A stretch of 60,687 bases of DNA from Acidimicrobiales bacterium (GTDB lineage: Bacteria > Actinomycetota > Acidimicrobiia > Acidimicrobiales > JAHWLA01), in NCBI GenBank assembly GCA_035536915.1, contig DATLNE010000043.1, positions 1 through 60,687 on the forward strand. The letters run 5' to 3'. Below the pieces are notes generated by a model. The model was not told where the DNA came from. It saw only the letters and a program-made list of their open reading frames with translations, and did not search any database. The translations under genes and the position numbers were made by a program. This document shows, piece by piece, positions 1 through 60,687 of the stretch (the stretch's first letter is position 1; each line of letters starts with the position of its first letter).

Positions 1-873
1 GACGCGTTCGACCGGCTGCAGGGCGCGCTCACCGCCGACCTGTCCAAGGTCAGCCCGGGGCGAACCCAGTACACCCACCTGCTCGACGAGGCCGACGGCT
101 CGGTGCTCGACGACATCATCGTCTGGTGGGTCGGCGACGACGAGTTCCACGTCATGCCCAACGCCTCCAACACCGCCCGGGTGGTCGAGGCCGTCGGCGG
201 TGACGACGTCACCCGCCAGAGGGCGGTGATCGCCGTCCAGGGGCCGGAGGCCCGGCGCCGGCTGGCCGACGTCTCGCCCGAGGCCGCCGAAGTGCCCCGC
301 TTCGCGGTGCGCCGGGTCGACTGGAAGGGCGTGCCGTGCGTCGTGGCCGGCACGGGCTACACGGGCGAGGACGGCGTCGAGGTGGCGGTTCCGGCCGAGA
401 CGGCCGCCGCCCTCTGGCAGGCGCTGCTCGACGCCGGCGTGGCGCCGGCAGGGCTCGGCGCGCGCGACACTCTGCGGCTGGAGGCGGGCCTGCCCCTCCA
501 CGGCCACGAGCTGGGCCCCGGCATCACGCCCCTGCAGGCCGGCCTGGGATGGGTCGTCGCCTGGGGCAAGGGCGAGTTCCGGGGCCGGGCGGCGCTGGAG
601 GCCGAGCGGGCGGCGGGCGTCAAGCGGGCCCTGCACGGCGTGGAGACCGAGGGCCGTCAGCCGCCCCGGGCCGGCTGCCCGGTGCTGGTCGACGGCTCCC
701 CGGCCGGCGAGGTCACCAGCGGCAACTTCTCCCTGATCCTCGGGCGGGGCATCGCCCTGGCCTTCGTCCCGCCCACCGTCGAGATCGGCACCGACGTGGG
801 GGTCGAGGTCAGGGGCCAAGTGCTCGCCGGTCGGATCGTGCCCACCCCCTTCGTCGAGGCCCGACGGGGCTGA
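1..873 (+). CDS. gcvT: Aminomethyltransferase, glycine cleavage T-protein (5' truncated)
   Basis: T-protein of the glycine cleavage system: it releases ammonia from the aminomethyl-lipoyl arm of H-protein and passes the one-carbon unit to tetrahydrofolate in the cytoplasm. The frame is open from base 1, so roughly 70 N-terminal residues lie outside the window; 290 residues are visible against a usual length near 365. Conserved T-protein blocks are visible: GYTGEDGVEV and GLGARDTLRLEAGLPLHGHE, followed by the C-terminal barrel domain. The stop codon overlaps the gcvPA start by one base (TGATG), so the two are probably translationally coupled. No H-protein gene lies between them. The family call is secure; only the start is missing. 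Confidence 0.95.
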   Translation, partial: DAFDRLQGALTADLSKVSPGRTQYTHLLDEADGSVLDDIIVWWVGDDEFHVMPNASNTARVVEAVGGDDVTRQRAVIAVQGPEARRRLADVSPEAAEVPRFAVRRVDWKGVPCVVAGTGYTGEDGVEVAVPAETAAALWQALLDAGVAPAGLGARDTLRLEAGLPLHGHELGPGITPLQAGLGWVVAWGKGEFRGRAALEAERAAGVKRALHGVETEGRQPPRAGCPVLVDGSPAGEVTSGNFSLILGRGIALAFVPPTVEIGTDVGVEVRGQVLAGRIVPTPFVEARRG

Positions 874-2189
874 TGGGCCACTTCGTCCCTCACACCGACG
901 AGGAGGTGGCGAGCATGCTCGCCGATCTCGGCCTGTCGTCGGTCGACGAGCTGTTCTCGGTCGTGCCCGAGGCGCTGCGCCTCACCGGCGCCCTCGACCT
1001 GCCCCCGGGTCTCTCCGAGCCCGACGTCGCCGTGCGGGTCGAACAGGTGGCGGGTGCCAACCGCCGCTCGGGCCCCGACCTCGTCTGCTTCGCCGGAGGT
1101 GGCGCCTACGACCACGACGTGCCCTCGGTGGTCCGCCGGGTGGCCTTCCGCTCCGAGTTCGTCACCGCCTACACGCCGTACCAGCCCGAGGTGTCGCAGG
1201 GCGTGTTGCAAGCCCTGTTCGAGTACCAGACGATGCTGACCCGCCTGACCGGCGTGGAGATCGCCAACGCCTCGTTGTACGACGGCGCCACCGCATGCGT
1301 GGAGGCGGTGAACCTGGCCGTGGCCGCCACCGGGCGCTCCGAGGTGTGGGTGAGCGGCGGCGTACATCCGCAGTGGCGCGAGGTGATGCGCACGTTCGCG
1401 GGCGGCACCGGCCACGAACTGGTCGACGTGCCGTTGGTCGACGGCGTGACCCGGTTCCCGTCAGAGGGCGCGCCGGGGGCGATCCTGTTGCAGTACCCCA
1501 ACTACCTGGGCTGCCTCGACGACATCGCGGGCGCGGCCGCCGCGGCCAAGTCACTGGGCGCCCTGCTGCTGGTGGCCTTCGACCCGGTGGCGGGCGGACT
1601 GTTGCGGTCGCCGGGCTCGTACGGCGCCGACGTGGTGGTGGGGGAGGGCCAACCCTTCGGCACGCCGCTGTCGTTCGGGGGGCCGTACCTGGGGTTGTTC
1701 GCCTGCCGCCAAGAGCACGTGCGGCGGCTGCCCGGCCGGCTGGTGGGCGAGACGGTCGACACCGAGGGGCGGCGGGCCTACGTGACGACCCTGCGCACCC
1801 GTGAGCAGGACATCCGCCGGGAGAAGGCGTCGTCGAACGTCTGCACCAACCAGACCCTCATCGCTGTGTGCTGCGTGATCCAGATGGCGTGGCTCGGCAC
1901 CAGCGGGTTGCGGGAGCTGGCGCTGCGTTGTGCTCGGGGCACCCGCTACGCCCGGGAGGCGCTGCTGGCCGTCGACGGCGTGTCGCCGGTGGCCTCGGCG
2001 CCGGTGTTCCGGGAGTTTGGCGTGCGGGCGCCGGTGGCGGGTGAGGTGATCGTGGAACGCATGGCCGAGGAGGGCTTCCTGGCGGGCGTGCCCCTCGACG
2101 ACGGCGGCCTGTTGGTGGCGGTCACCGAGAAGCGCACGCGCGAGCAGATCGACGCCTACGTGACGGCATTCGAGAAGGTGGTCAAGTAG
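873..2189 (+). CDS. gcvPA: Glycine dehydrogenase (decarboxylating) subunit 1
   Basis: Alpha subunit of the two-subunit P-protein, which decarboxylates glycine and loads the aminomethyl group on H-protein. 438 residues, normal for the family. The ATG at 873 overlaps the gcvT stop; the open frame extends further upstream but that part is a shadow of gcvT. Visible family motifs: ANASLYDGATACVEAV, LLQYPNYLGCLDD, GQPFGTPLSFGGPYLGLFAC and REKASSNVCTNQTLIAVC. The PLP lysine is not in this subunit; it is in the next gene. The stop TAG overlaps the GTG of gcvPB by one base, giving a gcvT-gcvPA-gcvPB operon. Confidence 0.96.
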   Translation: MGHFVPHTDEEVASMLADLGLSSVDELFSVVPEALRLTGALDLPPGLSEPDVAVRVEQVAGANRRSGPDLVCFAGGGAYDHDVPSVVRRVAFRSEFVTAYTPYQPEVSQGVLQALFEYQTMLTRLTGVEIANASLYDGATACVEAVNLAVAATGRSEVWVSGGVHPQWREVMRTFAGGTGHELVDVPLVDGVTRFPSEGAPGAILLQYPNYLGCLDDIAGAAAAAKSLGALLLVAFDPVAGGLLRSPGSYGADVVVGEGQPFGTPLSFGGPYLGLFACRQEHVRRLPGRLVGETVDTEGRRAYVTTLRTREQDIRREKASSNVCTNQTLIAVCCVIQMAWLGTSGLRELALRCARGTRYAREALLAVDGVSPVASAPVFREFGVRAPVAGEVIVERMAEEGFLAGVPLDDGGLLVAVTEKRTREQIDAYVTAFEKVVK

Positions 2190-3667
2190 TGGATGCCAAG
2201 TCGATCCCGCTCATGGGGCGGGAAGAAGAGCCCACCATCTTCGAGCAGTCGGTGGCGGGGCGGCGGGCGTGGTCGTTCCGAGAGACGGGGGTGCCTGAGT
2301 GGGGCGCCGACGAACTGGTGCCCGCCGACCACCTGGCCGACGCGCCCGCCGACATCGCCGAGGTGTCGGAGCGCGACCTGGTGGCGCACTTCACCCGGCT
2401 GACCCACCGGCAGTACTCGGTCGACCTGGGGCCGTACCCGCTGGGGTCGTGCACCATGAAGTACAACCCCAAGCTGTGCGACGACGCCGCCGGCCTGCCC
2501 GGCCTGGCCGACGTCCACCCGGCGGCGCCGGAGTCGATGATCCAGGGTTGGCTGGCGTTGCTGGCCGACCTGGGTGACGCCCTGTGCGAGGTCACCGGCA
2601 TGTCGGCCATCACCCTGCAGCCGCCTGCGGGCGCGTCGGGGGAGCTCACCGGGCTGCTGCTGATGCGGGCCTGGCATGAAGACCAAGGCCGCCAGCGCAC
2701 CAAGGTGATCATCCCCGACTCGGCGCACGGCACCAACCCGGCGTCGGTGACCCTGGGCGGCTACGAGACGGTGACCGTGCCGTCCGACGACCGAGGCCTG
2801 GTCGACGTGGGCGAGCTGCGCAAGCGGCTCGACGAGGACGTGGCCGGGATCATGCTCACCAACCCCAACACCTTGGGGTTGTTCGAGGAAGACATCGTGG
2901 AGATCGCCGCCGCGGTCCACGAGGTGGGCGGGTTGCTCTACTACGACGGCGCCAACCTCAACGCCATCCTGGGCGTGGTGCGGCCCGGCGACATGGGCTT
3001 CGACATCGTGCACATGAACCTGCACAAGACCTTCGCCGTGCCCCACGGCGGCGGTGGGCCCGGGGCGGGGCCGGTGGCCGTGTCGCCCCGCCTGGCCAAG
3101 TACCTGCCGGGGCCGGTGCCCGAGCGGCAGCCCGACGGCTCCCTGCGCTGGGCCACCCCCGAGCGGTCGATCGGCCGGGTGCACGGCTGGCACGGCAACG
3201 CCTTGGCGTTGGCCCGGGCGTGGTCGTACATCCTCGTCAACGGGGGAGACGGACTGCGCCGGGTGGCCGAGGCCGCCGTGCTGAACGCCAACTGGCTTCG
3301 GCACCGCCTGCGAGGCGTGTACGACGTGCCCTACGACCGGCCCAACATGCACGAGTTCGTGGCGTCGACCACCTCGCTCAAGAAGGCCGGGGGAGTGCGG
3401 GCCCTCGACGTGGCCAAGCGGCTGCTCGAAGAGGGCTTCCACGCGCCCACCGTCTACTTCCCGCTGATCGTGGCCGAGGCGCTGATGATCGAGCCGACCG
3501 AGACGGAGTCGTTACAGACCCTGCAATCGCTGGCCGATGCGCTCGAGCGCATCGCGGCGGACTCCCACGACGAGGCCGCCGCCGCCCCCCGCACCACCCC
3601 GGTCAGCCGGGTCGACGAGGCCCGCGCCGCCCGCACACTGATCCCCACCTTCGACGCCCGCCGCTAG
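2189..3667 (+). CDS. gcvPB: Glycine dehydrogenase (decarboxylating) subunit 2
   Basis: Beta subunit of the split P-protein, carrying the pyridoxal phosphate site. 492 residues from a GTG start that overlaps the gcvPA stop. Visible: the PLP-lysine block HMNLHKTFAVPHGGGGPGAG with the lysine at residue 280, SAHGTNPASV, GSCTMKYNPK and the glycine-rich segment PPAGASGELTGLL. Its tail (about residues 450-492) is alanine/arginine-rich and weakly conserved. It is the last gene of the cluster; a gap of about 100 bp follows before a two-component system that seems unrelated. Confidence 0.96.
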   Translation: MDAKSIPLMGREEEPTIFEQSVAGRRAWSFRETGVPEWGADELVPADHLADAPADIAEVSERDLVAHFTRLTHRQYSVDLGPYPLGSCTMKYNPKLCDDAAGLPGLADVHPAAPESMIQGWLALLADLGDALCEVTGMSAITLQPPAGASGELTGLLLMRAWHEDQGRQRTKVIIPDSAHGTNPASVTLGGYETVTVPSDDRGLVDVGELRKRLDEDVAGIMLTNPNTLGLFEEDIVEIAAAVHEVGGLLYYDGANLNAILGVVRPGDMGFDIVHMNLHKTFAVPHGGGGPGAGPVAVSPRLAKYLPGPVPERQPDGSLRWATPERSIGRVHGWHGNALALARAWSYILVNGGDGLRRVAEAAVLNANWLRHRLRGVYDVPYDRPNMHEFVASTTSLKKAGGVRALDVAKRLLEEGFHAPTVYFPLIVAEALMIEPTETESLQTLQSLADALERIAADSHDEAAAAPRTTPVSRVDEARAARTLIPTFDARR

Positions 3668-3769
3668 AAACAAAAGAATCCCAGCAATTCCGACACGCTG
3701 GGCCGCGGTGGTCGTATTACTGGCGACGGCGGTCGACTGGAAGTCCTGGTCGCGCTTACGGCGGAGCAC

Positions 3770-5008
3770 ATGACCAATTACACGTTCCCGCTCGGGGGGC
3801 GGACGTGTAACGGACAGGTCGACCAGACGGAATTGTCCGCGGCCCGAGCCTTCGAGTTGGCGTGGGGGCTGGGCACCGCAACAACCAGGGTGGCCGTGGC
3901 GCGCCTGTTGGACTCGGCCCGCGGCGACGGCGTCGTCTCCGAAGCGAGGCTGGCCGACCTGCGCACCGTGGCCCACGCCCGATTGGCCGATCGGGACCGG
4001 ATGCAACTCCGTCTGTGTTTCGCCGAGGCAGCCGATGCCCTGGTCGAGGCGGCCGATGGATCGGGCGCCGACGTCGCCGTGCGGGAGTTCAACCGCCGAG
4101 TGGGGCGATCGGTCGACATCGTGGTCCACGAGGTCTGTGTGACGGATCGTCGGCTGCGAGCGACGTTGCCCACCCGGCCACCGACAGCTGCAGTCGACCA
4201 AGCCCTGCGCACGTGGGACGCAAGCGAGCCTGCCCCGCTGGCGATTGACGGGCTGATCGTGCCGCTCTTGATGGCAGACAAGGTCGTCGGCGTAGTGCGA
4301 ATGACGGGCCGCCACCAGGCCGAGCCCGACGCCGATGTTGCCACCGCGGTGGGGGACACCTGGTGCGACCTACTCCAGCGCATCCGCCGTCGCCATGCGG
4401 CGACAGCACGGCAGGATCGATTCGTCGTGGAGGCGCACGAGGCGATTGCGCCTCAACTGGCAGGCCTGTGCCGGCAATTGGCTGAATACGCGGTGGCGGC
4501 GCCCGACAGAGCCTCGCGTGGGCGCTTCGAGGAGCTCCTGCGGGTGGCCGCGGTGGGGCACCGGCAGGTCCGCCAGGCGGGGTATGCCTTGGCCACCGTG
4601 AATGCTCGTGACGGTGACGTCGCTGTCGGCCTGCGACGCCTGGTGGCACGCTTCCAACGGCACTCGGTGCTCGATGTCCGCTTCACCCGGCACGGGGTGC
4701 AGCAGCCGGTGGAGGCCCGGGTGGCCGACACCCTGCTCGCTGTCGCCCACGCAGCGTTGGTCAACGCCGACGCCCACGGCCGGGCTCGATTGGCAACGGT
4801 GAAACTCGACTATCGGGCGGAGGCACTCACCCTTCACGTGCGCGACGACGGGATTCCGTTCAGCGGGCGGAGGGTACTTGGCTCTGAGCTCGGCGCCCTG
4901 GTGTCGCGGGTGCGGTCGTTGGGCGGCGCCATGACGTTGCAGGGCAGCACGCCGCGCGGGGCTGCTGTCGAAGTGACGCTTACGTACACAATCAAGGGGG
5001 ACTGCTGA
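3770..5008 (+). CDS. NarL-type sensor histidine kinase
   Basis: Soluble histidine kinase of the HisKA_3/NarL class, 412 residues, without membrane segments. Residues 1-200 form a putative sensor region that I do not recognise; parts look GAF-like. The likely phospho-accepting His is H223 in the segment FVVEAHEAIAPQLAGL, which replaces the usual R-E-L-H-D motif, so the dimerisation box is degenerate. The HATPase domain is near residues 320-405, with an N-box-like AHAALVNADAHGRA and a G1-like RDDGIPFSG. A GGAG ribosome site precedes the ATG. It lies 3 bp before the response regulator gene and is its probable partner. Confidence 0.8.
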   Translation: MTNYTFPLGGRTCNGQVDQTELSAARAFELAWGLGTATTRVAVARLLDSARGDGVVSEARLADLRTVAHARLADRDRMQLRLCFAEAADALVEAADGSGADVAVREFNRRVGRSVDIVVHEVCVTDRRLRATLPTRPPTAAVDQALRTWDASEPAPLAIDGLIVPLLMADKVVGVVRMTGRHQAEPDADVATAVGDTWCDLLQRIRRRHAATARQDRFVVEAHEAIAPQLAGLCRQLAEYAVAAPDRASRGRFEELLRVAAVGHRQVRQAGYALATVNARDGDVAVGLRRLVARFQRHSVLDVRFTRHGVQQPVEARVADTLLAVAHAALVNADAHGRARLATVKLDYRAEALTLHVRDDGIPFSGRRVLGSELGALVSRVRSLGGAMTLQGSTPRGAAVEVTLTYTIKGDC

Positions 5009-5011
5009 GCA

Positions 5012-5647
5012 ATGCAGCCAGTTCGAGTCATCGTCGTCGACGACCAGGAGATTGTGCGAGCGGGGGTGTCGAGCTTGCTGTGCAAGAGCGTCGACATCCA
5101 CCTCGTGGGCACGGCTGCCAACGGAGAGGACGCGCTCGACCTGATGGCCTTGCTGCAGCCGGACGTGGCCGTGGTCGATTACTCGCTGCCCCGCATGACG
5201 GGCGTCGAGGTATGCGAAGAGGCATCGGAGCGCTTTCCCGACACCGCAGTCGTCATCCTCACCGACGAATCGAACGACGATGTCGTCAGGCGATCGATCG
5301 AGGCGGGTGCCCGTGCTTACCTGTACAAGGATGTCGAGGGGAACGAGCTGAACCGGGCCGTACACGCGGTGGCGAACGGCGAGACCGTCCTCGACACCAA
5401 AGTTGCCGGGCGAGTCGCTCGGTGGGCCTATCGAGGGGTGAACCGGGCCCGCGGGGTCCGCTTGTCGTCGCAAGAAACCAAAGTGCTGCGCTTGGTGGCC
5501 GAAGGCGAGAGCACGGCAGGCATCGCCAAGCTGCTGTGCCTCAGTGAGAACACCGTCAAGACGTATGTCCGCCGGTTGCTCGACAAGCTCGAGTGCCATT
5601 CCCGAACCGAAGCGGCGGCCATCGCCGCCAAGAGGGGGTTGTTGTGA
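5012..5647 (+). CDS. LuxR/NarL-family response regulator
   Basis: Two-domain DNA-binding response regulator, 211 residues. The receiver domain (about 4-120) has the acidic pair D10/D11, phospho-acceptor D56 in VAVVDYSLP, T84 and K106 in AYLYKD. The LuxR-type helix-turn-helix (about 148-205) contains LSSQETKVLRLVAEGES and LSENTVKTYVRRLLDKL. It sits directly after its presumed kinase. Its stop overlaps the GTG start of the lysyl oxidase homologue by four bases (GTGA), which suggests that the secreted oxidase belongs to the same transcription unit and perhaps the same regulon. Confidence 0.93.
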   Translation: MQPVRVIVVDDQEIVRAGVSSLLCKSVDIHLVGTAANGEDALDLMALLQPDVAVVDYSLPRMTGVEVCEEASERFPDTAVVILTDESNDDVVRRSIEAGARAYLYKDVEGNELNRAVHAVANGETVLDTKVAGRVARWAYRGVNRARGVRLSSQETKVLRLVAEGESTAGIAKLLCLSENTVKTYVRRLLDKLECHSRTEAAAIAAKRGLL

Positions 5648-6480
5648 GCCGTCGCATTCGGGTGGTTGCCCTTGTTGCCGCCACCGTCGCTCTCGCTGCC
5701 GTCGTGCCTGCGCAAGCGGGGGAGAAGGTGCTTCCCGGGACCTGTCGGGTGGGGCATCCGAAGGTGGTGCCGCCGGGGTGCGCATCGTCGCTGCTGCCGC
5801 CCGGAGCCCTTCCCAACATCGTGCCCAAGCCACCGGCGTACGTGAGCGTCGGGCCTGATGCCATTGCCTTCGATCCGGTTGGCCTGGTGACGACCGTTGA
5901 CCCGAACACCAAGGTGCTGCGGTTCCCGACCCTGGTGGCCAACGTGGGCAGCGTGGCGTTGGAGCTGCTCGGCGAACCCACTGCGGATCCGGAGCGGTGG
6001 CGGGCGTTGCAGTGCACGTCGTGGGCGACCAAAGCGTGCCTGACCCGGCAGGAGGTGGGCGAGTTGGCGTGGCATGCAGCCCACAACCACTTTCACTTCC
6101 AGGACTTCGCCGACTACGAGTTACGGCGGGTCCTCCCTGACGGGACGCCCGACTTTTCGGCTGGTGGCCAGGTGGCCACCAGCCCCAAGGTGTCGTTCTG
6201 CCTGATGGACTCCGAGGCCAACAGCGAGGACAGCCCACCGCAGACCTACGTCGGCTGCCCCGGTGCATTGCAGGGCATCTCGGCAGGCTGGGCCGACCTG
6301 TACGACATGGGCCTCCCGGGCCAGTCGTTGCCCATCGCCGGGCTTGCCGACGGCCTCTACGCCATCGTGATCCGACTCGACCCGACCAACCGCCTGCTGG
6401 AGTCGAACGACGGCGACAACCTCGCCTACTCGATCGTCGAGCTCTACGACAACGGCAATGAAGCGCGGGTGATCGGCTGA
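5644..6480 (+). CDS. Secreted lysyl oxidase homologue
   Basis: Member of the lysyl oxidase family (copper amine oxidases that oxidise lysine side chains), 278 residues. The GTG at 5644 is chosen because it gives a clean signal peptide (basic MSRRIR, hydrophobic core, cleavage near AQA-GE at residue 25) and a GTGA overlap with the regulator. Residues 143-151 (WHAAHNHFH) match the copper-binding WHSCHQHYH motif of animal LOX. K182 in KVSFCLMDSE and Y220 in GISAGWADLYDMGLPGQ align with the two residues that build the lysine tyrosylquinone cofactor, so catalysis looks possible. The C-terminal RLLESNDGDNLAYSIVEL matches the LOX end motif. Substrate unknown. Confidence 0.85.
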   Translation: MSRRIRVVALVAATVALAAVVPAQAGEKVLPGTCRVGHPKVVPPGCASSLLPPGALPNIVPKPPAYVSVGPDAIAFDPVGLVTTVDPNTKVLRFPTLVANVGSVALELLGEPTADPERWRALQCTSWATKACLTRQEVGELAWHAAHNHFHFQDFADYELRRVLPDGTPDFSAGGQVATSPKVSFCLMDSEANSEDSPPQTYVGCPGALQGISAGWADLYDMGLPGQSLPIAGLADGLYAIVIRLDPTNRLLESNDGDNLAYSIVELYDNGNEARVIG

Positions 6481-6497
6481 TGTCCGTGCACCCTTGA

Positions 6498-7028
6498 TTG
6501 GCCGGCGTCGTTCTCGCCGGCGGTGCGACGCTCACCCTGCTGGTGGTCCCCGCTGCTCCGGCGCACGCAGAGAGCGTGGTCCAGCTGCGCTTCACGGGCG
6601 TAGCCGAGATGTCTCCTGGCCTGGTGATCGACAACTCTCGGCATGTCTCCGGTGCCATGTACAGCAGTGCTTGCGTCAACGTCACCGCCGGCCTGAAGAA
6701 GAGCGCGGGGGCCGGCCCTTGTGCGTTCTCTGTCTCGTGGACCGCCTCCGGCACGTGCGCCTATTTCACCGGGTTCGGCACAGGTCGAATGACAACCCAC
6801 GACGGGCATGTCTACGTAGCAGCCGTCAGCCTCGTTGGCGTCGACGGCAAGGTCGAGATGGTGTTCGACCCGGTGACAAAGCAGTCGACTGGGCAAATAG
6901 GGACCGGGGTAGGAGTCGCCACACTGCGAGCCAAAGACCACACAGGCGGAGATCTCGCGTGCCTGAACGCCGCGGGTGCGTCGCGCTATGACGTCCTGAA
7001 CGGTCAGGTGACATTGGCAGTGGGGTGA
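6498..7028 (+). CDS. Small secreted protein, family copy 1 (start uncertain)
   Basis: Exported protein of unknown function, about 176 residues from a TTG at 6498. An ATG at 6480 in the same frame hits TGA at 6495, so either TTG is the true start or the 5' end is damaged. The N-terminus has a hydrophobic core and a cleavage site near AHA-ES, but the n-region lacks positive charge. The mature part carries VTAGLKKSAGAGPC, two further cysteines and DGHVYVAAV. It is clearly paralogous to the next gene (VTAGVKKAAGTGPC, DGHLYTATI). It follows the lysyl oxidase by 17 bp and may be co-transcribed with it. Confidence 0.6.
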   Translation: MAGVVLAGGATLTLLVVPAAPAHAESVVQLRFTGVAEMSPGLVIDNSRHVSGAMYSSACVNVTAGLKKSAGAGPCAFSVSWTASGTCAYFTGFGTGRMTTHDGHVYVAAVSLVGVDGKVEMVFDPVTKQSTGQIGTGVGVATLRAKDHTGGDLACLNAAGASRYDVLNGQVTLAVG

Positions 7029-7065
7029 GATGCAACGGCATCCAATTGGCCCTCGGACGACAACC

Positions 7066-7122
7066 GGGTGACAGACAGGGTGACAAAAAGATCACCCCGA
7101 GGGGTGTCGAGACATATCACCC
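7066..7122. promoter_or_regulatory. Cluster of GGGTGA/TCACCC half-sites with a 14-bp palindrome
   Basis: Between two secreted-protein genes there are two direct GGGTGACA copies 12 bp apart (7066-7073 and 7078-7085), a perfect palindrome CACCCC-GA-GGGGTG at 7093-7106, and another TCACCC at 7117-7122. A further GGGTGACA lies at 8077-8084, upstream of the large exported-protein gene. The arrangement looks like an operator for a DNA-binding protein acting on the 7285 gene. The binding protein is unknown; the nearby NarL-type regulator is one candidate. Confidence 0.4.
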
Positions 7123-7284
7123 GAAGCGTCACACTGAGGACAGCACTTGGAGGCGGGGACAGGAGCCCGCACGGGCTCCGTTGCCAAGTGTGATGGGAAC
7201 CCTCCGGGCAGGTCGCTTGTTCAACGCGCCTGCCCGACGCACTCACCGCCGTTGACCGAACATCAAACGAAAATGGAGAGTTGC

Positions 7285-7824
7285 ATGCACAAGCGTCTCG
7301 TCCGAGGTCTCCTCGGACTTGGAATGACCCTCGCCCTGGTAAGCGGCGGTTCGCCCGCTCAGGCCCAGAGCTCGGTCGCCCTGCAGTTCACCGGTAGCGC
7401 CACTATCCCTGTCGGTCTCGAAGCGGCGAAGATCGAGACAGGCAGCTTCTCGTTCACATCAAGCGCGTGCACCGATGTCACCGCCGGCGTGAAGAAGGCC
7501 GCAGGCACCGGGCCTTGCACGATCTCGGCTTCGGGCACACTGACGGGTGCCTGTGGCTCTATCACAGGCTCGGGAACAGCGCAGGTGAGGACGCACGACG
7601 GCCACCTTTACACTGCCACCATCACAGTGGCCAGCACCGGCGGGAACATCGGCATTGGGTTGACGGCAGTCGTGAAGGTGTCGACCAACCAGCGAGGTGC
7701 TGGTGCCGGTGACGCCACAGCCACCCCGTCGTCGAGCACAGGCGGGGCGCAGGCGTGCCTCACCGCCCCCGGGGCAACAAAGTACGACATCGTGAACGGC
7801 GCGGTGACGTTCAGCGTCGCCTGA
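7285..7824 (+). CDS. Small secreted protein, family copy 2
   Basis: Exported protein of unknown function, 179 residues. The ATG at 7285 is preferred over an in-frame ATG at 7273 because GGAGAG lies 5 bp before it and the product then begins with a standard signal peptide (MHKRLVRG, hydrophobic core, AQA-QS near residue 26). The mature part has four cysteines and the block VTAGVKKAAGTGPC, then GACGSITGSGTAQVRTHDGH. It is a paralogue of the preceding gene and a more distant relative of the two minus-strand genes at 16886 and 17443. It is followed by a strong hairpin, so it probably ends a transcript. Confidence 0.75.
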   Translation: MHKRLVRGLLGLGMTLALVSGGSPAQAQSSVALQFTGSATIPVGLEAAKIETGSFSFTSSACTDVTAGVKKAAGTGPCTISASGTLTGACGSITGSGTAQVRTHDGHLYTATITVASTGGNIGIGLTAVVKVSTNQRGAGAGDATATPSSSTGGAQACLTAPGATKYDIVNGAVTFSVA

Positions 7825-8187
7825 GCCGCTAATCAGCACCAGGGATTTTGCCAGGGAGGGCGCCTTCGGGCGCTCTCCCTTTCCCTGTCGACCCCGATGC
7901 GGATTCACCAGGCAGACTGATCATGTCTCAACCTCCAGGGCAACACGGTGCGAGGCCTTGGACAAGGGGCGTCGTTCGACATCTGGATTCTTTCGAACAG
8001 GAAGGCGCTCGTACGCCCTCGGTCATGCAGCCGAACGCGACATGTCCCGGCGGGTCGCTACCCTGACGTCCAGCACGGGTGACAAGGAATGTGCATGTCG
8101 CCCGTCGAACAGCAGAACTAGCAACCAGAAAATGACTGCACCTGCGGTCGACGCGGCTACTTCGTACTCAACACGTAGGGGGAATAC
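7825..8187. other. Intergenic gap, 363 bp
   Basis: The stretch holds the terminator-like hairpin at 7853-7880 and, near its right end, one GGGTGACA copy (8077-8084) and the AGGGGGA ribosome site of the 8188 gene. It is less GC-rich than its surroundings. Short open frames cross it, but none has a ribosome site or recognisable product. Confidence 0.6.
7853..7880 (+). terminator. Strong stem-loop with UUCG loop
   Basis: A 12-bp stem (7853-7864 with 7869-7880, one G-U pair) is closed by a TTCG tetraloop and lies 29 bp after the stop codon of the secreted-protein gene. There is no long T-run, as is common for high-GC actinobacterial terminators. It separates the secreted-protein gene from the large exported-protein gene. 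Confidence 0.75.
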
Positions 8188-11100
8188 TTGACGGGCATCG
8201 CTGTACGGCGGACTCCACGTAGGCACATCAGCCATGTGGTGAGAGGTACAGCGAGGAGGGCAGCGGTGACGTCGTTGTTGCTGTCCGCTCTTGTTTCCGT
8301 TTCCCCGACCCTTCTGACGGGCTCGGCTGCCCAAGAAGCGGGCGCGTCCGGTGGTATCAGGGAAGTCGCACAGCTCCCCGTTGCCTCGCCCCCTGGCCTG
8401 AGCGTCGACGAGGAAGCTTCCATGGGGTGGCTGATCCTCAACCCCACCAGTCGCCGGGGGTATCAGATCTTCGAGACGGGCTTCTCTGCCGAGCCTTTCA
8501 ACTCTGTGATCGTGCAGTCGTTCGACCTCGACACGCTCGCACTGAGACGACGGGTGGCATTTGCCGGTGACGCGTTGGTGACCGGGACCGCTTCCGGAAC
8601 CAACAATGCGGCGGACGCGGGAGAGGTTTTCCACGCAGTCGACCAGAAGCGAGGCCTGGTCTACATCGCGCTGGCCAACAAAGCCGGCACCGGTAGCCGT
8701 ATGACGAGCGGGGCCGACGGCGTCCGTCCGTTCAGTCGGATCGTCGTCATCGACGAGGCCGCACTCGACCGGGGCGACGCTGCCTTCTCCGCCACCTTCA
8801 GGGAACCCGTCGTCCAACTGCCGCTGCACGACTACTCCCTCAAGTCCATGCAGTTGGAGGAGCGTGGCGACCATGGCCGGCTGCTCATGCTCTTCGCCGA
8901 CCCGCCGAAAACACCGTTCCGAGACGAAGGCGCCTACACCCACATGCTGGCCGCCTGGCGTTGGGACTCGACAACCAGTCCACTGCGGGCGAACGCGCCA
9001 TCCGAGACGGCGACGCAATCGACTCCTGTCGTCGATTGGGCGTCCGCCAATCCCCCCCAGGCGGGCGCGCTTCCGGGCACCCGCGTCCTCGAGTCGTGCA
9101 GGACGGTCCCCGTCGGAGGTGACCGGGGCCGCTATCGCTGGGAGCTGCTGGTCACCCCTGGCAATCTGCACGTGGTGTGCCAAAGCGGACGCCTGAGCGC
9201 ACAGGTGATACGGCTGCCGCGTAACGCCAACGGCGAACCGACGGGCGAGGACGCACAAGTACGGCTCGGTCGATTTGCGCTCGACGTCCTCGCCGACCCG
9301 TCATCGGGGCGGATGTTCCTGCGCGAGGACAACGGCCAGGGCGAGACGTGGTGGGTGTTCGACAGCAAGGTGCTGCGTTTCGTGGGGTCTATCGCGAGCA
9401 TGCTCGGCTCGACGTCGTCAGCCGCTGCGGGTCTCGACCCGACCACCGGACGGCTGTACGCAAACATCTCTGACCACGTGTTTTTCAAGGGTGCAGGCAC
9501 GGAGGTGACCCACAGCCGCTCTCCGGTTCGTGGCGGATTCCAGGTCGTGGACCCGTTCATCGACCCGGTACCGGCGTTCGAGAACGTCGTACCCGAGCTC
9601 GCTTACCCGGGGCGGCTGCGGATCCAGGTGGACCCCGTGCGACGTCGCCTGTTCATGCGGCGGGGAGTCCCGAACCCGAACAACATGCGGTTCGTCTATC
9701 CCGAGACCGATGCGGCAAAGATGGTCCCTGCGCCGGTTGAGCCGTTCTATCGGGTGCTCGAGGATCGCATCCCCCTCGCGACGCCGCCGCCGTCCTCGGG
9801 CGACGATGCTTTCACCACCCAAGTGAACGAGGCGCCGGGACTTACCCAAGCATCGTTCCTCGGCGAGGGCACCGGCTTCGGCAGTCGAGTGCTTCTCACG
9901 GGAGGGATTGCTGCAGCGACAGCGGCAGGCCCCGAGGCGGACAGTGGCCTAGGCGGTGACAGATCACCCATACGCGCGTGCGCCACGGTCGATCGCGAGC
10001 TGGTGGTGGCGGAGGCTACCTCGGCTTCGGTATCCGACCTGTCGGCCAGCGCAGCCGGATCCGGTTTCGACGCCGACCCAACGACCGAAGCCGACATGGA
10101 AGACCCGGCCGGACGGTGCTGGCAGATGACAAACCCTGCGGTCGTGGAGTGGCCAGGCCCGAATCCGGAGGGCTACTCCTTCGACGCCAACGACGACGAC
10201 ATCGACGATTTCCTCTCCGAGTGCGAAGGCGACGAGTCGACGACGAACCAGAAGGTCGGCTCCGACCGCGGTTTCACGGCGGCGGCCGACTGCAAAGCTT
10301 CGGAAGATCGCGCCGAGGTAAGGACGACGGGAGCCTTTTCGGTAACCGGCCTGGCCGGGGCCGGCAGCGGTTCAGCGGGTGCGACGTCGTCGTTCTCGAC
10401 AGTCGAGGTGGAGCGCCCGAAGGACGGTGGAATCAAAGTCGTCGTCACCTCGGAGGCCCGAGGGATCGAGTTGCCGGTGAGTTCGAGTGCCCGCATCGAC
10501 AGGGTTTGGGTGCAGGCAAAAAGCTGGGCCGGCGGCCGCAAGGAGACGGCGGCCACGTCGTTCGAGCGCCTGATCTGTGGTGTCGACCTTGGGCCAGGCA
10601 ACTTTCAGCAGTCGGGCTGCCTGACGAAAGCCGACGAGCAGAGGTTCGCAGCCAGCTTCAACCAGGCCTACGGCAGCTCGGGACGGATGCAGTTGCGCGA
10701 GCCCGATCCCGACCTTGCCAAAGGCACGGTGCACGGATACCGCGCCGGAGTAATTCGTGACGATCTCGACCGGTTCACCGATCAGGTGATCCATCGGGAC
10801 AGCTCGTTGGCGATACCTGGCTTGGAGATCATCTTCTTCCGGGGCGACAGCCAGTTCCGTGGAGCTGGTCGGCAGATCTACCAGTTCGCCGCCGCCCAGG
10901 CTGCCACCACCTACGGAATCGCCTGTGTGAACGGCATGGGAAGCGACGGTGGTTGCGCAGGAGGCCTCGGCAATCTCGGTGATAGCGGCTTCGGCGGTGT
11001 GGGCGACAGCTTCGGCACCGGCGCCACAGCGGGCACCGGTGAGATCCCTGGCCTTCTGTACGGCCTGGGGGCAGGATCGAGCCGGGACGCCGGTGACCCG

Positions 11101-11289
11101 CTCGGCCGCTTCCTGCGGAAGCTGCTGGGCCTTCCCGCCGACCTGGCCCGGTTGTTCTGGTCCTCGCCGGCCGAGTTCGGGCTGATGATGGCCATGTGGC
11201 TCCTTCTCTATTGGCCCTGTTACGCGGGGGAACGGCGCCGCACCTTGCGAAGGCTCGCCGCCGGACGGATGGCAGGGGGAATGGCCTGA
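8188..11289 (+). CDS. Large exported protein with C-terminal membrane anchor
   Basis: Unrecognised 1033-residue protein. TTG start at 8188 with AGGGGGA 5-10 bp upstream. The N-terminus is very arginine-rich (RRTPRRHISHVVRG) before a hydrophobic stretch ending near GSAAQE, consistent with an export signal. Residues about 60-510 alternate short beta-like segments, which would fit a propeller fold (inference only). An acidic segment DANDDDIDDFLSECEGDE lies near residue 670. A Gly-rich stretch (about 910-960) precedes a single membrane segment (EFGLMMAMWLLLYWPC) and a basic cytoplasmic tail. The stop overlaps the next start (TGATG), tying it to the ABC transporter genes, so a surface partner of that system is a reasonable guess. 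Confidence 0.7.
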   Translation: MTGIAVRRTPRRHISHVVRGTARRAAVTSLLLSALVSVSPTLLTGSAAQEAGASGGIREVAQLPVASPPGLSVDEEASMGWLILNPTSRRGYQIFETGFSAEPFNSVIVQSFDLDTLALRRRVAFAGDALVTGTASGTNNAADAGEVFHAVDQKRGLVYIALANKAGTGSRMTSGADGVRPFSRIVVIDEAALDRGDAAFSATFREPVVQLPLHDYSLKSMQLEERGDHGRLLMLFADPPKTPFRDEGAYTHMLAAWRWDSTTSPLRANAPSETATQSTPVVDWASANPPQAGALPGTRVLESCRTVPVGGDRGRYRWELLVTPGNLHVVCQSGRLSAQVIRLPRNANGEPTGEDAQVRLGRFALDVLADPSSGRMFLREDNGQGETWWVFDSKVLRFVGSIASMLGSTSSAAAGLDPTTGRLYANISDHVFFKGAGTEVTHSRSPVRGGFQVVDPFIDPVPAFENVVPELAYPGRLRIQVDPVRRRLFMRRGVPNPNNMRFVYPETDAAKMVPAPVEPFYRVLEDRIPLATPPPSSGDDAFTTQVNEAPGLTQASFLGEGTGFGSRVLLTGGIAAATAAGPEADSGLGGDRSPIRACATVDRELVVAEATSASVSDLSASAAGSGFDADPTTEADMEDPAGRCWQMTNPAVVEWPGPNPEGYSFDANDDDIDDFLSECEGDESTTNQKVGSDRGFTAAADCKASEDRAEVRTTGAFSVTGLAGAGSGSAGATSSFSTVEVERPKDGGIKVVVTSEARGIELPVSSSARIDRVWVQAKSWAGGRKETAATSFERLICGVDLGPGNFQQSGCLTKADEQRFAASFNQAYGSSGRMQLREPDPDLAKGTVHGYRAGVIRDDLDRFTDQVIHRDSSLAIPGLEIIFFRGDSQFRGAGRQIYQFAAAQAATTYGIACVNGMGSDGGCAGGLGNLGDSGFGGVGDSFGTGATAGTGEIPGLLYGLGAGSSRDAGDPLGRFLRKLLGLPADLARLFWSSPAEFGLMMAMWLLLYWPCYAGERRRTLRRLAAGRMAGGMA

Positions 11290-12752
11290 TGGCACTGCCC
11301 AAGATCGAAAGCGGCGTGAAGAGCTTCATCGTCGTGCTGGTGATGGTGCTGGTCGTTTCCGCCTTGCGGTACGAACCCGGCAACAACGCCGACCTGGCTG
11401 CTGGACAAGGTGCCGGCACCGACAGCGGCCCCTTGGCCGGTGACGCGGGCACCGCTGCGGGCGAGGGCGTCGCCGGCCCGGGCACCGAAGGTGTGGCGGG
11501 CACGGCGGGCAGCGCCGGGACTGCAGGAACCGCGGGCGGCGGCGGCGGTGCTGCAGGCGCCGAGTGCAAGGCCGGACGCAACGGCGGCAACACCGACACC
11601 GGCGTCACCGGTAACCAGATCCGCTTGGCCACCACGGCCGTGCTCGACGGCCCGGCCCGTAGCCTCTTGGGCGACTCGCCCGTTGCCATGAAGGCCGTGG
11701 TCGACAAGGTCAACAAGGCAGGCGGCATCTGCGGGCGCCTTCTCGACCTCCGCGTCGTCAACGACTCGTTCAAGCCGGAAGGCAGTTCGTTCATCCGCAG
11801 CTTCGCCGCCGAGGGGTACTTCGCCCTCCCGGTGGTGCCCTCCGCCGAGGGCCTCGGGGCCGCCATCAAGGGTGGCGTCATCGCCCGAGCGGGCATCCCC
11901 GTGGTGGGCACCGACGGCATGCGTGAGGAGCAGTACAACGAGCAGTGGGTGTGGCCCGTCGCATCGGCCACCGTCACCTCGATGCGGGTCATGGCCAAGT
12001 ACGGGGCCACAAACCGCGGTGCCAAGACCTTCGCCATCGTCTGGGACGGCGAGTACAAGTTCGGTCAGGAAGGCAAGGACGCTTTCGAGCAGCAGGTCAA
12101 GGCCATGGGCCTGAACCTGGTGGCCACAGCCCGGCTCGACCCTGACCAGCAGTCGTACGCGTCGGAGGCCGAGGCCTTCAACGGGGCGTGCGGCAGCAGC
12201 GGCGAGAAGTGCGACATGGTGGCCATGCTCCTGCTGCCCGACACGGCCAAGAAGTGGCTCCAGCGTCGCCCCGCCCGCGGTCGCCTCTACACCGCCGGCG
12301 CCCAGACCCTTTTCACCGATCGCTTCGCCCAGGACTGCGTGCAGCAGATCGGCGGCGACTGCCACGGCTTCGCCGTGTGGACCGGCTACAACCCGCCCAT
12401 CGGGCCGTTGGCCACCCTTCCCGGGGTCGCTGCCTACGTGAGCGACGTGCGCGCGCTGAAGCCCGACATCGACATCAACAACCAGTTCATCGAGGGCAGT
12501 TACCTCGGCATGAGCGTGTTCGTCGAGGCACTGAAGGCGGTGGGGCCGAACCTCACCCGCGCTCGCCTCAAGGCGCAGCTCGACTCGATGGACTTCAAGA
12601 ACGACTTGGCGTCGACGTTGTCGTGGCGCCCGGGGAACCACGCGGCCAACGTGCGGTCGCAGTCGTTCTCCATGACCGTAAGCGGGGGGACCTTCCGGGG
12701 CTGGACCAACGACCAATCCGGTTTCATCCTCGACCCCGCCCGCGGCGGCTGA
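11289..12752 (+). CDS. Membrane-tethered Liv-type substrate-binding protein
   Basis: Periplasmic-binding-protein type 1 (LivJ/LivK-like) component of an ABC importer, 487 residues. Unusually it has no lipobox: the N-terminus is a signal anchor (SFIVVLVMVLVVSALRY, about 12-28) followed by about 65 residues of Gly/Ala/Thr-rich linker. The binding fold starts near TGNQIRLATTAVLDG and includes VVNDSFKPEGSS, VGTDGMREEQYNEQWVWP and the C-terminal FVEALKAVGPNLTRARLK. The ATG overlaps the stop of the large exported protein, and the fused permease follows 19 bp later. The solute cannot be read from sequence; family members bind amino acids, amides or other small carboxylates. Confidence 0.87.
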   Translation: MALPKIESGVKSFIVVLVMVLVVSALRYEPGNNADLAAGQGAGTDSGPLAGDAGTAAGEGVAGPGTEGVAGTAGSAGTAGTAGGGGGAAGAECKAGRNGGNTDTGVTGNQIRLATTAVLDGPARSLLGDSPVAMKAVVDKVNKAGGICGRLLDLRVVNDSFKPEGSSFIRSFAAEGYFALPVVPSAEGLGAAIKGGVIARAGIPVVGTDGMREEQYNEQWVWPVASATVTSMRVMAKYGATNRGAKTFAIVWDGEYKFGQEGKDAFEQQVKAMGLNLVATARLDPDQQSYASEAEAFNGACGSSGEKCDMVAMLLLPDTAKKWLQRRPARGRLYTAGAQTLFTDRFAQDCVQQIGGDCHGFAVWTGYNPPIGPLATLPGVAAYVSDVRALKPDIDINNQFIEGSYLGMSVFVEALKAVGPNLTRARLKAQLDSMDFKNDLASTLSWRPGNHAANVRSQSFSMTVSGGTFRGWTNDQSGFILDPARGG

Positions 12753-12771
12753 CCCTCCAGAGGCCACCCAC

Positions 12772-15700
12772 GTGACTCGCGTCTTCGTTTCGCTGGTCCT
12801 GTCGTTGCCGCTCGTCGGCGCCTACGGGATCTTTGCTATCGGCATCGTCCTCATCTACCGGGCCTCGCGCATGCTCAACCTGGCGCACGGCGCCATGGCG
12901 ATGGTGCCGGCCTACCTCCTGTACGCCATGGTCCGAGTCGGCATCCCGGTGGTGATCGCGCTGCCGCTCGGCATCCTTGCGGGTGCACTGCTCGGCCTGG
13001 CGGTCGAGAAGGTCTTCGTCAGCCGGCTTCGGCCCGACGGGCCGACGGCCCAGACGGTCGGCACCGTGGCCGTGCTCGGGTTGCTGGTCGCCGTTGCCGC
13101 CCGCATTTGGGGCACGGCCAGCCTGGACGCCGTGCGGGTGTTCCCGGCAGGCCGCGTCGATGTCGGCCTTTCCAGCATCCAGTACGGCGAGATCGGCCTC
13201 TTCATCGTCATGCTGGTGCTGGCGGGCGCGCTGTTCGCCCTCATCCAGCGCACCGACATCGGCCTCATCATGCGAGGAACGGCCGAAAGCCGGCTTGCCG
13301 CCTCGTTGATGGGCGTCAATCCCGACCGCATCACGTCGATGACCTGGGCGCTCGGCGGCGCGCTGGCCGCACTGGCCGGGATCCTGTTGGCCGCGGTCAC
13401 CTCGTTGCACCCGTACAACCTCGCCCTTCAGGTGTTGCCTGCCTTCATCGCCGCCCTCATCGGCGGCCTGGGCAGTCTCCCCGGCGCCCTCGTCGGGGCT
13501 ACCATCGTGGGCGTCACCCAAGGCCTCGTGCCGGTGATCGGCTTCCTCGGCGAACTGCAAGGCGCGCCGCAGTTCCTGCTCGCCGTGTTGTCGGTCGTGG
13601 TGATGGCGACCCGGGGCAAGGCGCTCGTGGCCGCCGACGACGCCGGCGCCGCCGACGCGCCGACGACGGGCGCTGCGGTCAAGCGGGCGCAGCGGTCCGA
13701 AGCGCAGGCGAGCGGCGGCCGCATTCGCAACCCCAACGTCGCCCTGCTGGTGGTTGCGCTTGTCGTGGCCTTCCCGTTCTTCCCGAAGGTGCCGTCCTCC
13801 ATCGTGGGCACGGCCAACCTGGCGGCCATCTACGCCATCATCGCCGTGTCGCTGGTATTGCTCACGGGCTGGGTGGGCCAGATCTCGCTCGGCCACGCCG
13901 CGTTGGTGGGCATCGGTGCCTACAGCACCGGCCACATCGCCGAGGGCCTCGGCATTCCGTTCCCCCTGAGCCTTCCGCTGGCTGCCGCCTGTGGCGCGGC
14001 GGCGGCCGCCATTCTCGGCGGTGTCGCCCTTCGGGTCCGTGGGTTGTACCTGGCGGTGGCGACCCTGGTTTTCTCGTGGATGGCGAGCGAGTTCCTCTTC
14101 CGACAGGACTGGTTCACCAAGCACGACCAGGTTGCAGCCCGTGCCATCGGCAAGCCCGACGCCATCCCGTACTTCGACTTCACCGACCGCCGAGTGTTCT
14201 GGTTGGTGGCCGTCGGCATCCTCGGCGGAGTCGTGTTCACCGCCGCCTGCGTGCGCGACTCCAAGACCGGGCGTGCCTTCTTCGCCCTGCGCGGCTCGGA
14301 GATGGCGGCCGCCTCCTTGGGCATCGACGTCATGCGCTACAAGCTGCTCGCCTTCGTCGTCTCCGGTGCGATCGCCGGGGCCGCAGGCAACCTGATGATG
14401 ACAGACGCCGGTGTGGTCAGCGGCGACCAGTTCACCTTCAACATCTCGTTGTTCTTCGTCGCCATTGCCGTGGTCGGCGGGCTCACCAGCCTGCCCGGGG
14501 CAGTGGCGTCGGGGGTGTTGTTCGCCGCCCTCGCTGAGGTCTTCTACCGGGTGCAAGCGCTGGGCGCGTTCCTCGAGATCGTCTCCAGCTTGCTGCTGGC
14601 CGTCGTGCTGATCGCCTATCGCGGCGGCTTGGCCTCGGTTCCCGACCGTTTCGGGGTCGTGGCCGACCGACTGGAGCCGGTACTGAAGCGCCTGCGCGAG
14701 AAGGTGTTCCCCGGCCTTGGGCACTCGGGCGACGGCGAGGACACCCCGGAAGGGGAGCGGGCCAAGCAACAAGAGCCGGGGCCTGTCGCTGCCTTCTTCG
14801 CCCGAATGCGGGCCTCGGTGCGCGGGTTCGTCGCCACACTGCCGTTGGGCCGGTTCCGCCCGTCGCCCACACCGGCCTCGGTGACGGCGCGACCGCCGAT
14901 CGACTTCAAGGACCGCCTGCGCATGGCAGCGCCGTCCACCACCAACGGCTCGGCCCATGCGACGCCGCAACCCGCCGAGAACGGGGCGGCGACGGCGCCG
15001 CCGAAGATCGAAGAGGGACTGCTTGTGGCCCGAGGCCGCGTGGCCGAGTTCCGGCCCACCGGTCCCCGGGAGGAGCGCGAGCTGCTCATCGAAGCGCGCG
15101 ACATCACCGTTCGTTTCGGCGGCCTGACGGCGGTGAACGAGGCGTCGCTCGAAGTTCGTGAGAACGAGATCGTCGGGCTTATCGGCCCCAACGGGGCAGG
15201 CAAGACCACCTTCTTCAACGCCATCGCCGGCTACAACACACCGGCGTCGGGCACCATCTCGCTGTACGGCGAAGACGTCACCGCGCTGCCGGTGCACCGC
15301 CGTGCCCGCGTGGGCGTGGCCCGCACCTTCCAGCTCATCCAGCTGTTCCGCCAGCTCACCGTCTACGAGAACCTGTTGGTGGCCACCCACGTGCACAACC
15401 CGACGGGCATCGGCTCGCACGTCGGCGTCACCCGCAAGGCCTTGGAGGCCGAGCAGGCCGCCGTCGAGCGGGTCGACGAGATCCTCGAACTGCTCGACCT
15501 CAGCCACTTGGCCAACCGCTCGACGGGCGACCTGCCTTTTGGCGTGTTGCGCATGATCGAGGTGGCCCGCGCCCTCGTCACGGGCTTCAGCGTGGTCATG
15601 CTCGACGAGCCCGCGTCGGGCCTCGACAACAGCGAGACCGACAAGCTCATCGAGGTCCTGCGTTTCGTGCGGGGGCTCGGCGTGACGTTGCTCCTCATCG

Positions 15701-15854
15701 AACACGACGTGCGCATGGTCACCGGCGTGAGCGACTACCTCTACGTGCTCGACCAAGGCCGGATCATCGCCCACGGCGTGCCCGAGGAGATCCAGCGCAA
15801 CCCCGAGGTCATCGCCGCCTATCTCGGCGAGCCCGTGAAGGAAACGGTGGGCTG

Positions 15855-15855
<1 letters not shown>
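12772..15855 (+). CDS. LivH-LivM-LivG triple-fusion ABC transporter protein
   Basis: One 1027-residue chain carries three parts that are normally separate subunits of a branched-chain-amino-acid-type importer. Residues 1-285 are LivH-like permease (IVLIYRASRMLNLAHGAMAM). Residues about 320-620 are LivM-like permease (LTGWVGQISLGHAALVGIGA). After a low-complexity linker (about 625-765) comes a LivG-like ATPase (about 768-1020) with Walker A GPNGAGKTT near 805, the LivG-type signature LPFGVLRMIEVARAL and Walker B VVMLDEPASGLD. There is no frameshift anywhere in the frame, so the fusion looks genuine. GTG start. The stop overlaps the livF start (TGATG). Confidence 0.93.
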
Positions 15856-16643
<788 letters not shown>

Positions 16644-16648
16644 ACCGC

Positions 16649-16840
16649 TCAGACGCGTGTCGACGCGGCCCTGAGCACCTTGCCGGTCACGAACCCGTGG
16701 GCCGGGCAGTTGCCGTATGTGCGTCCGTCTGTCGTCTGGTCGGCCGTCAACTCGTGGGTGCAGCCGGGCTCGGTGCAGCCGAACCAATAGGTCTGCTCAC
16801 GGGTACATGCCTGAGAAGCGCGTCGCAGTGTGAGCGGCAT
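16649..16840 (-). CDS. Small hypothetical protein with Cys/His pairs
   Basis: 63-residue frame with ATG start. It contains CTEPGCTHELTADQTTDG then GNCPAHGFVTGK, so the Cys and His spacing could bind a metal ion. No homologue is recognised. It is convergent with the livF gene (5 bp between stop codons) and lies between it and the secreted-protein genes. No clear ribosome site, so the gene is possible rather than certain. Confidence 0.4.
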   Translation of the reverse strand: MPLTLRRASQACTREQTYWFGCTEPGCTHELTADQTTDGRTYGNCPAHGFVTGKVLRAASTRV

Positions 16841-16885
16841 GTGCTTCAGGCTGGCAAACCGGGCTGCTGAGGTGGTGGACCGTCG

Positions 16886-17332
16886 TCAGTGTGTGAGCAG
16901 CCACGTCCCGCTGAGGACGAACTTACGGCCGCGGCCGCTGAGGCAGGAGTAGTACGACGTCTCGTCGTTTGTGAAGGTGAAGGCGCCGGCGAATTGGCCC
17001 GTGCTCACGCCCACTGTGCCCACCGCGGTCATCGAGAAGTAATGGCCGTTGGCTGTGCCGAACGCCGTTGTCTTCGCGCACGAGCCTGTGATCATGCCGC
17101 TCCCGGCCAAGTAGCCCCACTGACTGCAGGCGCCTGTGGCCATGCTCATGGTGAACGAGGTGGTGACCTCGGGAACGACACCTGTGGGCTCGGCCACGAT
17201 CGGCATGTTCGCGCCCGTGAACAACACGATCTGTCCGGCGCACACCTCGTTGTGCGCCTCGGCGGGCGAGGGTGACACCACCACGGCGGAGACGGCCACG
17301 GCGGCGACGAGCAGGCGCTTGAGCGTTCTCAT
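16886..17332 (-). CDS. Small secreted protein, family copy 3
   Basis: 148-residue exported protein. The ATG at 17332 is supported by AAAGGGAG 8 bp upstream and by a signal peptide (MRTLKRLLVAAVAVSAVVV, cleavage near AEA-HN at residue 26). The mature chain has four cysteines and the segment GSGMITGSCAKTTAFGTANG, followed by HYFSMTAVG, a layout shared with the next gene and more loosely with the genes at 6498 and 7285. Function unknown. Predicted beta-rich, secreted, possibly associated with the surface block that precedes it. Confidence 0.75.
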   Translation of the reverse strand: MRTLKRLLVAAVAVSAVVVSPSPAEAHNEVCAGQIVLFTGANMPIVAEPTGVVPEVTTSFTMSMATGACSQWGYLAGSGMITGSCAKTTAFGTANGHYFSMTAVGTVGVSTGQFAGAFTFTNDETSYYSCLSGRGRKFVLSGTWLLTH

Positions 17333-17349
17333 GACGGCACTCCCTTTCG

Positions 17350-17366
17350 GGCACCCCCCGGGTGCC
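17350..17366 (-). other. Short GC hairpin before the copy-3 secreted gene
   Basis: GGCACCC-CCC-GGGTGCC is a perfect 7-bp stem with a 3-base loop, lying 18 bp upstream of the 17332 start and 77 bp after the stop of the 17862 gene. It may end the upstream transcript or act in the leader of the downstream one; the sequence cannot decide. Confidence 0.4.
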
Positions 17367-17442
17367 TCTACAGGGAAGTACGTCCGAACGTCCCGTTCGT
17401 GTCGATCAAGGGCGGCCGATGCTCCCACGGCGCGAAGTTGGC

Positions 17443-17862
17443 TCAGTGCACCAGGGTGATCGCCGCGGTGACGTGGAACGCGTCGCCGGTGGTTGTCAGC
17501 GGGTTGGGCACCATTGTCATGGTCCCTGTCACCTGGCCCGGCAGGACGAGGTTGCCTCCCACGCCGGTGAAAGAGAACACGTGGCCGCCGCTGGCCGTCT
17601 CTGTGCCCGTTGTGGCGCCGAACACCGACCCTGTGATCTGCCCCCCGGCGATGGGCGGCACGCCTGTGGCGCAGTCGCCGAGCGAGGGGAGCAGAAACCA
17701 GTCGGCGGTCGGGCCGCCCACCACGGAGATCGCCGGAAGCGTGGGCCCGAAGGTCCATATGGTCCCTGTGAACGCGCACACATCTGTGTGTGCATCGGCC
17801 GGCGGTGCGGCCATGGCGGCGAGCCCAATCACGGCGACGGCAACGGCGGTACGACGGATCAT
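17443..17862 (-). CDS. Small secreted protein, family copy 4
   Basis: 139-residue exported protein with a signal peptide (MIRRTAVAVAVIGLAAMAA, cleavage near ADA-HT at residue 24). The mature part begins HTDVCAF, compared with HNEVCAG in the neighbouring copy 3, and contains GGQITGSVFGATTGTETASG followed by GHVFSFTGVGG, which matches the GMITGSC...ANGHYFSMTAVG block of copy 3. Two cysteines remain in the mature chain. The two genes are tandem duplicates that have diverged far. Function unknown. Confidence 0.75.
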   Translation of the reverse strand: MIRRTAVAVAVIGLAAMAAPPADAHTDVCAFTGTIWTFGPTLPAISVVGGPTADWFLLPSLGDCATGVPPIAGGQITGSVFGATTGTETASGGHVFSFTGVGGNLVLPGQVTGTMTMVPNPLTTTGDAFHVTAAITLVH

Positions 17863-17889
17863 TCGGGGCCCCCTGCTGGCGGTGGACCC

Positions 17890-18645
17890 TCAGTCGTCGA
17901 GGAGGTCGGGGTTCTCGCGCTGGATGCGTTGGAGCAGGGGCTGGAACGAGAACCAACCCACCAGGGGAGCGCCGACTTGGCCTGCGGTGAGCTGGGCCAT
18001 ATCGGGGTCGATGAGCACGGGCGTGCCCGCCGCCTCGGCCAGCAGTTGGACCTGGCACGAACGTTCCATGGTGATGAACCACCACGCCGCCTCTTCCACC
18101 GACTGCCCCACGGTCAGCAGCCCGTGGTTGCGCAGGATGGCTGCCTTGCAATCGCCCAATGCGTGGGCGATGCGCTTGCCCTCCTCGACGTCGAGCACCA
18201 CGCCGGTGTAGTCGTCGAACAGGGCATGGTCTTGATAGAAGGCGCAGGCGTCTTGGCTGAGCGGGTCGAGCAGCCGCCCCAGCGACGACCACGCCCGGCC
18301 GTACGTCGAGTGGGTGTGGGCGGCCGCCACCACGTCGGGGCGGGCGGCATGGACCTGCGAGTGGATGGCGAAGGCCGCCTGGTTCACCAGCCCCTCGCCT
18401 TCGACGAGCTCGCCCGAGTGGTTGACGAGCAGGAGGTCGGACACCCGGATCGAGCCGAAGTGCTGGCCGAAGGCGTTGACCCAGAAGTGGCCGTCGAGCA
18501 CCGGGTCGCGGGCGGTGATGTGGCCCGCCACGCCCTCGTCGAAGCCGAAGCGGGAGAACAGGCGGAAGGCGGCTGCCAGCATGCGCTTGCGGTGCAGGCG
18601 CTCGTCCTCGGGCGACTCGAATGTCGGCGGCACAGGCAGTTTCAT
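17890..18645 (-). CDS. Class II aldolase/adducin-domain protein
   Basis: 251-residue zinc-dependent aldolase-like protein, the fold of fuculose- and ribulose-phosphate aldolases. Likely metal ligands are H110 and H112 in AAAHTHSTYGRAWS and H174 in ILRNHGLLTVG; SDLLLVNHSGELVEGEG is the typical N-terminal block. The ATG at 18645 (MKLPVPP) is chosen because the upstream extension of the frame has no family similarity and runs into the divergent gene. The C-terminal residues are ordinary for the subgroup of uncharacterised actinobacterial members. Substrate unknown. Confidence 0.88.
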   Translation of the reverse strand: MKLPVPPTFESPEDERLHRKRMLAAAFRLFSRFGFDEGVAGHITARDPVLDGHFWVNAFGQHFGSIRVSDLLLVNHSGELVEGEGLVNQAAFAIHSQVHAARPDVVAAAHTHSTYGRAWSSLGRLLDPLSQDACAFYQDHALFDDYTGVVLDVEEGKRIAHALGDCKAAILRNHGLLTVGQSVEEAAWWFITMERSCQVQLLAEAAGTPVLIDPDMAQLTAGQVGAPLVGWFSFQPLLQRIQRENPDLLDD

Positions 18646-18688
18646 GACAGCCCCCACAGGCAGTTGACGACTGTGCCAGTCTACGGCC

Positions 18689-19318
18689 GTGGACGGTTCG
18701 GAGCGCATCCAGCTCGACGAGACCTCCTGGGTCGACGTGGCCCGCGGTTGGGCGGCGGAACCCGACGTGCTGTTCGCCGCCTTGCTGGAGAACGTGCCCT
18801 GGCAGGCGAGCAAGCTGTTCCGCTACGACCACTGGGTGGAGGAGCGCAGGCTCGGAAGCATGTGGCGAATGGGCCGCCCGTTGCCGCATCCGGCGTTGGC
18901 CGACGTCCACAAGGCGTTGCAGCGGCGCTACAAGGTGCGCTTCGACAGCTTCGGCCTCAACCAATACCGCGATGGCAACGACGGCCAGGCCTTCCACCGC
19001 GACACCGACATGCGTTGGCTCGACGACACGCTGATCTGCATCCTGACCCTGGGCGCGCAGCGGCCGTGGTTGCTGCGACCGCGGGCCAACCGGCACAGCA
19101 CCGAGCCGGGCAGGGGAGCCACCCACGACCTGGCACCGGGGCCCGGCGACCTCATCGTCATGGGCGGCCGTTGCCAGGCCGACTGGGAGCACTCGGTGCC
19201 GTACCTGCCGGGCCGCGCCGTCGGTACACGCATCTCGTTGCAGTGGCGCCACGCCACCCGCACCGGCAGGCCGTTCGTCGGTGCGGGCTACCGGGCTCCC
19301 GTCCGCTACGGGCGCTAA
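18689..19318 (+). CDS. AlkB-like 2OG-Fe(II) dioxygenase
   Basis: 209-residue member of the AlkB family, which uses oxoglutarate, iron and oxygen to remove alkyl groups from nucleic acid bases. Iron ligands H103 and D105 (AFHRDTDM) and H168 (WEHSVP) are present, as are the oxoglutarate-binding arginines in GTRISLQWR (R181, R187) and NQYRDG. GTG start at 18689, divergent from the aldolase gene with 43 bp between starts. Its 3' end overlaps the stop of the small membrane protein by four bases, tail to tail. Confidence 0.9.
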   Translation: MDGSERIQLDETSWVDVARGWAAEPDVLFAALLENVPWQASKLFRYDHWVEERRLGSMWRMGRPLPHPALADVHKALQRRYKVRFDSFGLNQYRDGNDGQAFHRDTDMRWLDDTLICILTLGAQRPWLLRPRANRHSTEPGRGATHDLAPGPGDLIVMGGRCQADWEHSVPYLPGRAVGTRISLQWRHATRTGRPFVGAGYRAPVRYGR

Positions 19319-19554
19319 GTGGTGCGGCGCACCGCGCTCAGCGCCATCGACAAGGAGACGACCCAGCCGATGAACGTCCAGCCGAGGAACAGGTTGATCA
19401 CGACGATCGAGCCGATGTTGTGGTGCCCCCGGGCCACAGCGACGATCGACGGCGCGAAGTAGGCCGACGCCAGGATGGCGAGTCCGAACAGTACGGCGAT
19501 GCCACCGGAAGCGTCTTCGGCAGCGAACAGCAAGTACGACGAGGCGAGCAGCAA
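19315..19554 (-). CDS. Superinfection-immunity-like small membrane protein
   Basis: 79-residue membrane protein resembling the Imm superinfection-immunity family (first described in phage T4, also common in bacterial chromosomes). Three hydrophobic segments are visible, with the family pattern YFAPSIVAVARGHHN and IVVINLFLGWTFIGWVVSLS. TTG start at 19554, supported by AGGGGGGA 7-8 bp upstream. There are no phage genes next to it, so a house-keeping membrane role is equally likely. Confidence 0.75.
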   Translation of the reverse strand: MLLASSYLLFAAEDASGGIAVLFGLAILASAYFAPSIVAVARGHHNIGSIVVINLFLGWTFIGWVVSLSMALSAVRRTT

Positions 19555-19705
19555 GGCGATTCCCCCCTGTGAGCGTCCCGGCCCTGCGCCCGGACGCCCG
19601 ACAGCGTAGGAGACGGATAGGCACTGCCGCCGGAATTGGCCGCCGGTGCGGGACAGCCGGGGTTGAGGCCGGTACCGTCCTAAGCTGACCCGACGAACTT
19701 GCCCC

Positions 19706-19734
19706 CGAAACGTTGCGCTTTCCGCAACGTTTCG
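19706..19734. repeat. Perfect inverted repeat upstream of recombinase gene
   Basis: CGAAACGTTGCG (19706-19717), spacer CTTTC, CGCAACGTTTCG (19723-19734). The 12-bp arms are perfect complements. It sits 59 bp before the recombinase start. Tyrosine recombinase core sites have arms and spacers of this size, but an operator for a dimeric repressor or an RNA hairpin would look the same. Confidence 0.6.
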
Positions 19735-19780
19735 TACGCAGGTTCGGGAGAGGGTCCACCACGGCCCTGGCTGAAGCGGC

Positions 19781-19793
19781 GATAATTCTGCTT
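19781..19793 (+). promoter_or_regulatory. Possible -10 box giving a leaderless recombinase mRNA
   Basis: GATAAT at 19781-19786 differs from the TATAAT consensus at one base and ends 7 bp before the ATG at 19794. Transcription would then begin at or next to the start codon, which explains why no ribosome site is seen. No convincing -35 box is present. Confidence 0.35.
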
Positions 19794-20849
19794 ATGGGCG
19801 CCATAGGCCTGGACGAGCCGTTCACCCGGTGGGTCTCCCGCCTCACCACCAGGGACATGTCCCCCCACACCCGGGCGGCCTACATCAGCGACCTGGCCAT
19901 CCTGGGCGGCTGTTTCCTCCAGGCGCTGGGCATCCCGCCGCCTGTCGTGCCCGAGCCCGACGACTGGGTGCAAGGGCTGCGCAAGGCAGGCGTGCGTCCT
20001 GAGAGCTTCGTCAAGGCCCGGGCCGCCCTGGCCCAGCTGCGCCCGGCCGACGTGACCCCACGGGCCGTCGAGGACGTGCTCGCCCTCCACGCCGCAGGCC
20101 GGTCGCCTGCCAGCCGAGCCCGGGCCCGCATCGCCCTCAACCAGTTCTGCCGCTTCCTGGTGCGCAACGAGTACCTGCCCACCAATCCGCTCGACCAGTT
20201 GGAGGTCGACCGGGCCCGCAGACGCCTGCCCAAGCCGCTGGAGATGAGCGTCGTCCAGCGCATGCTGTCGACCATGGCCCAGCCCGACCCCCGGGCCCGC
20301 CACCCCTGGCCGGGCCGCGACCTGGCCCTGGCCGCCGTGCTCACCGCCACCGGCGTGCGCCTGGCCGAGGTCATGGGCGCCAACGTGGCCAGCCTGGTCG
20401 ACTTCGACGGCCCCACCCCGCTGCTGCGGGTGCTGGGCAAAGGCAACAAGGAACGGGTGATCGAGCTCAACGACGAAGCCGCTGCCCTCCTCCGCCGCTA
20501 CCTGGCCGAGCGCGCCGAGCGCCTCGGCGCGCCCAAGGCCGACGAGCCGCTGTTCGTGCGGGCCGACGGCAGCCGCTTCACCCCTGCCGCCCTGCGCCGC
20601 CTGGTCGACACGTGGTACCGCCGGGCGGGCTACCAGCCGCCGCCCGGGGCGGTCGTGCACGCCTTCCGCCACACCTTCGCCACCGAGGCCGTGCGCAGCG
20701 GCGCTCCCCTGCGCGACCTCCAAGAGGTCATGGGCCACCAGTCGCTGGAGACGACGGCGGGCTACCTCAAGGTGCTGGGCCAAGCGGGCTCCACCGTGGT
20801 GCGCCGCCACGCCTCCCGAGACGCCCTACGCACCGTCCTCGAGGAATGA
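19794..20849 (+). CDS. XerC/XerD-type tyrosine recombinase
   Basis: 351-residue site-specific recombinase. The N-terminal SAM-like core-binding domain (about 8-135) is followed by the catalytic domain with the full set R189 (TGVRLAEV), K216 (LGKGNKE), H289 and R292 (HAFRHTFATE), H315 (MGHQSLETTAGYL) and nucleophile Y324. Length fits Xer proteins that resolve chromosome dimers. The ATG at 19794 is preferred to an upstream TTG at 19713, which would overlap the inverted repeat. No phage or integron genes are nearby. XerC versus XerD cannot be decided from this gene alone. Confidence 0.9.
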   Translation: MGAIGLDEPFTRWVSRLTTRDMSPHTRAAYISDLAILGGCFLQALGIPPPVVPEPDDWVQGLRKAGVRPESFVKARAALAQLRPADVTPRAVEDVLALHAAGRSPASRARARIALNQFCRFLVRNEYLPTNPLDQLEVDRARRRLPKPLEMSVVQRMLSTMAQPDPRARHPWPGRDLALAAVLTATGVRLAEVMGANVASLVDFDGPTPLLRVLGKGNKERVIELNDEAAALLRRYLAERAERLGAPKADEPLFVRADGSRFTPAALRRLVDTWYRRAGYQPPPGAVVHAFRHTFATEAVRSGAPLRDLQEVMGHQSLETTAGYLKVLGQAGSTVVRRHASRDALRTVLEE

Positions 20850-21518
20850 CAGCGTGGCGTCGACGCACCCGAAGTCGCCGGGGGTCCCCAGGTGGTCGAC
20901 GCCCCGCAGCACCTTGACGGTGACCTCGGCGTTGGGCAGCGCGTCGGCCAACGGCTCGGCCGGGCCGTTGCCGTCGCGGTCCCCCAGCACGATCAGCACC
21001 GGGCATTTCACCGCTGCCAGTCGTTCAGGCGAACGGTCGGGCAGCGGTCGGCGCAGGAACGCAGCCAGCGCCAGCGGGTCCTGCCCCGGCGAGTTTGCGA
21101 AACGCACGAACGCCTGGGCCATCGGGTGGTCGACCACCTCGGTCTTGCCCTCGAGCGCCAAGGCCAGCGGCTCGGGCACGTCGGTACGGAAGTAGCCCGC
21201 CCCCATGCCCAACAGGGCCAGGCGCCGGAAACGCGTCGGGTAGTCGACGGCCAAGTCGAGCAGCACACCCGCGCCGGCCGAGAAGCCGACGCCGTCGACC
21301 ACCTCGTGGTCCTCCATGGCGGCCAGTACGCCCGCACCGATCTCGGCATAGGCGGCGGGGTCGTGGGGCTTGGGCGCGTCACCGTGGCCCAGCAGGTCGA
21401 CACCGAGAACAGGCCGTCCGCTGTCGGCCACCAGGTCGGGCCACCCCGCCTGTCGCCACCCCCGATCGAACGACGACGTGAACCCGTGGACGAACAGAAC
21501 AGGGATGTCGGTCGGCAC
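20826..21518 (-). CDS. Alpha/beta hydrolase
   Basis: 230-residue alpha/beta-hydrolase-fold protein. Visible: oxyanion-hole segment VLFVHGFTSSFDRGW, nucleophile elbow GVGFSAGAG with S80, acid in VLGDRDG and catalytic His in GVDHLGTPGD. Lengths and motifs fit small esterases or C-C hydrolases; the substrate cannot be told. The 3' end overlaps the recombinase gene tail to tail by 24 bp, and the start is divergent from the gene at 21554. Confidence 0.88.
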   Translation of the reverse strand: MPTDIPVLFVHGFTSSFDRGWRQAGWPDLVADSGRPVLGVDLLGHGDAPKPHDPAAYAEIGAGVLAAMEDHEVVDGVGFSAGAGVLLDLAVDYPTRFRRLALLGMGAGYFRTDVPEPLALALEGKTEVVDHPMAQAFVRFANSPGQDPLALAAFLRRPLPDRSPERLAAVKCPVLIVLGDRDGNGPAEPLADALPNAEVTVKVLRGVDHLGTPGDFGCVDATLSFLEDGA

Positions 21519-21553
21519 AGGCCCATCCTGTCGCGTTGTAGGTTGATGGGCCT

Positions 21554-22858
21554 ATGGCCCGCAGGATCGACATCGAGCTCACCAGCGCGCGCCCTGACGG
21601 CACGTGGACCTGGCGTGCCGCCGGGGCCAAGCAGCCGAAGGGCGTGCTGGAAGGCAAGCTCCTCTACGAAGGCGCGGCCGTCGGCGATGTCGTACGCGCC
21701 GATGCCGAGTTCGAGATCGAAGGCATCACCGTCACCGCCGTCCTGCCCCCCAAGGGCAAGGAACGCAAGGAGCCGCAGCGGCTGGAGATCATCGGCCCGC
21801 CGCGCGCCGAGCAAGGCGGCGTCACCTCGTCGTTGGTGCCCAAGGGCCGGGGCGGCCCCCGCCGCGATCGTGACGGCGACCGTGACCGCGGCCCGCGTCC
21901 TCCCCGCGAAGGCGGCGGCGATCGCCGCGGCACCCGTCCCCCGCGTCCGGCCTCGGAAGGACGCGAGCGTCCCGCCCGTCCGCCCCGCGAGCCCCGTCCG
22001 CCCCGTGAAGAAAAGCCCGCAGCGCCCAAGCCCAAGCGGCTCACCCCGCTGAACGTCCACCGCGCTGCCGTGCTCGAAGCGCTCTCCCCCGAGCAGCGGC
22101 CGGTGGCCGAAGCCGTGCTGCGCGGCGGCATCCCCGCTGTTCGCCAAGCGGTCGAGGCCCAGAACGCCAAGCTACGGGAGACAGGCGAGCCCGAGGTGCG
22201 CTCCGAGCCGTTCCTGGCCATGGCCGAAGAACTGCTCCCCCGGCTCAAGGTGGCCGAGTGGCGCGACCGGGCCGAGGCGGCGGCCAAGGAAGTCGACGAG
22301 ATCGCCTTGCGCGACCTGCGCTCGGTGGTGTCGGGTGCCGACGCCGGTGCCCGCGACGACGAGACCCGCCTGTTGGCGGGCACACTGCGCGAGGCGCTCG
22401 AAGGCCGAGTGGCCAAGCAGCGCGAGGAGTGGGTCGCGGAGATCACCACGTGCCTCGACGACGGCCGGCTGGTGCGAGCCCTGCGGGTCTCGTCGCGGCC
22501 GCCCGATCCCGGCACCCGCTTCCCCGCCGAAATCGCCACCCGCCTGGCTACCGCGGCAGGCGAGGCCCTCAACCCCGAGGTCGCCCCCGACCGGTGGGCC
22601 ACCGTGCTCGACGCCGTGGCCTCCTCCCCCGTGCGCCGTCAGGTCAAGCCCGCCGGGCTGCCCGCCGAGCCGGGCGAGCAGTTGCTGCAGGCGGCCAAGC
22701 AGGCCTCGGGGCTCGTGCCCGCGCTGGCGCCCATGCTCGGGCTCGACATGCCGCCGCCCCCGCCGACCCGGCGTCCGCCGGGCAAGCGGCCGGTCCCGCC
22801 CCCTCCCCCGTCGGCCCCACCCGCGGCGGCCGCACCGCCCGCGCCGGCCGAGGGCTGA
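21554..22858 (+). CDS. Disordered Arg/Pro-rich hypothetical protein
   Basis: 434-residue protein of unknown function. Residues 1-85 look like a small beta domain (DIELTSARPDGTWTWRAAGA, then VGDVVRADAEFEIEGITV) that could be OB-like. Residues about 95-160 are a low-complexity Arg/Gly/Pro stretch resembling RGG-type nucleic-acid-binding tails. Residues about 165-390 are helical, containing LTPLNVHRAAVLEALSPEQR. The last 40 residues are proline-rich. The basic linker and possible OB fold make RNA binding a fair guess, no more. ATG start, head-to-head with the hydrolase gene. Confidence 0.7.
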   Translation: MARRIDIELTSARPDGTWTWRAAGAKQPKGVLEGKLLYEGAAVGDVVRADAEFEIEGITVTAVLPPKGKERKEPQRLEIIGPPRAEQGGVTSSLVPKGRGGPRRDRDGDRDRGPRPPREGGGDRRGTRPPRPASEGRERPARPPREPRPPREEKPAAPKPKRLTPLNVHRAAVLEALSPEQRPVAEAVLRGGIPAVRQAVEAQNAKLRETGEPEVRSEPFLAMAEELLPRLKVAEWRDRAEAAAKEVDEIALRDLRSVVSGADAGARDDETRLLAGTLREALEGRVAKQREEWVAEITTCLDDGRLVRALRVSSRPPDPGTRFPAEIATRLATAAGEALNPEVAPDRWATVLDAVASSPVRRQVKPAGLPAEPGEQLLQAAKQASGLVPALAPMLGLDMPPPPPTRRPPGKRPVPPPPPSAPPAAAAPPAPAEG

Positions 22859-22926
22859 AGTTCCCCAACATTTTGGTGCGGTTCAGGGCTTTGTCTGCCG
22901 ATAGCACAGGCAGAGAGGAGTTTCCG

Positions 22927-23061
22927 ATGGACGAGCGCCTGAAGCAATGGCATCCCCGTGGGGACGAGCTCGACAGGATCCTGGCGGAGATGCGCCCCGT
23001 CATCCTCGAGTTCGCCCGCCGCGCCCAAGTCGAGATCCAGCAGCTGCAGCCCGCGCGCTGA
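22927..23061 (+). CDS. 44-residue small protein
   Basis: Short frame with GAGAGGAG 6 bp before the ATG. The product begins MDERLKQWHPRGDELDRILA and continues as one amphipathic helix rich in Glu, Arg and Gln. It has no signal or membrane segment. It lies 68 bp after the previous gene and ends 3 bp from the stop of the convergent zinc-ribbon gene. The strong ribosome site supports a real product; function unknown. Confidence 0.6.
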   Translation: MDERLKQWHPRGDELDRILAEMRPVILEFARRAQVEIQQLQPAR

Positions 23062-23064
23062 GCC

Positions 23065-23259
23065 TCAACCCCGCTGGCGGGGCATGAGCACCGACGAGCG
23101 ATCGGCACGGCCGCGGTACTCGCCCGTGCCGCAGTCTTCGTCCCAACGGGCACCGCATCCGGCGCACTCACAGGCGTCGATGTTGACCGACGCCACGTAA
23201 AGACGACTGACGTCGTAGGAGTTGCAGAACGGGCACTGGAAGTGACCGGTTTCCGTCAC
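23065..23259 (-). CDS. Small zinc-ribbon protein
   Basis: 64 residues with two Cys pairs, CPFCNSYDVSRL and CECAGCGARW, spaced as in treble-clef or zinc-ribbon domains. The C-terminal third is charged and probably unstructured. GTG start at 23259. Divergent from the crotonase gene (38 bp between starts). Possibly a nucleic-acid or protein adaptor; nothing more specific can be supported. Confidence 0.65.
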   Translation of the reverse strand: MTETGHFQCPFCNSYDVSRLYVASVNIDACECAGCGARWDEDCGTGEYRGRADRSSVLMPRQRG

Positions 23260-23297
23260 CTCGAAAAGCGTACCTCCACCAGGTAGCTTCCTCGTTC

Positions 23298-24062
23298 ATG
23301 GTCGATTACGAAGAACGAGGGCGAGTCGCGCTCATCACCATCCGCCGCCCGGAAGCCCGCAACGCGGTGAACGGCGATGTCGCCCAGGGCATCGAGGCCG
23401 CTATCGACCGGCTCGAGGCCAACCCCGACGTCTGGGTCGGCGTGCTCACCGGCGAAGGCCCGGTGTTCTCTGCCGGTGCCGACCTCAAGGCCATCGCCGG
23501 TGGCGACGCGGGCGCCCTGAGCACGGCTCGGGGGGGCTTCGCCGGCATCGTGCGGCGGGAGCGGGCCAAGCCCATCGTCGCCGCCGTGAACGGGCCCGCC
23601 TTCGCCGGCGGGTGCGAGATCGCCCTGTCGTGCGACCTGATCGTGGCCGCTCGCTCTGCTGCCTTCGGGCTGCCCGAGGTGAAGCGGGCGCTGGTGGCCG
23701 CCGCCGGCGGGCTGTTCCGCCTCCCCCGCGTCATCGGCACCAAGGTGGCCATGGAGGCCATCCTCACCGGCGACCCCATCCCTGCCGAGCGAGCCGAGCG
23801 GCTCGGACTGGTCAACGCGCTGGCCGACGACGGCGCCGTGGTCGATGTGGCCATGGCACTGGCCAAGCGCATCGCCGCCAACGCGCCGCTCGCCGTGCAG
23901 GCCAGCCGCCGGGTGGTGCTGGCGGCCGACGCCGGGGCCGACGACGAGACCCTGTGGCGCCTGTCGAACGAAGGCTTCGCCTCCATGATGACCACCGAGG
24001 ACTTCGCCGAAGGCCCCCGGGCCTTCATCGAGAAGCGCCCCCCGGAGTGGAAGGGCCGCTGA
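23298..24062 (+). CDS. Enoyl-CoA hydratase/isomerase (crotonase) family protein
   Basis: 254-residue crotonase-fold enzyme. The CoA-binding block SAGADLKAIAGG forms the oxyanion hole with AFAGGCEIALSCD. Both catalytic glutamates of hydratases are present, E107 (GGCEIAL) and E127 (LPEVKR), so water addition to enoyl-CoA is plausible. ATG start. A 21-bp-arm hairpin directly follows the gene and separates it from the convergent Nudix gene. The acyl-CoA substrate is unknown. Confidence 0.92.
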   Translation: MVDYEERGRVALITIRRPEARNAVNGDVAQGIEAAIDRLEANPDVWVGVLTGEGPVFSAGADLKAIAGGDAGALSTARGGFAGIVRRERAKPIVAAVNGPAFAGGCEIALSCDLIVAARSAAFGLPEVKRALVAAAGGLFRLPRVIGTKVAMEAILTGDPIPAERAERLGLVNALADDGAVVDVAMALAKRIAANAPLAVQASRRVVLAADAGADDETLWRLSNEGFASMMTTEDFAEGPRAFIEKRPPEWKGR

Positions 24063-24070
24063 CCTCGCGC

Positions 24071-24113
24071 CCCGAGTACATAGCTCACCTGTCAGGTGAG
24101 CTATGTACTCGGG
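24071..24113. terminator. Bidirectional terminator, 21-bp perfect palindrome
   Basis: The arms 24071-24091 and 24093-24113 are perfect complements around one central T. It fills nearly the whole 51-bp gap between the stops of the convergent crotonase and Nudix genes, touching the Nudix stop codon. This placement strongly suggests a two-way transcription terminator. Confidence 0.85.
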
Positions 24114-24521
24114 TCAGGTGATGACATCGAGGATGCCGTGTTCGTGGAGGAACTCGGCCAAGCCGTCGACCAGTCGGAGCTCGGCCACCTCAGGCAGCGG
24201 CACCCATGCCGCCTCGGCAGCGTCGTCGCCCGCCACCGGGTCCTGGTCGGCCAGCACGTCGACTCGGAAGTCGAGGATCACGTGGTGGTAATCGTCACCG
24301 ATGCGTTCGACCCAGCCCACCAGCTCGCCACACACCCCCTCGACGCTCGTCTCCTCCAGCAGCTCGCGCACCACAGCTTCGACCAGCGTCTCGCCGCCCT
24401 CCACTCGGCCGCCGGGGACCGACCACTCGCCCGCCGCCGGCCCTCGCCCGCGCCGGACGAGCAGCAGGCAATCGTTGTCGACGGCCACCGCGCCCACGCA
24501 GACCTCAGGCCTCGACGGCAT
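24114..24521 (-). CDS. Nudix hydrolase
   Basis: 135-residue Nudix pyrophosphohydrolase. The Nudix box is complete: GGRVEGGETLVEAV followed by VRELLEETSVE, with the metal-binding Glu pair. The preceding GEWSVPGG is typical of the MutT-like branch. The ATG at 24521 is used because residues upstream in the frame are a shadow of the GNAT gene. Its first codons overlap the end of the GNAT gene by 17 bp, so the two are co-transcribed. Substrate unknown. Confidence 0.9.
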   Translation of the reverse strand: MPSRPEVCVGAVAVDNDCLLLVRRGRGPAAGEWSVPGGRVEGGETLVEAVVRELLEETSVEGVCGELVGWVERIGDDYHHVILDFRVDVLADQDPVAGDDAAEAAWVPLPEVAELRLVDGLAEFLHEHGILDVIT

Positions 24522-24984
24522 CGTCGCCCCCGCCCAGCTTGTGATGCATGACGAGCAGGCGAGCGCTGAACCCCGACCGCTCGAAGAAGTTCTTAGTCTG
24601 CCGCGCCCCGGGCAACGCCATGGCATCGACGCCTTGGCAGCCCTGCTCGCCGAACCACCCCAGAAGGTCGTCCATCATCTCCTCCCCCACTGCCACGCCC
24701 CGGGCGTCGGGCTCCACGTAGAGCTCTTCGACCACGCCGAGCCGCCCCCCGTCGCGCAACGACTCGACCCGCCCCACCGCGTAGCCCACGGCTATCTCGT
24801 CGATGGTGCCGACGACCACCACCCGCTCGGGATGGTCGAGGTCGAGCACCGGTGCGGGCGTGGCCTCGCGTCCCACGAACAGCGGCCCGCCGCGGTCCAT
24901 GGCGGCCAGCTCCTGGCGGGCCAGGCGACCCAGTTCTGCCAGCCGGTCGAGATCGGCTGGGCCGGCCCGACGGGCGGCTTCCAA
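24505..24984 (-). CDS. GNAT-family N-acetyltransferase
   Basis: 159-residue acetyltransferase. The acetyl-CoA binding core is visible in LGVVEELYVEPDARGVAVGE (a V-x-P-x-x-R-G-x-G-like loop with A in place of one glycine), followed by the late motif KNFFERSGFSARLLVMHH. The TTG start at 24984 directly abuts the TAG of the preceding gene; an internal start is possible. Acceptor substrate unknown. Part of a short minus-strand run with the Nudix gene. Confidence 0.85.
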   Translation of the reverse strand: MEAARRAGPADLDRLAELGRLARQELAAMDRGGPLFVGREATPAPVLDLDHPERVVVVGTIDEIAVGYAVGRVESLRDGGRLGVVEELYVEPDARGVAVGEEMMDDLLGWFGEQGCQGVDAMALPGARQTKNFFERSGFSARLLVMHHKLGGGDDAVEA

Positions 24985-25521
24985 CTAGCGCTCGGCAGCT
25001 TCGGCCTGGAGCTGCGCCACCCGGGTGAGGATCGTCTTGCGGTGGCGGGTGGCTTCTTCGTAGGCCCGCACCGCTTCCAGCTCCTCGACCGACAAGCCCG
25101 CCAGCCGCTGCACCACTTGCGATGCAGCCAAGGCGTCGTAGCCGGGAATGGCCAGGTGCTCGGCCGAGGGCCCCGAGCCGTTGGTCGCCGCCTTCGCCGC
25201 CTTCGGTGCACGAGGAGCAGGCGCAGGAGCGGGCGCCGGCCCCGCAGCGGGCTCGTCGGCAGGCAGGGGCGGCGGGGTGGGCCGGCCCAGTACGTCGCCC
25301 AGCATGTCGACGGCCTGCTTGACCGCCTTCTCGGCTTCCTTCTGGCCTTGCGTCAGGGCGAACTGGCCGATCATGCGGGCCATGGTCAGCTGGGGGTCGA
25401 GCGTGGCGCGCCCCTTCTCCACCAGCTTTGGCAGTTCGTCACGCGCGGCGAGGGCGAAGCCGAAGGGGGCGTACACGAAGAGGTCAAGCGCCTGGTCGAG
25501 CGGTCCCTTCTCGTCGGTCAT
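24985..25521 (-). CDS. Hypothetical protein, possible conserved actinobacterial family
   Basis: 178 residues, cytoplasmic. The N-terminal half is helical (ALDLFVYAPFGFALAARDEL, then QLTMARMIGQFALTQGQKEA), followed by a Pro/Ala linker near 80-115 and a C-terminal helix-rich domain with IPGYDALAASQVVQRLAGLS and VRAYEEATRHRKTILTRVAQ. I cannot name its function; the final motif resembles short helix-hairpin DNA-binding tails. ATG start. It lies 12 bp downstream of the universal stress protein gene. Confidence 0.65.
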   Translation of the reverse strand: MTDEKGPLDQALDLFVYAPFGFALAARDELPKLVEKGRATLDPQLTMARMIGQFALTQGQKEAEKAVKQAVDMLGDVLGRPTPPPLPADEPAAGPAPAPAPAPRAPKAAKAATNGSGPSAEHLAIPGYDALAASQVVQRLAGLSVEELEAVRAYEEATRHRKTILTRVAQLQAEAAER

Positions 25522-25533
25522 AGCCGCATCCTC

Positions 25534-25980
25534 CTAGTCGGCGGTGTGCACGATCAAGACGTCGCACGGGGCATGGTGCGACACCTTGTTCGGCACGCTG
25601 CCGAGGATGAACCGGGTAGGCGAGGCCATGCCCTTGGAGCCGACGACGATGACATCGGCGCCCACGTCGGTGGCGGTGTCGATGAGGATGTCGGCCGGGT
25701 CGCCCGAGGCGGTGCGCGACTCGACTGTGGCGACGCCGATGTCGGTGGCCAGGCGCATGGCCTTGCCTGCCTTTTCGTCGGCGGCGACCGAGTCGCTGAT
25801 GCGCCAGCGCACCTCTTCGGGGGCCTCGGCCCGGGCCCGTTCGGTGGCCGGGTCGGGGGTGAAGCCGGTGACCACTGTGAGGGTGGCGCCGCTGGCCGCG
25901 GCCAACTCGGCGGCGTGGCGCACCGCCAACGTGGCGGTGTCGCTCCCGTCAGTGCCCACGACGATCCTCCGGTAGGCCAC
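25534..25980 (-). CDS. Universal stress protein (UspA family)
   Basis: 148-residue single-domain USP. The N-terminus RRIVVGTDGSDTATLAV gives the first ATP-binding Asp, and the C-terminal VVGSKGMASPTRFILGSVPN fits the G-2x-G-9x-G-S nucleotide motif. So it is probably an ATP-binding type. GTG start at 25980 supported by GAAGGGG 7 bp upstream; the frame extends upstream without a ribosome site. Next to a DUF4193 gene transcribed the same way. Confidence 0.9.
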   Translation of the reverse strand: MAYRRIVVGTDGSDTATLAVRHAAELAAASGATLTVVTGFTPDPATERARAEAPEEVRWRISDSVAADEKAGKAMRLATDIGVATVESRTASGDPADILIDTATDVGADVIVVGSKGMASPTRFILGSVPNKVSHHAPCDVLIVHTAD

Positions 25981-25994
25981 GGCGTGCCCCTTCT

Positions 25995-26468
25995 CTAGAC
26001 GCAGTCTCGGCAGTAGTTCCGCGCCGGGTCCGCCAACTGGCTCGGGTGCTTCACCAGGAAACACGACTGGCAGACGAACTCGTCGGGCTGCTTGGGCAGC
26101 ACCTTCAGGGCGGTGTCGCCCCGCTCGTCGGCCTCGGGTGCCTCTTCGTCCTCGTCCTCGTCGTCGGCCACGACGAGCTTCTCTTTCAGGATCTCGTCGA
26201 GGCTGGCCTCCACGTCGTCGGCGTCGACATCCTCGTCGTCGTCGACTTCCTCTTCTTCGTCGGTGACCACGACAGCCACGGGTACCTCGACCACGTCGTC
26301 GTCGTCGACCACGGCGTCGTCGTCGACCACGTCGAGCACGGGATCGAGCTCGTCGTCGAGCAGTTCGTCTTCGTCGTCGGGAAGCTCGTCGATGTCGGCG
26401 TCGTCGAGGTCCTCGGGCTCCTCTGCGTCGTCGTCGAGAAGTTCTTCGTCGAGCTCGTCGTCAGCCAT
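25995..26468 (-). CDS. DUF4193 family acidic protein
   Basis: 157 residues, with a long stretch of Asp and Glu (about residues 2-125) and a compact Cys-bearing tail EFVCQSCFLVKHPSQLADPA then RNYCRDCV. This architecture matches DUF4193, an actinobacterial family of unknown function. The tail has four cysteines likely to bind zinc. The GTC/GAC-rich coding sequence produces a low-complexity tract on both strands. ATG at 26468; the upstream extension of the frame overlaps the mce operon end and is not coding. Confidence 0.88.
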   Translation of the reverse strand: MADDELDEELLDDDAEEPEDLDDADIDELPDDEDELLDDELDPVLDVVDDDAVVDDDDVVEVPVAVVVTDEEEEVDDDEDVDADDVEASLDEILKEKLVVADDEDEDEEAPEADERGDTALKVLPKQPDEFVCQSCFLVKHPSQLADPARNYCRDCV

Positions 26469-26521
26469 AGGTCCCTCTGGAGGCGGTTTGTGCGGGCGGA
26501 ACCATACACCCGCTGATCGCG

Positions 26522-27265
26522 CTACCTCGGCGTCGTGGTCGGGGTGGTCCCTTGCCCGAAATTGAGGTTGGTCACACCATCGACCCGCCACTCGCCGCCG
26601 ACGTGGACCAGCACGAGCTGAATGTAGGAGGCGACGCTGCGCCGAGTGCCCGTCGTGCCCTCGGTGGTGGCGTTGGCCACCACGATGGCTTTGGCCGTGT
26701 TGTCCTCCACCGGGCCGATGAAGATGTCGGTGACGGTGCCCGCCGAGGTGGCCTTGGTCTCCTTGATGAGCACGTCGAGCCCGCCCTTGAAGGCCTGCTC
26801 GTACTCCTCGCGGAACTTGCCGGTCGACAGGGCCAGCACCCGCTCCCGGGACTCGTCGAGGTTCTCGTGGTTGTACGTGAGCAAGGCGGTGGCGAAGCGG
26901 CCCGCCACCTCCTCGACGTCGTTGCGCCGGCTGCGCTCGGACTCCAGGCGGGAGGCGAGCACGGCGGCCAGAGCGGCCAGGGCCACGGACAGGACGAACA
27001 GGGCAACGCAGGCCGCCAGCAGGCGACGGCTGCCCTTGGCCTCCGGTGCAGCCTCCGGCGCGGCCTCGGGTTCGGGTTCGGGTTCAGCGGTGACGACGGG
27101 CGGCGGCGCGGGCGCCGGGACGGGGTCGGGCGGCGGGGGCGGCGGGACGGGGTCGGGAGCGTCGGGCGCGGCCCAGCCGTCGGCCGCGTCGGGCGTCGAC
27201 TGCTCGGGGTCGGGGACGACAGGCTCGGCGTCGGCCGGACGGCCGGTGGGGTCCGTGTCGCTCAC
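26522..27265 (-). CDS. Mce-associated membrane protein
   Basis: 247 residues. An acidic Pro-rich cytoplasmic tail (1-85) is followed by one membrane segment (LLAACVALFVLSVALAALAA, about 90-112) and an extracytoplasmic domain with YNHENLDESRERVLALSTG and GEWRVDGVTNLN, the layout of Mce-associated (Mam) proteins that end mycobacterial mce operons. GTG start overlaps the stop of the last MCE gene by four bases (GTGA). It likely stabilises the lipid transporter; it is the final gene of the operon. Confidence 0.85.
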   Translation of the reverse strand: MSDTDPTGRPADAEPVVPDPEQSTPDAADGWAAPDAPDPVPPPPPPDPVPAPAPPPVVTAEPEPEPEAAPEAAPEAKGSRRLLAACVALFVLSVALAALAAVLASRLESERSRRNDVEEVAGRFATALLTYNHENLDESRERVLALSTGKFREEYEQAFKGGLDVLIKETKATSAGTVTDIFIGPVEDNTAKAIVVANATTEGTTGTRRSVASYIQLVLVHVGGEWRVDGVTNLNFGQGTTPTTTPR

Positions 27266-28458
27266 CGCGGGGAGCGTAGACGCACCCGCCGCGCCACCAG
27301 GGCCGTGAGCAACAGGGCCGCGCCCAGCACCGCCGTCGGCGTGCCGCCGGTGGCGGCCAGGCCGCCCGTGCTCGGCTGGGCCGTCGGCACCACCGACCCG
27401 CCCGCCACCGAGACCGGCCGCAGCGACGATGTGCACGGGCCGACGGCGGGCACCGCGGGCAGGTCCTTGGGCGGTGTGTACTGGAGCGGCCGCTCCTCGG
27501 GGAAGACCGCGCCCACCCTGATCCAGCGCTGGCCGTCCTCGACGTCGGTGGCGTCCCACACCTGGCCGAAGGCCTGCGGCCCGAGGTCGAGCAGCGTGGC
27601 CAGGCCTTTGATGCGCCGATCGGTGTTGGCGATGTCGGTCACCAGCTCCAGCGTCTTCAGGTCGCAGTCGAGGTTGCCCTTGTGCTTGGCCACGATGTCG
27701 GCCACCTGGGTGACGAGTTGCGAACCCTTGTCGAGCAGCACCGTGGTGTCGCCGCTCGCGCTCTTCAGGGTGTCGGCCAACTGGCGCAGGTCGCGGAGCG
27801 ACTGGCCCAACGAGTTGCGGTGGTCGGCCACCACGTCGGTCACCCGGGTGCCGTTGGTGGCCAGGCGGTCGAGTGCCTCGGTGCGCGCCGCCAGCGCGCC
27901 CGACAGGCGGTCGCCTGCGTCGGCCAGGGCCCGCAGCGACTCGGTGCGTCCCTGCAGGGCGACGGAGCCTTCGTGCAGCAGCGTCGAGAGGTCTTCGGGG
28001 GGCACCGAGGCCAGCAGCGCATCGGCCGAACGCAGCAGCTCGGAGAACTCCAGCGGGATGGTTGTGCGCTCCTTGGGCACCTGCTCGCCCGGGCGGTAGG
28101 CGGCGCCCTCGCCGGTGTAGCCGGGCGGCGGAGCGAAGTCGATGTAGGGCTCGCCGATGACCGACTTGCGCAACACGTGGGCGGTGGAGCCCGCAGGGAT
28201 CTCCTTGCCCCGTTCGATCTTGAGGCGCAGCACCACGCCGCCCGGCACCCGCTCCACGCTGTCGACGGCGCCGTAGCTCACGCCCAGGTAGGTCACCTCG
28301 GCATTGGCCCCCACGCCGAACGAGTTGGCCAGTTGCACCGAGAGGGGGTACGGCTTCTCCAACTGCTCGACGCTGACGATGTTGCTGACGGCCCAGCCGA
28401 CCATGAGCACCGAGGCCACGAGGAACGTCATGAGGTTGACGAAGACGCGCCGACTCAT
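27262..28458 (-). CDS. MCE family protein (sixth) with LAATG sorting-like tail
   Basis: 398 residues. N-terminal membrane segment (about 7-27), MCE domain (about 38-115, with VGANAEVTYLGVSYGAVDSV), then a long helical region (140-300). The C-terminus is unusual: LAATG (367-371), a hydrophobic stretch and a basic tail RRVRLRSPR, the layout of a sortase substrate. LAxTG is the motif cut by class E sortases of actinobacteria. Position last in the MCE series corresponds to MceF. A 25-bp-arm hairpin lies just upstream of the gene, between it and the fifth MCE gene. Confidence 0.9.
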   Translation of the reverse strand: MSRRVFVNLMTFLVASVLMVGWAVSNIVSVEQLEKPYPLSVQLANSFGVGANAEVTYLGVSYGAVDSVERVPGGVVLRLKIERGKEIPAGSTAHVLRKSVIGEPYIDFAPPPGYTGEGAAYRPGEQVPKERTTIPLEFSELLRSADALLASVPPEDLSTLLHEGSVALQGRTESLRALADAGDRLSGALAARTEALDRLATNGTRVTDVVADHRNSLGQSLRDLRQLADTLKSASGDTTVLLDKGSQLVTQVADIVAKHKGNLDCDLKTLELVTDIANTDRRIKGLATLLDLGPQAFGQVWDATDVEDGQRWIRVGAVFPEERPLQYTPPKDLPAVPAVGPCTSSLRPVSVAGGSVVPTAQPSTGGLAATGGTPTAVLGAALLLTALVARRVRLRSPR

Positions 28459-28475
28459 CGGAGGTCCTCTTCCGT

Positions 28476-28527
28476 CGTTCTGGTCCGTACATCCGGCGCC
28501 ACGGCGCCGGATGTACGGACCAGAACG
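28476..28527. repeat. Long perfect palindrome inside the mce operon
   Basis: Arms of 25 bp (28476-28500 and 28503-28527) are perfect complements around a 2-base centre and begin CGTTCTGG / end CCAGAACG. It lies between the fifth and sixth MCE genes, 18 bp before the sixth start. A palindrome with the same TTCTGG...CCAGAA ends occurs at 43523-43570. It may act as a terminator, attenuator or RNA-stability element. Confidence 0.8.
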
Positions 28528-28540
28528 GGGTGGGCGCGCC

Positions 28541-29491
28541 TCATGGGTGCCTGCCTTCGTCCTCGACCCGGGGGTCCTGCTCGGCAGGGATGGCCCACAT
28601 GTAGACCTGGGTGAACTCGCCGGGGATCACCCGCGGGATGCGCTCGGTGAAGGTCTGCAGCCAGTCGAGCAGGTTCGACACCTCGGCCGTCTGCGTGGCG
28701 GCGATCTCCACGATGGCCTCGACCTGCTTGATCTGGCGGTCGATGTCGCCGCGGTAGCGATCGAGGATGCGGTTCTGGTTGTCGGCCAACGCGGCGATGC
28801 GGTCGAGGGCGGTGATGGCTCGCTGGCGGTTGTCGGACAGCACCTGGGTGGCGGTGGCCAGGTTGTCGAGCAGCTTGGCGATGTCGTCGGAGCCGGCGGC
28901 CAGGGTGACGGCCGCTCGGTCGAGGCCGTCGATGATGCCGGTGATGGCCGTGGAGCGGTCGGCCAGGGTGCGGCTGATGGTCGACAGGTCCGACAGCAGG
29001 TTGCCCAGCTCCTCCTGCTTGCCGCCGAAGCCTTCGGCGCCGGTGCGGATCATGGCGGCGAGGTCGTCGCCGTTCACGGCACCGAGCACGGTGACCGCCT
29101 CCTCGGCGATGAACTCGAGCTCCGGTGCTTCGGCTGTCTGGACGATGACGTCGCCGTCGGCCAGGTACGGCCCCGCTGCGGGGTCGCCGGTGGGCCGCAG
29201 CTCGACGAACTTCTCCCCCAGCAGCGAGGTGGTGCGAATCAACGCGGTGGACGCCTTGGGGATGCGCACGCCGTCGTTCAGCCGCAGCTTCACCCGGGCC
29301 TTGAAGTCGTCGGTGAGGTCAATGTCCTGGATGGAGCCGACCCGCACGTCGGCCACCTGCACCCCGCCGCGGGTCTGCAGGTCACCGACGTCGTCGAAGG
29401 TGGCCACCACTGTGCGGCTGCCGCCCGAGCAGCCGCCGAGCACCCCGGCCACGGCGGCCACGACGACCAGCAGGGCGAGCCGCCGCCTCAC
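28541..29491 (-). CDS. MCE family lipoprotein (fifth)
   Basis: 316 residues. Signal peptide with lipobox GVLGGC (Cys at about 22), then an MCE domain (VVATFDDVGDLQTRGGVQVA, DVRVGSIQDIDL) and a long helical region. It corresponds to MceE-type lipoproteins. GTG start at 29491 overlapping the stop of the previous gene by four bases (GTGA). The protein would be anchored by lipid to the outer face of the membrane, forming part of the hexameric MCE channel that carries lipids to the permease. Confidence 0.9.
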   Translation of the reverse strand: MRRRLALLVVVAAVAGVLGGCSGGSRTVVATFDDVGDLQTRGGVQVADVRVGSIQDIDLTDDFKARVKLRLNDGVRIPKASTALIRTTSLLGEKFVELRPTGDPAAGPYLADGDVIVQTAEAPELEFIAEEAVTVLGAVNGDDLAAMIRTGAEGFGGKQEELGNLLSDLSTISRTLADRSTAITGIIDGLDRAAVTLAAGSDDIAKLLDNLATATQVLSDNRQRAITALDRIAALADNQNRILDRYRGDIDRQIKQVEAIVEIAATQTAEVSNLLDWLQTFTERIPRVIPGEFTQVYMWAIPAEQDPRVEDEGRHP

Positions 29492-30741
29492 CACGCCGCC
29501 TCCATCAGGCCACGCACCATGCGCTTGAACGAGTCGAAAGAACCGGCGGGCGTGGCCTTGGCGGGCACAGCCATCGACAACTCCGGCAGCGGGGCGGCCG
29601 CCGACTGTGCCGAGGCCTCGGCCGGCGACTCCAGGGGCCGCAGCATGCCCCCGCCGTTGCCCATGGGCTGGCTGCGCGAGGCCCGTGACGCCGATGCGCT
29701 CGTCGGCCCGGGCGTGGCTTCGCAGTCGACGTCGAGCGGCAGGCACACGCCCTGTACCGGACCGAAGCCGACGGAGTCGAGGAACTGCGCCAACGTGGGC
29801 TCGGCCGCGTTGCGCAGGTCGATGTGGTGGTACGTCGGGTCCCATGCGGCGATCAGCCCGTCTTCGGTGCCCTCGAAGTCGTCGCCTGCCACCAAGGTGG
29901 GGCCGGAGTCGAGCAGGACGCCGACGGCGTCGATGTTGGCCCGCACCGACTGGAGCACCCGGGTGAGGGTGGTGAGGTCGCGGTCGAGGCGGCTGCCGTG
30001 TTCGTTCACCAGGTCGAGGCCGTCGGCCGACAGGCGCGACAGGGAGTCGACCAGCTTGGCGATGTTCTCGCGTTCTTCGGCCAGCAGGCTGGTGGCCGAG
30101 GCGAACTGGTCCATGACCTGGCCCAGTTGGCGTTCCCGGGTGCGCAGGGCGGCCGTGAACGTGTCGAAGTTCTCGATGATGCCGACGAGCTCGGCGTCCT
30201 TGGCCGCCAGTGTGGAGGTGAGGTCGGCCAAGCCGCGCAGGGCGTCGTTGATGCCCTGGCCGTTGCCCCGCAGGTCGTCGGCCAGGTTGGTGACCAGCCT
30301 GCCGGTGGCGTTGGGGTCGAGGCTGTCGAGCAGCTTCTTGAGGGCGGCCAGCGCTTCGTCGGGTTCGGTGGGGATGGTGGTGCGCTCCGCCGGGATGACC
30401 AGGCCGCCTTGGGCCCGGGGCTGGCCCGGGGTCCACGCCGGGAACAGCTGCACGTAGCGCTCACCGATGAGCGAGAACGGCACGATGGTGGCCTGCACGT
30501 CGGCGGGCAGCGGCTGGTCGCCGTTGATCGTCATGCGCACCCGCACCCGGGTGCCCTCGACCTCGATCTCGTCGACTGTGCCGGCCGAGAGGCCCAGCAC
30601 CTTCACGTCGGACGCCTCGTAGAGCGAGACGGCCTTGTCGAAGTAGGCGGTCACCTGGTAGCCGTCGCCTCCGCCGCTGCTGCAGCCGGGCAGCACGCCG
30701 GCGGCCACCACCACCGCCACGGCCAGCGCCCGCCTCAGCAC
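29488..30741 (-). CDS. MCE family lipoprotein (fourth)
   Basis: 417 residues. Signal peptide and lipobox GVLPGC, then MCE domain (YQVTAYFDKAVSLYEASDVK, LGLSAGTVDEIEVEG), a helical region to about 300 and a C-terminal Pro/Ser/Ala-rich tail of about 70 residues. Two adjacent lipoproteins in one mce operon differ from the single lipoprotein (MceE) of mycobacterial operons. GTG start at 30741, overlapping the previous gene by 7 bp. Confidence 0.9.
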   Translation of the reverse strand: MLRRALAVAVVVAAGVLPGCSSGGGDGYQVTAYFDKAVSLYEASDVKVLGLSAGTVDEIEVEGTRVRVRMTINGDQPLPADVQATIVPFSLIGERYVQLFPAWTPGQPRAQGGLVIPAERTTIPTEPDEALAALKKLLDSLDPNATGRLVTNLADDLRGNGQGINDALRGLADLTSTLAAKDAELVGIIENFDTFTAALRTRERQLGQVMDQFASATSLLAEERENIAKLVDSLSRLSADGLDLVNEHGSRLDRDLTTLTRVLQSVRANIDAVGVLLDSGPTLVAGDDFEGTEDGLIAAWDPTYHHIDLRNAAEPTLAQFLDSVGFGPVQGVCLPLDVDCEATPGPTSASASRASRSQPMGNGGGMLRPLESPAEASAQSAAAPLPELSMAVPAKATPAGSFDSFKRMVRGLMEAAW

Positions 30742-31745
30742 GGCTGCCCCGCTGTCAGTCGGAAGGCGCACACCAGGTCGGGGCCGATGGAGCGGATGTA
30801 GATGTCGGCCCACGGCCCGTGCGAGGTGGCCTTCGACAGGTGGTAGGCGCCCGGCCCCACCCAGGCCAGGGTGCGGTCGATGTCGTCGTAGTGCTTGGCC
30901 AGGATGTCGAGGGTGGGGTGCAGGGTGTCGAGGATGGCGTCGATGGAGGCGCGGCTGTGTGTGATGAGCAGCGACAGCTCGTCGAAGGCGCCCGAGCCCG
31001 ACTCCAGGCCTGCGGCGATGTCGCGCTTGCGCTGTTCGAGCAGGGTGAGGATGCCCCGGCTCTGGTCGATGAGCGAGACCAGCGTCTGGTCCTTGTCGGC
31101 CAATGTGCCCGACAACGCTTCGGTGCGATCGAGCAGCGAGCGCAACTGCGTCTCGCGGGAGGTGACTGCTTCCGACACGGTGGCGATGCCCTCGACCAGA
31201 TCCTTGATCTGGTCGTGCTTGCCTTCGGTGATGTCGGCCAACTGGGTGATGAACTGGTTGAGCTTGGCCGTATCGGTCTCCTGGGCGACGCGGGTGCCGA
31301 TGCTGGTCAGTTCGAAGACGTCGAAGGGCGTCTTGGTGCGCTCCAGCGGGATGCGTCGGCGCTCGTCGGGCAGCGACTCCAGGTAGGGCTCCACCACCGG
31401 GCCGCTGAGGCGCACGAACTTGGTGCCCAGCAGGGTCTCGAGCGCCACCTCGGCGGAGGTTTCGGGGCCGAGCTGCACGCCGTCGTTGACCACCAGGTCG
31501 ACGATGACGTTTCCCGCCTCGCGGTTGGCGCGCACCTTGTCGACCCGGCCTGCCTTTACGCCGGCCACCCGCACCTCGTCGCCCACCCGCACGCCCGCGG
31601 CGTCCTTGAACACGGCCTGCACCGAGTAGGTGGGCTCCAGCAGGTGGAGGATGCCGACCATGAAGGCCATGCCGGTAGCGGCGGCGATGACGAGCACCGA
31701 GACGATGCCGATGACGTAGGGGTTGCGGTCGGCGAACGACTTCAT
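30735..31745 (-). CDS. MCE family protein (third)
   Basis: 336 residues. Single N-terminal membrane segment (YVIGIVSVLVIAAATGMAFM), MCE domain (about 38-118, DEVRVAGVKAGRVDKVRA), then a helical stretch to about 290 that would form the channel barrel. No long disordered tail. ATG overlaps the stop of the preceding gene (ATGA). Equivalent by position to MceC. Confidence 0.92.
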   Translation of the reverse strand: MKSFADRNPYVIGIVSVLVIAAATGMAFMVGILHLLEPTYSVQAVFKDAAGVRVGDEVRVAGVKAGRVDKVRANREAGNVIVDLVVNDGVQLGPETSAEVALETLLGTKFVRLSGPVVEPYLESLPDERRRIPLERTKTPFDVFELTSIGTRVAQETDTAKLNQFITQLADITEGKHDQIKDLVEGIATVSEAVTSRETQLRSLLDRTEALSGTLADKDQTLVSLIDQSRGILTLLEQRKRDIAAGLESGSGAFDELSLLITHSRASIDAILDTLHPTLDILAKHYDDIDRTLAWVGPGAYHLSKATSHGPWADIYIRSIGPDLVCAFRLTAGQPC

Positions 31746-32812
31746 CGCGGCACCGCCAGCAGTTCGCTGATCGCACTGGCGCCCGACGTCGAGGCAGGCG
31801 TGGGGATGTGCGACTCCTGGTGGGGATCGCACGTGCCTGTCTGGGCAGGGACGGGTGTCGGATAGAAGAACTGGCCGCACGGGATGACCTGGTTGAGCCA
31901 TTCGCCGTAGCGGGAGGCGTTGAACAGGCGCTTGGCCGTCTCGTCGAGGTTGGTGAGGATGGCGTCGAGTGTCGGCAGCTTGTTGTCGACCTCGTCGGTC
32001 AGCACCCGCAAGCCGGTGAGGATCGACTCGATCTGCGTACGGTTGCGCGTCAGCAGGAAGGCCAGGTTGTCGGAGAAGTCGCCCAGGTCGGTGACGGCCC
32101 GGTTGAGCACGTCGGTGTTCTGGCTGAACGTCTGGGCCAGCTTCACCAGGTTGTCGAGCACCACCTTGATCTGCTGGTCGCGGCTGGTGAGGGCGCCGGT
32201 GACGGTGTCGAGGTTCTCGATCATGCGGCCGATGGCCTCGTCCCGCGCCGCCAGGCTCTGGGCCACCGTGGCCAGGTCGTCGATGGCCCGCGACACCTTG
32301 GCCTCGTTGCCGTCGAGGGCGCCCACCACGGCGTCGAGGAAGGTGTTGACCTGCGTGGGGTCGATGGCCTGCACGATGGGGCCGAGCCGGTTGAACAGCT
32401 CGCCTAAGTCGACCACCGACCGTGTCTTGTCCACCCGGTCACCGTCGTCGAGCAGTGTGGCCCCACTGCCCGGGTAGAGGTAGACGTAGCGCTGGCCCAG
32501 GAGGTTGCGCCACCGCACCGCGGCCTGGGTGTCGGTGGGCAGGCGCAGGCCCTCGCGCACCTTGAAGCGCACCACGGCCTTGCCCTTGTCGATCTCGATG
32601 CCGGTCACCTTGCCGACCCGCACGCCGGCCACCTTGACGTTGTCGTCCTTGAGCAGGCCGGTGACGTCGTCGAAGGTGGCCGACAGTTCGTAGCTGTTGT
32701 CGAAGGGGCCGAGGTCGCCGATGCGGATGTTGCCGATGGTGAAGCCCAGGTAGGCGGTGAAGCCCAGGCACACGAGGATGAACGCCGCCAGCTTGACGAT
32801 GGTGGCCTTCAT
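31742..32812 (-). CDS. MCE family protein (second)
   Basis: 356 residues. N-terminal membrane segment (IVKLAAFILVCLGFTAYLGF), MCE domain with DDNVKVAGVRVGKVTGIEID and NLLGQRYVYLYPG, long helical region, short Ser/Thr/Pro tail. ATG overlaps the stop of the first MCE gene by four bases. Equivalent by position to MceB. All MCE genes of this operon are joined by such overlaps or short gaps, so they are probably made in fixed ratio as a hetero-hexamer. Confidence 0.92.
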   Translation of the reverse strand: MKATIVKLAAFILVCLGFTAYLGFTIGNIRIGDLGPFDNSYELSATFDDVTGLLKDDNVKVAGVRVGKVTGIEIDKGKAVVRFKVREGLRLPTDTQAAVRWRNLLGQRYVYLYPGSGATLLDDGDRVDKTRSVVDLGELFNRLGPIVQAIDPTQVNTFLDAVVGALDGNEAKVSRAIDDLATVAQSLAARDEAIGRMIENLDTVTGALTSRDQQIKVVLDNLVKLAQTFSQNTDVLNRAVTDLGDFSDNLAFLLTRNRTQIESILTGLRVLTDEVDNKLPTLDAILTNLDETAKRLFNASRYGEWLNQVIPCGQFFYPTPVPAQTGTCDPHQESHIPTPASTSGASAISELLAVPR

Positions 32813-33945
32813 TTCAGCAATCCGCCGAGGAGGTCGAGGATGCCTTGGGCGCCGGTGGTGGGCGCGGGCAGCGGCAGTGTGGGCCCGACGCCGGGGACGG
32901 GCGATTGCTCGGCAGGCGGGGCGCTTGCGGCCGACGACGAGGCGCCGCCCGACACGGCCGGGCAGTGGTTGCGGCCCTGCGGGCACTCCTCGCCTGTGAT
33001 GAACTTCACGCCCGCCAGCAGGGTGCCGTCGGTGGCTTCGATGTGGGCCACCGAGGCCTGCACCTCGATGTACTGGCGCAGGCCGGTGACAAGGGCGGGG
33101 ATCTTGGTGCGCCGGTCGAAGAGGGTCTGGATGGTCTTGCCGCCGACGGTCGCCGCCTTCACCTGGAACGACTCGTTGGCGTTGAGGATGTCGGCCAGGT
33201 CGGCGGTGAGCCGAGCCGTCTGGTCGAGCAGCACGCCGAGCTCGTCGCTGCGCTGGTTGAGGGGCGGCAGGGCCACGTTGAGGTCGCGGGCCGTCGCCAC
33301 CAGGTCGTCGGCCCCGTAGGCCAGCTCGTCGGAGAGGGCGGCGAGGTCGTCGAGGAACTCCCGCACGTCGGCGTCGTGGCGGGCCTGGATCTCGGCCAGC
33401 TCGGCGAAGTTGCCGATCTGGCGGTTGATCTTCTCGCCTTGGCCCCGGCCGCCTTCGGCCAGGGTGTCGAGGATGACCGCCACCTGCTCCGGCTTCACCG
33501 CCTTGAGGATGGGATAGAGCTGGCTCAGCACCTTCTCCAGCTCGAAGCCGCCCACGGTTTTTTCGATGCGGTCCTCGTCGCTCAGGAACGGCCCCGCCGT
33601 CTCGTTGGGCCCCGGGTCGATGTCGACGAACTTCTCGCCGAAGAGGGTCTTGGGCCGGATGGTGGCCGTCGCCCCGACCGGGATGCGTTCACCCTTGTCG
33701 ATGTCGAGGCGCACCAGCGCCTGGCCGTCCTTCAGCCGCACCTTTTTGACCCGGCCGATGTCGACGCCGTGGACCTTCACGTCGGACTCCGACTGCAACC
33801 CCTGCCCCGCGGCGCTGAACAACGCCTCCAACTGGTAGCGGGGTTTGAGGGCGCCGACGGCCACCTTCACCCCGAAGTAGGTCGACGACGCCAGGAACAA
33901 GATGGCGATGAGCCCGGCGGCAATGCGGAAGCGGCGTTCGTTCAT
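32809..33945 (-). CDS. MCE family protein (first)
   Basis: 378 residues. N-terminal membrane segment (RIAAGLIAILFLASSTYFGV), MCE domain (about 35-115, SDVKVHGVDIGRVKKVRL and TLFGEKFVDIDPG), helical region and a Pro/Ser/Ala-rich tail (about 320-378). Equivalent by position to MceA. It begins 7 bp after the second YrbE permease gene. Confidence 0.92.
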   Translation of the reverse strand: MNERRFRIAAGLIAILFLASSTYFGVKVAVGALKPRYQLEALFSAAGQGLQSESDVKVHGVDIGRVKKVRLKDGQALVRLDIDKGERIPVGATATIRPKTLFGEKFVDIDPGPNETAGPFLSDEDRIEKTVGGFELEKVLSQLYPILKAVKPEQVAVILDTLAEGGRGQGEKINRQIGNFAELAEIQARHDADVREFLDDLAALSDELAYGADDLVATARDLNVALPPLNQRSDELGVLLDQTARLTADLADILNANESFQVKAATVGGKTIQTLFDRRTKIPALVTGLRQYIEVQASVAHIEATDGTLLAGVKFITGEECPQGRNHCPAVSGGASSSAASAPPAEQSPVPGVGPTLPLPAPTTGAQGILDLLGGLLK

Positions 33946-33952
33946 TCGTCCG

Positions 33953-34801
33953 CTAGCCCGCGATCTTGACGGTGTTGCCGCCGCCCCAGAAGAGCAACGA
34001 CATGATCAGGTTGAGCATGACGACGGTGACGATGCTGAGGCGGATGGCCCGGCCCACGGCCACGCCCACGCCCGCCGGGCCGCCGGTGGCGTAGTAGCCG
34101 TAGTAGCAGTGGATGAGGCTGACGGCGATGGCGAACACGCCCGCCTTGGCCAACGAGTAGGCCACGTCGATGGGCGGCAGGTAGAGCCGGAAGTAGTGCT
34201 CGTACACGCCGGGCGACAGCCCGAAGAACTTCGTGGTGACGAGTTCGGTGGCGTAGAAGCTGGCGTACAGCGAGAACAGGTAGAGCGGGATGATGCACAC
34301 GAAGGCGGCCAGCACCCGGGTGCACACCAGGTAGACAAACGACGGCACCGACATGACTTCCAGGGCGTCGATCTCATCCGAGATGCGCATGGCCCCCAGC
34401 TCGGCCGTGAAGCCCGCCCCGACCTGGGCGGCGAAGGCCACGCCTGCGATGAGCGGCGTCACCTCCCGGGTGTTGGCGAAGCTGCCCACCAGCCCGGTGA
34501 AGGCTTCGGCCCCGATCTGCTGCAGGCCCTTGTAGCCCTGCAGGCCCACCTCGGTGCCGGTGAAGAACGACATCGAGAAGATGACGAACACCATGCCGCC
34601 GCCCACGATGATGGCCCCGGCCCCGATGGTGATGTCGCTGATGAGGACGAACAACAGCTTGGTGTAGCCCCGGGTGAAGATCTGGGGGATCTGGCTGAGG
34701 ATGCGCAGGTAGAAGGTGAGTTGCTTGCCCACCTCCTCGAAGGCGTTGCCGGCGGTGACGGCCATGCGGCGGGCGCGAGCGACGGGGGCGATGGCGGCCA
34801 T
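33953..34801 (-). CDS. YrbE/MlaE-family ABC permease (second)
   Basis: 282-residue permease of the MlaE/YrbE family, which works with an MlaF-like ATPase and MCE proteins to move lipids across the envelope. Five to six hydrophobic segments; the conserved cytoplasmic coupling stretch ELGAMRISDEIDALEVMSV is clear. ATG overlaps the stop of the first permease gene by one base. Equivalent to YrbEB of mycobacteria. Confidence 0.93.
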   Translation of the reverse strand: MAAIAPVARARRMAVTAGNAFEEVGKQLTFYLRILSQIPQIFTRGYTKLLFVLISDITIGAGAIIVGGGMVFVIFSMSFFTGTEVGLQGYKGLQQIGAEAFTGLVGSFANTREVTPLIAGVAFAAQVGAGFTAELGAMRISDEIDALEVMSVPSFVYLVCTRVLAAFVCIIPLYLFSLYASFYATELVTTKFFGLSPGVYEHYFRLYLPPIDVAYSLAKAGVFAIAVSLIHCYYGYYATGGPAGVGVAVGRAIRLSIVTVVMLNLIMSLLFWGGGNTVKIAG

Positions 34802-35583
34802 CAGAACTTCTGCGGGACCAGGGCGAAGTAGAGGGTGGTCAAGATGAAGTTGGCAAAAAAGATGAGGATGAAGGTGACGACGACGGCCTGGTTCACGGCG
34901 TCGCCCACGCCCTTGGGGCCGCCTTTGGCCGACAGGCCCTTGTAACAGGCGACCATCGCCGCGATGAAGCCGAACACCCACGCCTTCACCAGGGCCTGGA
35001 ACAGGTCGGGCAGCTGCACCAGGGCGGTGAAGCCGGAGAAGTAGGCGCCTGCCGTGGTGCCCTGCACGATGACGTTGAACACGAACCCGCCCGCCAGGCC
35101 CGCCACGCTCACCAGCGACACCAGCATGATTGACACGGTGGAGGCGGCCCACAGGCGCGGCGTCACCAGCCGGTGTACGGGGTTGACGGCCATGACCTCC
35201 ATGGCCGCGATCTCGTCGCGGATCTTGCGCGACCCCAGGTCGGCCGTCATGGCCGAGCCGCCCGCCCCGGCGATGAGCAAGGCGGTGGCGACGGGGGCGG
35301 CCTCGCGCACGATGGCCAGCACCATGGCAGCGCCCGTGGCCGCCTCGGCGCCGAGCTGGCGGTTGAACGAGCCCACGTGCAAGGCGATCACCATGCCGAA
35401 GGGGATGGAGATGAGGATGACGGGCAGGCTCGTCACCTTGGCGATGAACCAGCACTGGCCCACGAACTCGGGAAACCACTCGCGGATGCGCCACGAGGCG
35501 CGCAGCCCCTCCAGCGAGATGGCGAAGAGGTGGCCGGTCTCACGCAGCAGGAACTGGGGCTTGGCGATGAAGGCGCTGGCCAC
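34801..35583 (-). CDS. YrbE/MlaE-family ABC permease (first)
   Basis: 260-residue permease, paired with the next gene. The coupling segment is DLGSRKIRDEIAAMEVMAVN, with VREAAPVATALLIAGAGGSA before it. GTG start at 35583, 3 bp after the ATPase stop. Two different YrbE permeases in one operon are the rule in actinobacterial mce loci. Confidence 0.93.
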   Translation of the reverse strand: MASAFIAKPQFLLRETGHLFAISLEGLRASWRIREWFPEFVGQCWFIAKVTSLPVILISIPFGMVIALHVGSFNRQLGAEAATGAAMVLAIVREAAPVATALLIAGAGGSAMTADLGSRKIRDEIAAMEVMAVNPVHRLVTPRLWAASTVSIMLVSLVSVAGLAGGFVFNVIVQGTTAGAYFSGFTALVQLPDLFQALVKAWVFGFIAAMVACYKGLSAKGGPKGVGDAVNQAVVVTFILIFFANFILTTLYFALVPQKF

Positions 35584-35586
35584 CGC

Positions 35587-36453
35587 TCAGACCGTCATGA
35601 TCTCGGGCTCGTCCTCGTCCTCGAAGCGCTCGGCCTCTTGGGCTTCGAGCTCCCCTTGGATGGCAGGCACGTCCTGGGCCATCTCGTCCATGCCGATCGG
35701 CCCACGCGCCCGGCCCGACAGGAACTGCTTGATGATGGGGTCCTTGGTCGTGCGCATCTCCTCCTTGGAGGCGAACTTCACCAGGCCCGCCCGGAAGAGC
35801 ACGCCCATGAACTCCGCGGTGCGCATGACCGACGGGATGTTGTGGGTGATGATGAAGAACGTCGCCCCCGTCTCCTTCTGGACGTTGACGACCAGCTCGT
35901 CGAGGTAGGCGACGCGCACGGGGTCGAGGCCCGAGTCGGGCTCGTCGAACAGCACGATCTCGGGATCGAGCACCAGCGCCCGGGCCAGGCCGGCCCGCTT
36001 CTTCATGCCACCCGACACCTCGCCCGGCGTCTTCTTGAGGTGGTCGAGCAGGCCGACGAGGCCCGCCTTTTCCTCGACGATGGCGCGCACTTCCTTGTCC
36101 TTCTTCTTGGTGTGCTCGCGCAGGGGGAAGGCGATGTTGTCGTACAGGGTCATGGAGCCGAAGAGGGCGCCGTCTTGGAAGAGCACGCCGAACTTGCGGC
36201 GGACCCGGTAGAGGTCCTTCTCCCGCATGCCGACGATGTTCTCGCCGTCGACCCAGATCTCGCCCGCCTCGGGGCGCAGCAGCCCGATGATGTTCTTGAG
36301 GAGGACGGACTTGCCGGTGCCCGAGGGGCCGAGGATGGCGGTGATCCGCCCTTTGGGGACGTCGAAGGTGATGTCTTCGAGCACGGTGTGTGACCCGAAC
36401 CGCTTGGTCACGCCCCGCAGCGAAATGATCGCTTCCTCAGGCAAGGTCCCCAC
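35587..36453 (-). CDS. MlaF/Mkl-type ABC ATPase of the mce transporter
   Basis: 288 residues from the GTG at 36453, supported by AGGAGA 3 bp upstream; the upstream extension is low quality. Walker A GPSGTGKSVLLKN, signature VSGGMKKRAGLARAL, Walker B EIVLFDEPDSGLDP and switch IITHNIPSVM are all present. The K-K-R-after-signature pattern is typical of MlaF/Mkl ATPases. In mycobacteria the mce ATPase (MceG/Mkl) is encoded elsewhere; here it heads the operon. The acidic C-terminal ~35 residues are extra. Confidence 0.93.
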   Translation of the reverse strand: MGTLPEEAIISLRGVTKRFGSHTVLEDITFDVPKGRITAILGPSGTGKSVLLKNIIGLLRPEAGEIWVDGENIVGMREKDLYRVRRKFGVLFQDGALFGSMTLYDNIAFPLREHTKKKDKEVRAIVEEKAGLVGLLDHLKKTPGEVSGGMKKRAGLARALVLDPEIVLFDEPDSGLDPVRVAYLDELVVNVQKETGATFFIITHNIPSVMRTAEFMGVLFRAGLVKFASKEEMRTTKDPIIKQFLSGRARGPIGMDEMAQDVPAIQGELEAQEAERFEDEDEPEIMTV

Positions 36454-36820
36454 CCATCTCCTGCAACGAACGGCTGCGGGAACGAGACTAGCCGTGTGAC
36501 CGTTGCCACGGAGGGCGGGGCTGGGGCCCGAGAAGCCGTTGGTACCGTCCGTCACCCGACCACCACCCCGTTGCCGGGATGGACGAGTTCTTAGGACGTT
36601 CTCTACTGAGCTTCTCGGGAACCCCCGCTACCCTCGACGGCCCCCTCCGCTTGCCTGGTTTCCCAGGAACCGGAGGCCCACGACCTGGCCAATGGGGCGT
36701 CTCGGAACGAGGATCACTCTCGCAAGACCGCCGCCGTCCGTCAAGGGGCAGGGCAGGTGGTCTGACCTGGGCTTTTACGCGTCGTCGCAGGTCAACGGCA
36801 ATGTGGAATTTTCCTGTACG
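36454..36820. other. Intergenic gap, 367 bp, upstream of the mce operon
   Basis: It should contain the mce operon promoter and the end of the LysM-transglycosylase transcript, both read leftwards. No clear sigma-70-like pair, palindrome longer than 7 bp, or coding frame with a ribosome site was found. Confidence 0.5.
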
Positions 36821-37522
36821 TCACCTGAACAGGCGCCGCTGCGCCTGGACGGCCGTCACATAGGTCTTGGTCTGCGGCAGCGGGCCTTGGCGGCGCATGG
36901 AGGCGAGCCCTTGGAAGTAGGAGCCGAGGGCTTTGTCGACGTCGCCGCCGTTCTGGTCGAGCAGGTAACGCAGGAAGCGGGCCGACATGCGGATGTTGTC
37001 CTCGGGCTTGCCGGGGTCGAGCTTGGCCCGCAGCAGGACCTCGTTGACGAAGTCGACGGTGTCGGGCATGAGCTGGCCCACGCCCATGGCGCCCGTGGAG
37101 GAGACCTTGGTGTTCTGCCAGCCCGACTCCTGCCACGTCATGGCCATGAGCAGGTCGGCGGGCACGCCGTAGCGGCCGGCCGCTTCTTGGAGGTGGCCGT
37201 AGAGGGCGAGGCGGTCCTTCGACTGGCGCAGGCGGGCGGGCAGCTTGGAGGACACCTTGCGGGGCGGCTTGGGTGTGGCAACCGCGCTGCGCAGGGTCGG
37301 CGTGCCGCGGCCGCCGGGCAAGGTCAGCACGGTGCCCGCGGCGACCCGGTTGACGTTCTTGATCTTGTTGGCTTGGGCCAGGGCCTGCACGGTGGTGCGA
37401 TGGCGCTTGGCCACGGCCGAGAGGGTCTCGCCCTTGCGCACTTTGTAGGTGCGGCCGGTGGCGGCTTGGCCCGCAAAGGCCAGCGCCAGCAGGGTGGCGA
37501 CAGCGACGAGGCGCTTCAGCAC
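36821..37522 (-). CDS. LysM-domain lytic transglycosylase
   Basis: 233-residue exported cell-wall enzyme. Signal peptide (1-21), one LysM domain (about 25-68, YKVRKGETLSAVAKRHRTTV), a basic linker and an SLT-type transglycosylase domain (about 105-220) with catalytic E132 in MAMTWQESGWQN and STGAMGVGQLMPDT. The GTG at 37522 overlaps the preceding M23 gene by 7 bp, so the two wall enzymes are expressed together. It would cut glycan strands of peptidoglycan. Confidence 0.92.
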   Translation of the reverse strand: MLKRLVAVATLLALAFAGQAATGRTYKVRKGETLSAVAKRHRTTVQALAQANKIKNVNRVAAGTVLTLPGGRGTPTLRSAVATPKPPRKVSSKLPARLRQSKDRLALYGHLQEAAGRYGVPADLLMAMTWQESGWQNTKVSSTGAMGVGQLMPDTVDFVNEVLLRAKLDPGKPEDNIRMSARFLRYLLDQNGGDVDKALGSYFQGLASMRRQGPLPQTKTYVTAVQAQRRLFR

Positions 37523-38331
37523 CAGCGTTTGGCCGTCGGGTACGGGTTGATCGGCTCGTTGCCGCCGAGGTGGATCTCCAGGTGGAGGTGCGGGGTGGAG
37601 CCCTTGGCGTTGCCGCTGTCGCCCACGGTCCCGATGCGCCCGCCGCGCTCGATGCGGCCCGGCTTCGACTGGTAGGCGTCGAGGTGGGCGCCGTAGTAGA
37701 CGTTGCCGTCGTCGCCGTAGAGGTAGAAGGCGAGGCCGGCGATGCTGCCTTGGCGGTGGACCAGGCGGCCGCTCACCGGGGCCACGACGGCGGTGCCCTT
37801 GAAGGCGAACAGGTCGGTGCCCATGTGGCGTCGGCCACCGGGGCGGGGGGCGGTCCAGCTGTCGGAGAAGTCGACCCGGCTGCCCTGCACGGGGCACAAC
37901 CAGTCGGCGGCGGCGCCGGGGATGGTCAGTGTCTGGCCCACCCGGATCTTGTGGGCGCTCTTGAGGCCGTTGGCCTTGGCGATGGCGGCTGAGGTGGTGC
38001 CGTAGCGCTTGGCGATGCTTGCCAGGTTCTGGCCCTTGGCCACGGTGTGGCGGCGTTCGCCGTTGCCCACCACGACCTGCTTGGTCGACAGGGCCGGTGC
38101 GCCTTTGGTGGTGGCGGCGGGCGCGCTGCCGCCGAGGTTGAGGACCTGGTCCTCGAAGATGCGGTGGGGGTTGGCCAGGCTGTTGGCCGCCGTCAGCGCC
38201 TGCACGGTGGTGCCGTGTTTCCTGGCGATGCGGGACAGGGTGTCGCCTCGCTGGACCCGGTACGTCCCGGCGGCGGCCTGCCCGGCGAGGGCGAGTACGG
38301 CAATGACGGCGATGGCGCGGAATCGTTGCAT
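37516..38331 (-). CDS. LysM-domain M23 metallopeptidase
   Basis: 271-residue exported protein. Signal peptide (1-21), two LysM domains (about 24-67 and 95-137) and a C-terminal M23 (lysostaphin-type) peptidase domain. Zinc ligands H169 and D173 (RHMGTDLFAF) and H250 within the HLH motif (STPHLHLEIH) are present, so it should be active. AAGGAGG lies 4 bp before the ATG. It starts the two-gene cell-wall unit; its promoter must lie in or near the hairpin repeat array to its right. Confidence 0.93.
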   Translation of the reverse strand: MQRFRAIAVIAVLALAGQAAAGTYRVQRGDTLSRIARKHGTTVQALTAANSLANPHRIFEDQVLNLGGSAPAATTKGAPALSTKQVVVGNGERRHTVAKGQNLASIAKRYGTTSAAIAKANGLKSAHKIRVGQTLTIPGAAADWLCPVQGSRVDFSDSWTAPRPGGRRHMGTDLFAFKGTAVVAPVSGRLVHRQGSIAGLAFYLYGDDGNVYYGAHLDAYQSKPGRIERGGRIGTVGDSGNAKGSTPHLHLEIHLGGNEPINPYPTAKRWC

Positions 38332-38412
38332 GGAACCTCCTTCCGCCCCCGGCAGGACACTTTACTTTGCCAACATCGACAACACAAACCCCAACCTGAA
38401 CAGCGCCGCTCG

Positions 38413-38700
38413 AACTGTGCGGAGTTGCGGCTCGCTACGCGCCCCAACTCCGCACACTTCGAGGGGTCAGGGGCGCCGGCCGTCGGGCTCAAACTGTGCG
38501 GGGTTCGAGCTCGCTATGAGCCACAAGTCCGCACACTTCGCGGGGTCAGCGGCGCCGGGCGTCGTGCGCAAACTGTGCGGGGTTACGGCTCACCACGATC
38601 CCCAACTCCGCACAGTTCGAATGGGGGTCGGGGGCCGCCGATGTGAAGTGTGCGGGGTTTGGGCTCGCTATGAGCCTCAACCCCGCACAGTTTGCGGGTT
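38413..38700. repeat. Array of four hairpin repeats, period ~79 bp
   Basis: Four related units begin at 38413, 38492, 38571 and 38646. Each has a left arm like AACTGTGCGGGGTT, a centre near GGCTCGCTATGAGCC and a right arm like CAACTCCGCACAGTT, so each can fold into an imperfect hairpin of about 50 bases. Spacers of about 25-30 bp share GGGGTCAGGGGCGCCGG. The array fills the gap between the M23 peptidase start and the ThyX-like stop codon. No coding frame is supported in it. Confidence 0.8.
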
Positions 38701-40306
38701 AGGGGCGGGTGGCGCGGCGGGCTTCGGCGCGGTTCTCGGCCTCGAGGCGCTCGAGGTCGTAGGTGCCGTGGTCCACGAACTGCATGGACTCGGCCACGGC
38801 CCGGTGGCCCGCCTGCTCGGCGATGAGCCGGTGCATCTCCTGGCACACCCGGCGGTACTCCGGATGGCCCTGGGGCCCGGTGCGCAGTTCCAGCACGTGC
38901 ATGGCCTCGCGGGCGTTCATGTGCATCGTGTAGCGGACCCGGTAGGCCAGCGCCACGGCGTAGCTCGCCTGCTTGGGGAAGCGTTCGGCGATGGCGTCGT
39001 GCAGCAGCCGCGACTTGTCCATCGACTCGGCGAAGCGGTCGGCCAGCCCGGCTTCCTCCACGGCCTCGGGCATGACGAAGCCGTGCTGGGGGGTGAGGTC
39101 CTGCCAGTCGATGGTGAGCAGCCGGTGGCGCTGGAGGTCGCGGAAGGCGCCGTAGTCGGACAGTACGTCGAAGCGGTAGTCGATGCGCTCGAAGCCCCGC
39201 CCGGGCCGGTGGCGCCGGTTGGAGCGCTCCCCCGCGTAGGCCCGCAGGATGCGCACCTTCTCCTCGCCGGCCAGCGACTTGACCCGCCGCAGGACCTGGT
39301 CCTCGGGCAGGTCGGTGTAGGCGTAGAGGGTGGCGGCGACGAGCTTGTCCTCGGCGTCGGGGTCGTAGTCGACGAGGGTGACCATGGGCCGGGGCTCGGG
39401 CTCGACGTCGGCGAACAGGTCGTCGGCCGCTTCCTCCATGGCCGCCCGGTTCGACTCCATATAGGCCGACCACACGCCGCCCCGGTCGGGCAGGTCGACC
39501 CGCTTGAGGAACGACGGGATGACCTTGCGCAGCTCCTCCAGCATGAGGTCGGCATACGCCCGCGCCTCGGGCAGCGGGTGCGAGCGCATGCGCAGCAGCA
39601 GCATCTCGTAGGCCTGGCCGGTGCCGTAGATGCCCACGTTCGACTGGGCGGCGGCGGGCAGCAGCCCCCGCAGGGAGTCGAAGGCCTTGGCCTTGATCGA
39701 GGTGCGGTAGGCGAAGTCGGAGTCGCCCTCGCCCTTGGGGTAGCGCTCGGCGAAGTAGGCGCCCATGGGGGCCAGCAGTTCGGCGTAAGTGTCGAACATG
39801 CGGTCCATGTCGCCCACGTAGCGGGCGCCCAGCGGCGAGTCGAGGATCTGGGGGTCGCGGAAGTAGCGGTAGCGGCCGTTGGACAGGCGGGCGTCGTAGG
39901 CGATGTAGCGGGTCGACTGCTCCAGGTAGGCCATGAGCCGGCCCCGCTCCAGCACCTTGGTCAGCAGGTTCGACGCCTGCTCGCAGGCCAGGTGCACGCC
40001 GCCCAACTGGGCCACCGAGTCGTCGCCGTACTCGAAGAACACCCGGTCGTAGAGCTCCTCGGCCCGCTTGAGCCCCACTGTGGCGTCGACCGTCTCGTCG
40101 CCGCTCATGTCGAGCTCGCCCACGAACTCGTCGAGGAACAGGCGCCGCAGGCTCTTGGCCGTGCGGGAGTAGCGGGCGAACAGCGCCCCCTTCACCACCT
40201 CGGGCAGGTTGACCAGGGCGAACACCGGCCGGTCGACGTTGGTGAAGTACGGCCGCAGGATGGCCTGTTCATCCTCCGTGAACGTCTCGACGGCGTAAGG
40301 CGGCAT
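38699..40306 (-). CDS. Double-length ThyX-like protein
   Basis: 535 residues, about twice the size of a flavin-dependent thymidylate synthase. The N-terminal half contains ERGRLMAYLEQSTRYIAYD, which matches the ThyX pattern around the E-Q-S-T-R-Y block; the C-terminal half contains LQRHRLLTIDWQDLTPQHG with the R-H-R of the ThyX motif but not its following Ser. So the two halves look like tandem ThyX folds with split or decayed motifs. Real thymidylate synthesis is uncertain. ATG at 40306. It lies between the repeat array and the helY region. Confidence 0.8.
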   Translation of the reverse strand: MPPYAVETFTEDEQAILRPYFTNVDRPVFALVNLPEVVKGALFARYSRTAKSLRRLFLDEFVGELDMSGDETVDATVGLKRAEELYDRVFFEYGDDSVAQLGGVHLACEQASNLLTKVLERGRLMAYLEQSTRYIAYDARLSNGRYRYFRDPQILDSPLGARYVGDMDRMFDTYAELLAPMGAYFAERYPKGEGDSDFAYRTSIKAKAFDSLRGLLPAAAQSNVGIYGTGQAYEMLLLRMRSHPLPEARAYADLMLEELRKVIPSFLKRVDLPDRGGVWSAYMESNRAAMEEAADDLFADVEPEPRPMVTLVDYDPDAEDKLVAATLYAYTDLPEDQVLRRVKSLAGEEKVRILRAYAGERSNRRHRPGRGFERIDYRFDVLSDYGAFRDLQRHRLLTIDWQDLTPQHGFVMPEAVEEAGLADRFAESMDKSRLLHDAIAERFPKQASYAVALAYRVRYTMHMNAREAMHVLELRTGPQGHPEYRRVCQEMHRLIAEQAGHRAVAESMQFVDHGTYDLERLEAENRAEARRATRP

Positions 40307-40329
40307 CGCTGCCGAGGTTAACGGCGCGC

Positions 40330-40914
40330 TCACACGATCACGCGGACTGCATCGGGGCGGAGGCGCAGCGACAGGTGGCGGGCGGGGCCGACGTCGTCGC
40401 CGTCGAGCACGACCGACAGCGCCCGGGGCAGGTCGACCTGGAGGGCGGCGGTGCGCCGTTCCTTGATCGCCGGGTGCGGGAGGTGGGCGCCATGGTGGAG
40501 GCGGCTGCGCACCTTGACCCGCTCCCCCATCGCCAGGCGCGCTTCGTAGGTGTCGAGCAACCCGTCGCCCGGGTGCGCCTTGGGGCCCGCGTTCCACCGG
40601 CCCACCCACTGGGCGTTCATGGCGGCGAAGGCGTACGACCAGGTGCGGGTGCGGGCCACCGCATGCGCCACGAACAGGTGCAGCCGCCCGTCGACCAGCA
40701 CCTCGCCCAAGTCGACGGGGAAGGCCACGTCGAGGCTGCCTTCGCCGCCCAGCGTGTGGCACAGGTCGCCACCGGTCAGCCCCAGCGTGGGGAACGGCCG
40801 CCCCTCCAGCCGGGCCTGCTCCAGGGCACGACGAGCCTCGGCGTCGGACGCCACCACCAGGTCGGGCGGGCGAGCGGCGGGTTCGCCGTAGCCCGACCCC
40901 TTGCGGATGGTCAC
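40330..40914 (-). CDS. Diacylglycerol-kinase-like C-terminal domain protein
   Basis: 194 residues. The C-terminal third (PRALSVVLDGDDVGPARHLS and RLRPDAVRVIV) resembles the last strands of YegS/diacylglycerol kinases, and GLTGGDLCHTLGG loosely recalls their G-G-D loop. The nucleotide-binding front half of a full kinase (about 300 residues) is missing, so activity is doubtful. The GTG overlaps the helY stop by four bases, meaning co-translation with the helicase. Confidence 0.55.
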   Translation of the reverse strand: MTIRKGSGYGEPAARPPDLVVASDAEARRALEQARLEGRPFPTLGLTGGDLCHTLGGEGSLDVAFPVDLGEVLVDGRLHLFVAHAVARTRTWSYAFAAMNAQWVGRWNAGPKAHPGDGLLDTYEARLAMGERVKVRSRLHHGAHLPHPAIKERRTAALQVDLPRALSVVLDGDDVGPARHLSLRLRPDAVRVIV

Positions 40915-43505
40915 GTCGAGACGACAGACGACGCCGCCACCACGCCTCGGAACAGGCTGTCGGCCGCGGCCCGGGCCGCCTTGGCCGTCTCCAGGTCGGG
41001 GGCCATGTCGCCCAACTGCCGCAGCAGGTCGATGAGCTGCTTGACGTTGCGCACGAAGTCGCCGCCCGACATCTCCTCGTCGGCGATCACGTCGTCGAGG
41101 TCTTCCCCCGCCGCCCATGCATACGCCAGGGCCACGAACCCGGGGTCGGGCGGGCGGGTCATGGGCAGCCCGGCGTCCTCCTCGGCGGCATTGAGCTCGC
41201 GGGCCACACGCTCGATCTCCGTCCAGCGGTGGCGCACCTTGGGCGACGGGAACCACGGCGCCGGGCCCGCGCCCGGCCCCCGCGTCTCGTAGGTGAAGAC
41301 CGACGCCAGCCCGGCCACCGCAGCCGAATCGAGCCCGTCGAACAGCCCTGTCTCGATGCACTCGGCGATCAGCAGGTCGGCCTCGTGGTAGATGCGGGAG
41401 AGCCGATCCCCCGCCGGCGTCAGCGACCAGCCGTCGATGTAGCCCCACGCCTCGAGCACCCGCAGCACCCGGTCGAACTGGCGGGCCAGCGACTCGGTGC
41501 GGCCCCGAATGCGCCGTTCCAGCCGGTCGACGTCGCCCCGCAGCCGCCCGGCACGCTCGGTGGCGCGCACGTGGGCGGCGGCGTCGGGGCACGAAGCCAC
41601 GGGATGGTCGGCCGCCTCCTCCTCCCGGCGGCGGCGCCGCTTCAGCGAGGTCTCGGCGTCGGGGTGGAGGCGGGCCTTGATCAGCGCCGCGGCCACCGCC
41701 CGGCGGAACCCTGTGTTGTTGGGTGCATACGGTGTGGGCAGGTCGACCCGGCCCACCGGCCGCGGCGGCACCGGGAAGTCGTCGGGGCCGAGCGACACCA
41801 TGCGCCGCTCCACCGTCAGCGCCCGCAGCCGGGCGTCGCCGCCCCGCCGCTGCGAGGTGGCCAGCACGGCGACCCGTCCCCCGCCGCCCGCGCCGGGCAC
41901 CAGCACCACGTCGCCGGGCTTGAGCCGGGTCAGCGCCTCCACCGTCTCCGCCTTGGGCGACGGCTTGGCCTTGCGGTCGCCCAGCAGCGATCGGTACTCC
42001 TCCACGTCGCCCATCTCGCATGTGGCCGCCGCCTCGGCGTCGGACAGCAACGACGAGGTGCGCTCCAACTGCGTCTCCAGCCGCACCACGTCGGCGTCGG
42101 TGCGGTACTGGGCGAACGACAGGTTGAGCAGGTGGTGGGCCTCGGCCGCCGGATACCGCCGCACCAGGTTGGCCGCCATGTTGTAGGTGGGCCGGAACGA
42201 CGACGACAGCGCGTAGGTGCGGGTCGAGGCCAGGCCCGCCACTTGGTCGAAGGGCACGAACGGCGACCACAACACGACGGCGTAGCCCACGTCGTCGATG
42301 CCGCGGCGGCCCGCCCGGCCGGTCAACTGCGTGTACTCCCCCGGCGTCAGCGGCTCGTGGCGTTCGCCCGTGAACTTGGTCAGCTTCTCGATGACCACCG
42401 AACGCGCCGGCATGTTGATGCCCAGCGACAGGGTCTCGGTGGCGAACACGACCTTGACCAACGCCGCCGTAAAGCACGCCTCCACCGCTTCCTTGAACGG
42501 CGGCACCATGCCCGCGTGGTGGGAGGCGATGCCCATCTCCAGCCCGCTCAGCCAGGTGCCGTAGTCGAGCACCCGCAGGTCGTCGTCGGACAGCGTCTCC
42601 ACCTTCGACTCGGCGATGGCCCGGATCTGGCGCCGCTCCTCCGGGGTGGTCAGCCGCAGCCCGTACTCCAGGCAGCGCTTGACGGCGTCGTCGCACGCGG
42701 CGCGGCTGAAGATGAAGTAGATGGTGGGCAGCATGTCGTGCTCGCCCAACAGGTCGACCACCTCGGTGCGCCGCGGCGTGAACAGGCGGCCCGAGCGGGG
42801 ACGGCCCCGCACCGGCGGCTGCTTCAAGCCCCGGCTGTCGAGGGCGGCGGCCTCCGAGTTGGGCCGACCGTCGACGAAGGTCGGCAGCAGGTGGGGCACT
42901 TCGGACGAGCGGTCGCCGATCATGTAGAGGTTGTGCAGCTCGACGGGGCGGCGCTCCTCGATGATGGCCTCGGTGGCCCCCCGCACCGTCTGGATCCAGT
43001 CGGCGAACTCCTCGGCGTTCGACACCGTGGCCGACAGGCAGACGAGGTCGACCTCCTGGGGCGTGTGGATGATCACCTCTTCCCACACCGCACCCCGGTA
43101 GGGGTTCTGCAGGTAGTGGACCTCGTCGAGCACCACGTACCGAAGGCCGTCGAGGGCCGACGACCCGGCGTAGATCATGTTGCGCAGCACCTCGGTGGTC
43201 ATCACCACCACGGGCGCGTCGCCGTTGACGGCGTTGTCGCCGGTGAGCAGGCCGACCTTGTCTGTGCCGTGCGCCCGTACCAGGTCGCCGTACTTCTGGT
43301 TGGAGAGCGCCTTCAGAGGCGTGGTGTAGAAGGCCTTGCGTCCTTCCTGGAGCGCCTTGGCCACCGCGTACTCGGCCACCACCGTCTTGCCCGAGCCGGT
43401 GGGCGCCGCCACCAGCACCGACTTGCCCGCGTCGAGGGCGTCGAAGGCCCGCACCTGGAAGGCGTCCGGCTCGAACCCCAACCCGGCGACGAACGCCGCC
43501 CTCAT
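40911..43505 (-). CDS. helY: HelY/Ski2-like DEAD/DExH helicase
   Basis: 864-residue superfamily 2 helicase of the Ski2/Mtr4 type. Walker A APTGSGKT (K40), DExH box VVLDEVHYL, motif III LSATVSNAEE, and motif VI QLTGRAGRRGID are clear, followed by a beta/helical C-terminal part. Actinobacterial HelY proteins of about 900 residues are found near tatC, as here. ATG start. Likely unwinds structured RNA; roles in decay or rRNA processing are inferred from the eukaryotic relatives. Confidence 0.93.
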   Translation of the reverse strand: MRAAFVAGLGFEPDAFQVRAFDALDAGKSVLVAAPTGSGKTVVAEYAVAKALQEGRKAFYTTPLKALSNQKYGDLVRAHGTDKVGLLTGDNAVNGDAPVVVMTTEVLRNMIYAGSSALDGLRYVVLDEVHYLQNPYRGAVWEEVIIHTPQEVDLVCLSATVSNAEEFADWIQTVRGATEAIIEERRPVELHNLYMIGDRSSEVPHLLPTFVDGRPNSEAAALDSRGLKQPPVRGRPRSGRLFTPRRTEVVDLLGEHDMLPTIYFIFSRAACDDAVKRCLEYGLRLTTPEERRQIRAIAESKVETLSDDDLRVLDYGTWLSGLEMGIASHHAGMVPPFKEAVEACFTAALVKVVFATETLSLGINMPARSVVIEKLTKFTGERHEPLTPGEYTQLTGRAGRRGIDDVGYAVVLWSPFVPFDQVAGLASTRTYALSSSFRPTYNMAANLVRRYPAAEAHHLLNLSFAQYRTDADVVRLETQLERTSSLLSDAEAAATCEMGDVEEYRSLLGDRKAKPSPKAETVEALTRLKPGDVVLVPGAGGGGRVAVLATSQRRGGDARLRALTVERRMVSLGPDDFPVPPRPVGRVDLPTPYAPNNTGFRRAVAAALIKARLHPDAETSLKRRRRREEEAADHPVASCPDAAAHVRATERAGRLRGDVDRLERRIRGRTESLARQFDRVLRVLEAWGYIDGWSLTPAGDRLSRIYHEADLLIAECIETGLFDGLDSAAVAGLASVFTYETRGPGAGPAPWFPSPKVRHRWTEIERVARELNAAEEDAGLPMTRPPDPGFVALAYAWAAGEDLDDVIADEEMSGGDFVRNVKQLIDLLRQLGDMAPDLETAKAARAAADSLFRGVVAASSVVST

Positions 43506-43522
43506 CGTTCGACCCTCACGCT

Positions 43523-43570
43523 TTCTGGCCTGTCATTCGCGCCGCCTGCGGCGCGAATGACAGGCCAGAA
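43523..43570. repeat. Long perfect palindrome between helY and tatC
   Basis: Arms of 23 bp (43523-43545 and 43548-43570) are exact complements around a 2-base centre, beginning TTCTGGCC and ending GGCCAGAA. The end sequence TTCTGG...CCAGAA is the same as in the palindrome at 28476-28527, while the inner part differs. It lies between two minus-strand genes, 11 bp after the tatC stop and 17 bp before the helY start. Confidence 0.8.
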
Positions 43571-43581
43571 CGGCAGCGGCG

Positions 43582-44340
43582 TCACCGTTTCAGGAGGCGG
43601 CCGATGAGGATGGACGCCTCGTAGAACACGTACATCGGCCCGGCCATGGCGAGCAGCGACCACGGGTCCTGGCTGGGGGTGAGCACGGCGGCGGCGGCCA
43701 CGATGCCCACCGCGGCCTGGCGGCGCCACGCCGCCAACGCCCGGCTGCTGAGCACCCGGGCCAACTGCAGGAACACCAGCAGCACGGGGAAGTCGAAGGC
43801 CAGCCCGAAGGCCACCACCATCAAGACGACCAGCCGCAGGTACGGCCCGGGGCTGAACAACGGCTCGATCTCCGAGCCCCCCACGCTCACCAGGAAGTCG
43901 AGCGCCCGGGGGAAGGTGATCAGCGCCACCGCCCCGCCGGCGGCGAACAGCACGATCGACGAGAAGATGAAGGGGATGGCGTAGCGCTTCTCCCGGGGGT
44001 GCAGCCCCGGCGTGACGAACCGCCACAACTGCCAGAGCACGACCGGCGAAGCCAGGAACAACCCCGTCCACCCCGACACCCGCAGCCGGGTGGTGAACCC
44101 CTCGACCGGGTCACGGATGTAGAGCGTGCACGGATCGCCCGGCGGCAGCACGTCGCAGTACGGATCCACCAGGAACCCGAGGATGTGGTTGTAGAGCCCG
44201 AAGGCGACGGCCATGCCCACGGCCACGGCGGCCAGCGAGATCATCAGCCGCGTGCGCAGTTCGGCCAGGTGGTCGATGACCGTCATGCGGCCGTCCGCCG
44301 GCCGGGGCGCGCCGCGCCGCGGGATGCGGAGGCGGATCAC
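43582..44340 (-). CDS. tatC: Sec-independent translocase TatC
   Basis: 252-residue polytopic membrane protein, six segments, the core receptor of the twin-arginine translocase. Visible: HLAELRTRLMISLAAVAVG near the N-terminus, SPVVLWQLWRFVTPGLHPRE and FDFPVLLVFLQLARVL. A basic N-terminal extension of about 18 residues precedes the family start. GTG start overlaps the tatA stop by four bases (GTGA). Confidence 0.96.
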   Translation of the reverse strand: MIRLRIPRRGAPRPADGRMTVIDHLAELRTRLMISLAAVAVGMAVAFGLYNHILGFLVDPYCDVLPPGDPCTLYIRDPVEGFTTRLRVSGWTGLFLASPVVLWQLWRFVTPGLHPREKRYAIPFIFSSIVLFAAGGAVALITFPRALDFLVSVGGSEIEPLFSPGPYLRLVVLMVVAFGLAFDFPVLLVFLQLARVLSSRALAAWRRQAAVGIVAAAAVLTPSQDPWSLLAMAGPMYVFYEASILIGRLLKR

Positions 44341-44624
44341 GCCCCCTGGTCGCGGGGTTCGTCGACGTCGGCGGGCGGCGCCTCGACGGCGGGCGACGGA
44401 GCGCCCGGCGGCGGTGCGCCTGTGGCCGAGGTGGGCGGCTCGGCGAAGACCCCCGGGTCGGAGAAGGCGTCACGCACGTCGGTCTGAAAGTCGGTGGTGA
44501 CCCGGCGGAACTCCTGCAGCGCCTTGCCCATCTGGCGAGCGGCGCCGGGAAGCCGGTTGGGGCCGAGCACGAGCAAGGCGACCACCAGCACGACGAGGAT
44601 CTCGGAAATGCCGATGTTGCCCAT
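44337..44624 (-). CDS. tatA: Twin-arginine translocase subunit TatA/TatB
   Basis: 95 residues: short N-terminal membrane helix (ISEILVVLVVALLVLGP), the typical P-N-R-L-P hinge, an amphipathic helix (AARQMGKALQEFRRVTTD) and a Pro/Ala-rich tail. TatA and TatB cannot be split with certainty by sequence; the sole Tat helix gene beside tatC suggests TatA. The ATG at 44624 was chosen because upstream residues are non-membrane shadow sequence. Confidence 0.9.
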   Translation of the reverse strand: MGNIGISEILVVLVVALLVLGPNRLPGAARQMGKALQEFRRVTTDFQTDVRDAFSDPGVFAEPPTSATGAPPPGAPSPAVEAPPADVDEPRDQGA

Positions 44625-44649
44625 CGGCGGGGAGTCTACGGGTCGGCCG

Positions 44650-44862
44650 TCAGCGGCCGGTGCGAGTGCGCATCTCGTCGGCCGCGGCCCGCAGGTGGGC
44701 GGCGGCGGAGCGCACCTCGACCAGCGCCGGGCGCAGTTCGCCGAGGCGAACGGTGCTGCGGCGCAGTTCGGCGGCCTCCTGCGCGGCACGGCGGGCGAAC
44801 GCCGCGATGAGCACGAGGCCGACGGAGGTGATGAGAAGGGGAACGAGCCAGATGGTGGTCAC
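44650..44862 (-). CDS. Small membrane/coiled-coil protein
   Basis: 70 residues. One N-terminal membrane segment (IWLVPLLITSVGLVLIAAFA) followed by a charged helix rich in Ala, Arg and Glu (RRAAQEAAELRRSTVRLGEL), likely a coiled coil. GTG start overlaps the stop of the preceding gene (GTGA). It stands 25 bp before tatA in the same direction, so it may belong to the same transcript. Function unknown. Confidence 0.6.
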   Translation of the reverse strand: MTTIWLVPLLITSVGLVLIAAFARRAAQEAAELRRSTVRLGELRPALVEVRSAAAHLRAAADEMRTRTGR

Positions 44863-45236
44863 AGTGAATGGTCCTCGCCGGCCAACGTACCCGTCAGCCG
44901 CTCGAACCAGTCGTCGCCCTTCAGTTCGAAGTGGAACTCCAGCAGGTCGTCGTAGTTGACGGGGGCACCGGAGTGCTCCTCGTCGAGCTCGGCCGGCATC
45001 TGCCACACCGACAGGCGCACGCCGGATGCGACCAGGACGTCGACCACCCGCTGCTCGGCGGGCTTGGCCACCGCCATGCGGCAGGCCGGACAACGGAACG
45101 CGTAGGAGCCTTCGTTGGTCGTGGAGCACAACCGCACCTGCACGTCGCGGGTGGTGAGCTCGACATCCCCACACGTGGGGCAACTGGCCTTGATCGTGGC
45201 CACCCATGCCTCCTTGGTTCCCTTTGCAGTACCCAT
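44859..45236 (-). CDS. Zinc-ribbon hypothetical protein
   Basis: 125 residues from the ATG at 45236. A better ribosome site (AAGGAGG, 5 bp spacing) precedes an in-frame GTG at 45203, which would give 114 residues beginning VATIKASCPTCGDV; this second start may be the real one. Cys pairs CPTCGD and CPACRM, about 40 residues apart, indicate a zinc ribbon; the C-terminal half is acidic with EFHFELKGDDWFERLTG. No function is known. Confidence 0.7.
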   Translation of the reverse strand: MGTAKGTKEAWVATIKASCPTCGDVELTTRDVQVRLCSTTNEGSYAFRCPACRMAVAKPAEQRVVDVLVASGVRLSVWQMPAELDEEHSGAPVNYDDLLEFHFELKGDDWFERLTGTLAGEDHSL

Positions 45237-45399
45237 CGGCCTTCTCCCTCTGAGACCTTGAGCGAATCGTCCCCCGCTCCCTCTTCGCAGCATGCGCCAT
45301 CGGAGGCTTCGCGGCTATGGCCCGAATGGGGCATTTTCGGGTGTGTGCGTAACTAGTCCCCATCTCAACCGGCGCCCCCGAAATGCCGATGGGAACAGC

Positions 45400-47322
45400 G
45401 TGCCGGACCCCCAGCATCTCGAGCGGCTGCACTCCGTCCTGCGCGGGCTGGCGGCGGGCGCGGACCCGGCTCGCCTCCTCTCCGACGTGCTCGGGGGCGC
45501 CTTGGCGGCCACCGGCGCCCGTGAGGGGCTGGTGCTGCGCGCCGGAGCGGACCGCAGCGCCGTCGTCGCCATCACCGGCGAGGTGTCCGACTTCCTCCGC
45601 GAGACGGCACACGCCGCCCTCGTCTCCGACCGCCTCCAGCGCCGCCGCGACGGCGACACCGGCATGGTCGCGGTGGCCGAGCCGTTGCGGGCGGGCGGCC
45701 GCATCGTGGGCGCCCTCGCGGTGGCGGGCAACGCCAAGCGGGTCGACGCTGCCGGCCTCCCCCTGTACGGCGATGCCACCACCCTGATCCTCGACCGCCG
45801 CGCCCCGTCGGGCTCGGCCGAACTGCCCGAGGTGCTGCACACACTGGCTGCCCTGGGCGCCGAGGTCGACACCTACGCCGTGCTCAGCCGCATCTTCGAC
45901 GCCTGCCAGCAGCTCTTCGGCGTGGCCTCGGGCTTCTGCGCCCTCTTCCAGGACGGCGCAGTCAAGGTCGGCCACTACCGGGGCATCGACCACGAGCGCC
46001 TCCTGCGGGCTTCGCGCCACCCCGAGTTCCGTTCCATGCTGTTGCCCGACGAGTTGCGGGTGGAGCCCGCCAACCACCCCGTGGTGGCCCAGTTGGCCCG
46101 CCTCGGCGAAGTCGCCGTCTGCGTGCCCTTGGTGGCCGACGGCCGCAAGATCGGCCACCTCGTGCTGCTCTTCCCCGGCCCGCCCGACCCCGCTCGTGCC
46201 GCCGTGCTCTCGGCCTTCGCCGCCCACGCCGCCTCGTGCCTGCGCACCGCCGAGCTGTACCGCCTGGTGGGCGACCACGAGGAGCAGCTCACGTCGATCG
46301 TCCACTCCATGCCGAACCCGGTGGTCGTGGTCGACGAAGCGGCCCGCATCGTGGAGGTCAACGGCGCGGCCGGCGAGCTGTTCCGCATGGCGTCGAACTT
46401 CGAGTCGGGCCAGCCCGTGGCGGGCCGCCTGGGCAACGAGCTGTTGGAGGCCATGCTGGCCGAAGGGGCCGACGAAGGGGCCGCCGAAGTGGTGCTCGGC
46501 ATCGAGGAGCAGCGGGTCTACCGGGCCACCGTGCGTCGGGTGCGCTCGGCCTCGGGCCGCACGCTGGGCCGGGTGCTGGTGCTCGACGACCTCACCGGCG
46601 AGCGCCAGGTCGACGCCCTCAAGGCCGACTTCGTGGCTGTCATCGGCCACGAGTTGCGCACCCCGCTCACCGTCATGAAGGGCTACCTCCACACCCTCAC
46701 CAAGCGGTGGGCGACCCTGGCCGACGACAAGCGGGAGACCGCGCTGGGTGCCCTCCAGTCGAACGTGGGCCGCCTCGAACGCCTCATCGAAGACCTGCTG
46801 TTCGTCTCGGCGATCGAGCAGCGCCGCTGCCGGGTGGAGCTCGAACTGCACGACCTGGGCGGGCTGTTGGAAGAGCAGGCGGCCAACCACGAACGGGTGG
46901 TCGTTCGCCGCCCCCGTCGCCCGGTGGAGCTGGAGCTCGACGCCACCAAGGTGCACCAGGTCGTCCACCACCTGCTCGACAACGCGGTGAAGTACTCGGA
47001 AGGCGAAGTCGTCGTCGACCTGGTCGACAAGGGCGAGGTGGTGGAGGTCTCCGTCACCGACACCGGCCCCGGCATCTACTCGGGCGACATCGCCCACCTG
47101 TTCGAGCGCTTCCGCCAACTCGACGGCACCACCACCCGGGCCCACGGCGGCGTGGGCATCGGCCTCTACCTGTGCAAGCGCATCATCGAGGCCTTGGGCG
47201 GCCGCATCTGGTGCGAGAGCCGCCTCGGCGTGGGCAGCCGCTTCGCCTTCACCCTGCCCAAGGACGCGGCGGCGCCCGAGCCGGTGGGCGGCGCCAACCA
47301 GACGGGCATCCGGCTGCCGTAA
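45400..47322 (+). CDS. GAF/PAS-domain sensor histidine kinase
   Basis: 640 residues from the GTG at 45400 (VPDPQHLERL), preceded by a weak GGGA; the frame is open further upstream to 45292. No membrane segments. Two GAF-like modules (about 15-135 and 150-305), one PAS domain (about 315-400, SIVHSMPNPVVVVDEAARIV), HisKA with phospho-accepting H417 in FVAVIGHELRTPLTVMKGYL, and HATPase (LLDNAVKYSEG, DTGPGIYSGDI, GGVGIGLYLCKRI). All ATPase boxes are intact. No response regulator gene is adjacent, so it is an orphan within this window. Confidence 0.93.
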   Translation: MPDPQHLERLHSVLRGLAAGADPARLLSDVLGGALAATGAREGLVLRAGADRSAVVAITGEVSDFLRETAHAALVSDRLQRRRDGDTGMVAVAEPLRAGGRIVGALAVAGNAKRVDAAGLPLYGDATTLILDRRAPSGSAELPEVLHTLAALGAEVDTYAVLSRIFDACQQLFGVASGFCALFQDGAVKVGHYRGIDHERLLRASRHPEFRSMLLPDELRVEPANHPVVAQLARLGEVAVCVPLVADGRKIGHLVLLFPGPPDPARAAVLSAFAAHAASCLRTAELYRLVGDHEEQLTSIVHSMPNPVVVVDEAARIVEVNGAAGELFRMASNFESGQPVAGRLGNELLEAMLAEGADEGAAEVVLGIEEQRVYRATVRRVRSASGRTLGRVLVLDDLTGERQVDALKADFVAVIGHELRTPLTVMKGYLHTLTKRWATLADDKRETALGALQSNVGRLERLIEDLLFVSAIEQRRCRVELELHDLGGLLEEQAANHERVVVRRPRRPVELELDATKVHQVVHHLLDNAVKYSEGEVVVDLVDKGEVVEVSVTDTGPGIYSGDIAHLFERFRQLDGTTTRAHGGVGIGLYLCKRIIEALGGRIWCESRLGVGSRFAFTLPKDAAAPEPVGGANQTGIRLP

Positions 47323-47339
47323 CGGGTAGTGCCGCCGTC

Positions 47340-48110
47340 ATGCACGGCGAGCTCACCTTCATCGGCACGGCCACCGTCCTGTTGCGGGTGGGCGGCTTCA
47401 CCATCCTCACCGACCCCAACTTCCTGCACGCGGGCGACCGCGTGTACCTGGGGCTGGGGCTGCGATCGAAGCGGCTGACCGAGCCCGCTCTGCAGATCGC
47501 CGACCTGCCGCCGTTGGACTTCGTCGTGCTCTCCCACCACCACGGCGACCATTTCGACAGGGTGGCCGCCGCCGAGCTCGACAAGGACGTGCCCATCGTC
47601 ACCGAGCCCCACGCGGCGCGGAAGCTGCGCAGCCAGGGCTTCCGTCGTCCCATCGAACTGCGTACGTGGGAGTTCTGCGAGTTCACCCGGGGCGAGTCGA
47701 GGGTGCGGGTGACGTCGATGCCGGGCAAGCACGCACCGGCGCCGCTCGGCGCCTTGCTGCCGCCGGTCATGGGCTCGATGCTGGAGTTCGACGACGGGTC
47801 CCGCCTCTACATCACCGGCGACACCTTGGTCGACGACCGGCTGCACGACATCGCCACCCGTTACCCCGACATCGACCTGTGCGTCATCCACCTGGGCGGC
47901 ACCCGGGTGGCGGGCATCCTGCTCACCATGGACGCAGCCCTTGGGGTGCGGGCGCTGCAGATCGTGCGACCCCGCACCGCAGTGCCCGTGCACTACAACG
48001 ACTACCCGGTGTTCAAGTCGCCGCTGGCCGACTTCCAACGGGCGGCCGCCGAGGCGGGCCTGGCCACTGAACTGCACTACGTGGCGCACGGCGACACCTA
48101 TCGGTTCTGA
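47340..48110 (+). CDS. MBL-fold metal-dependent hydrolase (UlaG-like)
   Basis: 256-residue metallo-beta-lactamase-fold enzyme. The metal motif H66-H67-H68-G-D70-H71 is present in VVLSHHHGDHFD, with further ligands in YITGDTLVD and VPVHYNDYPVF. The N-terminus MHGELTFIGTATVLLRVGGF is typical of the UlaG/YtnP-like branch, which includes lactonases and RNases. ATG start; the substrate is unknown. Followed by the GDPD gene, 7 bp away. Confidence 0.88.
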   Translation: MHGELTFIGTATVLLRVGGFTILTDPNFLHAGDRVYLGLGLRSKRLTEPALQIADLPPLDFVVLSHHHGDHFDRVAAAELDKDVPIVTEPHAARKLRSQGFRRPIELRTWEFCEFTRGESRVRVTSMPGKHAPAPLGALLPPVMGSMLEFDDGSRLYITGDTLVDDRLHDIATRYPDIDLCVIHLGGTRVAGILLTMDAALGVRALQIVRPRTAVPVHYNDYPVFKSPLADFQRAAAEAGLATELHYVAHGDTYRF

Positions 48111-48117
48111 TGAAGCG

Positions 48118-48822
48118 GTGGACCCGCTGCTCCGTCCCCCGCTCGGCTTCGCCCACCGCGGCGCTCGTGCCCACGCGCCCGAGAACACGCTGGAGGCCTT
48201 CCAGTTGGCGCTGCGCTTGGGCGCCTCGGGGCTGGAGAGCGACGTGTGGCTGACGGCCGACGGCGTAACCGTGCTCGACCACGACGGGGTGGCCCGGGGC
48301 GGGTTGCGGCGCAAGTCGATCGCCGAGGTCAAGCGTGCCGAGTTGCCCGGCCATATGCCGTCGCTGGCCGAGCTGTTCGAGGAGTGCGGCACCGGCTTCC
48401 ACCTGTCGCTCGACGTGAAGGACCCGGCGGCCGCTGAGCCTGTGGTGCGCACGGCCGTCGAATGCGGCATGGCGCTCGACCACCTGTGGCTGTGCCACCC
48501 CGACTGGGAGCGGGTGGCGTCGTGGCGGGCGTTGGCCGATGACGTGCGCCTGGTCGACTCCACCCGCATGCGCCGTATCAAGGAAGGGGCGGAACGGCGG
48601 GCGGCGTCGCTGGCCGACGCGGGCATCGACGCCGTGAACATGCACTACAGCGACTGGACGGGCGGCATGGCCACGCTGTTCCACCGCTTCGGGCGCTACT
48701 GCTTCGGCTGGGACGCCCAACACGAGCGGGTGCTCGACGACGTCCTGCGCATGGGCATCGACGCCGTCTACTCCGACCACGTCGACCGCATGGTCGACGC
48801 CCTGGCCCGCGCCTCCCGCTAA
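48118..48822 (+). CDS. Glycerophosphodiester phosphodiesterase
   Basis: 234-residue GDPD-family enzyme, which cuts glycerophosphodiesters into glycerol-3-phosphate and an alcohol. The catalytic pattern is visible: H13-R14-G in GFAHRGA, E22-N in APENTLEAF, E40 and D42 in LESDVWLTADG, and H55 in VLDHDG. GTG start at 48118. The length is that of a single-domain cytoplasmic member. It meets the signal peptidase gene tail to tail with a 4-bp overlap. Confidence 0.9.
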   Translation: MDPLLRPPLGFAHRGARAHAPENTLEAFQLALRLGASGLESDVWLTADGVTVLDHDGVARGGLRRKSIAEVKRAELPGHMPSLAELFEECGTGFHLSLDVKDPAAAEPVVRTAVECGMALDHLWLCHPDWERVASWRALADDVRLVDSTRMRRIKEGAERRAASLADAGIDAVNMHYSDWTGGMATLFHRFGRYCFGWDAQHERVLDDVLRMGIDAVYSDHVDRMVDALARASR

Positions 48823-49373
48823 AGACGGCCGAAGTCGCCGAGGGGCCAGAAGAGGAGGAAGGCGCGGCCCACGATCAGGTCCTGGTCGATGGGGCCGAAG
48901 ACCCGGCTGTCCTGGGAGTTGCCCCGGTTGTCGCCCATCACCCAGTACTGCCCTTGCTTCAGTGTGGTCTTGGAGAAGTCGGAGATGACGGTGCGCTCGG
49001 GCAGGTAGGGCTCGGTCAGCGCCCGGTCGTTCACGAACACCTGGTTGTCGCGCCCCTCGACGGTCTCGCCGGGGAGGCCGATCACCCGCTTGATGAGGTC
49101 CTTGTTGAGCGGCCCTTCCACCACGCCGGGCGGGCGCTTGAACACCACGATGTCGCCCCGGCCCGGGTGCGTGCTGCGTTTGGCCACCAGCACCCGGTCG
49201 TCGACCTTCAGCGTCGGGTGCATCGACGGCGAGGGGATGTAAAACGGCTGGAACAGCCACGTCTTGACCGCCAGCGCGGCCAGCAGGGCGCCGGCGATGA
49301 TGGCCACCCACTCCAGGCCGGTGCGCAGTGAGCGCGACCGGCTCGGCGGGGTCTCGTCGGCGAAAGCGGTCAC
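48819..49373 (-). CDS. lepB: Signal peptidase I
   Basis: 184-residue type I signal peptidase. One membrane helix (about 21-41) is followed by catalytic S50 in IPSPSMHPTL and general-base K95 in KDLIKRVIGLPGE; the family boxes WVMGDNRGNSQDSR and GDIVVFKRP are also present. GTG start at 49373. It removes signal peptides from exported proteins, which the window has in large number. It lies just downstream of pafC in the same direction. Confidence 0.95.
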   Translation of the reverse strand: MTAFADETPPSRSRSLRTGLEWVAIIAGALLAALAVKTWLFQPFYIPSPSMHPTLKVDDRVLVAKRSTHPGRGDIVVFKRPPGVVEGPLNKDLIKRVIGLPGETVEGRDNQVFVNDRALTEPYLPERTVISDFSKTTLKQGQYWVMGDNRGNSQDSRVFGPIDQDLIVGRAFLLFWPLGDFGRL

Positions 49374-49385
49374 GGTCGGGCCACG

Positions 49386-50309
49386 CTACCGGTAGCGGGC
49401 CAGCACCCGGGTGGCAGCGGCCGCCGCCACGCCCTCGGCCCCTTGGCGCACGGTGGCTCGCGGGCCGAGGCGCAGCAGCAGTCGTTCCAGCCACGCCTGC
49501 TCGCTCACCCGCAAGGTGACGGTGTCGCCTTCCACCTTCTCGGCCGGGTACTGCTCGATGACCCAGCGGGCTTCGGGGGCCAGTGCGAGGACCACCACGG
49601 GGTCGTCGGGCCGGGGGTGGTAGACGGCGCTGGTCGGGGCGTCGGCGGGCGGGTCGAAGGTCTCGTCGAGCAGGACCGGGTTGCGCATGCGGTCGACCCG
49701 GAACATGCGCTCGCCGTCCGCGTCGTGCGACCAGGCGGGCACGTACCACTGCCCGGCTTGGCTGAACACCCGGTAGGGGTCGATGACCCGGCGGGCCCAG
49801 CGGTCCTTGCCGTAGGAGTAGTAGTCGACCTCGACGCGGCGACGTTGGGCGGCCGCCTCGCGCAACGTGGCCAGCACGTCGGCCGGTGCCTCCCCCAGCT
49901 CGACCTCGACGGCTTCGTCGGGGTCGACGCCGAGCACGGCGGCCAGCTTGTCGAGGCCTCGGGCCAGCGGGCCTTCGGGGTCGGTGCCGGGCTCGCTCAA
50001 CAGGGCGCTGCCTGCGGCGACCAGGGCCAGGCCCTCGGCCGGGGTCAGGCGCAACGGCCGGGCGAACCATTCGGCGTAGCGGATCCACACCCGTCCCTCG
50101 GCCACGTCGACTTCCATGAGCGTGTCGGGCGTGAAGGGGTGGACGCCGCACACGAAGAGCAGGTCGAGGTCGGCCAGCAGCTCGCGTTCGGTGCAGTCGA
50201 AGCGGGTGCAGACCTCTTCGACGGTGGGGCCGTCCTGCGACGCCACCCACGGCACCAAGGCCAGCAGCCGCCGCAGGCGCTCGTCGGCCGTCGCTCCCTT
50301 GGGGCTCAT
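49386..50309 (-). CDS. pafC: WYL-domain transcriptional regulator PafC
   Basis: 307 residues. A winged-helix N-terminus (about 5-70, RRLLALVPWVASQDGPTVEE) is followed by a WYL ligand-sensing domain (about 150-215, with DPYRVFSQAGQWYVPAW) and the WYL C-terminal extension. Paired with the adjacent WYL gene it matches PafB/PafC, which in mycobacteria form a heterodimer that activates the LexA-independent DNA-damage response. ATG overlaps the pafB stop by four bases. Confidence 0.9.
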   Translation of the reverse strand: MSPKGATADERLRRLLALVPWVASQDGPTVEEVCTRFDCTERELLADLDLLFVCGVHPFTPDTLMEVDVAEGRVWIRYAEWFARPLRLTPAEGLALVAAGSALLSEPGTDPEGPLARGLDKLAAVLGVDPDEAVEVELGEAPADVLATLREAAAQRRRVEVDYYSYGKDRWARRVIDPYRVFSQAGQWYVPAWSHDADGERMFRVDRMRNPVLLDETFDPPADAPTSAVYHPRPDDPVVVLALAPEARWVIEQYPAEKVEGDTVTLRVSEQAWLERLLLRLGPRATVRQGAEGVAAAAATRVLARYR

Positions 50310-51211
50310 ACGGCTTGCAACCAGGCGATCATGTCGTCGCGCAGGTCGGGCGAGGCGAGGACTTCGGCGTGGTCGAGGAAGCCGAGCACGAACGTGCGGA
50401 AGGCGTCGGTGTTGGTGACCCGCAACTCGACGACCACCGAGCCGTCGTCGCCGCGTTCGACCACGGCGTCGGCGCCCACCTTGGCCTCGGCCCACATGGC
50501 TTGTTCGACGTCGACCCACACCCGGGCCGTGCGCTCGTCCTCCTCCCCCATCTCCCACGGGTGCACCGGGCGGGTGGCCGGGGTGGACGGGCGTTCGAAG
50601 GCCTTGGGCTCGCCCGCCAGCGGCGCCGACTCGAAGCGGTCGAGGCGGAACGAACGCTCGCTCCCCTTGTCGCGGTCGAAGCCCGCCAGGTACCAGAACC
50701 CGTTGCGGTAGGCGAGGCGATAGGGGTCGACGGTCCGTTCGCTCCCCCGGTAGGCGAAGCGCACGGTGCGCCGCTCGCTCACCGCGCCGAAAAGGACAGG
50801 CAGGTGCTCGTTGCCTTCCAGGGCGGCGGCGGCCACGGCATCGACGTCGGCCGAGCCGCCCAGCTTCCAGATGGCGGCCTGGCTCTCCGAGCCTTCGAGA
50901 CGCACGGTGGAGGCAGCCAGGTGCAAGGCCGCCAGCTCGTCGGCGGTGAGGTCGGGGTCGGGCAGCTCGTACTGCTCACGGGGGATGCGGTAGCCGTCGC
51001 CCAGGGTGGGCTCCTCGGGGTCGAGCACCTCCACGGTGATGGGGATGCCCATGGCCCGCAGCGCTTCCTTGTCGCGTTCGAAGGCGCGACGCGCGGCCTG
51101 TTCGTTGTCGTCGTAGCCGGGCACGAGCACGGTGAGCTCGTGGCGCGACAAGGGACGGTCGGCATCGAGCAGGGCGGCCACCAGGTTGATCAGCCGCTCC
51201 AGGCGGTTCAC
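50306..51211 (-). CDS. pafB: WYL-domain transcriptional regulator PafB
   Basis: 301 residues. Helix-turn-helix at the N-terminus (RLERLINLVAALLDADRPLS then RHELTVLVPGY), WYL domain with DPYRLAYRNGFWYLAGFDRD, and a C-terminal extension. GTG start at 51211 overlaps the previous stop (GTGA). Same order as mycobacterial pafB-pafC, but three extra genes separate it from pafA here. Partner of the following gene as a DNA-damage regulator (family knowledge). Confidence 0.9.
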   Translation of the reverse strand: MNRLERLINLVAALLDADRPLSRHELTVLVPGYDDNEQAARRAFERDKEALRAMGIPITVEVLDPEEPTLGDGYRIPREQYELPDPDLTADELAALHLAASTVRLEGSESQAAIWKLGGSADVDAVAAAALEGNEHLPVLFGAVSERRTVRFAYRGSERTVDPYRLAYRNGFWYLAGFDRDKGSERSFRLDRFESAPLAGEPKAFERPSTPATRPVHPWEMGEEDERTARVWVDVEQAMWAEAKVGADAVVERGDDGSVVVELRVTNTDAFRTFVLGFLDHAEVLASPDLRDDMIAWLQAV

Positions 51212-52119
51212 GAGGTCGACATTACCGAGCGCGCCGCGGCCACCCCGGCGGCGGCCGCATAGGCGAAGAAGCCGGGGTCGTCGGCCGCGCTGCGGCCCAT
51301 GGTCGTGGCGGTGATGTCGAGTTCGGGCCCGTCGTCGGGCACGGGCATCAGCGGCGTTGCCTGCACGAGCTCGAGCACCGTGGTGGTGTGGTGGCTCATC
51401 CCGCGGTGCCGTTCCCTGGGGTCGGCGTCGCTGTAGCGGGGAGCGAGGATGGCCAGGCCACCCAGGGCGTGCACGAGGTCGACTGTGGCCGCCACGTCCA
51501 GGCTGCTGAAGCCGTAGGTGGTGTCGGTGCCCACCACGCCGGGGCCGGGGCCGACCACGACGGCGTCGGCGTCTGTGCCCACCAGCGCCGAGGCCACGTT
51601 CACTGCTTCGAGGTCGCCGCCGAAGGCCTGGCCCGCGGTGACCGTCACGTCGAAGAGGCCGTCGGCCACCAGGTCGGAGAGGGCCAAGGGCAACGCCGCG
51701 GTGTCGGTCATGACGTAGGCCAGGCGCTTGCCCGGCGCGCCGTGGCGAAAGGCTGCGGCCACCGCGGCCAGTTGGCTGTGCAGGAAGCAGGCCACCACCG
51801 GCTTGCCGTCGAGTGACCCCTCGCCCTCGACCACAGCCACGTCGGCCTGGAGGCTGGTGTAGCGCAGCTTGAGGATGTGGCCCGCGCCGGGGTTGTCCCA
51901 TTCCCGCCGCGACAGGTTCCAGTGCACGACGTCCCAGCCGCCCGTGCCGAGGCCCAGGTCGACGGCGGTGGCGTTCACGACCACCTCATCGCCCACCGCG
52001 ACGGGGCCCAGGAGCTCGGTGAGCACGTAGGCGCGCCTGCCGTTGTCGAGGGCGATCCGTTGCAGCCCTGGCCGTTCGAGGAGGAGCTCGGCGACGCTCG
52101 CCGTGGTGAAGCGCGGCAC
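51208..52119 (-). CDS. DUF3866 family protein
   Basis: 303 residues resembling DUF3866, an uncharacterised actinobacterial family. Visible: GHILKLRYTSLQADVAVVEG, GKPVVACFLHSQLAAVAAAF, RLAYVMTDTAALPLALSDLV and VVVGPGPGVVGTDTTYGFSS. No membrane segment or signal peptide. GTG start overlaps the preceding methyltransferase stop by one base (TAGTG) and the stop overlaps pafB (GTGA), so it is firmly embedded in the paf transcript. Confidence 0.8.
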   Translation of the reverse strand: MPRFTTASVAELLLERPGLQRIALDNGRRAYVLTELLGPVAVGDEVVVNATAVDLGLGTGGWDVVHWNLSRREWDNPGAGHILKLRYTSLQADVAVVEGEGSLDGKPVVACFLHSQLAAVAAAFRHGAPGKRLAYVMTDTAALPLALSDLVADGLFDVTVTAGQAFGGDLEAVNVASALVGTDADAVVVGPGPGVVGTDTTYGFSSLDVAATVDLVHALGGLAILAPRYSDADPRERHRGMSHHTTTVLELVQATPLMPVPDDGPELDITATTMGRSAADDPGFFAYAAAAGVAAARSVMSTS

Positions 52120-52919
52120 TAGGGGCGGCGGGCGATCACCGTGTACATGGGCCCGAACAGCGTGTTGACCTCGCCTGCCGCGTCGGCCCGCTGGAAGGCG
52201 GCCTCCCACCGGGCGATGTCGACATCGGTGGCATGGCCGCCGGCCTTCATGGCCTCGCGGGCCGCCCATGCAGGCGGGCGCAGGCCCGGCAGCAGGGGGA
52301 TGGCGTCGATGCGGGGGTGGCGGGCCACCACTTCCAGGCCGGCGTCTTCGGCGAAGGCGCCCAGCCGGGGGCCGGCCAAGCGCTCGCAGCCGCGGTCGGC
52401 GAGCATCTGCCAGTAGCGGTCCATGAGGTCTTCCAAGTCGGGGTCGAGGTCGCGCTCCGAACGGAAGGCCGAGCCGTCGGAGTCGACGACATAGAGGTGG
52501 CCGCCCGGCTTCAGCAGGTCGCGGGCATGGGCCACGATGGCGGCGCAGGCCTCCGGGGGGTTGTGGGCCAGCACATGGCGGATGTTGACCACGTCGGCTT
52601 CGCCCTCGGGCAGGCCGGTGGCTGTGGCGTCGCCTTGGCGTACCTCGGCGTTGTCGAGGCCTGCCTCGCTGATCAGTCGGCGCGCCGCCTCCAACGACTC
52701 GGCCCCCTGGTCGACGCCGACGATGGTGCCTCCGGGGCCGATGCGCCGGGCCAGTTCGACCAGGACCGCAGCCGGGCCGCAGCCCACGTCGATCACCCGG
52801 GCGCCCGGCACGATGCCCGCCTCGGCCCACCAACTGTCTTCGGCGGCCGCTGCGAAGGCGGCCATCATGCGGTAGCGGTTCAGCTCTTCGTCATTGATGC
52901 GCAGCGAGTAGTCGGTCAT
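52119..52919 (-). CDS. SAM-dependent methyltransferase (paralogue 2)
   Basis: 266-residue class I methyltransferase. The SAM site is in ARVIDVGCGPAAVLVELARR and IVGVDQGAESLEAA. Residues 1-25 ([20 protein letters not shown]) are nearly the same as in the preceding paralogue ([20 protein letters not shown]), showing a local duplication. The C-terminal part has LLPGLRPPAWAAREAMKAGG against [20 protein letters not shown]. Substrate unknown. ATG overlaps the stop of paralogue 1 (ATGA). Confidence 0.9.
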   Translation of the reverse strand: MTDYSLRINDEELNRYRMMAAFAAAAEDSWWAEAGIVPGARVIDVGCGPAAVLVELARRIGPGGTIVGVDQGAESLEAARRLISEAGLDNAEVRQGDATATGLPEGEADVVNIRHVLAHNPPEACAAIVAHARDLLKPGGHLYVVDSDGSAFRSERDLDPDLEDLMDRYWQMLADRGCERLAGPRLGAFAEDAGLEVVARHPRIDAIPLLPGLRPPAWAAREAMKAGGHATDVDIARWEAAFQRADAAGEVNTLFGPMYTVIARRP

Positions 52920-53698
52920 GGTTTCGCCCCCACGATTGTGAACTGCGAAACGTAGACCACGCCGCGCGGGACGCGCTCGGTGAGGGCCTTGTCCCAACGG
53001 GCGATGTCGTCCTCGGTGCACACGCCCGCGGCCAGCATCGCTTGGCGGCCTGCCCACGACGGCGGCCGCACGTCGGTGGACAACGGGAAGGCGTCGAAGC
53101 GAGCCTGGCGGTGCACCACCTCGAAGCCCGCGTCGCCCGCGTAGCGGCCCAGGTGGGGGCCGACGGCCAGGTCGTTGCCCATCGACTCGATGAAGCGCCA
53201 GTAGCGCTCGTCCATGTCGGCGACGTCGGGCTCGATGTCGTACTCGGTGATGTGTGTATCCGCCCACGTCTCGTTGAGGTAGACGTGCCCGCCGGAGCGC
53301 AGCAGGTCGGCGGCATGGCGCAGGATCTCGCCGATGCGGGGGCCGTTGTGGAGGAGCACGTGGCGCATGTGCACGATGTCCCACTCCCCCTCCGGCAAGC
53401 CGGTGGCCGCCGCATCGCCGGCGCGGATCTCGACGTGGGGGTGGTCGGCGGCGAGGGCGGCGGCCGTCTCCCGTGCTTCCTCCGATTGGTCGACGCCCAC
53501 CACTCGGCCTTCGGGGCCGACGGCTTCGGCCAGCTGCAGGAGCGGGAGGCCGGGGCCGCAGCCGACATCGACGATGCGGGCCCCGGGGCCGATGCCCGCG
53601 GCCTGCCACGACGGCTGTTCGGCGGCGCGGGCGTGGGTGGCCATCATGCGGTAGCGGTTGAGCTCGTGCTCGTTGAGGCGAAGCGTGTAGCCGCTCAC
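52916..53698 (-). CDS. SAM-dependent methyltransferase (paralogue 1)
   Basis: 260-residue class I methyltransferase with SAM motif [20 protein letters not shown] and the second acidic residue in [12 protein letters not shown] start at 53698 overlaps the pafA stop by four bases, so it is translated in direct coupling with the Pup ligase. Mycobacterial paf clusters have no such gene between pafA and pafB. A small-molecule substrate is more likely than protein, judged only from the C-terminal layout. Confidence 0.9.
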
Positions 53699-55053
53699 AG
53701 CGAAGCGATGAGTTTCTCGACCCGCTCGTCGCGGGATTTGAACGGGTCCTTGCACAGCACGGTGCGCTGGGCCTGGTCGTTGAGCTTGAGGTGCACCCAG
53801 TCGACGGTGAAGTCGCGGCGGCGTTCCTTGGCCCGGCGGATGAACTCGCCCCGCAGCTTGGCCCGGGTCGTCTGCGGCGGGGTGTCCATGGCCGTCTCGA
53901 TGGTCTCGTCGTCGCACATGCGCTCGACCATGCCCCGTTCCTGCATGCGGTAGAAGAGGCCGCGGTCGCGTGACACGTCGTGGTACTGCAGGTCCATGAG
54001 GGCGACCTTGGGATGCGTCAGCGGCACGCCGTGGCGCTCGCGGTAGCCCTCGATGAGCCGATGCTTGATGACCCAGTCGCACTCGCGGTCGAGCTTCATG
54101 GGGTCGTTCTCCAACTGGGTCAGGCAGTGCTCCCACATTGTGAGGGCTTGTTCCTCGAGGGGGCTGAGGCCCTTCTGGGCGTGGTACTTCTGGGCCCGCT
54201 GGAGGTACTCGGCCTGGATCTCCAGAGCGCTGGCCTCGCGGCCGTTGGCCAGCCGCACCCGGCGCTTGCACGTCGTGTCGTGGCTGATTTCGCGGATGGC
54301 GCGGATGGGGTTCTCCAACGTCATGTCGCGTAGGACCACGCTGGGGTCTTCGAGCATGCGCAGGAGGATGGACGTGGCGCCCACCTTGAGGAAGGTGGCG
54401 TACTCGCTCATGTTGGAGTCGCCCACGATGACGTGGAGGCGGCGGAAGCGCTCGGCATCGGCGTGGGGTTCGTCGCGGGTGTTGATGATGGGACGGCTCC
54501 GGGTGGTCGCCGAGGAGACGCCTTCCCAGATGTGCTCGGCCCGTTGGCTGATGCAGTACATGGCGCCGCGAGCCGTCTGCAGGACCTTGCCCGCACCCGC
54601 GTAGATCTGGCGGGAGACGAAGAACGGGATGAGGACTTCGGCGTAGTGGCCGAAGTCGTCGCGCCGGCTGGTGAGGTAGTTCTCGTGGCAGCCGTAGGAG
54701 TTGCCCGCCGAGTCGGTGTTGTTCTTGAACAGGTAGATGACCCCGCGGATGCCTTCTTCCCGCAGGCGCTGCTCGGCGCTGAGCAGGAGGTGTTCGAGGA
54801 TGCGCTCGCCTGCCTTGTCGTGCACGACGAGGTCGAGGATGGAGTCGCACTCGGGGGTGGCGTACTCGGGGTGGCTGCCCACGTCGAGGTAGAGGCGGGC
54901 GCCGTTTTCGAGGAACACGTTGCTGCTGCGTCCCCAGCTCACGACACGGCGGAAGAGGTACCGGGCCACCTCGTCGGGGCTCAGGCGGCGCTGGCCTCGA
55001 AGCGTGCAGGTGACGCCGTACTCGTTTTCGAGGCCGAAGATGCGTCGATCCAT
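53695..55053 (-). CDS. pafA: Pup-protein ligase PafA
   Basis: 452-residue glutamine-synthetase-fold ligase that joins the C-terminal glutamate of Pup to lysines of target proteins. E9 in [12 protein letters not shown] and D57 in [19 protein letters not shown] are the expected catalytic residues. The signature [18 protein letters not shown] and [20 protein letters not shown] are clear. It lacks the Dop loop, which separates it from Dop in this same window. ATG start. Confidence 0.97.
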
Positions 55054-55093
55054 TTGGCCCCACGGTACCGTTCACTGCATGGAGAGGAGCCCG

Positions 55094-55297
55094 ATGGTGC
55101 ACCTCACCACCGTGCCGAGCGCATTTGCCGCTCGCGTGGTGGCCGCCCGGCTGGGCGCCGACGGCATCATGGCGGAGTTGCGGGGCGCCGCCCTCGACAG
55201 CGTCTACCCCCTGCCGGGACACGTCGACGTGTACGTGTCGGTCGACGATTTCGAGTTGGCGCGGGACCTGCTGTCGGCCGACGAAGCCGAGGCCTGA
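55094..55297 (+). CDS. Small DUF2007-like protein on the opposite strand
   Basis: 67 residues: MVHLTTVPSAFAARVVAARL, then ADGIMAELRG and HVDVYVSVDDFELARDLLSA, fitting the DUF2007 (putative signal-transducing) family. ATG at 55094 with GGAGAGGAG 4 bp upstream. It runs against the proteasome genes: divergent from pafA (40 bp between starts) and one base from the prcA stop. So prcA and pafA cannot share a simple uninterrupted context. Confidence 0.75.
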   Translation: MVHLTTVPSAFAARVVAARLGADGIMAELRGAALDSVYPLPGHVDVYVSVDDFELARDLLSADEAEA

Positions 55298-55298
55298 A

Positions 55299-55982
55299 TC
55301 AGCCGAGCAGGGTGGCCAGCTCGTCGTCCTCGACGCGGCGGAAGGACCGGCGGGCGTCCTTGGTGCTGCGTTCCAGCACCGCCACTTCGAGGTCCTTGGG
55401 CTCCAACGTGCGTTCTGGGCCGGCCAGCGACTTCACCGCCGCCTGCACCGCGGAGGGCAGGTTCCAGCCCGCTTGGTAGGCGGACTCCATGCGAGCGGTG
55501 ATGGCGTCGGCCTCGCCGCCGAGCACGGTGAAGCGGTCCTCGTCGAACACGGTGCCGTCGTAGAGGATGTGGAAGAGCTGGTCGTCGTCGGCGTGCGGCG
55601 TGACCTCGGCGACGAGGATCTCCACCTCCATGGGCTTCATGTCGTGGGTGAAAATCTGGCCCAGGTGGCGGGCGTAGAGGTTGGCCAGGCTGCGGGCGTC
55701 GACGTCTTCCCGGCTGTACTGGTAGCCCTTGACGTCGGCGTGTTGGACGCCTGCCACCCGCAGCTGGTCGAACTCGTTGTACTTGCCGACGCCCGCGAAG
55801 GCGATGCGGTCGTAGATCTCGCTCACCTTGTGGAGGGTGTGGCTGGGGTTCTCGGCGGCGATGAGCACGCCGTCGTCGTAGAGGGTGCCGACCAGGGCGC
55901 GGCCGCGGGCGATGCCCTTGCGCGCGTAGTCGGCCTTGTCCTTCATGAACTGCTCGGGCGCGACGTAGAACGGCATGCTCAT
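55299..55982 (-). CDS. prcA: Proteasome alpha subunit
   Basis: 227 residues. The alpha-type N-terminus (YVAPEQFMKDKADYARKGIA, RGRALVG) forms the gate of the 20S core and lacks the catalytic Thr; the family segment GVLIAAENPSHTLHKVSEIY is present. ATG at 55982. A 160-bp gap with a GC-rich palindromic element separates it from prcB, which is longer than the usual near-zero spacing. Stop one base from the plus-strand DUF2007-like gene. Confidence 0.96.
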   Translation of the reverse strand: MSMPFYVAPEQFMKDKADYARKGIARGRALVGTLYDDGVLIAAENPSHTLHKVSEIYDRIAFAGVGKYNEFDQLRVAGVQHADVKGYQYSREDVDARSLANLYARHLGQIFTHDMKPMEVEILVAEVTPHADDDQLFHILYDGTVFDEDRFTVLGGEADAITARMESAYQAGWNLPSAVQAAVKSLAGPERTLEPKDLEVAVLERSTKDARRSFRRVEDDELATLLG

Positions 55983-56072
55983 GATGACAGCATCGGCCCG
56001 TGGCCGATTCCTTTCTCATTCTCTCTAACTAAGGAGCGCTTCGACACACCGAGGGAGCGAACGGGTGGCGCC

Positions 56073-56140
56073 GATGGGAAGGGACCCGCCCGGCGGACGC
56101 CGGGTGGGAAGGGAGCCCGTCGGTGACAGGACCCGTGAGC
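56073..56140. repeat. GC-rich palindromic element after prcB
   Basis: Inverted repeat CCCGCCCGGCG (56085-56095) with CGCCGGGTGGG (56098-56108), one mismatch, flanked on both sides by GGGAAGGGA and followed by GACAGGACCCG. A closely similar element lies at 59341-59405 after mpa. In the minus-strand transcript it lies directly after the prcB stop, before prcA. Confidence 0.65.
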
Positions 56141-56142
56141 GG

Positions 56143-56943
56143 TCACCTGTTCAACCCCTGTTCGGTCTTGCGGGCAATCAAGGCGGCGAAGCGCTCGGCC
56201 ACCTCGGCATCCGGCACGCTCTCGTAGCCCCGCTCGGTGATGGTGGCCACCGTGGGGTAGATGCCGCGCACGGCGTCGGGGCCACCGGTGGCGCTGTCTT
56301 CGTCGGCCGCCTCGTAGAGGCCTTGCACGGCCAGCTCGATGGCAGTGTTGTGGTCGAGGTTCTCGCGCCACTGCATCTTCACCGCGGTGCGGGCGTCGCG
56401 GCCGCCGGAGCCGTCGGCGTGGAAGTCGCTCTCTTCGTAGCGGCCGCCCGTGACGTCGTAGGTGAAGATGCGTCCTTGGCGGCGGCGCAGGTCGTAGCCC
56501 GCGAACAGGGGGATGACGGCGAGGCCCTGCATGGCGCTGGGCAGGTTCTGGCGCACCATCTGGGCCAGTTGGTTGGCCTTGCCCTCCAGGCTCAGCGCCG
56601 CGCCTTCGACCTTTTCGTAGTGCTCCAGTTGGAGCTGGAAGAGCTTGACCATCTCCAGGGCGAAGCCCGCGGCGCCCGCGATGGCCACGCCGCTGTGGCG
56701 GTCGGCCGGGTGCACCTTGTCCATGGCCCGGTGGGCGATGCTGCTGCCTGCGGTGGCCCGCCGGTCGCCCGCCATGACCACGCCGTCGGCGTAGCGCAGG
56801 GCGACGATGGTGGTGCCGTGCGTGATGGTGAGGTTGCCGGGGGCGTCGAGGGTGACCTCGGGAAGGCCGAGGCCGAGCTTGGAGAGGAGGCCCACGAAGT
56901 TGGGCCCGGGGTCCTCGTCGGGCTTGAAGAGCGGAAGCGTCAT
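56143..56943 (-). CDS. prcB: Proteasome beta subunit
   Basis: 266-residue precursor. The propeptide ends at NLTITHG, and mature protein starts at catalytic T44 in the string TTIVALRYADGVVMAGDRRA, with the conserved D and K17-equivalent region following. ATG at 56943 (MTLPLFKPDEDPG). It follows the HNH endonuclease gene by 14 bp, so it may now depend on a promoter that includes the SOS box. Forms the inner rings of the 20S core. Confidence 0.97.
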   Translation of the reverse strand: MTLPLFKPDEDPGPNFVGLLSKLGLGLPEVTLDAPGNLTITHGTTIVALRYADGVVMAGDRRATAGSSIAHRAMDKVHPADRHSGVAIAGAAGFALEMVKLFQLQLEHYEKVEGAALSLEGKANQLAQMVRQNLPSAMQGLAVIPLFAGYDLRRRQGRIFTYDVTGGRYEESDFHADGSGGRDARTAVKMQWRENLDHNTAIELAVQGLYEAADEDSATGGPDAVRGIYPTVATITERGYESVPDAEVAERFAALIARKTEQGLNR

Positions 56944-56957
56944 GTCGACGCCGGAGG

Positions 56958-57512
56958 CTAGCGGCTGTGCTCGGCTACCAGTGCTGCCACCCGCTGTGTC
57001 GCACGTTGGCGGGCTTCGGGGTCGAACACCACGTAGTCGGCGGCCCGCAGGAGCAGGACGGCGTCGTCTTCGAAGTCGCCCAGGGCGTTGTTGCACCGGA
57101 AGCACAACAGGCCCCGCACTCGGCCCGTGCCGTGCTCGTGGTCGACGTGGAGGGAGATGTCGTCACGCGGCGGCCGCTCGCAGATGCCGCACACGCCCTC
57201 TTGGGCGGCGAGCATCTCGTCGTATGTCTCCAGCGTGATCCCGAACTTCCGCCGCAGGTGCCCGGCTCGGTCCTTGGCCTTCACCTCCGGCCGTGTGCGC
57301 CGCTCCCGCTGATACGCCCGGACACGCTCGGGGTTCGCTTGCTGCCAAGCCTTCGCCCGGGCGATGGCTTGCTCCCGTACTTGTGGATACCGGGCCTTAG
57401 CTCGGACTTGGAAGCACCGCTTGCAGTCACCGCGGTAGCCGTCTCGGGCACTGGCCTCTCGGTAAAACTCCGTGAGCGGGAGCTCTTCCCCACATTTCGA
57501 GCATCGCTTCAT
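56958..57512 (-). CDS. HNH endonuclease (endonuclease VII-like), SOS-box controlled
   Basis: 184 residues. N-terminal zinc finger with C4, C7, C30 and C33 (RCSKCGEE, GDCKRCFQ), a helical linker, and a C-terminal HNH domain with C108, C111 (EGVCGICERPP), D124-H125-H127 (HVDHEHGTG), and C137, C140, N141 (LLCFRCNNALGD), matching recombination endonuclease VII. All metal and catalytic residues are present. Codon use is less GC-biased than neighbours, and it stands between pup and prcB, where actinobacteria normally have nothing, so it looks acquired. The ATG at 57512 lies 12 bp after a LexA palindrome. Confidence 0.92.
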   Translation of the reverse strand: MKRCSKCGEELPLTEFYREASARDGYRGDCKRCFQVRAKARYPQVREQAIARAKAWQQANPERVRAYQRERRTRPEVKAKDRAGHLRRKFGITLETYDEMLAAQEGVCGICERPPRDDISLHVDHEHGTGRVRGLLCFRCNNALGDFEDDAVLLLRAADYVVFDPEARQRATQRVAALVAEHSR

Positions 57513-57518
57513 GCTCTG

Positions 57519-57548
57519 ATGGTATCGAACATATGTTCGACGTGTCAA
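57519..57548 (-). promoter_or_regulatory. Promoter of the HNH gene (-35 TTGACA, -10 TACCAT)
   Basis: On the minus strand TTGACA (57548-57543) and TACCAT (57524-57519) are 18 bp apart. Transcription would start about 6-7 bp downstream, at or next to the ATG at 57512, giving a leaderless mRNA. The LexA-type palindrome occupies the spacer, so repressor binding would block polymerase. Confidence 0.65.
57525..57540. promoter_or_regulatory. LexA/SOS box, perfect palindrome
   Basis: TCGAACATATGTTCGA is a perfect 16-bp palindrome that fits the Gram-positive and actinobacterial LexA consensus CGAAC-N4-GTTCG with both half-sites exact. It lies between the -35 and -10 boxes of the HNH endonuclease gene, 12 bp before the start codon. 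The lexA gene is not in the window. Confidence 0.85.
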
Positions 57549-57564
57549 CACTTGTACGAAAGGC

Positions 57565-57762
57565 CTACTGACCGCCCTTTTGTACATAGGACCTCACGAA
57601 GTCCTCTGCGTTCTCCTCAAGCACCTCGTCAATTTCGTCCAGGAGATCGTCGAGTTCTTCCTTGAGCTTCTCGCCCTTGTCGGACGTCGCGGGCGCGGCC
57701 TCCTCGACGGCCTCGTCCTCGCGGGTGGTGGTCTGCTTCTTCTTCAGCTCTCGTTCTGCCAT
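57565..57762 (-). CDS. pup: Prokaryotic ubiquitin-like protein Pup
   Basis: 65 residues. Disordered acidic protein with coiled-coil central part (KGEKLKEELDDLLDEIDEVL) and C-terminus YVQKGGQ. The final residue is Gln, so Dop must deamidate it to Glu before ligation. AGGAGG overlaps the dop stop codon and lies 10 bp before the ATG, coupling pup to dop. Bound by Mpa and attached to substrates by PafA. Confidence 0.97.
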   Translation of the reverse strand: MAERELKKKQTTTREDEAVEEAAPATSDKGEKLKEELDDLLDEIDEVLEENAEDFVRSYVQKGGQ

Positions 57763-57777
57763 GACGGTGACTGCCTC

Positions 57778-59268
57778 CTAGGAGCCCAAACGCTCCAACA
57801 ACTCGGATGGGCTCGAACATCCCTCCAACAACCTATCGACCATCGCAGCCGTACCTCTGAGCGGTTCCATCATCGGCACCCGGCGCAGGGGGTCGGTACC
57901 CAGGTCGAACACCAGCGAGTCCCAGTTGGCCGCGGCGATCGACGACGCCCACTTCTGCAGGCACTTGCCCCGGAAGTAGGCCCGGGTGTCTGTGGGGGGC
58001 TCGGTAATGGCGTCGATCACCTCGTCCTCGGTCACCAGCCGCTCCATGGGCAGCCGCCCGAACAGCGACCGCTCGGGCCGCACGTCGTGGTACTGCAGGT
58101 CCATGGCCGCCAGCTTGTGGTCGCTCCACGACAACCCGTGGCGCTCGCGGTAGCCCTCGAGCAGCCGGTACTTGGCCACCCAGTCGAGCTGGTTGGCCAA
58201 CGACATGGGGTCGGACTCCAGGCCGGTGAGCACCTGCTCCCACCGCTCCATCACCATGGCGCCTACCGACTCCCCCACCGACTCCAAGCCGTGGGCGTCG
58301 ACGTACTTCTGGGCCAGGTTGAAGTACTCCCACTGGACCTGCAGGGCCGTCATGGACGACCCGTCGGCCAGCGCCAGCGGCTTGCGCAGCGACACGTCGT
58401 AGGACACCGCCCGCATCGACGCCACCGGCGTGGCCAACGTGAAGTCGCGGGCGCCGAGCCAGTCGTCCTCGATCATCGACAGCACGATGGCGGTGACGCC
58501 CACCTTCAGGAACGTCGAGATCTCGGCCAGGTTGGCGTCGCCCGCGATGACGTGGAGCCGCCGGTACTTCTGGGCATCGGCGTGGGGCTCGTCGCGGGTG
58601 TTGACGATGGGCCGCTTGAGGGTGGTCTCCAGCCCCACCTCTTCTTCGAAGAAGTCGGCCCGCTGCGTCAGTTGGAAGGGCACCTCGGCGCTCGTAACCG
58701 ACGTCGACTCGGTGCCCACCTTGCCCGCCCCCGTGTAGATCTGGCGGGTGACGAAGTGGGGCATGACGTGCTGCACGATGCGGCCGAACGGGGCCTGGCG
58801 GTCCATGAGGTAGTTCTCATGGGTGCCGTAGGAGTTGCCCTTGCGGTCGGAGTTGTTCTTGTAGACGACGATGCCCTGGCCGTCGGGCAACGCCCGGGCC
58901 GCCGCCTCCATCGACCGAGCCAGGATGCGCTCGCCCGCCTTGTCGTAGCGCACGATCTCCAAGGGGTCGGCGCACTCCGGCGTGGAGAACTCGGGATGGG
59001 CGTGGTCGACGTAGTAGCGCGCTCCGTTGGTGAGCACGGCATTGACCAGGTGGGTCTCCACCTCGGGTGGCATGGCCCCTTCGCGGGCGAACCCGCGGGC
59101 GTCGTTGCCGGGCGACTCGTCCTCGAAGTCCCAGCCGACCTTGCGTTGGAGCTCGTTGACGTAGGCGTTGATGAGGACCGACGACGCGGCGATGGGGTTG
59201 GAGTCGCCCGCGCCCCGGAGCACGATTCCGTACTCCGTCTCCAGCCCCAACACCTTCCGAATCGCCAC
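57778..59268 (-). CDS. dop: Deamidase/depupylase Dop
   Basis: 496 residues of the carboxylate-amine ligase fold. It deamidates the C-terminal Gln of Pup and also removes Pup from proteins. D88 in RYYVDHAHPEFSTPEC is the expected nucleophile; the Dop-specific loop is about residues 48-65 (FEDESPGNDARGFAR). Other signatures: KNNSDRKGNSYGTHENYL and [23 protein letters not shown] start at 59268. The gap to mpa contains a palindromic element related to that after prcB. Confidence 0.96.
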   Translation of the reverse strand: MAIRKVLGLETEYGIVLRGAGDSNPIAASSVLINAYVNELQRKVGWDFEDESPGNDARGFAREGAMPPEVETHLVNAVLTNGARYYVDHAHPEFSTPECADPLEIVRYDKAGERILARSMEAAARALPDGQGIVVYKNNSDRKGNSYGTHENYLMDRQAPFGRIVQHVMPHFVTRQIYTGAGKVGTESTSVTSAEVPFQLTQRADFFEEEVGLETTLKRPIVNTRDEPHADAQKYRRLHVIAGDANLAEISTFLKVGVTAIVLSMIEDDWLGARDFTLATPVASMRAVSYDVSLRKPLALADGSSMTALQVQWEYFNLAQKYVDAHGLESVGESVGAMVMERWEQVLTGLESDPMSLANQLDWVAKYRLLEGYRERHGLSWSDHKLAAMDLQYHDVRPERSLFGRLPMERLVTEDEVIDAITEPPTDTRAYFRGKCLQKWASSIAAANWDSLVFDLGTDPLRRVPMMEPLRGTAAMVDRLLEGCSSPSELLERLGS

Positions 59269-59340
59269 ACCTTTGACCCTACCTCCCGGTTCGCACCGTC
59301 AAGCGTGGGCGCGGAACCACCGAGCCGGCCGGGTGGCCGG

Positions 59341-59405
59341 TTTGGGAGGGCCCCGCCCGGCGGCAGCCGGGCGGGAGGGACCCATGCCGGACAGGACCCG
59401 GCCCG
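59341..59405. repeat. GC-rich palindromic element after mpa
   Basis: Perfect 10-bp arms CCCGCCCGGC (59352-59361) and GCCGGGCGGG (59366-59375) with loop GGCA, flanked by GGGAGGG on the left and GAGGGA on the right, followed by GACAGGACCCG. The whole element parallels the one at 56073-56140. In the transcript it follows the mpa stop directly. Confidence 0.65.
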
Positions 59406-59409
59406 ACCG

Positions 59410-60274
59410 CTAGAGGTACTGCCCCGTTCCCACGCGCTCGATGGCGCGCCCACCGGTGGTCTCCTTGCCCTCCGACATGAGCACCCGCAGGAAGACGATG
59501 CGCTCGCCCTTCTTGCCGGAGATCTTCGCCCAGTCGTCGGGGTTGGTGGAGTTGGGCAGGTCCTCGTGCTCCTTGAACTCCTGGCGGATCGACTCGAGCA
59601 GGTCCTGGGTGCGGATGCCCCGCTCCTGTCCCGCGATCTCGCGCTTGATGGCCAGCTTCTTGGCCCGCCGCACGATGTTCTCGATCATGGCCCCGGACGA
59701 GAAGTCCTTGAAGTACATGACCTCTTTGTCGCCGTTCTGGTACGTCACCTCGATGAACCGGTTGTCGTCGTCGGTGGCGTACATGTCGGCCACGGTGCGC
59801 TCGATCATGGCCTGCACGGCCTTGGCCGGGTCGCCGCCGCCCAACGAGGCGACCTCGCCCGCGTCGAGGGGCAGGTCGGGCTTGAGGTAGCGGGAGAAGA
59901 TCTGGGTGGCCGCCGCCTCGTCGGGCCGCTCCACCTTGATCTTCACGTCGAGGCGACCGGGGCGCAGGATGGCCGGGTCGATGAGGTCCTCACGGTTGGA
60001 GGCACCGATCACGATGTCGTTCTTCAACGTCTCCACGCCGTCGATCTCGGCCAGCAACTGGGGCACGATCGTGGACTCCATGTCGGAGCTGATGCCCGTG
60101 CCTCGGGTGCGGAACAGCGAGTCCATCTCGTCGAAGAAGACGATGACGGGCATGCCTTCCTCGGACTTCTCCCGGGCCCGCTGGAACACCAGGCGGATCT
60201 GGCGCTCGGTCTCGCCGACGTATTTGTTCAGCAGCTCGGGGCCCTTGATGTTCAGGAAGTAGGACCGGGCCGCC
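59410..60274 (-). CDS. mpa: Proteasomal AAA+ ATPase Mpa/ARC, C-terminal part (5' end broken)
   Basis: C-terminal ~288 residues of the ATPase that unfolds pupylated proteins and feeds them to the 20S core. Walker [19 protein letters not shown], sensor-1 [20 protein letters not shown], arginine-finger region and the C-terminal GQYL (the motif that docks in the alpha ring) are intact. Upstream of 60274 the frame runs into an inverted Walker A fragment and then a second, diverged copy of the same segment, so the gene is interrupted here. A complete protein would be near 600 residues. Confidence 0.9.
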
Positions 60275-60360
60275 GGGCTGCGGCAAGACGCTCATCGCCA
60301 AGGCGGTCGCCAACTCCCTCGCCAAGAAGGTCTCCGAGGTGACCGGGATCAAGGGGGCCA
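60264..60360 (+). pseudogene. Inverted Walker A fragment of mpa
   Basis: On the plus strand this piece encodes [16 protein letters not shown] followed by [10 protein letters not shown], the Walker A region of Mpa, in the opposite direction to the surrounding mpa sequence. It differs at many wobble positions from the Walker A copy at the window edge. Its borders coincide with short shared strings (CGGGCCGCC at 60266-60274; GGCCAAGAGCT at 60356-60366), as in fold-back chimeras. Confidence 0.75.
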
Positions 60361-60687
60361 AGAGCTGGGGCACGATCGTCGATTCCATGTCGGAGGAGAT
60401 ACCGGTGCCGCGCGTTCGGAACAGGGAGTCCATCTCGTCGAAGAAGACGATGACGGGCCAACCCTCTTCCGACTTCTCGCGGGCCCGCTGAAACACGAGG
60501 CGGATCTGGCGCTCGGTCTCACCGACGTACTTGTTGAGCAGCTCCGGACCCTTGATGTTGATGAAGTAGCTCTTCGCCGCCTTGTCACCGGTGACGACCG
60601 CGACCTTCTTCGCCAGTGAGTTGGCCACCGCCTTGGCGATGAGCGTCTTGCCACACCCCGGCGGGCCGTACAGGAGGATGCCCTTCG
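60361..60687 (-). pseudogene. Second, diverged mpa segment reaching the window edge
   Basis: Encodes [20 protein letters not shown] through [20 protein letters not shown] to STIVPQLL, i.e. Walker A and Walker B of Mpa. It repeats, with many silent and a few coding changes (EEGWPVI against EEGMPVI), the part present at 60052-60263. It stops abruptly at the inverted fragment. Probably the end of another mpa allele joined to the first during amplification or assembly; a real duplication is less likely. Confidence 0.75.

Follow-up and report, generated by a model that had tools for sequence, protein, structure and literature searches.

A predicted LexA operator in the promoter of an endonuclease VII-type gene between pup and prcB in an Acidimicrobiales bacterium

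Described Systems and the Proteasome Locus

M. tuberculosis has 13E12-family HNH nucleases under LexA control (PMC4181829; PMC8151990), and the refined LexA motif of that organism is MKWMTCGAAMRYWTGTTCGA (PMC4181829). DNA damage control is also linked to the mycobacterial Pup-proteasome locus with its PafBC genes (PMC8223512, PMC5656591). We compared these systems with a 60,687-nucleotide stretch of DNA from an Acidimicrobiales bacterium (hereafter the window; positions 1–60,687 of contig DATLNE010000043.1, assembly GCA_035536915.1). Like the mycobacterial locus, the window holds, all on the minus strand, dop (57778–59268; TIGR03688), pup (57565–57762; PF05639, TIGR03687), prcB for the proteasome beta subunit (56143–56943; TIGR03690), prcA for the alpha subunit (55299–55982; TIGR03691), the Pup ligase gene pafA (53695–55053; TIGR03686), and a pafB-like WYL/WCX gene (50306–51271, start provisional; PF13280, PF25583) that adjoins pafC (49386–50336; PF19187 HTH_PafC, PF13280). 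The PafB/PafC-type genes that an earlier note on this DNA had placed in the locus are thus recovered by family models. A review of the mycobacterial locus names no endonuclease there; in the window such a gene sits between pup and prcB. Near the contig end, within 60049–60581, a 226-nt stretch of an mpa/arc-like AAA ATPase gene is repeated with 85% identity at a spacing of 307, and the same region also contains an 83% inverted repeat; the repeat may have arisen in assembly or reflect a partial duplication.

The gene between pup and prcB (56958–57512, minus strand) encodes a 184-aa protein with an N-terminal CxxC..CxxC region and a C-terminal endonuclease VII (EndoVII) domain of the HNH type. 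Pfam Endonuclease_7 (PF02945) matches the protein at E = 3e-22, with 78.8 bits against a curated cut-off of 23.6; phage EndoVII families, including phrog_2633, match as well, and the genome has no other PF02945 gene. T4 EndoVII (PDB 1e7d, 1en7, 2qnf) is the top sequence match in a profile search (E = 8.7e-11) and also ranks first, with a weak score (E = 4.7e-3; 58 columns, 40% identity), in a structural search with an AlphaFold2 model of the protein (mean pLDDT 88, pTM 0.55; six-sequence alignment). Residues C108, C111, H122, D124, H125, H127, C137, C140, and N141 align with T4 C23, C26, H38, D40, H41, H43, C58, C61, and N62. We take these T4 positions to include the zinc cysteines and the catalytic His, Asp, and Asn residues, so read, the zinc cysteines and the equivalents of D40, H41, H43, and N62 are all present. 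The two proteins differ in that only about 58 residues can be aligned, that the window protein carries the additional N-terminal CxxC..CxxC region, and that its gene is chromosomal and preceded by an SOS box. The 184-aa protein is predicted to be an active nuclease and, by analogy with T4 EndoVII, it probably acts on DNA distorted by branches, mismatches, or other irregularities.

A Predicted LexA-Repressed Promoter

Read on the minus strand, the nuclease gene is preceded by the arrangement TTGACA-CG-TCGAACATATGTTCGA-TACCAT-CAGAGC-ATG, with the ATG at 57512–57510. The earlier note had described TCGAACATATGTTCGA (57525–57540) as a perfect SOS box lying within the promoter spacer, and both parts of that description hold. 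The sequence agrees with the actinobacterial SOS box at every specified base, its core fits the refined M. tuberculosis motif (PMC4181829), it is unique in the window even when up to three mismatches are allowed (0.04 expected), and it occupies 16 bp of the 18-bp spacer that separates a −35-like TTGACA (57543–57548) from a −10-like TACCAT (57519–57524). Several relatives carry TTGACA- or TTGACT-like sequences at the upstream position, and TANNNT is conserved before the nuclease start, ending 5–10 bp from it in 12 of 17 loci against 1.1 expected. The conserved N-terminus, MK(R/K)C..CG, begins at the ATG at 57512 and not at an upstream ATG at 57587. Because TACCAT ends 6 nt from this codon, a leaderless nuclease transcript, as the earlier note had proposed, is plausible, with the transcription start itself a prediction.

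A scan of the genome for the box and for lexA, which the earlier note had suggested, revealed a coherent regulon. The genome encodes a LexA that has both a DNA-binding domain and an S24 peptidase domain; CGAACN4GTTCG occurs 17 times genome-wide compared with 3 for a reversed-pattern control, and TCGAACN4GTTCGA with one mismatch allowed occurs 53 times compared with 5, the 53 including repeated DUF222-HNH genes. The SOS motif precedes lexA (two exact copies and further degenerate ones), recA, uvrA, ruvC, and dnaE2, and is also found at a radical-SAM/SPL-like gene, a UvrC-like exonuclease/GIY-YIG gene, and an Eco57I-type methylase gene. It also lies at a gene judged imuA'-like by inspection, for which Pfam gave no match. 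The operator in the nuclease promoter matches this genomic motif. The parallel with mycobacteria (PMC4181829; PMC8151990) extends to HNH genes under a TCGAACN4GTTCGA box, and this genome too has DUF222-HNH genes with near-consensus boxes, of the TCGTACACATGTTCGA type, at the gene starts. The two kinds of nuclease differ, however, in that the DUF222 plus HNH (PF01844) layout is distinct from EndoVII (PF02945) and that the DUF222-HNH genes observed here lie outside the Pup-proteasome locus.

Many probable copies of these DUF222-HNH (13E12-type) genes with a TCGTACACATGTTCGA-type start box occur on L013, L017, and other contigs of the genome, and a second box-like sequence lies about 453 bp away within the gene. 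Boxes in DUF222-HNH coding sequence (C36:28360, C47:122998) and one on C3 resemble coding-sequence matches and were not taken as operators. At the Eco57I-type methylase gene, a perfect SOS box overlaps the gene start (L014 1553–1568; G000:C44:257552), which suggests possible LexA control of a restriction- or defence-like system.

The gene order dop-pup-nuclease-prcB-prcA recurs within Acidimicrobiales, and the box recurs with it. In ten genomes from four families (f1, f10, f29, f55), a box scoring 9–12 of 12 ends 12–14 bp before the nuclease start and is followed by TANNNT, where the shuffle expectation for the ten sums to about 0.4. All ten encode LexA and carry 2–4 boxes of the same motif at their lexA promoters. 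Across the 19 leaders long enough to be tested (L092 was left out, its start not being established), 11 score at least 9 against 0.84 expected; the script counted L057 among these with a score of 9, but its match lies 50 bp upstream and was judged to be chance. As the box-bearing genomes are kin, the ten sites do not represent ten independent origins. The box is missing or replaced elsewhere: neither a LexA box nor a PafBC-type motif was found before the orthologues G002, G277, G038, G171, and L076, and most nuclease loci outside the order yielded no LexA box. In G038 and G171 the nuclease start abuts pup, and co-transcription with pup is therefore expected. We also found no confident LexA in the assemblies G764 (L038), G288, and G002, for which incomplete assembly may account. 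Pup-prcB junctions without the nuclease, with gaps of 2–183 bp where measured, contained neither a LexA box nor a PafBC-type motif.

The box conserved at orthologues, together with the coherent LexA regulon of the genome, makes LexA control of the nuclease well supported, and we infer that LexA binds this operator and that damage induces the gene. We consider it probable that the locus contains a one-gene, semi-mobile EndoVII-type cassette with its own leaderless, LexA-repressed promoter. In the undamaged cell, a LexA dimer on the box spanning the −35/−10 spacer would exclude RNA polymerase; upon damage, RecA-stimulated self-cleavage of LexA would free the nuclease promoter. The nuclease would then be made along with RecA, RuvC, UvrA, and DnaE2 and could act on branched, mismatched, or distorted DNA. 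Such a cassette would carry its own damage switch, with related cassettes apparently using PafBC instead.

Several other readings of the box were weighed against LexA control. That it is a chance or decayed match to which LexA does not bind could draw on the many one-mismatch near matches in the genome; yet the match is perfect, its position is kept in ten genomes, and the control counts are low, and we rejected this reading, which appears very improbable, on the uniqueness of the box in the window, the control counts, and the shuffle expectation. We likewise consider it very improbable that the palindrome, instead of being a protein site, functions as a hairpin in RNA from the pup-nuclease interval. 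Although the box can pair with itself and its outer bases covary in one relative (GCGAAC..GTTCGC), the GAAC/GTTC core hardly varies and is the same as in the motif found at lexA and recA, a leaderless transcript from this promoter would not include the palindrome, and no T-run follows the palindrome. Another proposal, raised in the earlier note, is that the box serves the proteasome: LexA release would let transcription read through the nuclease gene into prcB and prcA, providing more proteasome during damage. Read-through is physically possible, since the 14 bp between the nuclease stop and prcB leave no room for a terminator, and in mycobacteria RecA is among the damage proteins that the Pup-proteasome system clears as cells recover (PMC8223512). 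Against this stands a −10 element that belongs to prcB itself. Of 42 loci of the order, 30 have a TANNNT ending 5–10 bp ahead of prcB (1.2 expected); the figure for prcA is 0 of 43 and that for pup 2 of 42. The prcB element is kept with or without the nuclease. In the window the corresponding TAGCCT (56955–56960, minus strand) shares bases with the TAG stop codon of the nuclease gene, and its end lies 11 bp from the prcB ATG, slightly beyond the counted range. Since the prcB element persists without the nuclease, and the boxes occur only with it, the damage switch seems to be part of the nuclease cassette and not of prcBA. Read-through control of the proteasome during SOS is hence possible but not favoured; the 14-bp gap that would permit it stands, whereas its claim to be the main role is weakened by the conserved prcB element and we regard it as unlikely. 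A leaderless-type −10 before prcB, TAGCCT or TAACCT, is seen throughout the order (L020–L164).

PafBC-Type Promoters at Other Orthologues

The earlier note had pointed to PafB/PafC as activators of a second damage response, a hint that gained substance when the orthologues without a LexA box were inspected. Five of these (L038, L039, L040, L061, and L094) are preceded by TGTC-N12-TANNNT, against 0.05 expected, and L092 provides a further match that was kept out of the statistics. The −10 element ends 6 nt before the start in L038, L039, and L040 and 9 nt before it in L094, giving leaderless spacing at four of the five loci; in L061 the motif lies 43 nt upstream of the start and is followed by GGAGG. 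Family f29, to which L061 (G219) is assigned, has LexA-box members too, L094 comes from another family of the phylum, and L038–L040 are placed to the level of Actinomycetota/Actinomycetes. The PafBC motif of M. tuberculosis is TGTCGG, TGTCAG, or TGTCAC followed by N10-TA-N3-T (PMC8151990); L038, L039, L061, and L094 match it, and L040 has TGTCGC, outside the three variants. No PafBC motif was found between pup and the nuclease gene in the window. L057 was not counted as a PafBC case, as its TGTCACACCCCCGCATCATGAT has no TA at −10.

The M. smegmatis PafBC motif appeared not to be conserved in S. venezuelae (PMC9380542), while a review extends the RecA-NDp promoter to other Actinobacteria (PMC8223512). 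As a positive control, we inspected recA (L166–L178): of the 13 genomes checked, 11 have upstream of the gene both a LexA box and a TGTCACACCC-like motif carrying TAGGGT or TAGGCT (e.g., TGTCACACCCTCTCCGTAGGGT). The window's own genome is among the 11, with TGTCTCACCCTCTCCGTAGGGT as its PafBC-type sequence at recA. This places evidence for PafBC-type promoters at recA far outside mycobacteria. The promoters of the five nuclease loci are nearly identical to that of recA, and PafBC presumably binds them. Damage control of the nuclease cassette thus appears to have been wired twice, once via LexA and once via PafBC.

Distribution and Apparent Exchange of the Cassette

Among 397 genomes of the order, a nuclease match is present in 29; in 18 of these it falls in this locus, twice as a fragment. 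The placement between pup and prcB also holds for the nuclease outside the order, Streptomyces-like genomes included, and some of these loci have tandem copies. Given the same position across the phylum, we rejected a recent one-off insertion. Between the window and G001, amino acid identity is 95/90% for dop and 92% for prcB compared with 71% for the nuclease, which on these values diverges faster than its neighbours. Within genus g10, the pair G010/G066 shares 90% nucleotide identity in pup and 90% in prcB but 62% in the interval, the identity changing abruptly at the pup stop and again close to the nuclease stop, and the G010 nuclease groups with that of another genus. Replacement of the cassette in place is the simplest reading of this pair, which rapid divergence could also produce. 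Being patchy, fast-evolving, and apparently swapped whole at least once, in genus g10, the cassette suggests a semi-mobile nuclease, its mobility read from these comparisons, rather than a part of the proteasome.

The patchiness and the apparent exchange invite comparison with homing endonucleases. A free-standing homing-type enzyme would cut nuclease-free pup-prcB junctions, with LexA timing its expression to recombination repair; this proposal concerns function and is compatible with LexA control. It would account for patchy presence (those 29 genomes) at one site phylum-wide, for the exchange in G010/G066 and the tandem copies in some loci, and for relatives of the nuclease in 1785 phage records, all below 60% identity. 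Its recognition site and site-specific cutting are hypothetical here, however, and the distances of the nuclease agree in part with those of PrcB (Mantel r = 0.59 overall and 0.37 for the order). T4 EndoVII is structure-selective and not sequence-specific, which also counts against homing. We regard homing as a tentative possibility, on the unlikely side, and retain the semi-mobile, LexA-repressed cassette as our preferred reading.

An extra gene in the Pup-proteasome locus appears to be itself under damage control, by LexA in some lineages and by PafBC in others, a specific instance in which rewiring between the two pathways can be put to the test. A broader interpretation, to which we give an even chance, is that the junction of pup and prcB has long served as a niche for EndoVII cassettes that can be exchanged, with damage-inducible promoters gained separately from two unrelated pathways, LexA repression or PafBC activation. 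If true, a damage-triggered nuclease would be a recurrent yet optional part of the Pup-proteasome operon. In the literature searched, with subscription papers mostly outside it, we found no description of a nuclease between pup and prcB with a damage promoter. There may be an earlier mention of an EndoVII-like gene in the proteasome cluster of Streptomyces, and the pup-nuclease-prcB synteny itself may therefore not be new.

A short TTTCGTACAA-like element follows the pup stop in the window (57551–57560) and in the relatives L021, L022, L053, L057, and L058. Within the order it occurs in most nuclease-bearing loci and was seen in none of the nuclease-free ones. At the corresponding place after the pup stop, Streptomyces-like loci carry a small inverted repeat, CCTTCGAATCGAAGG.
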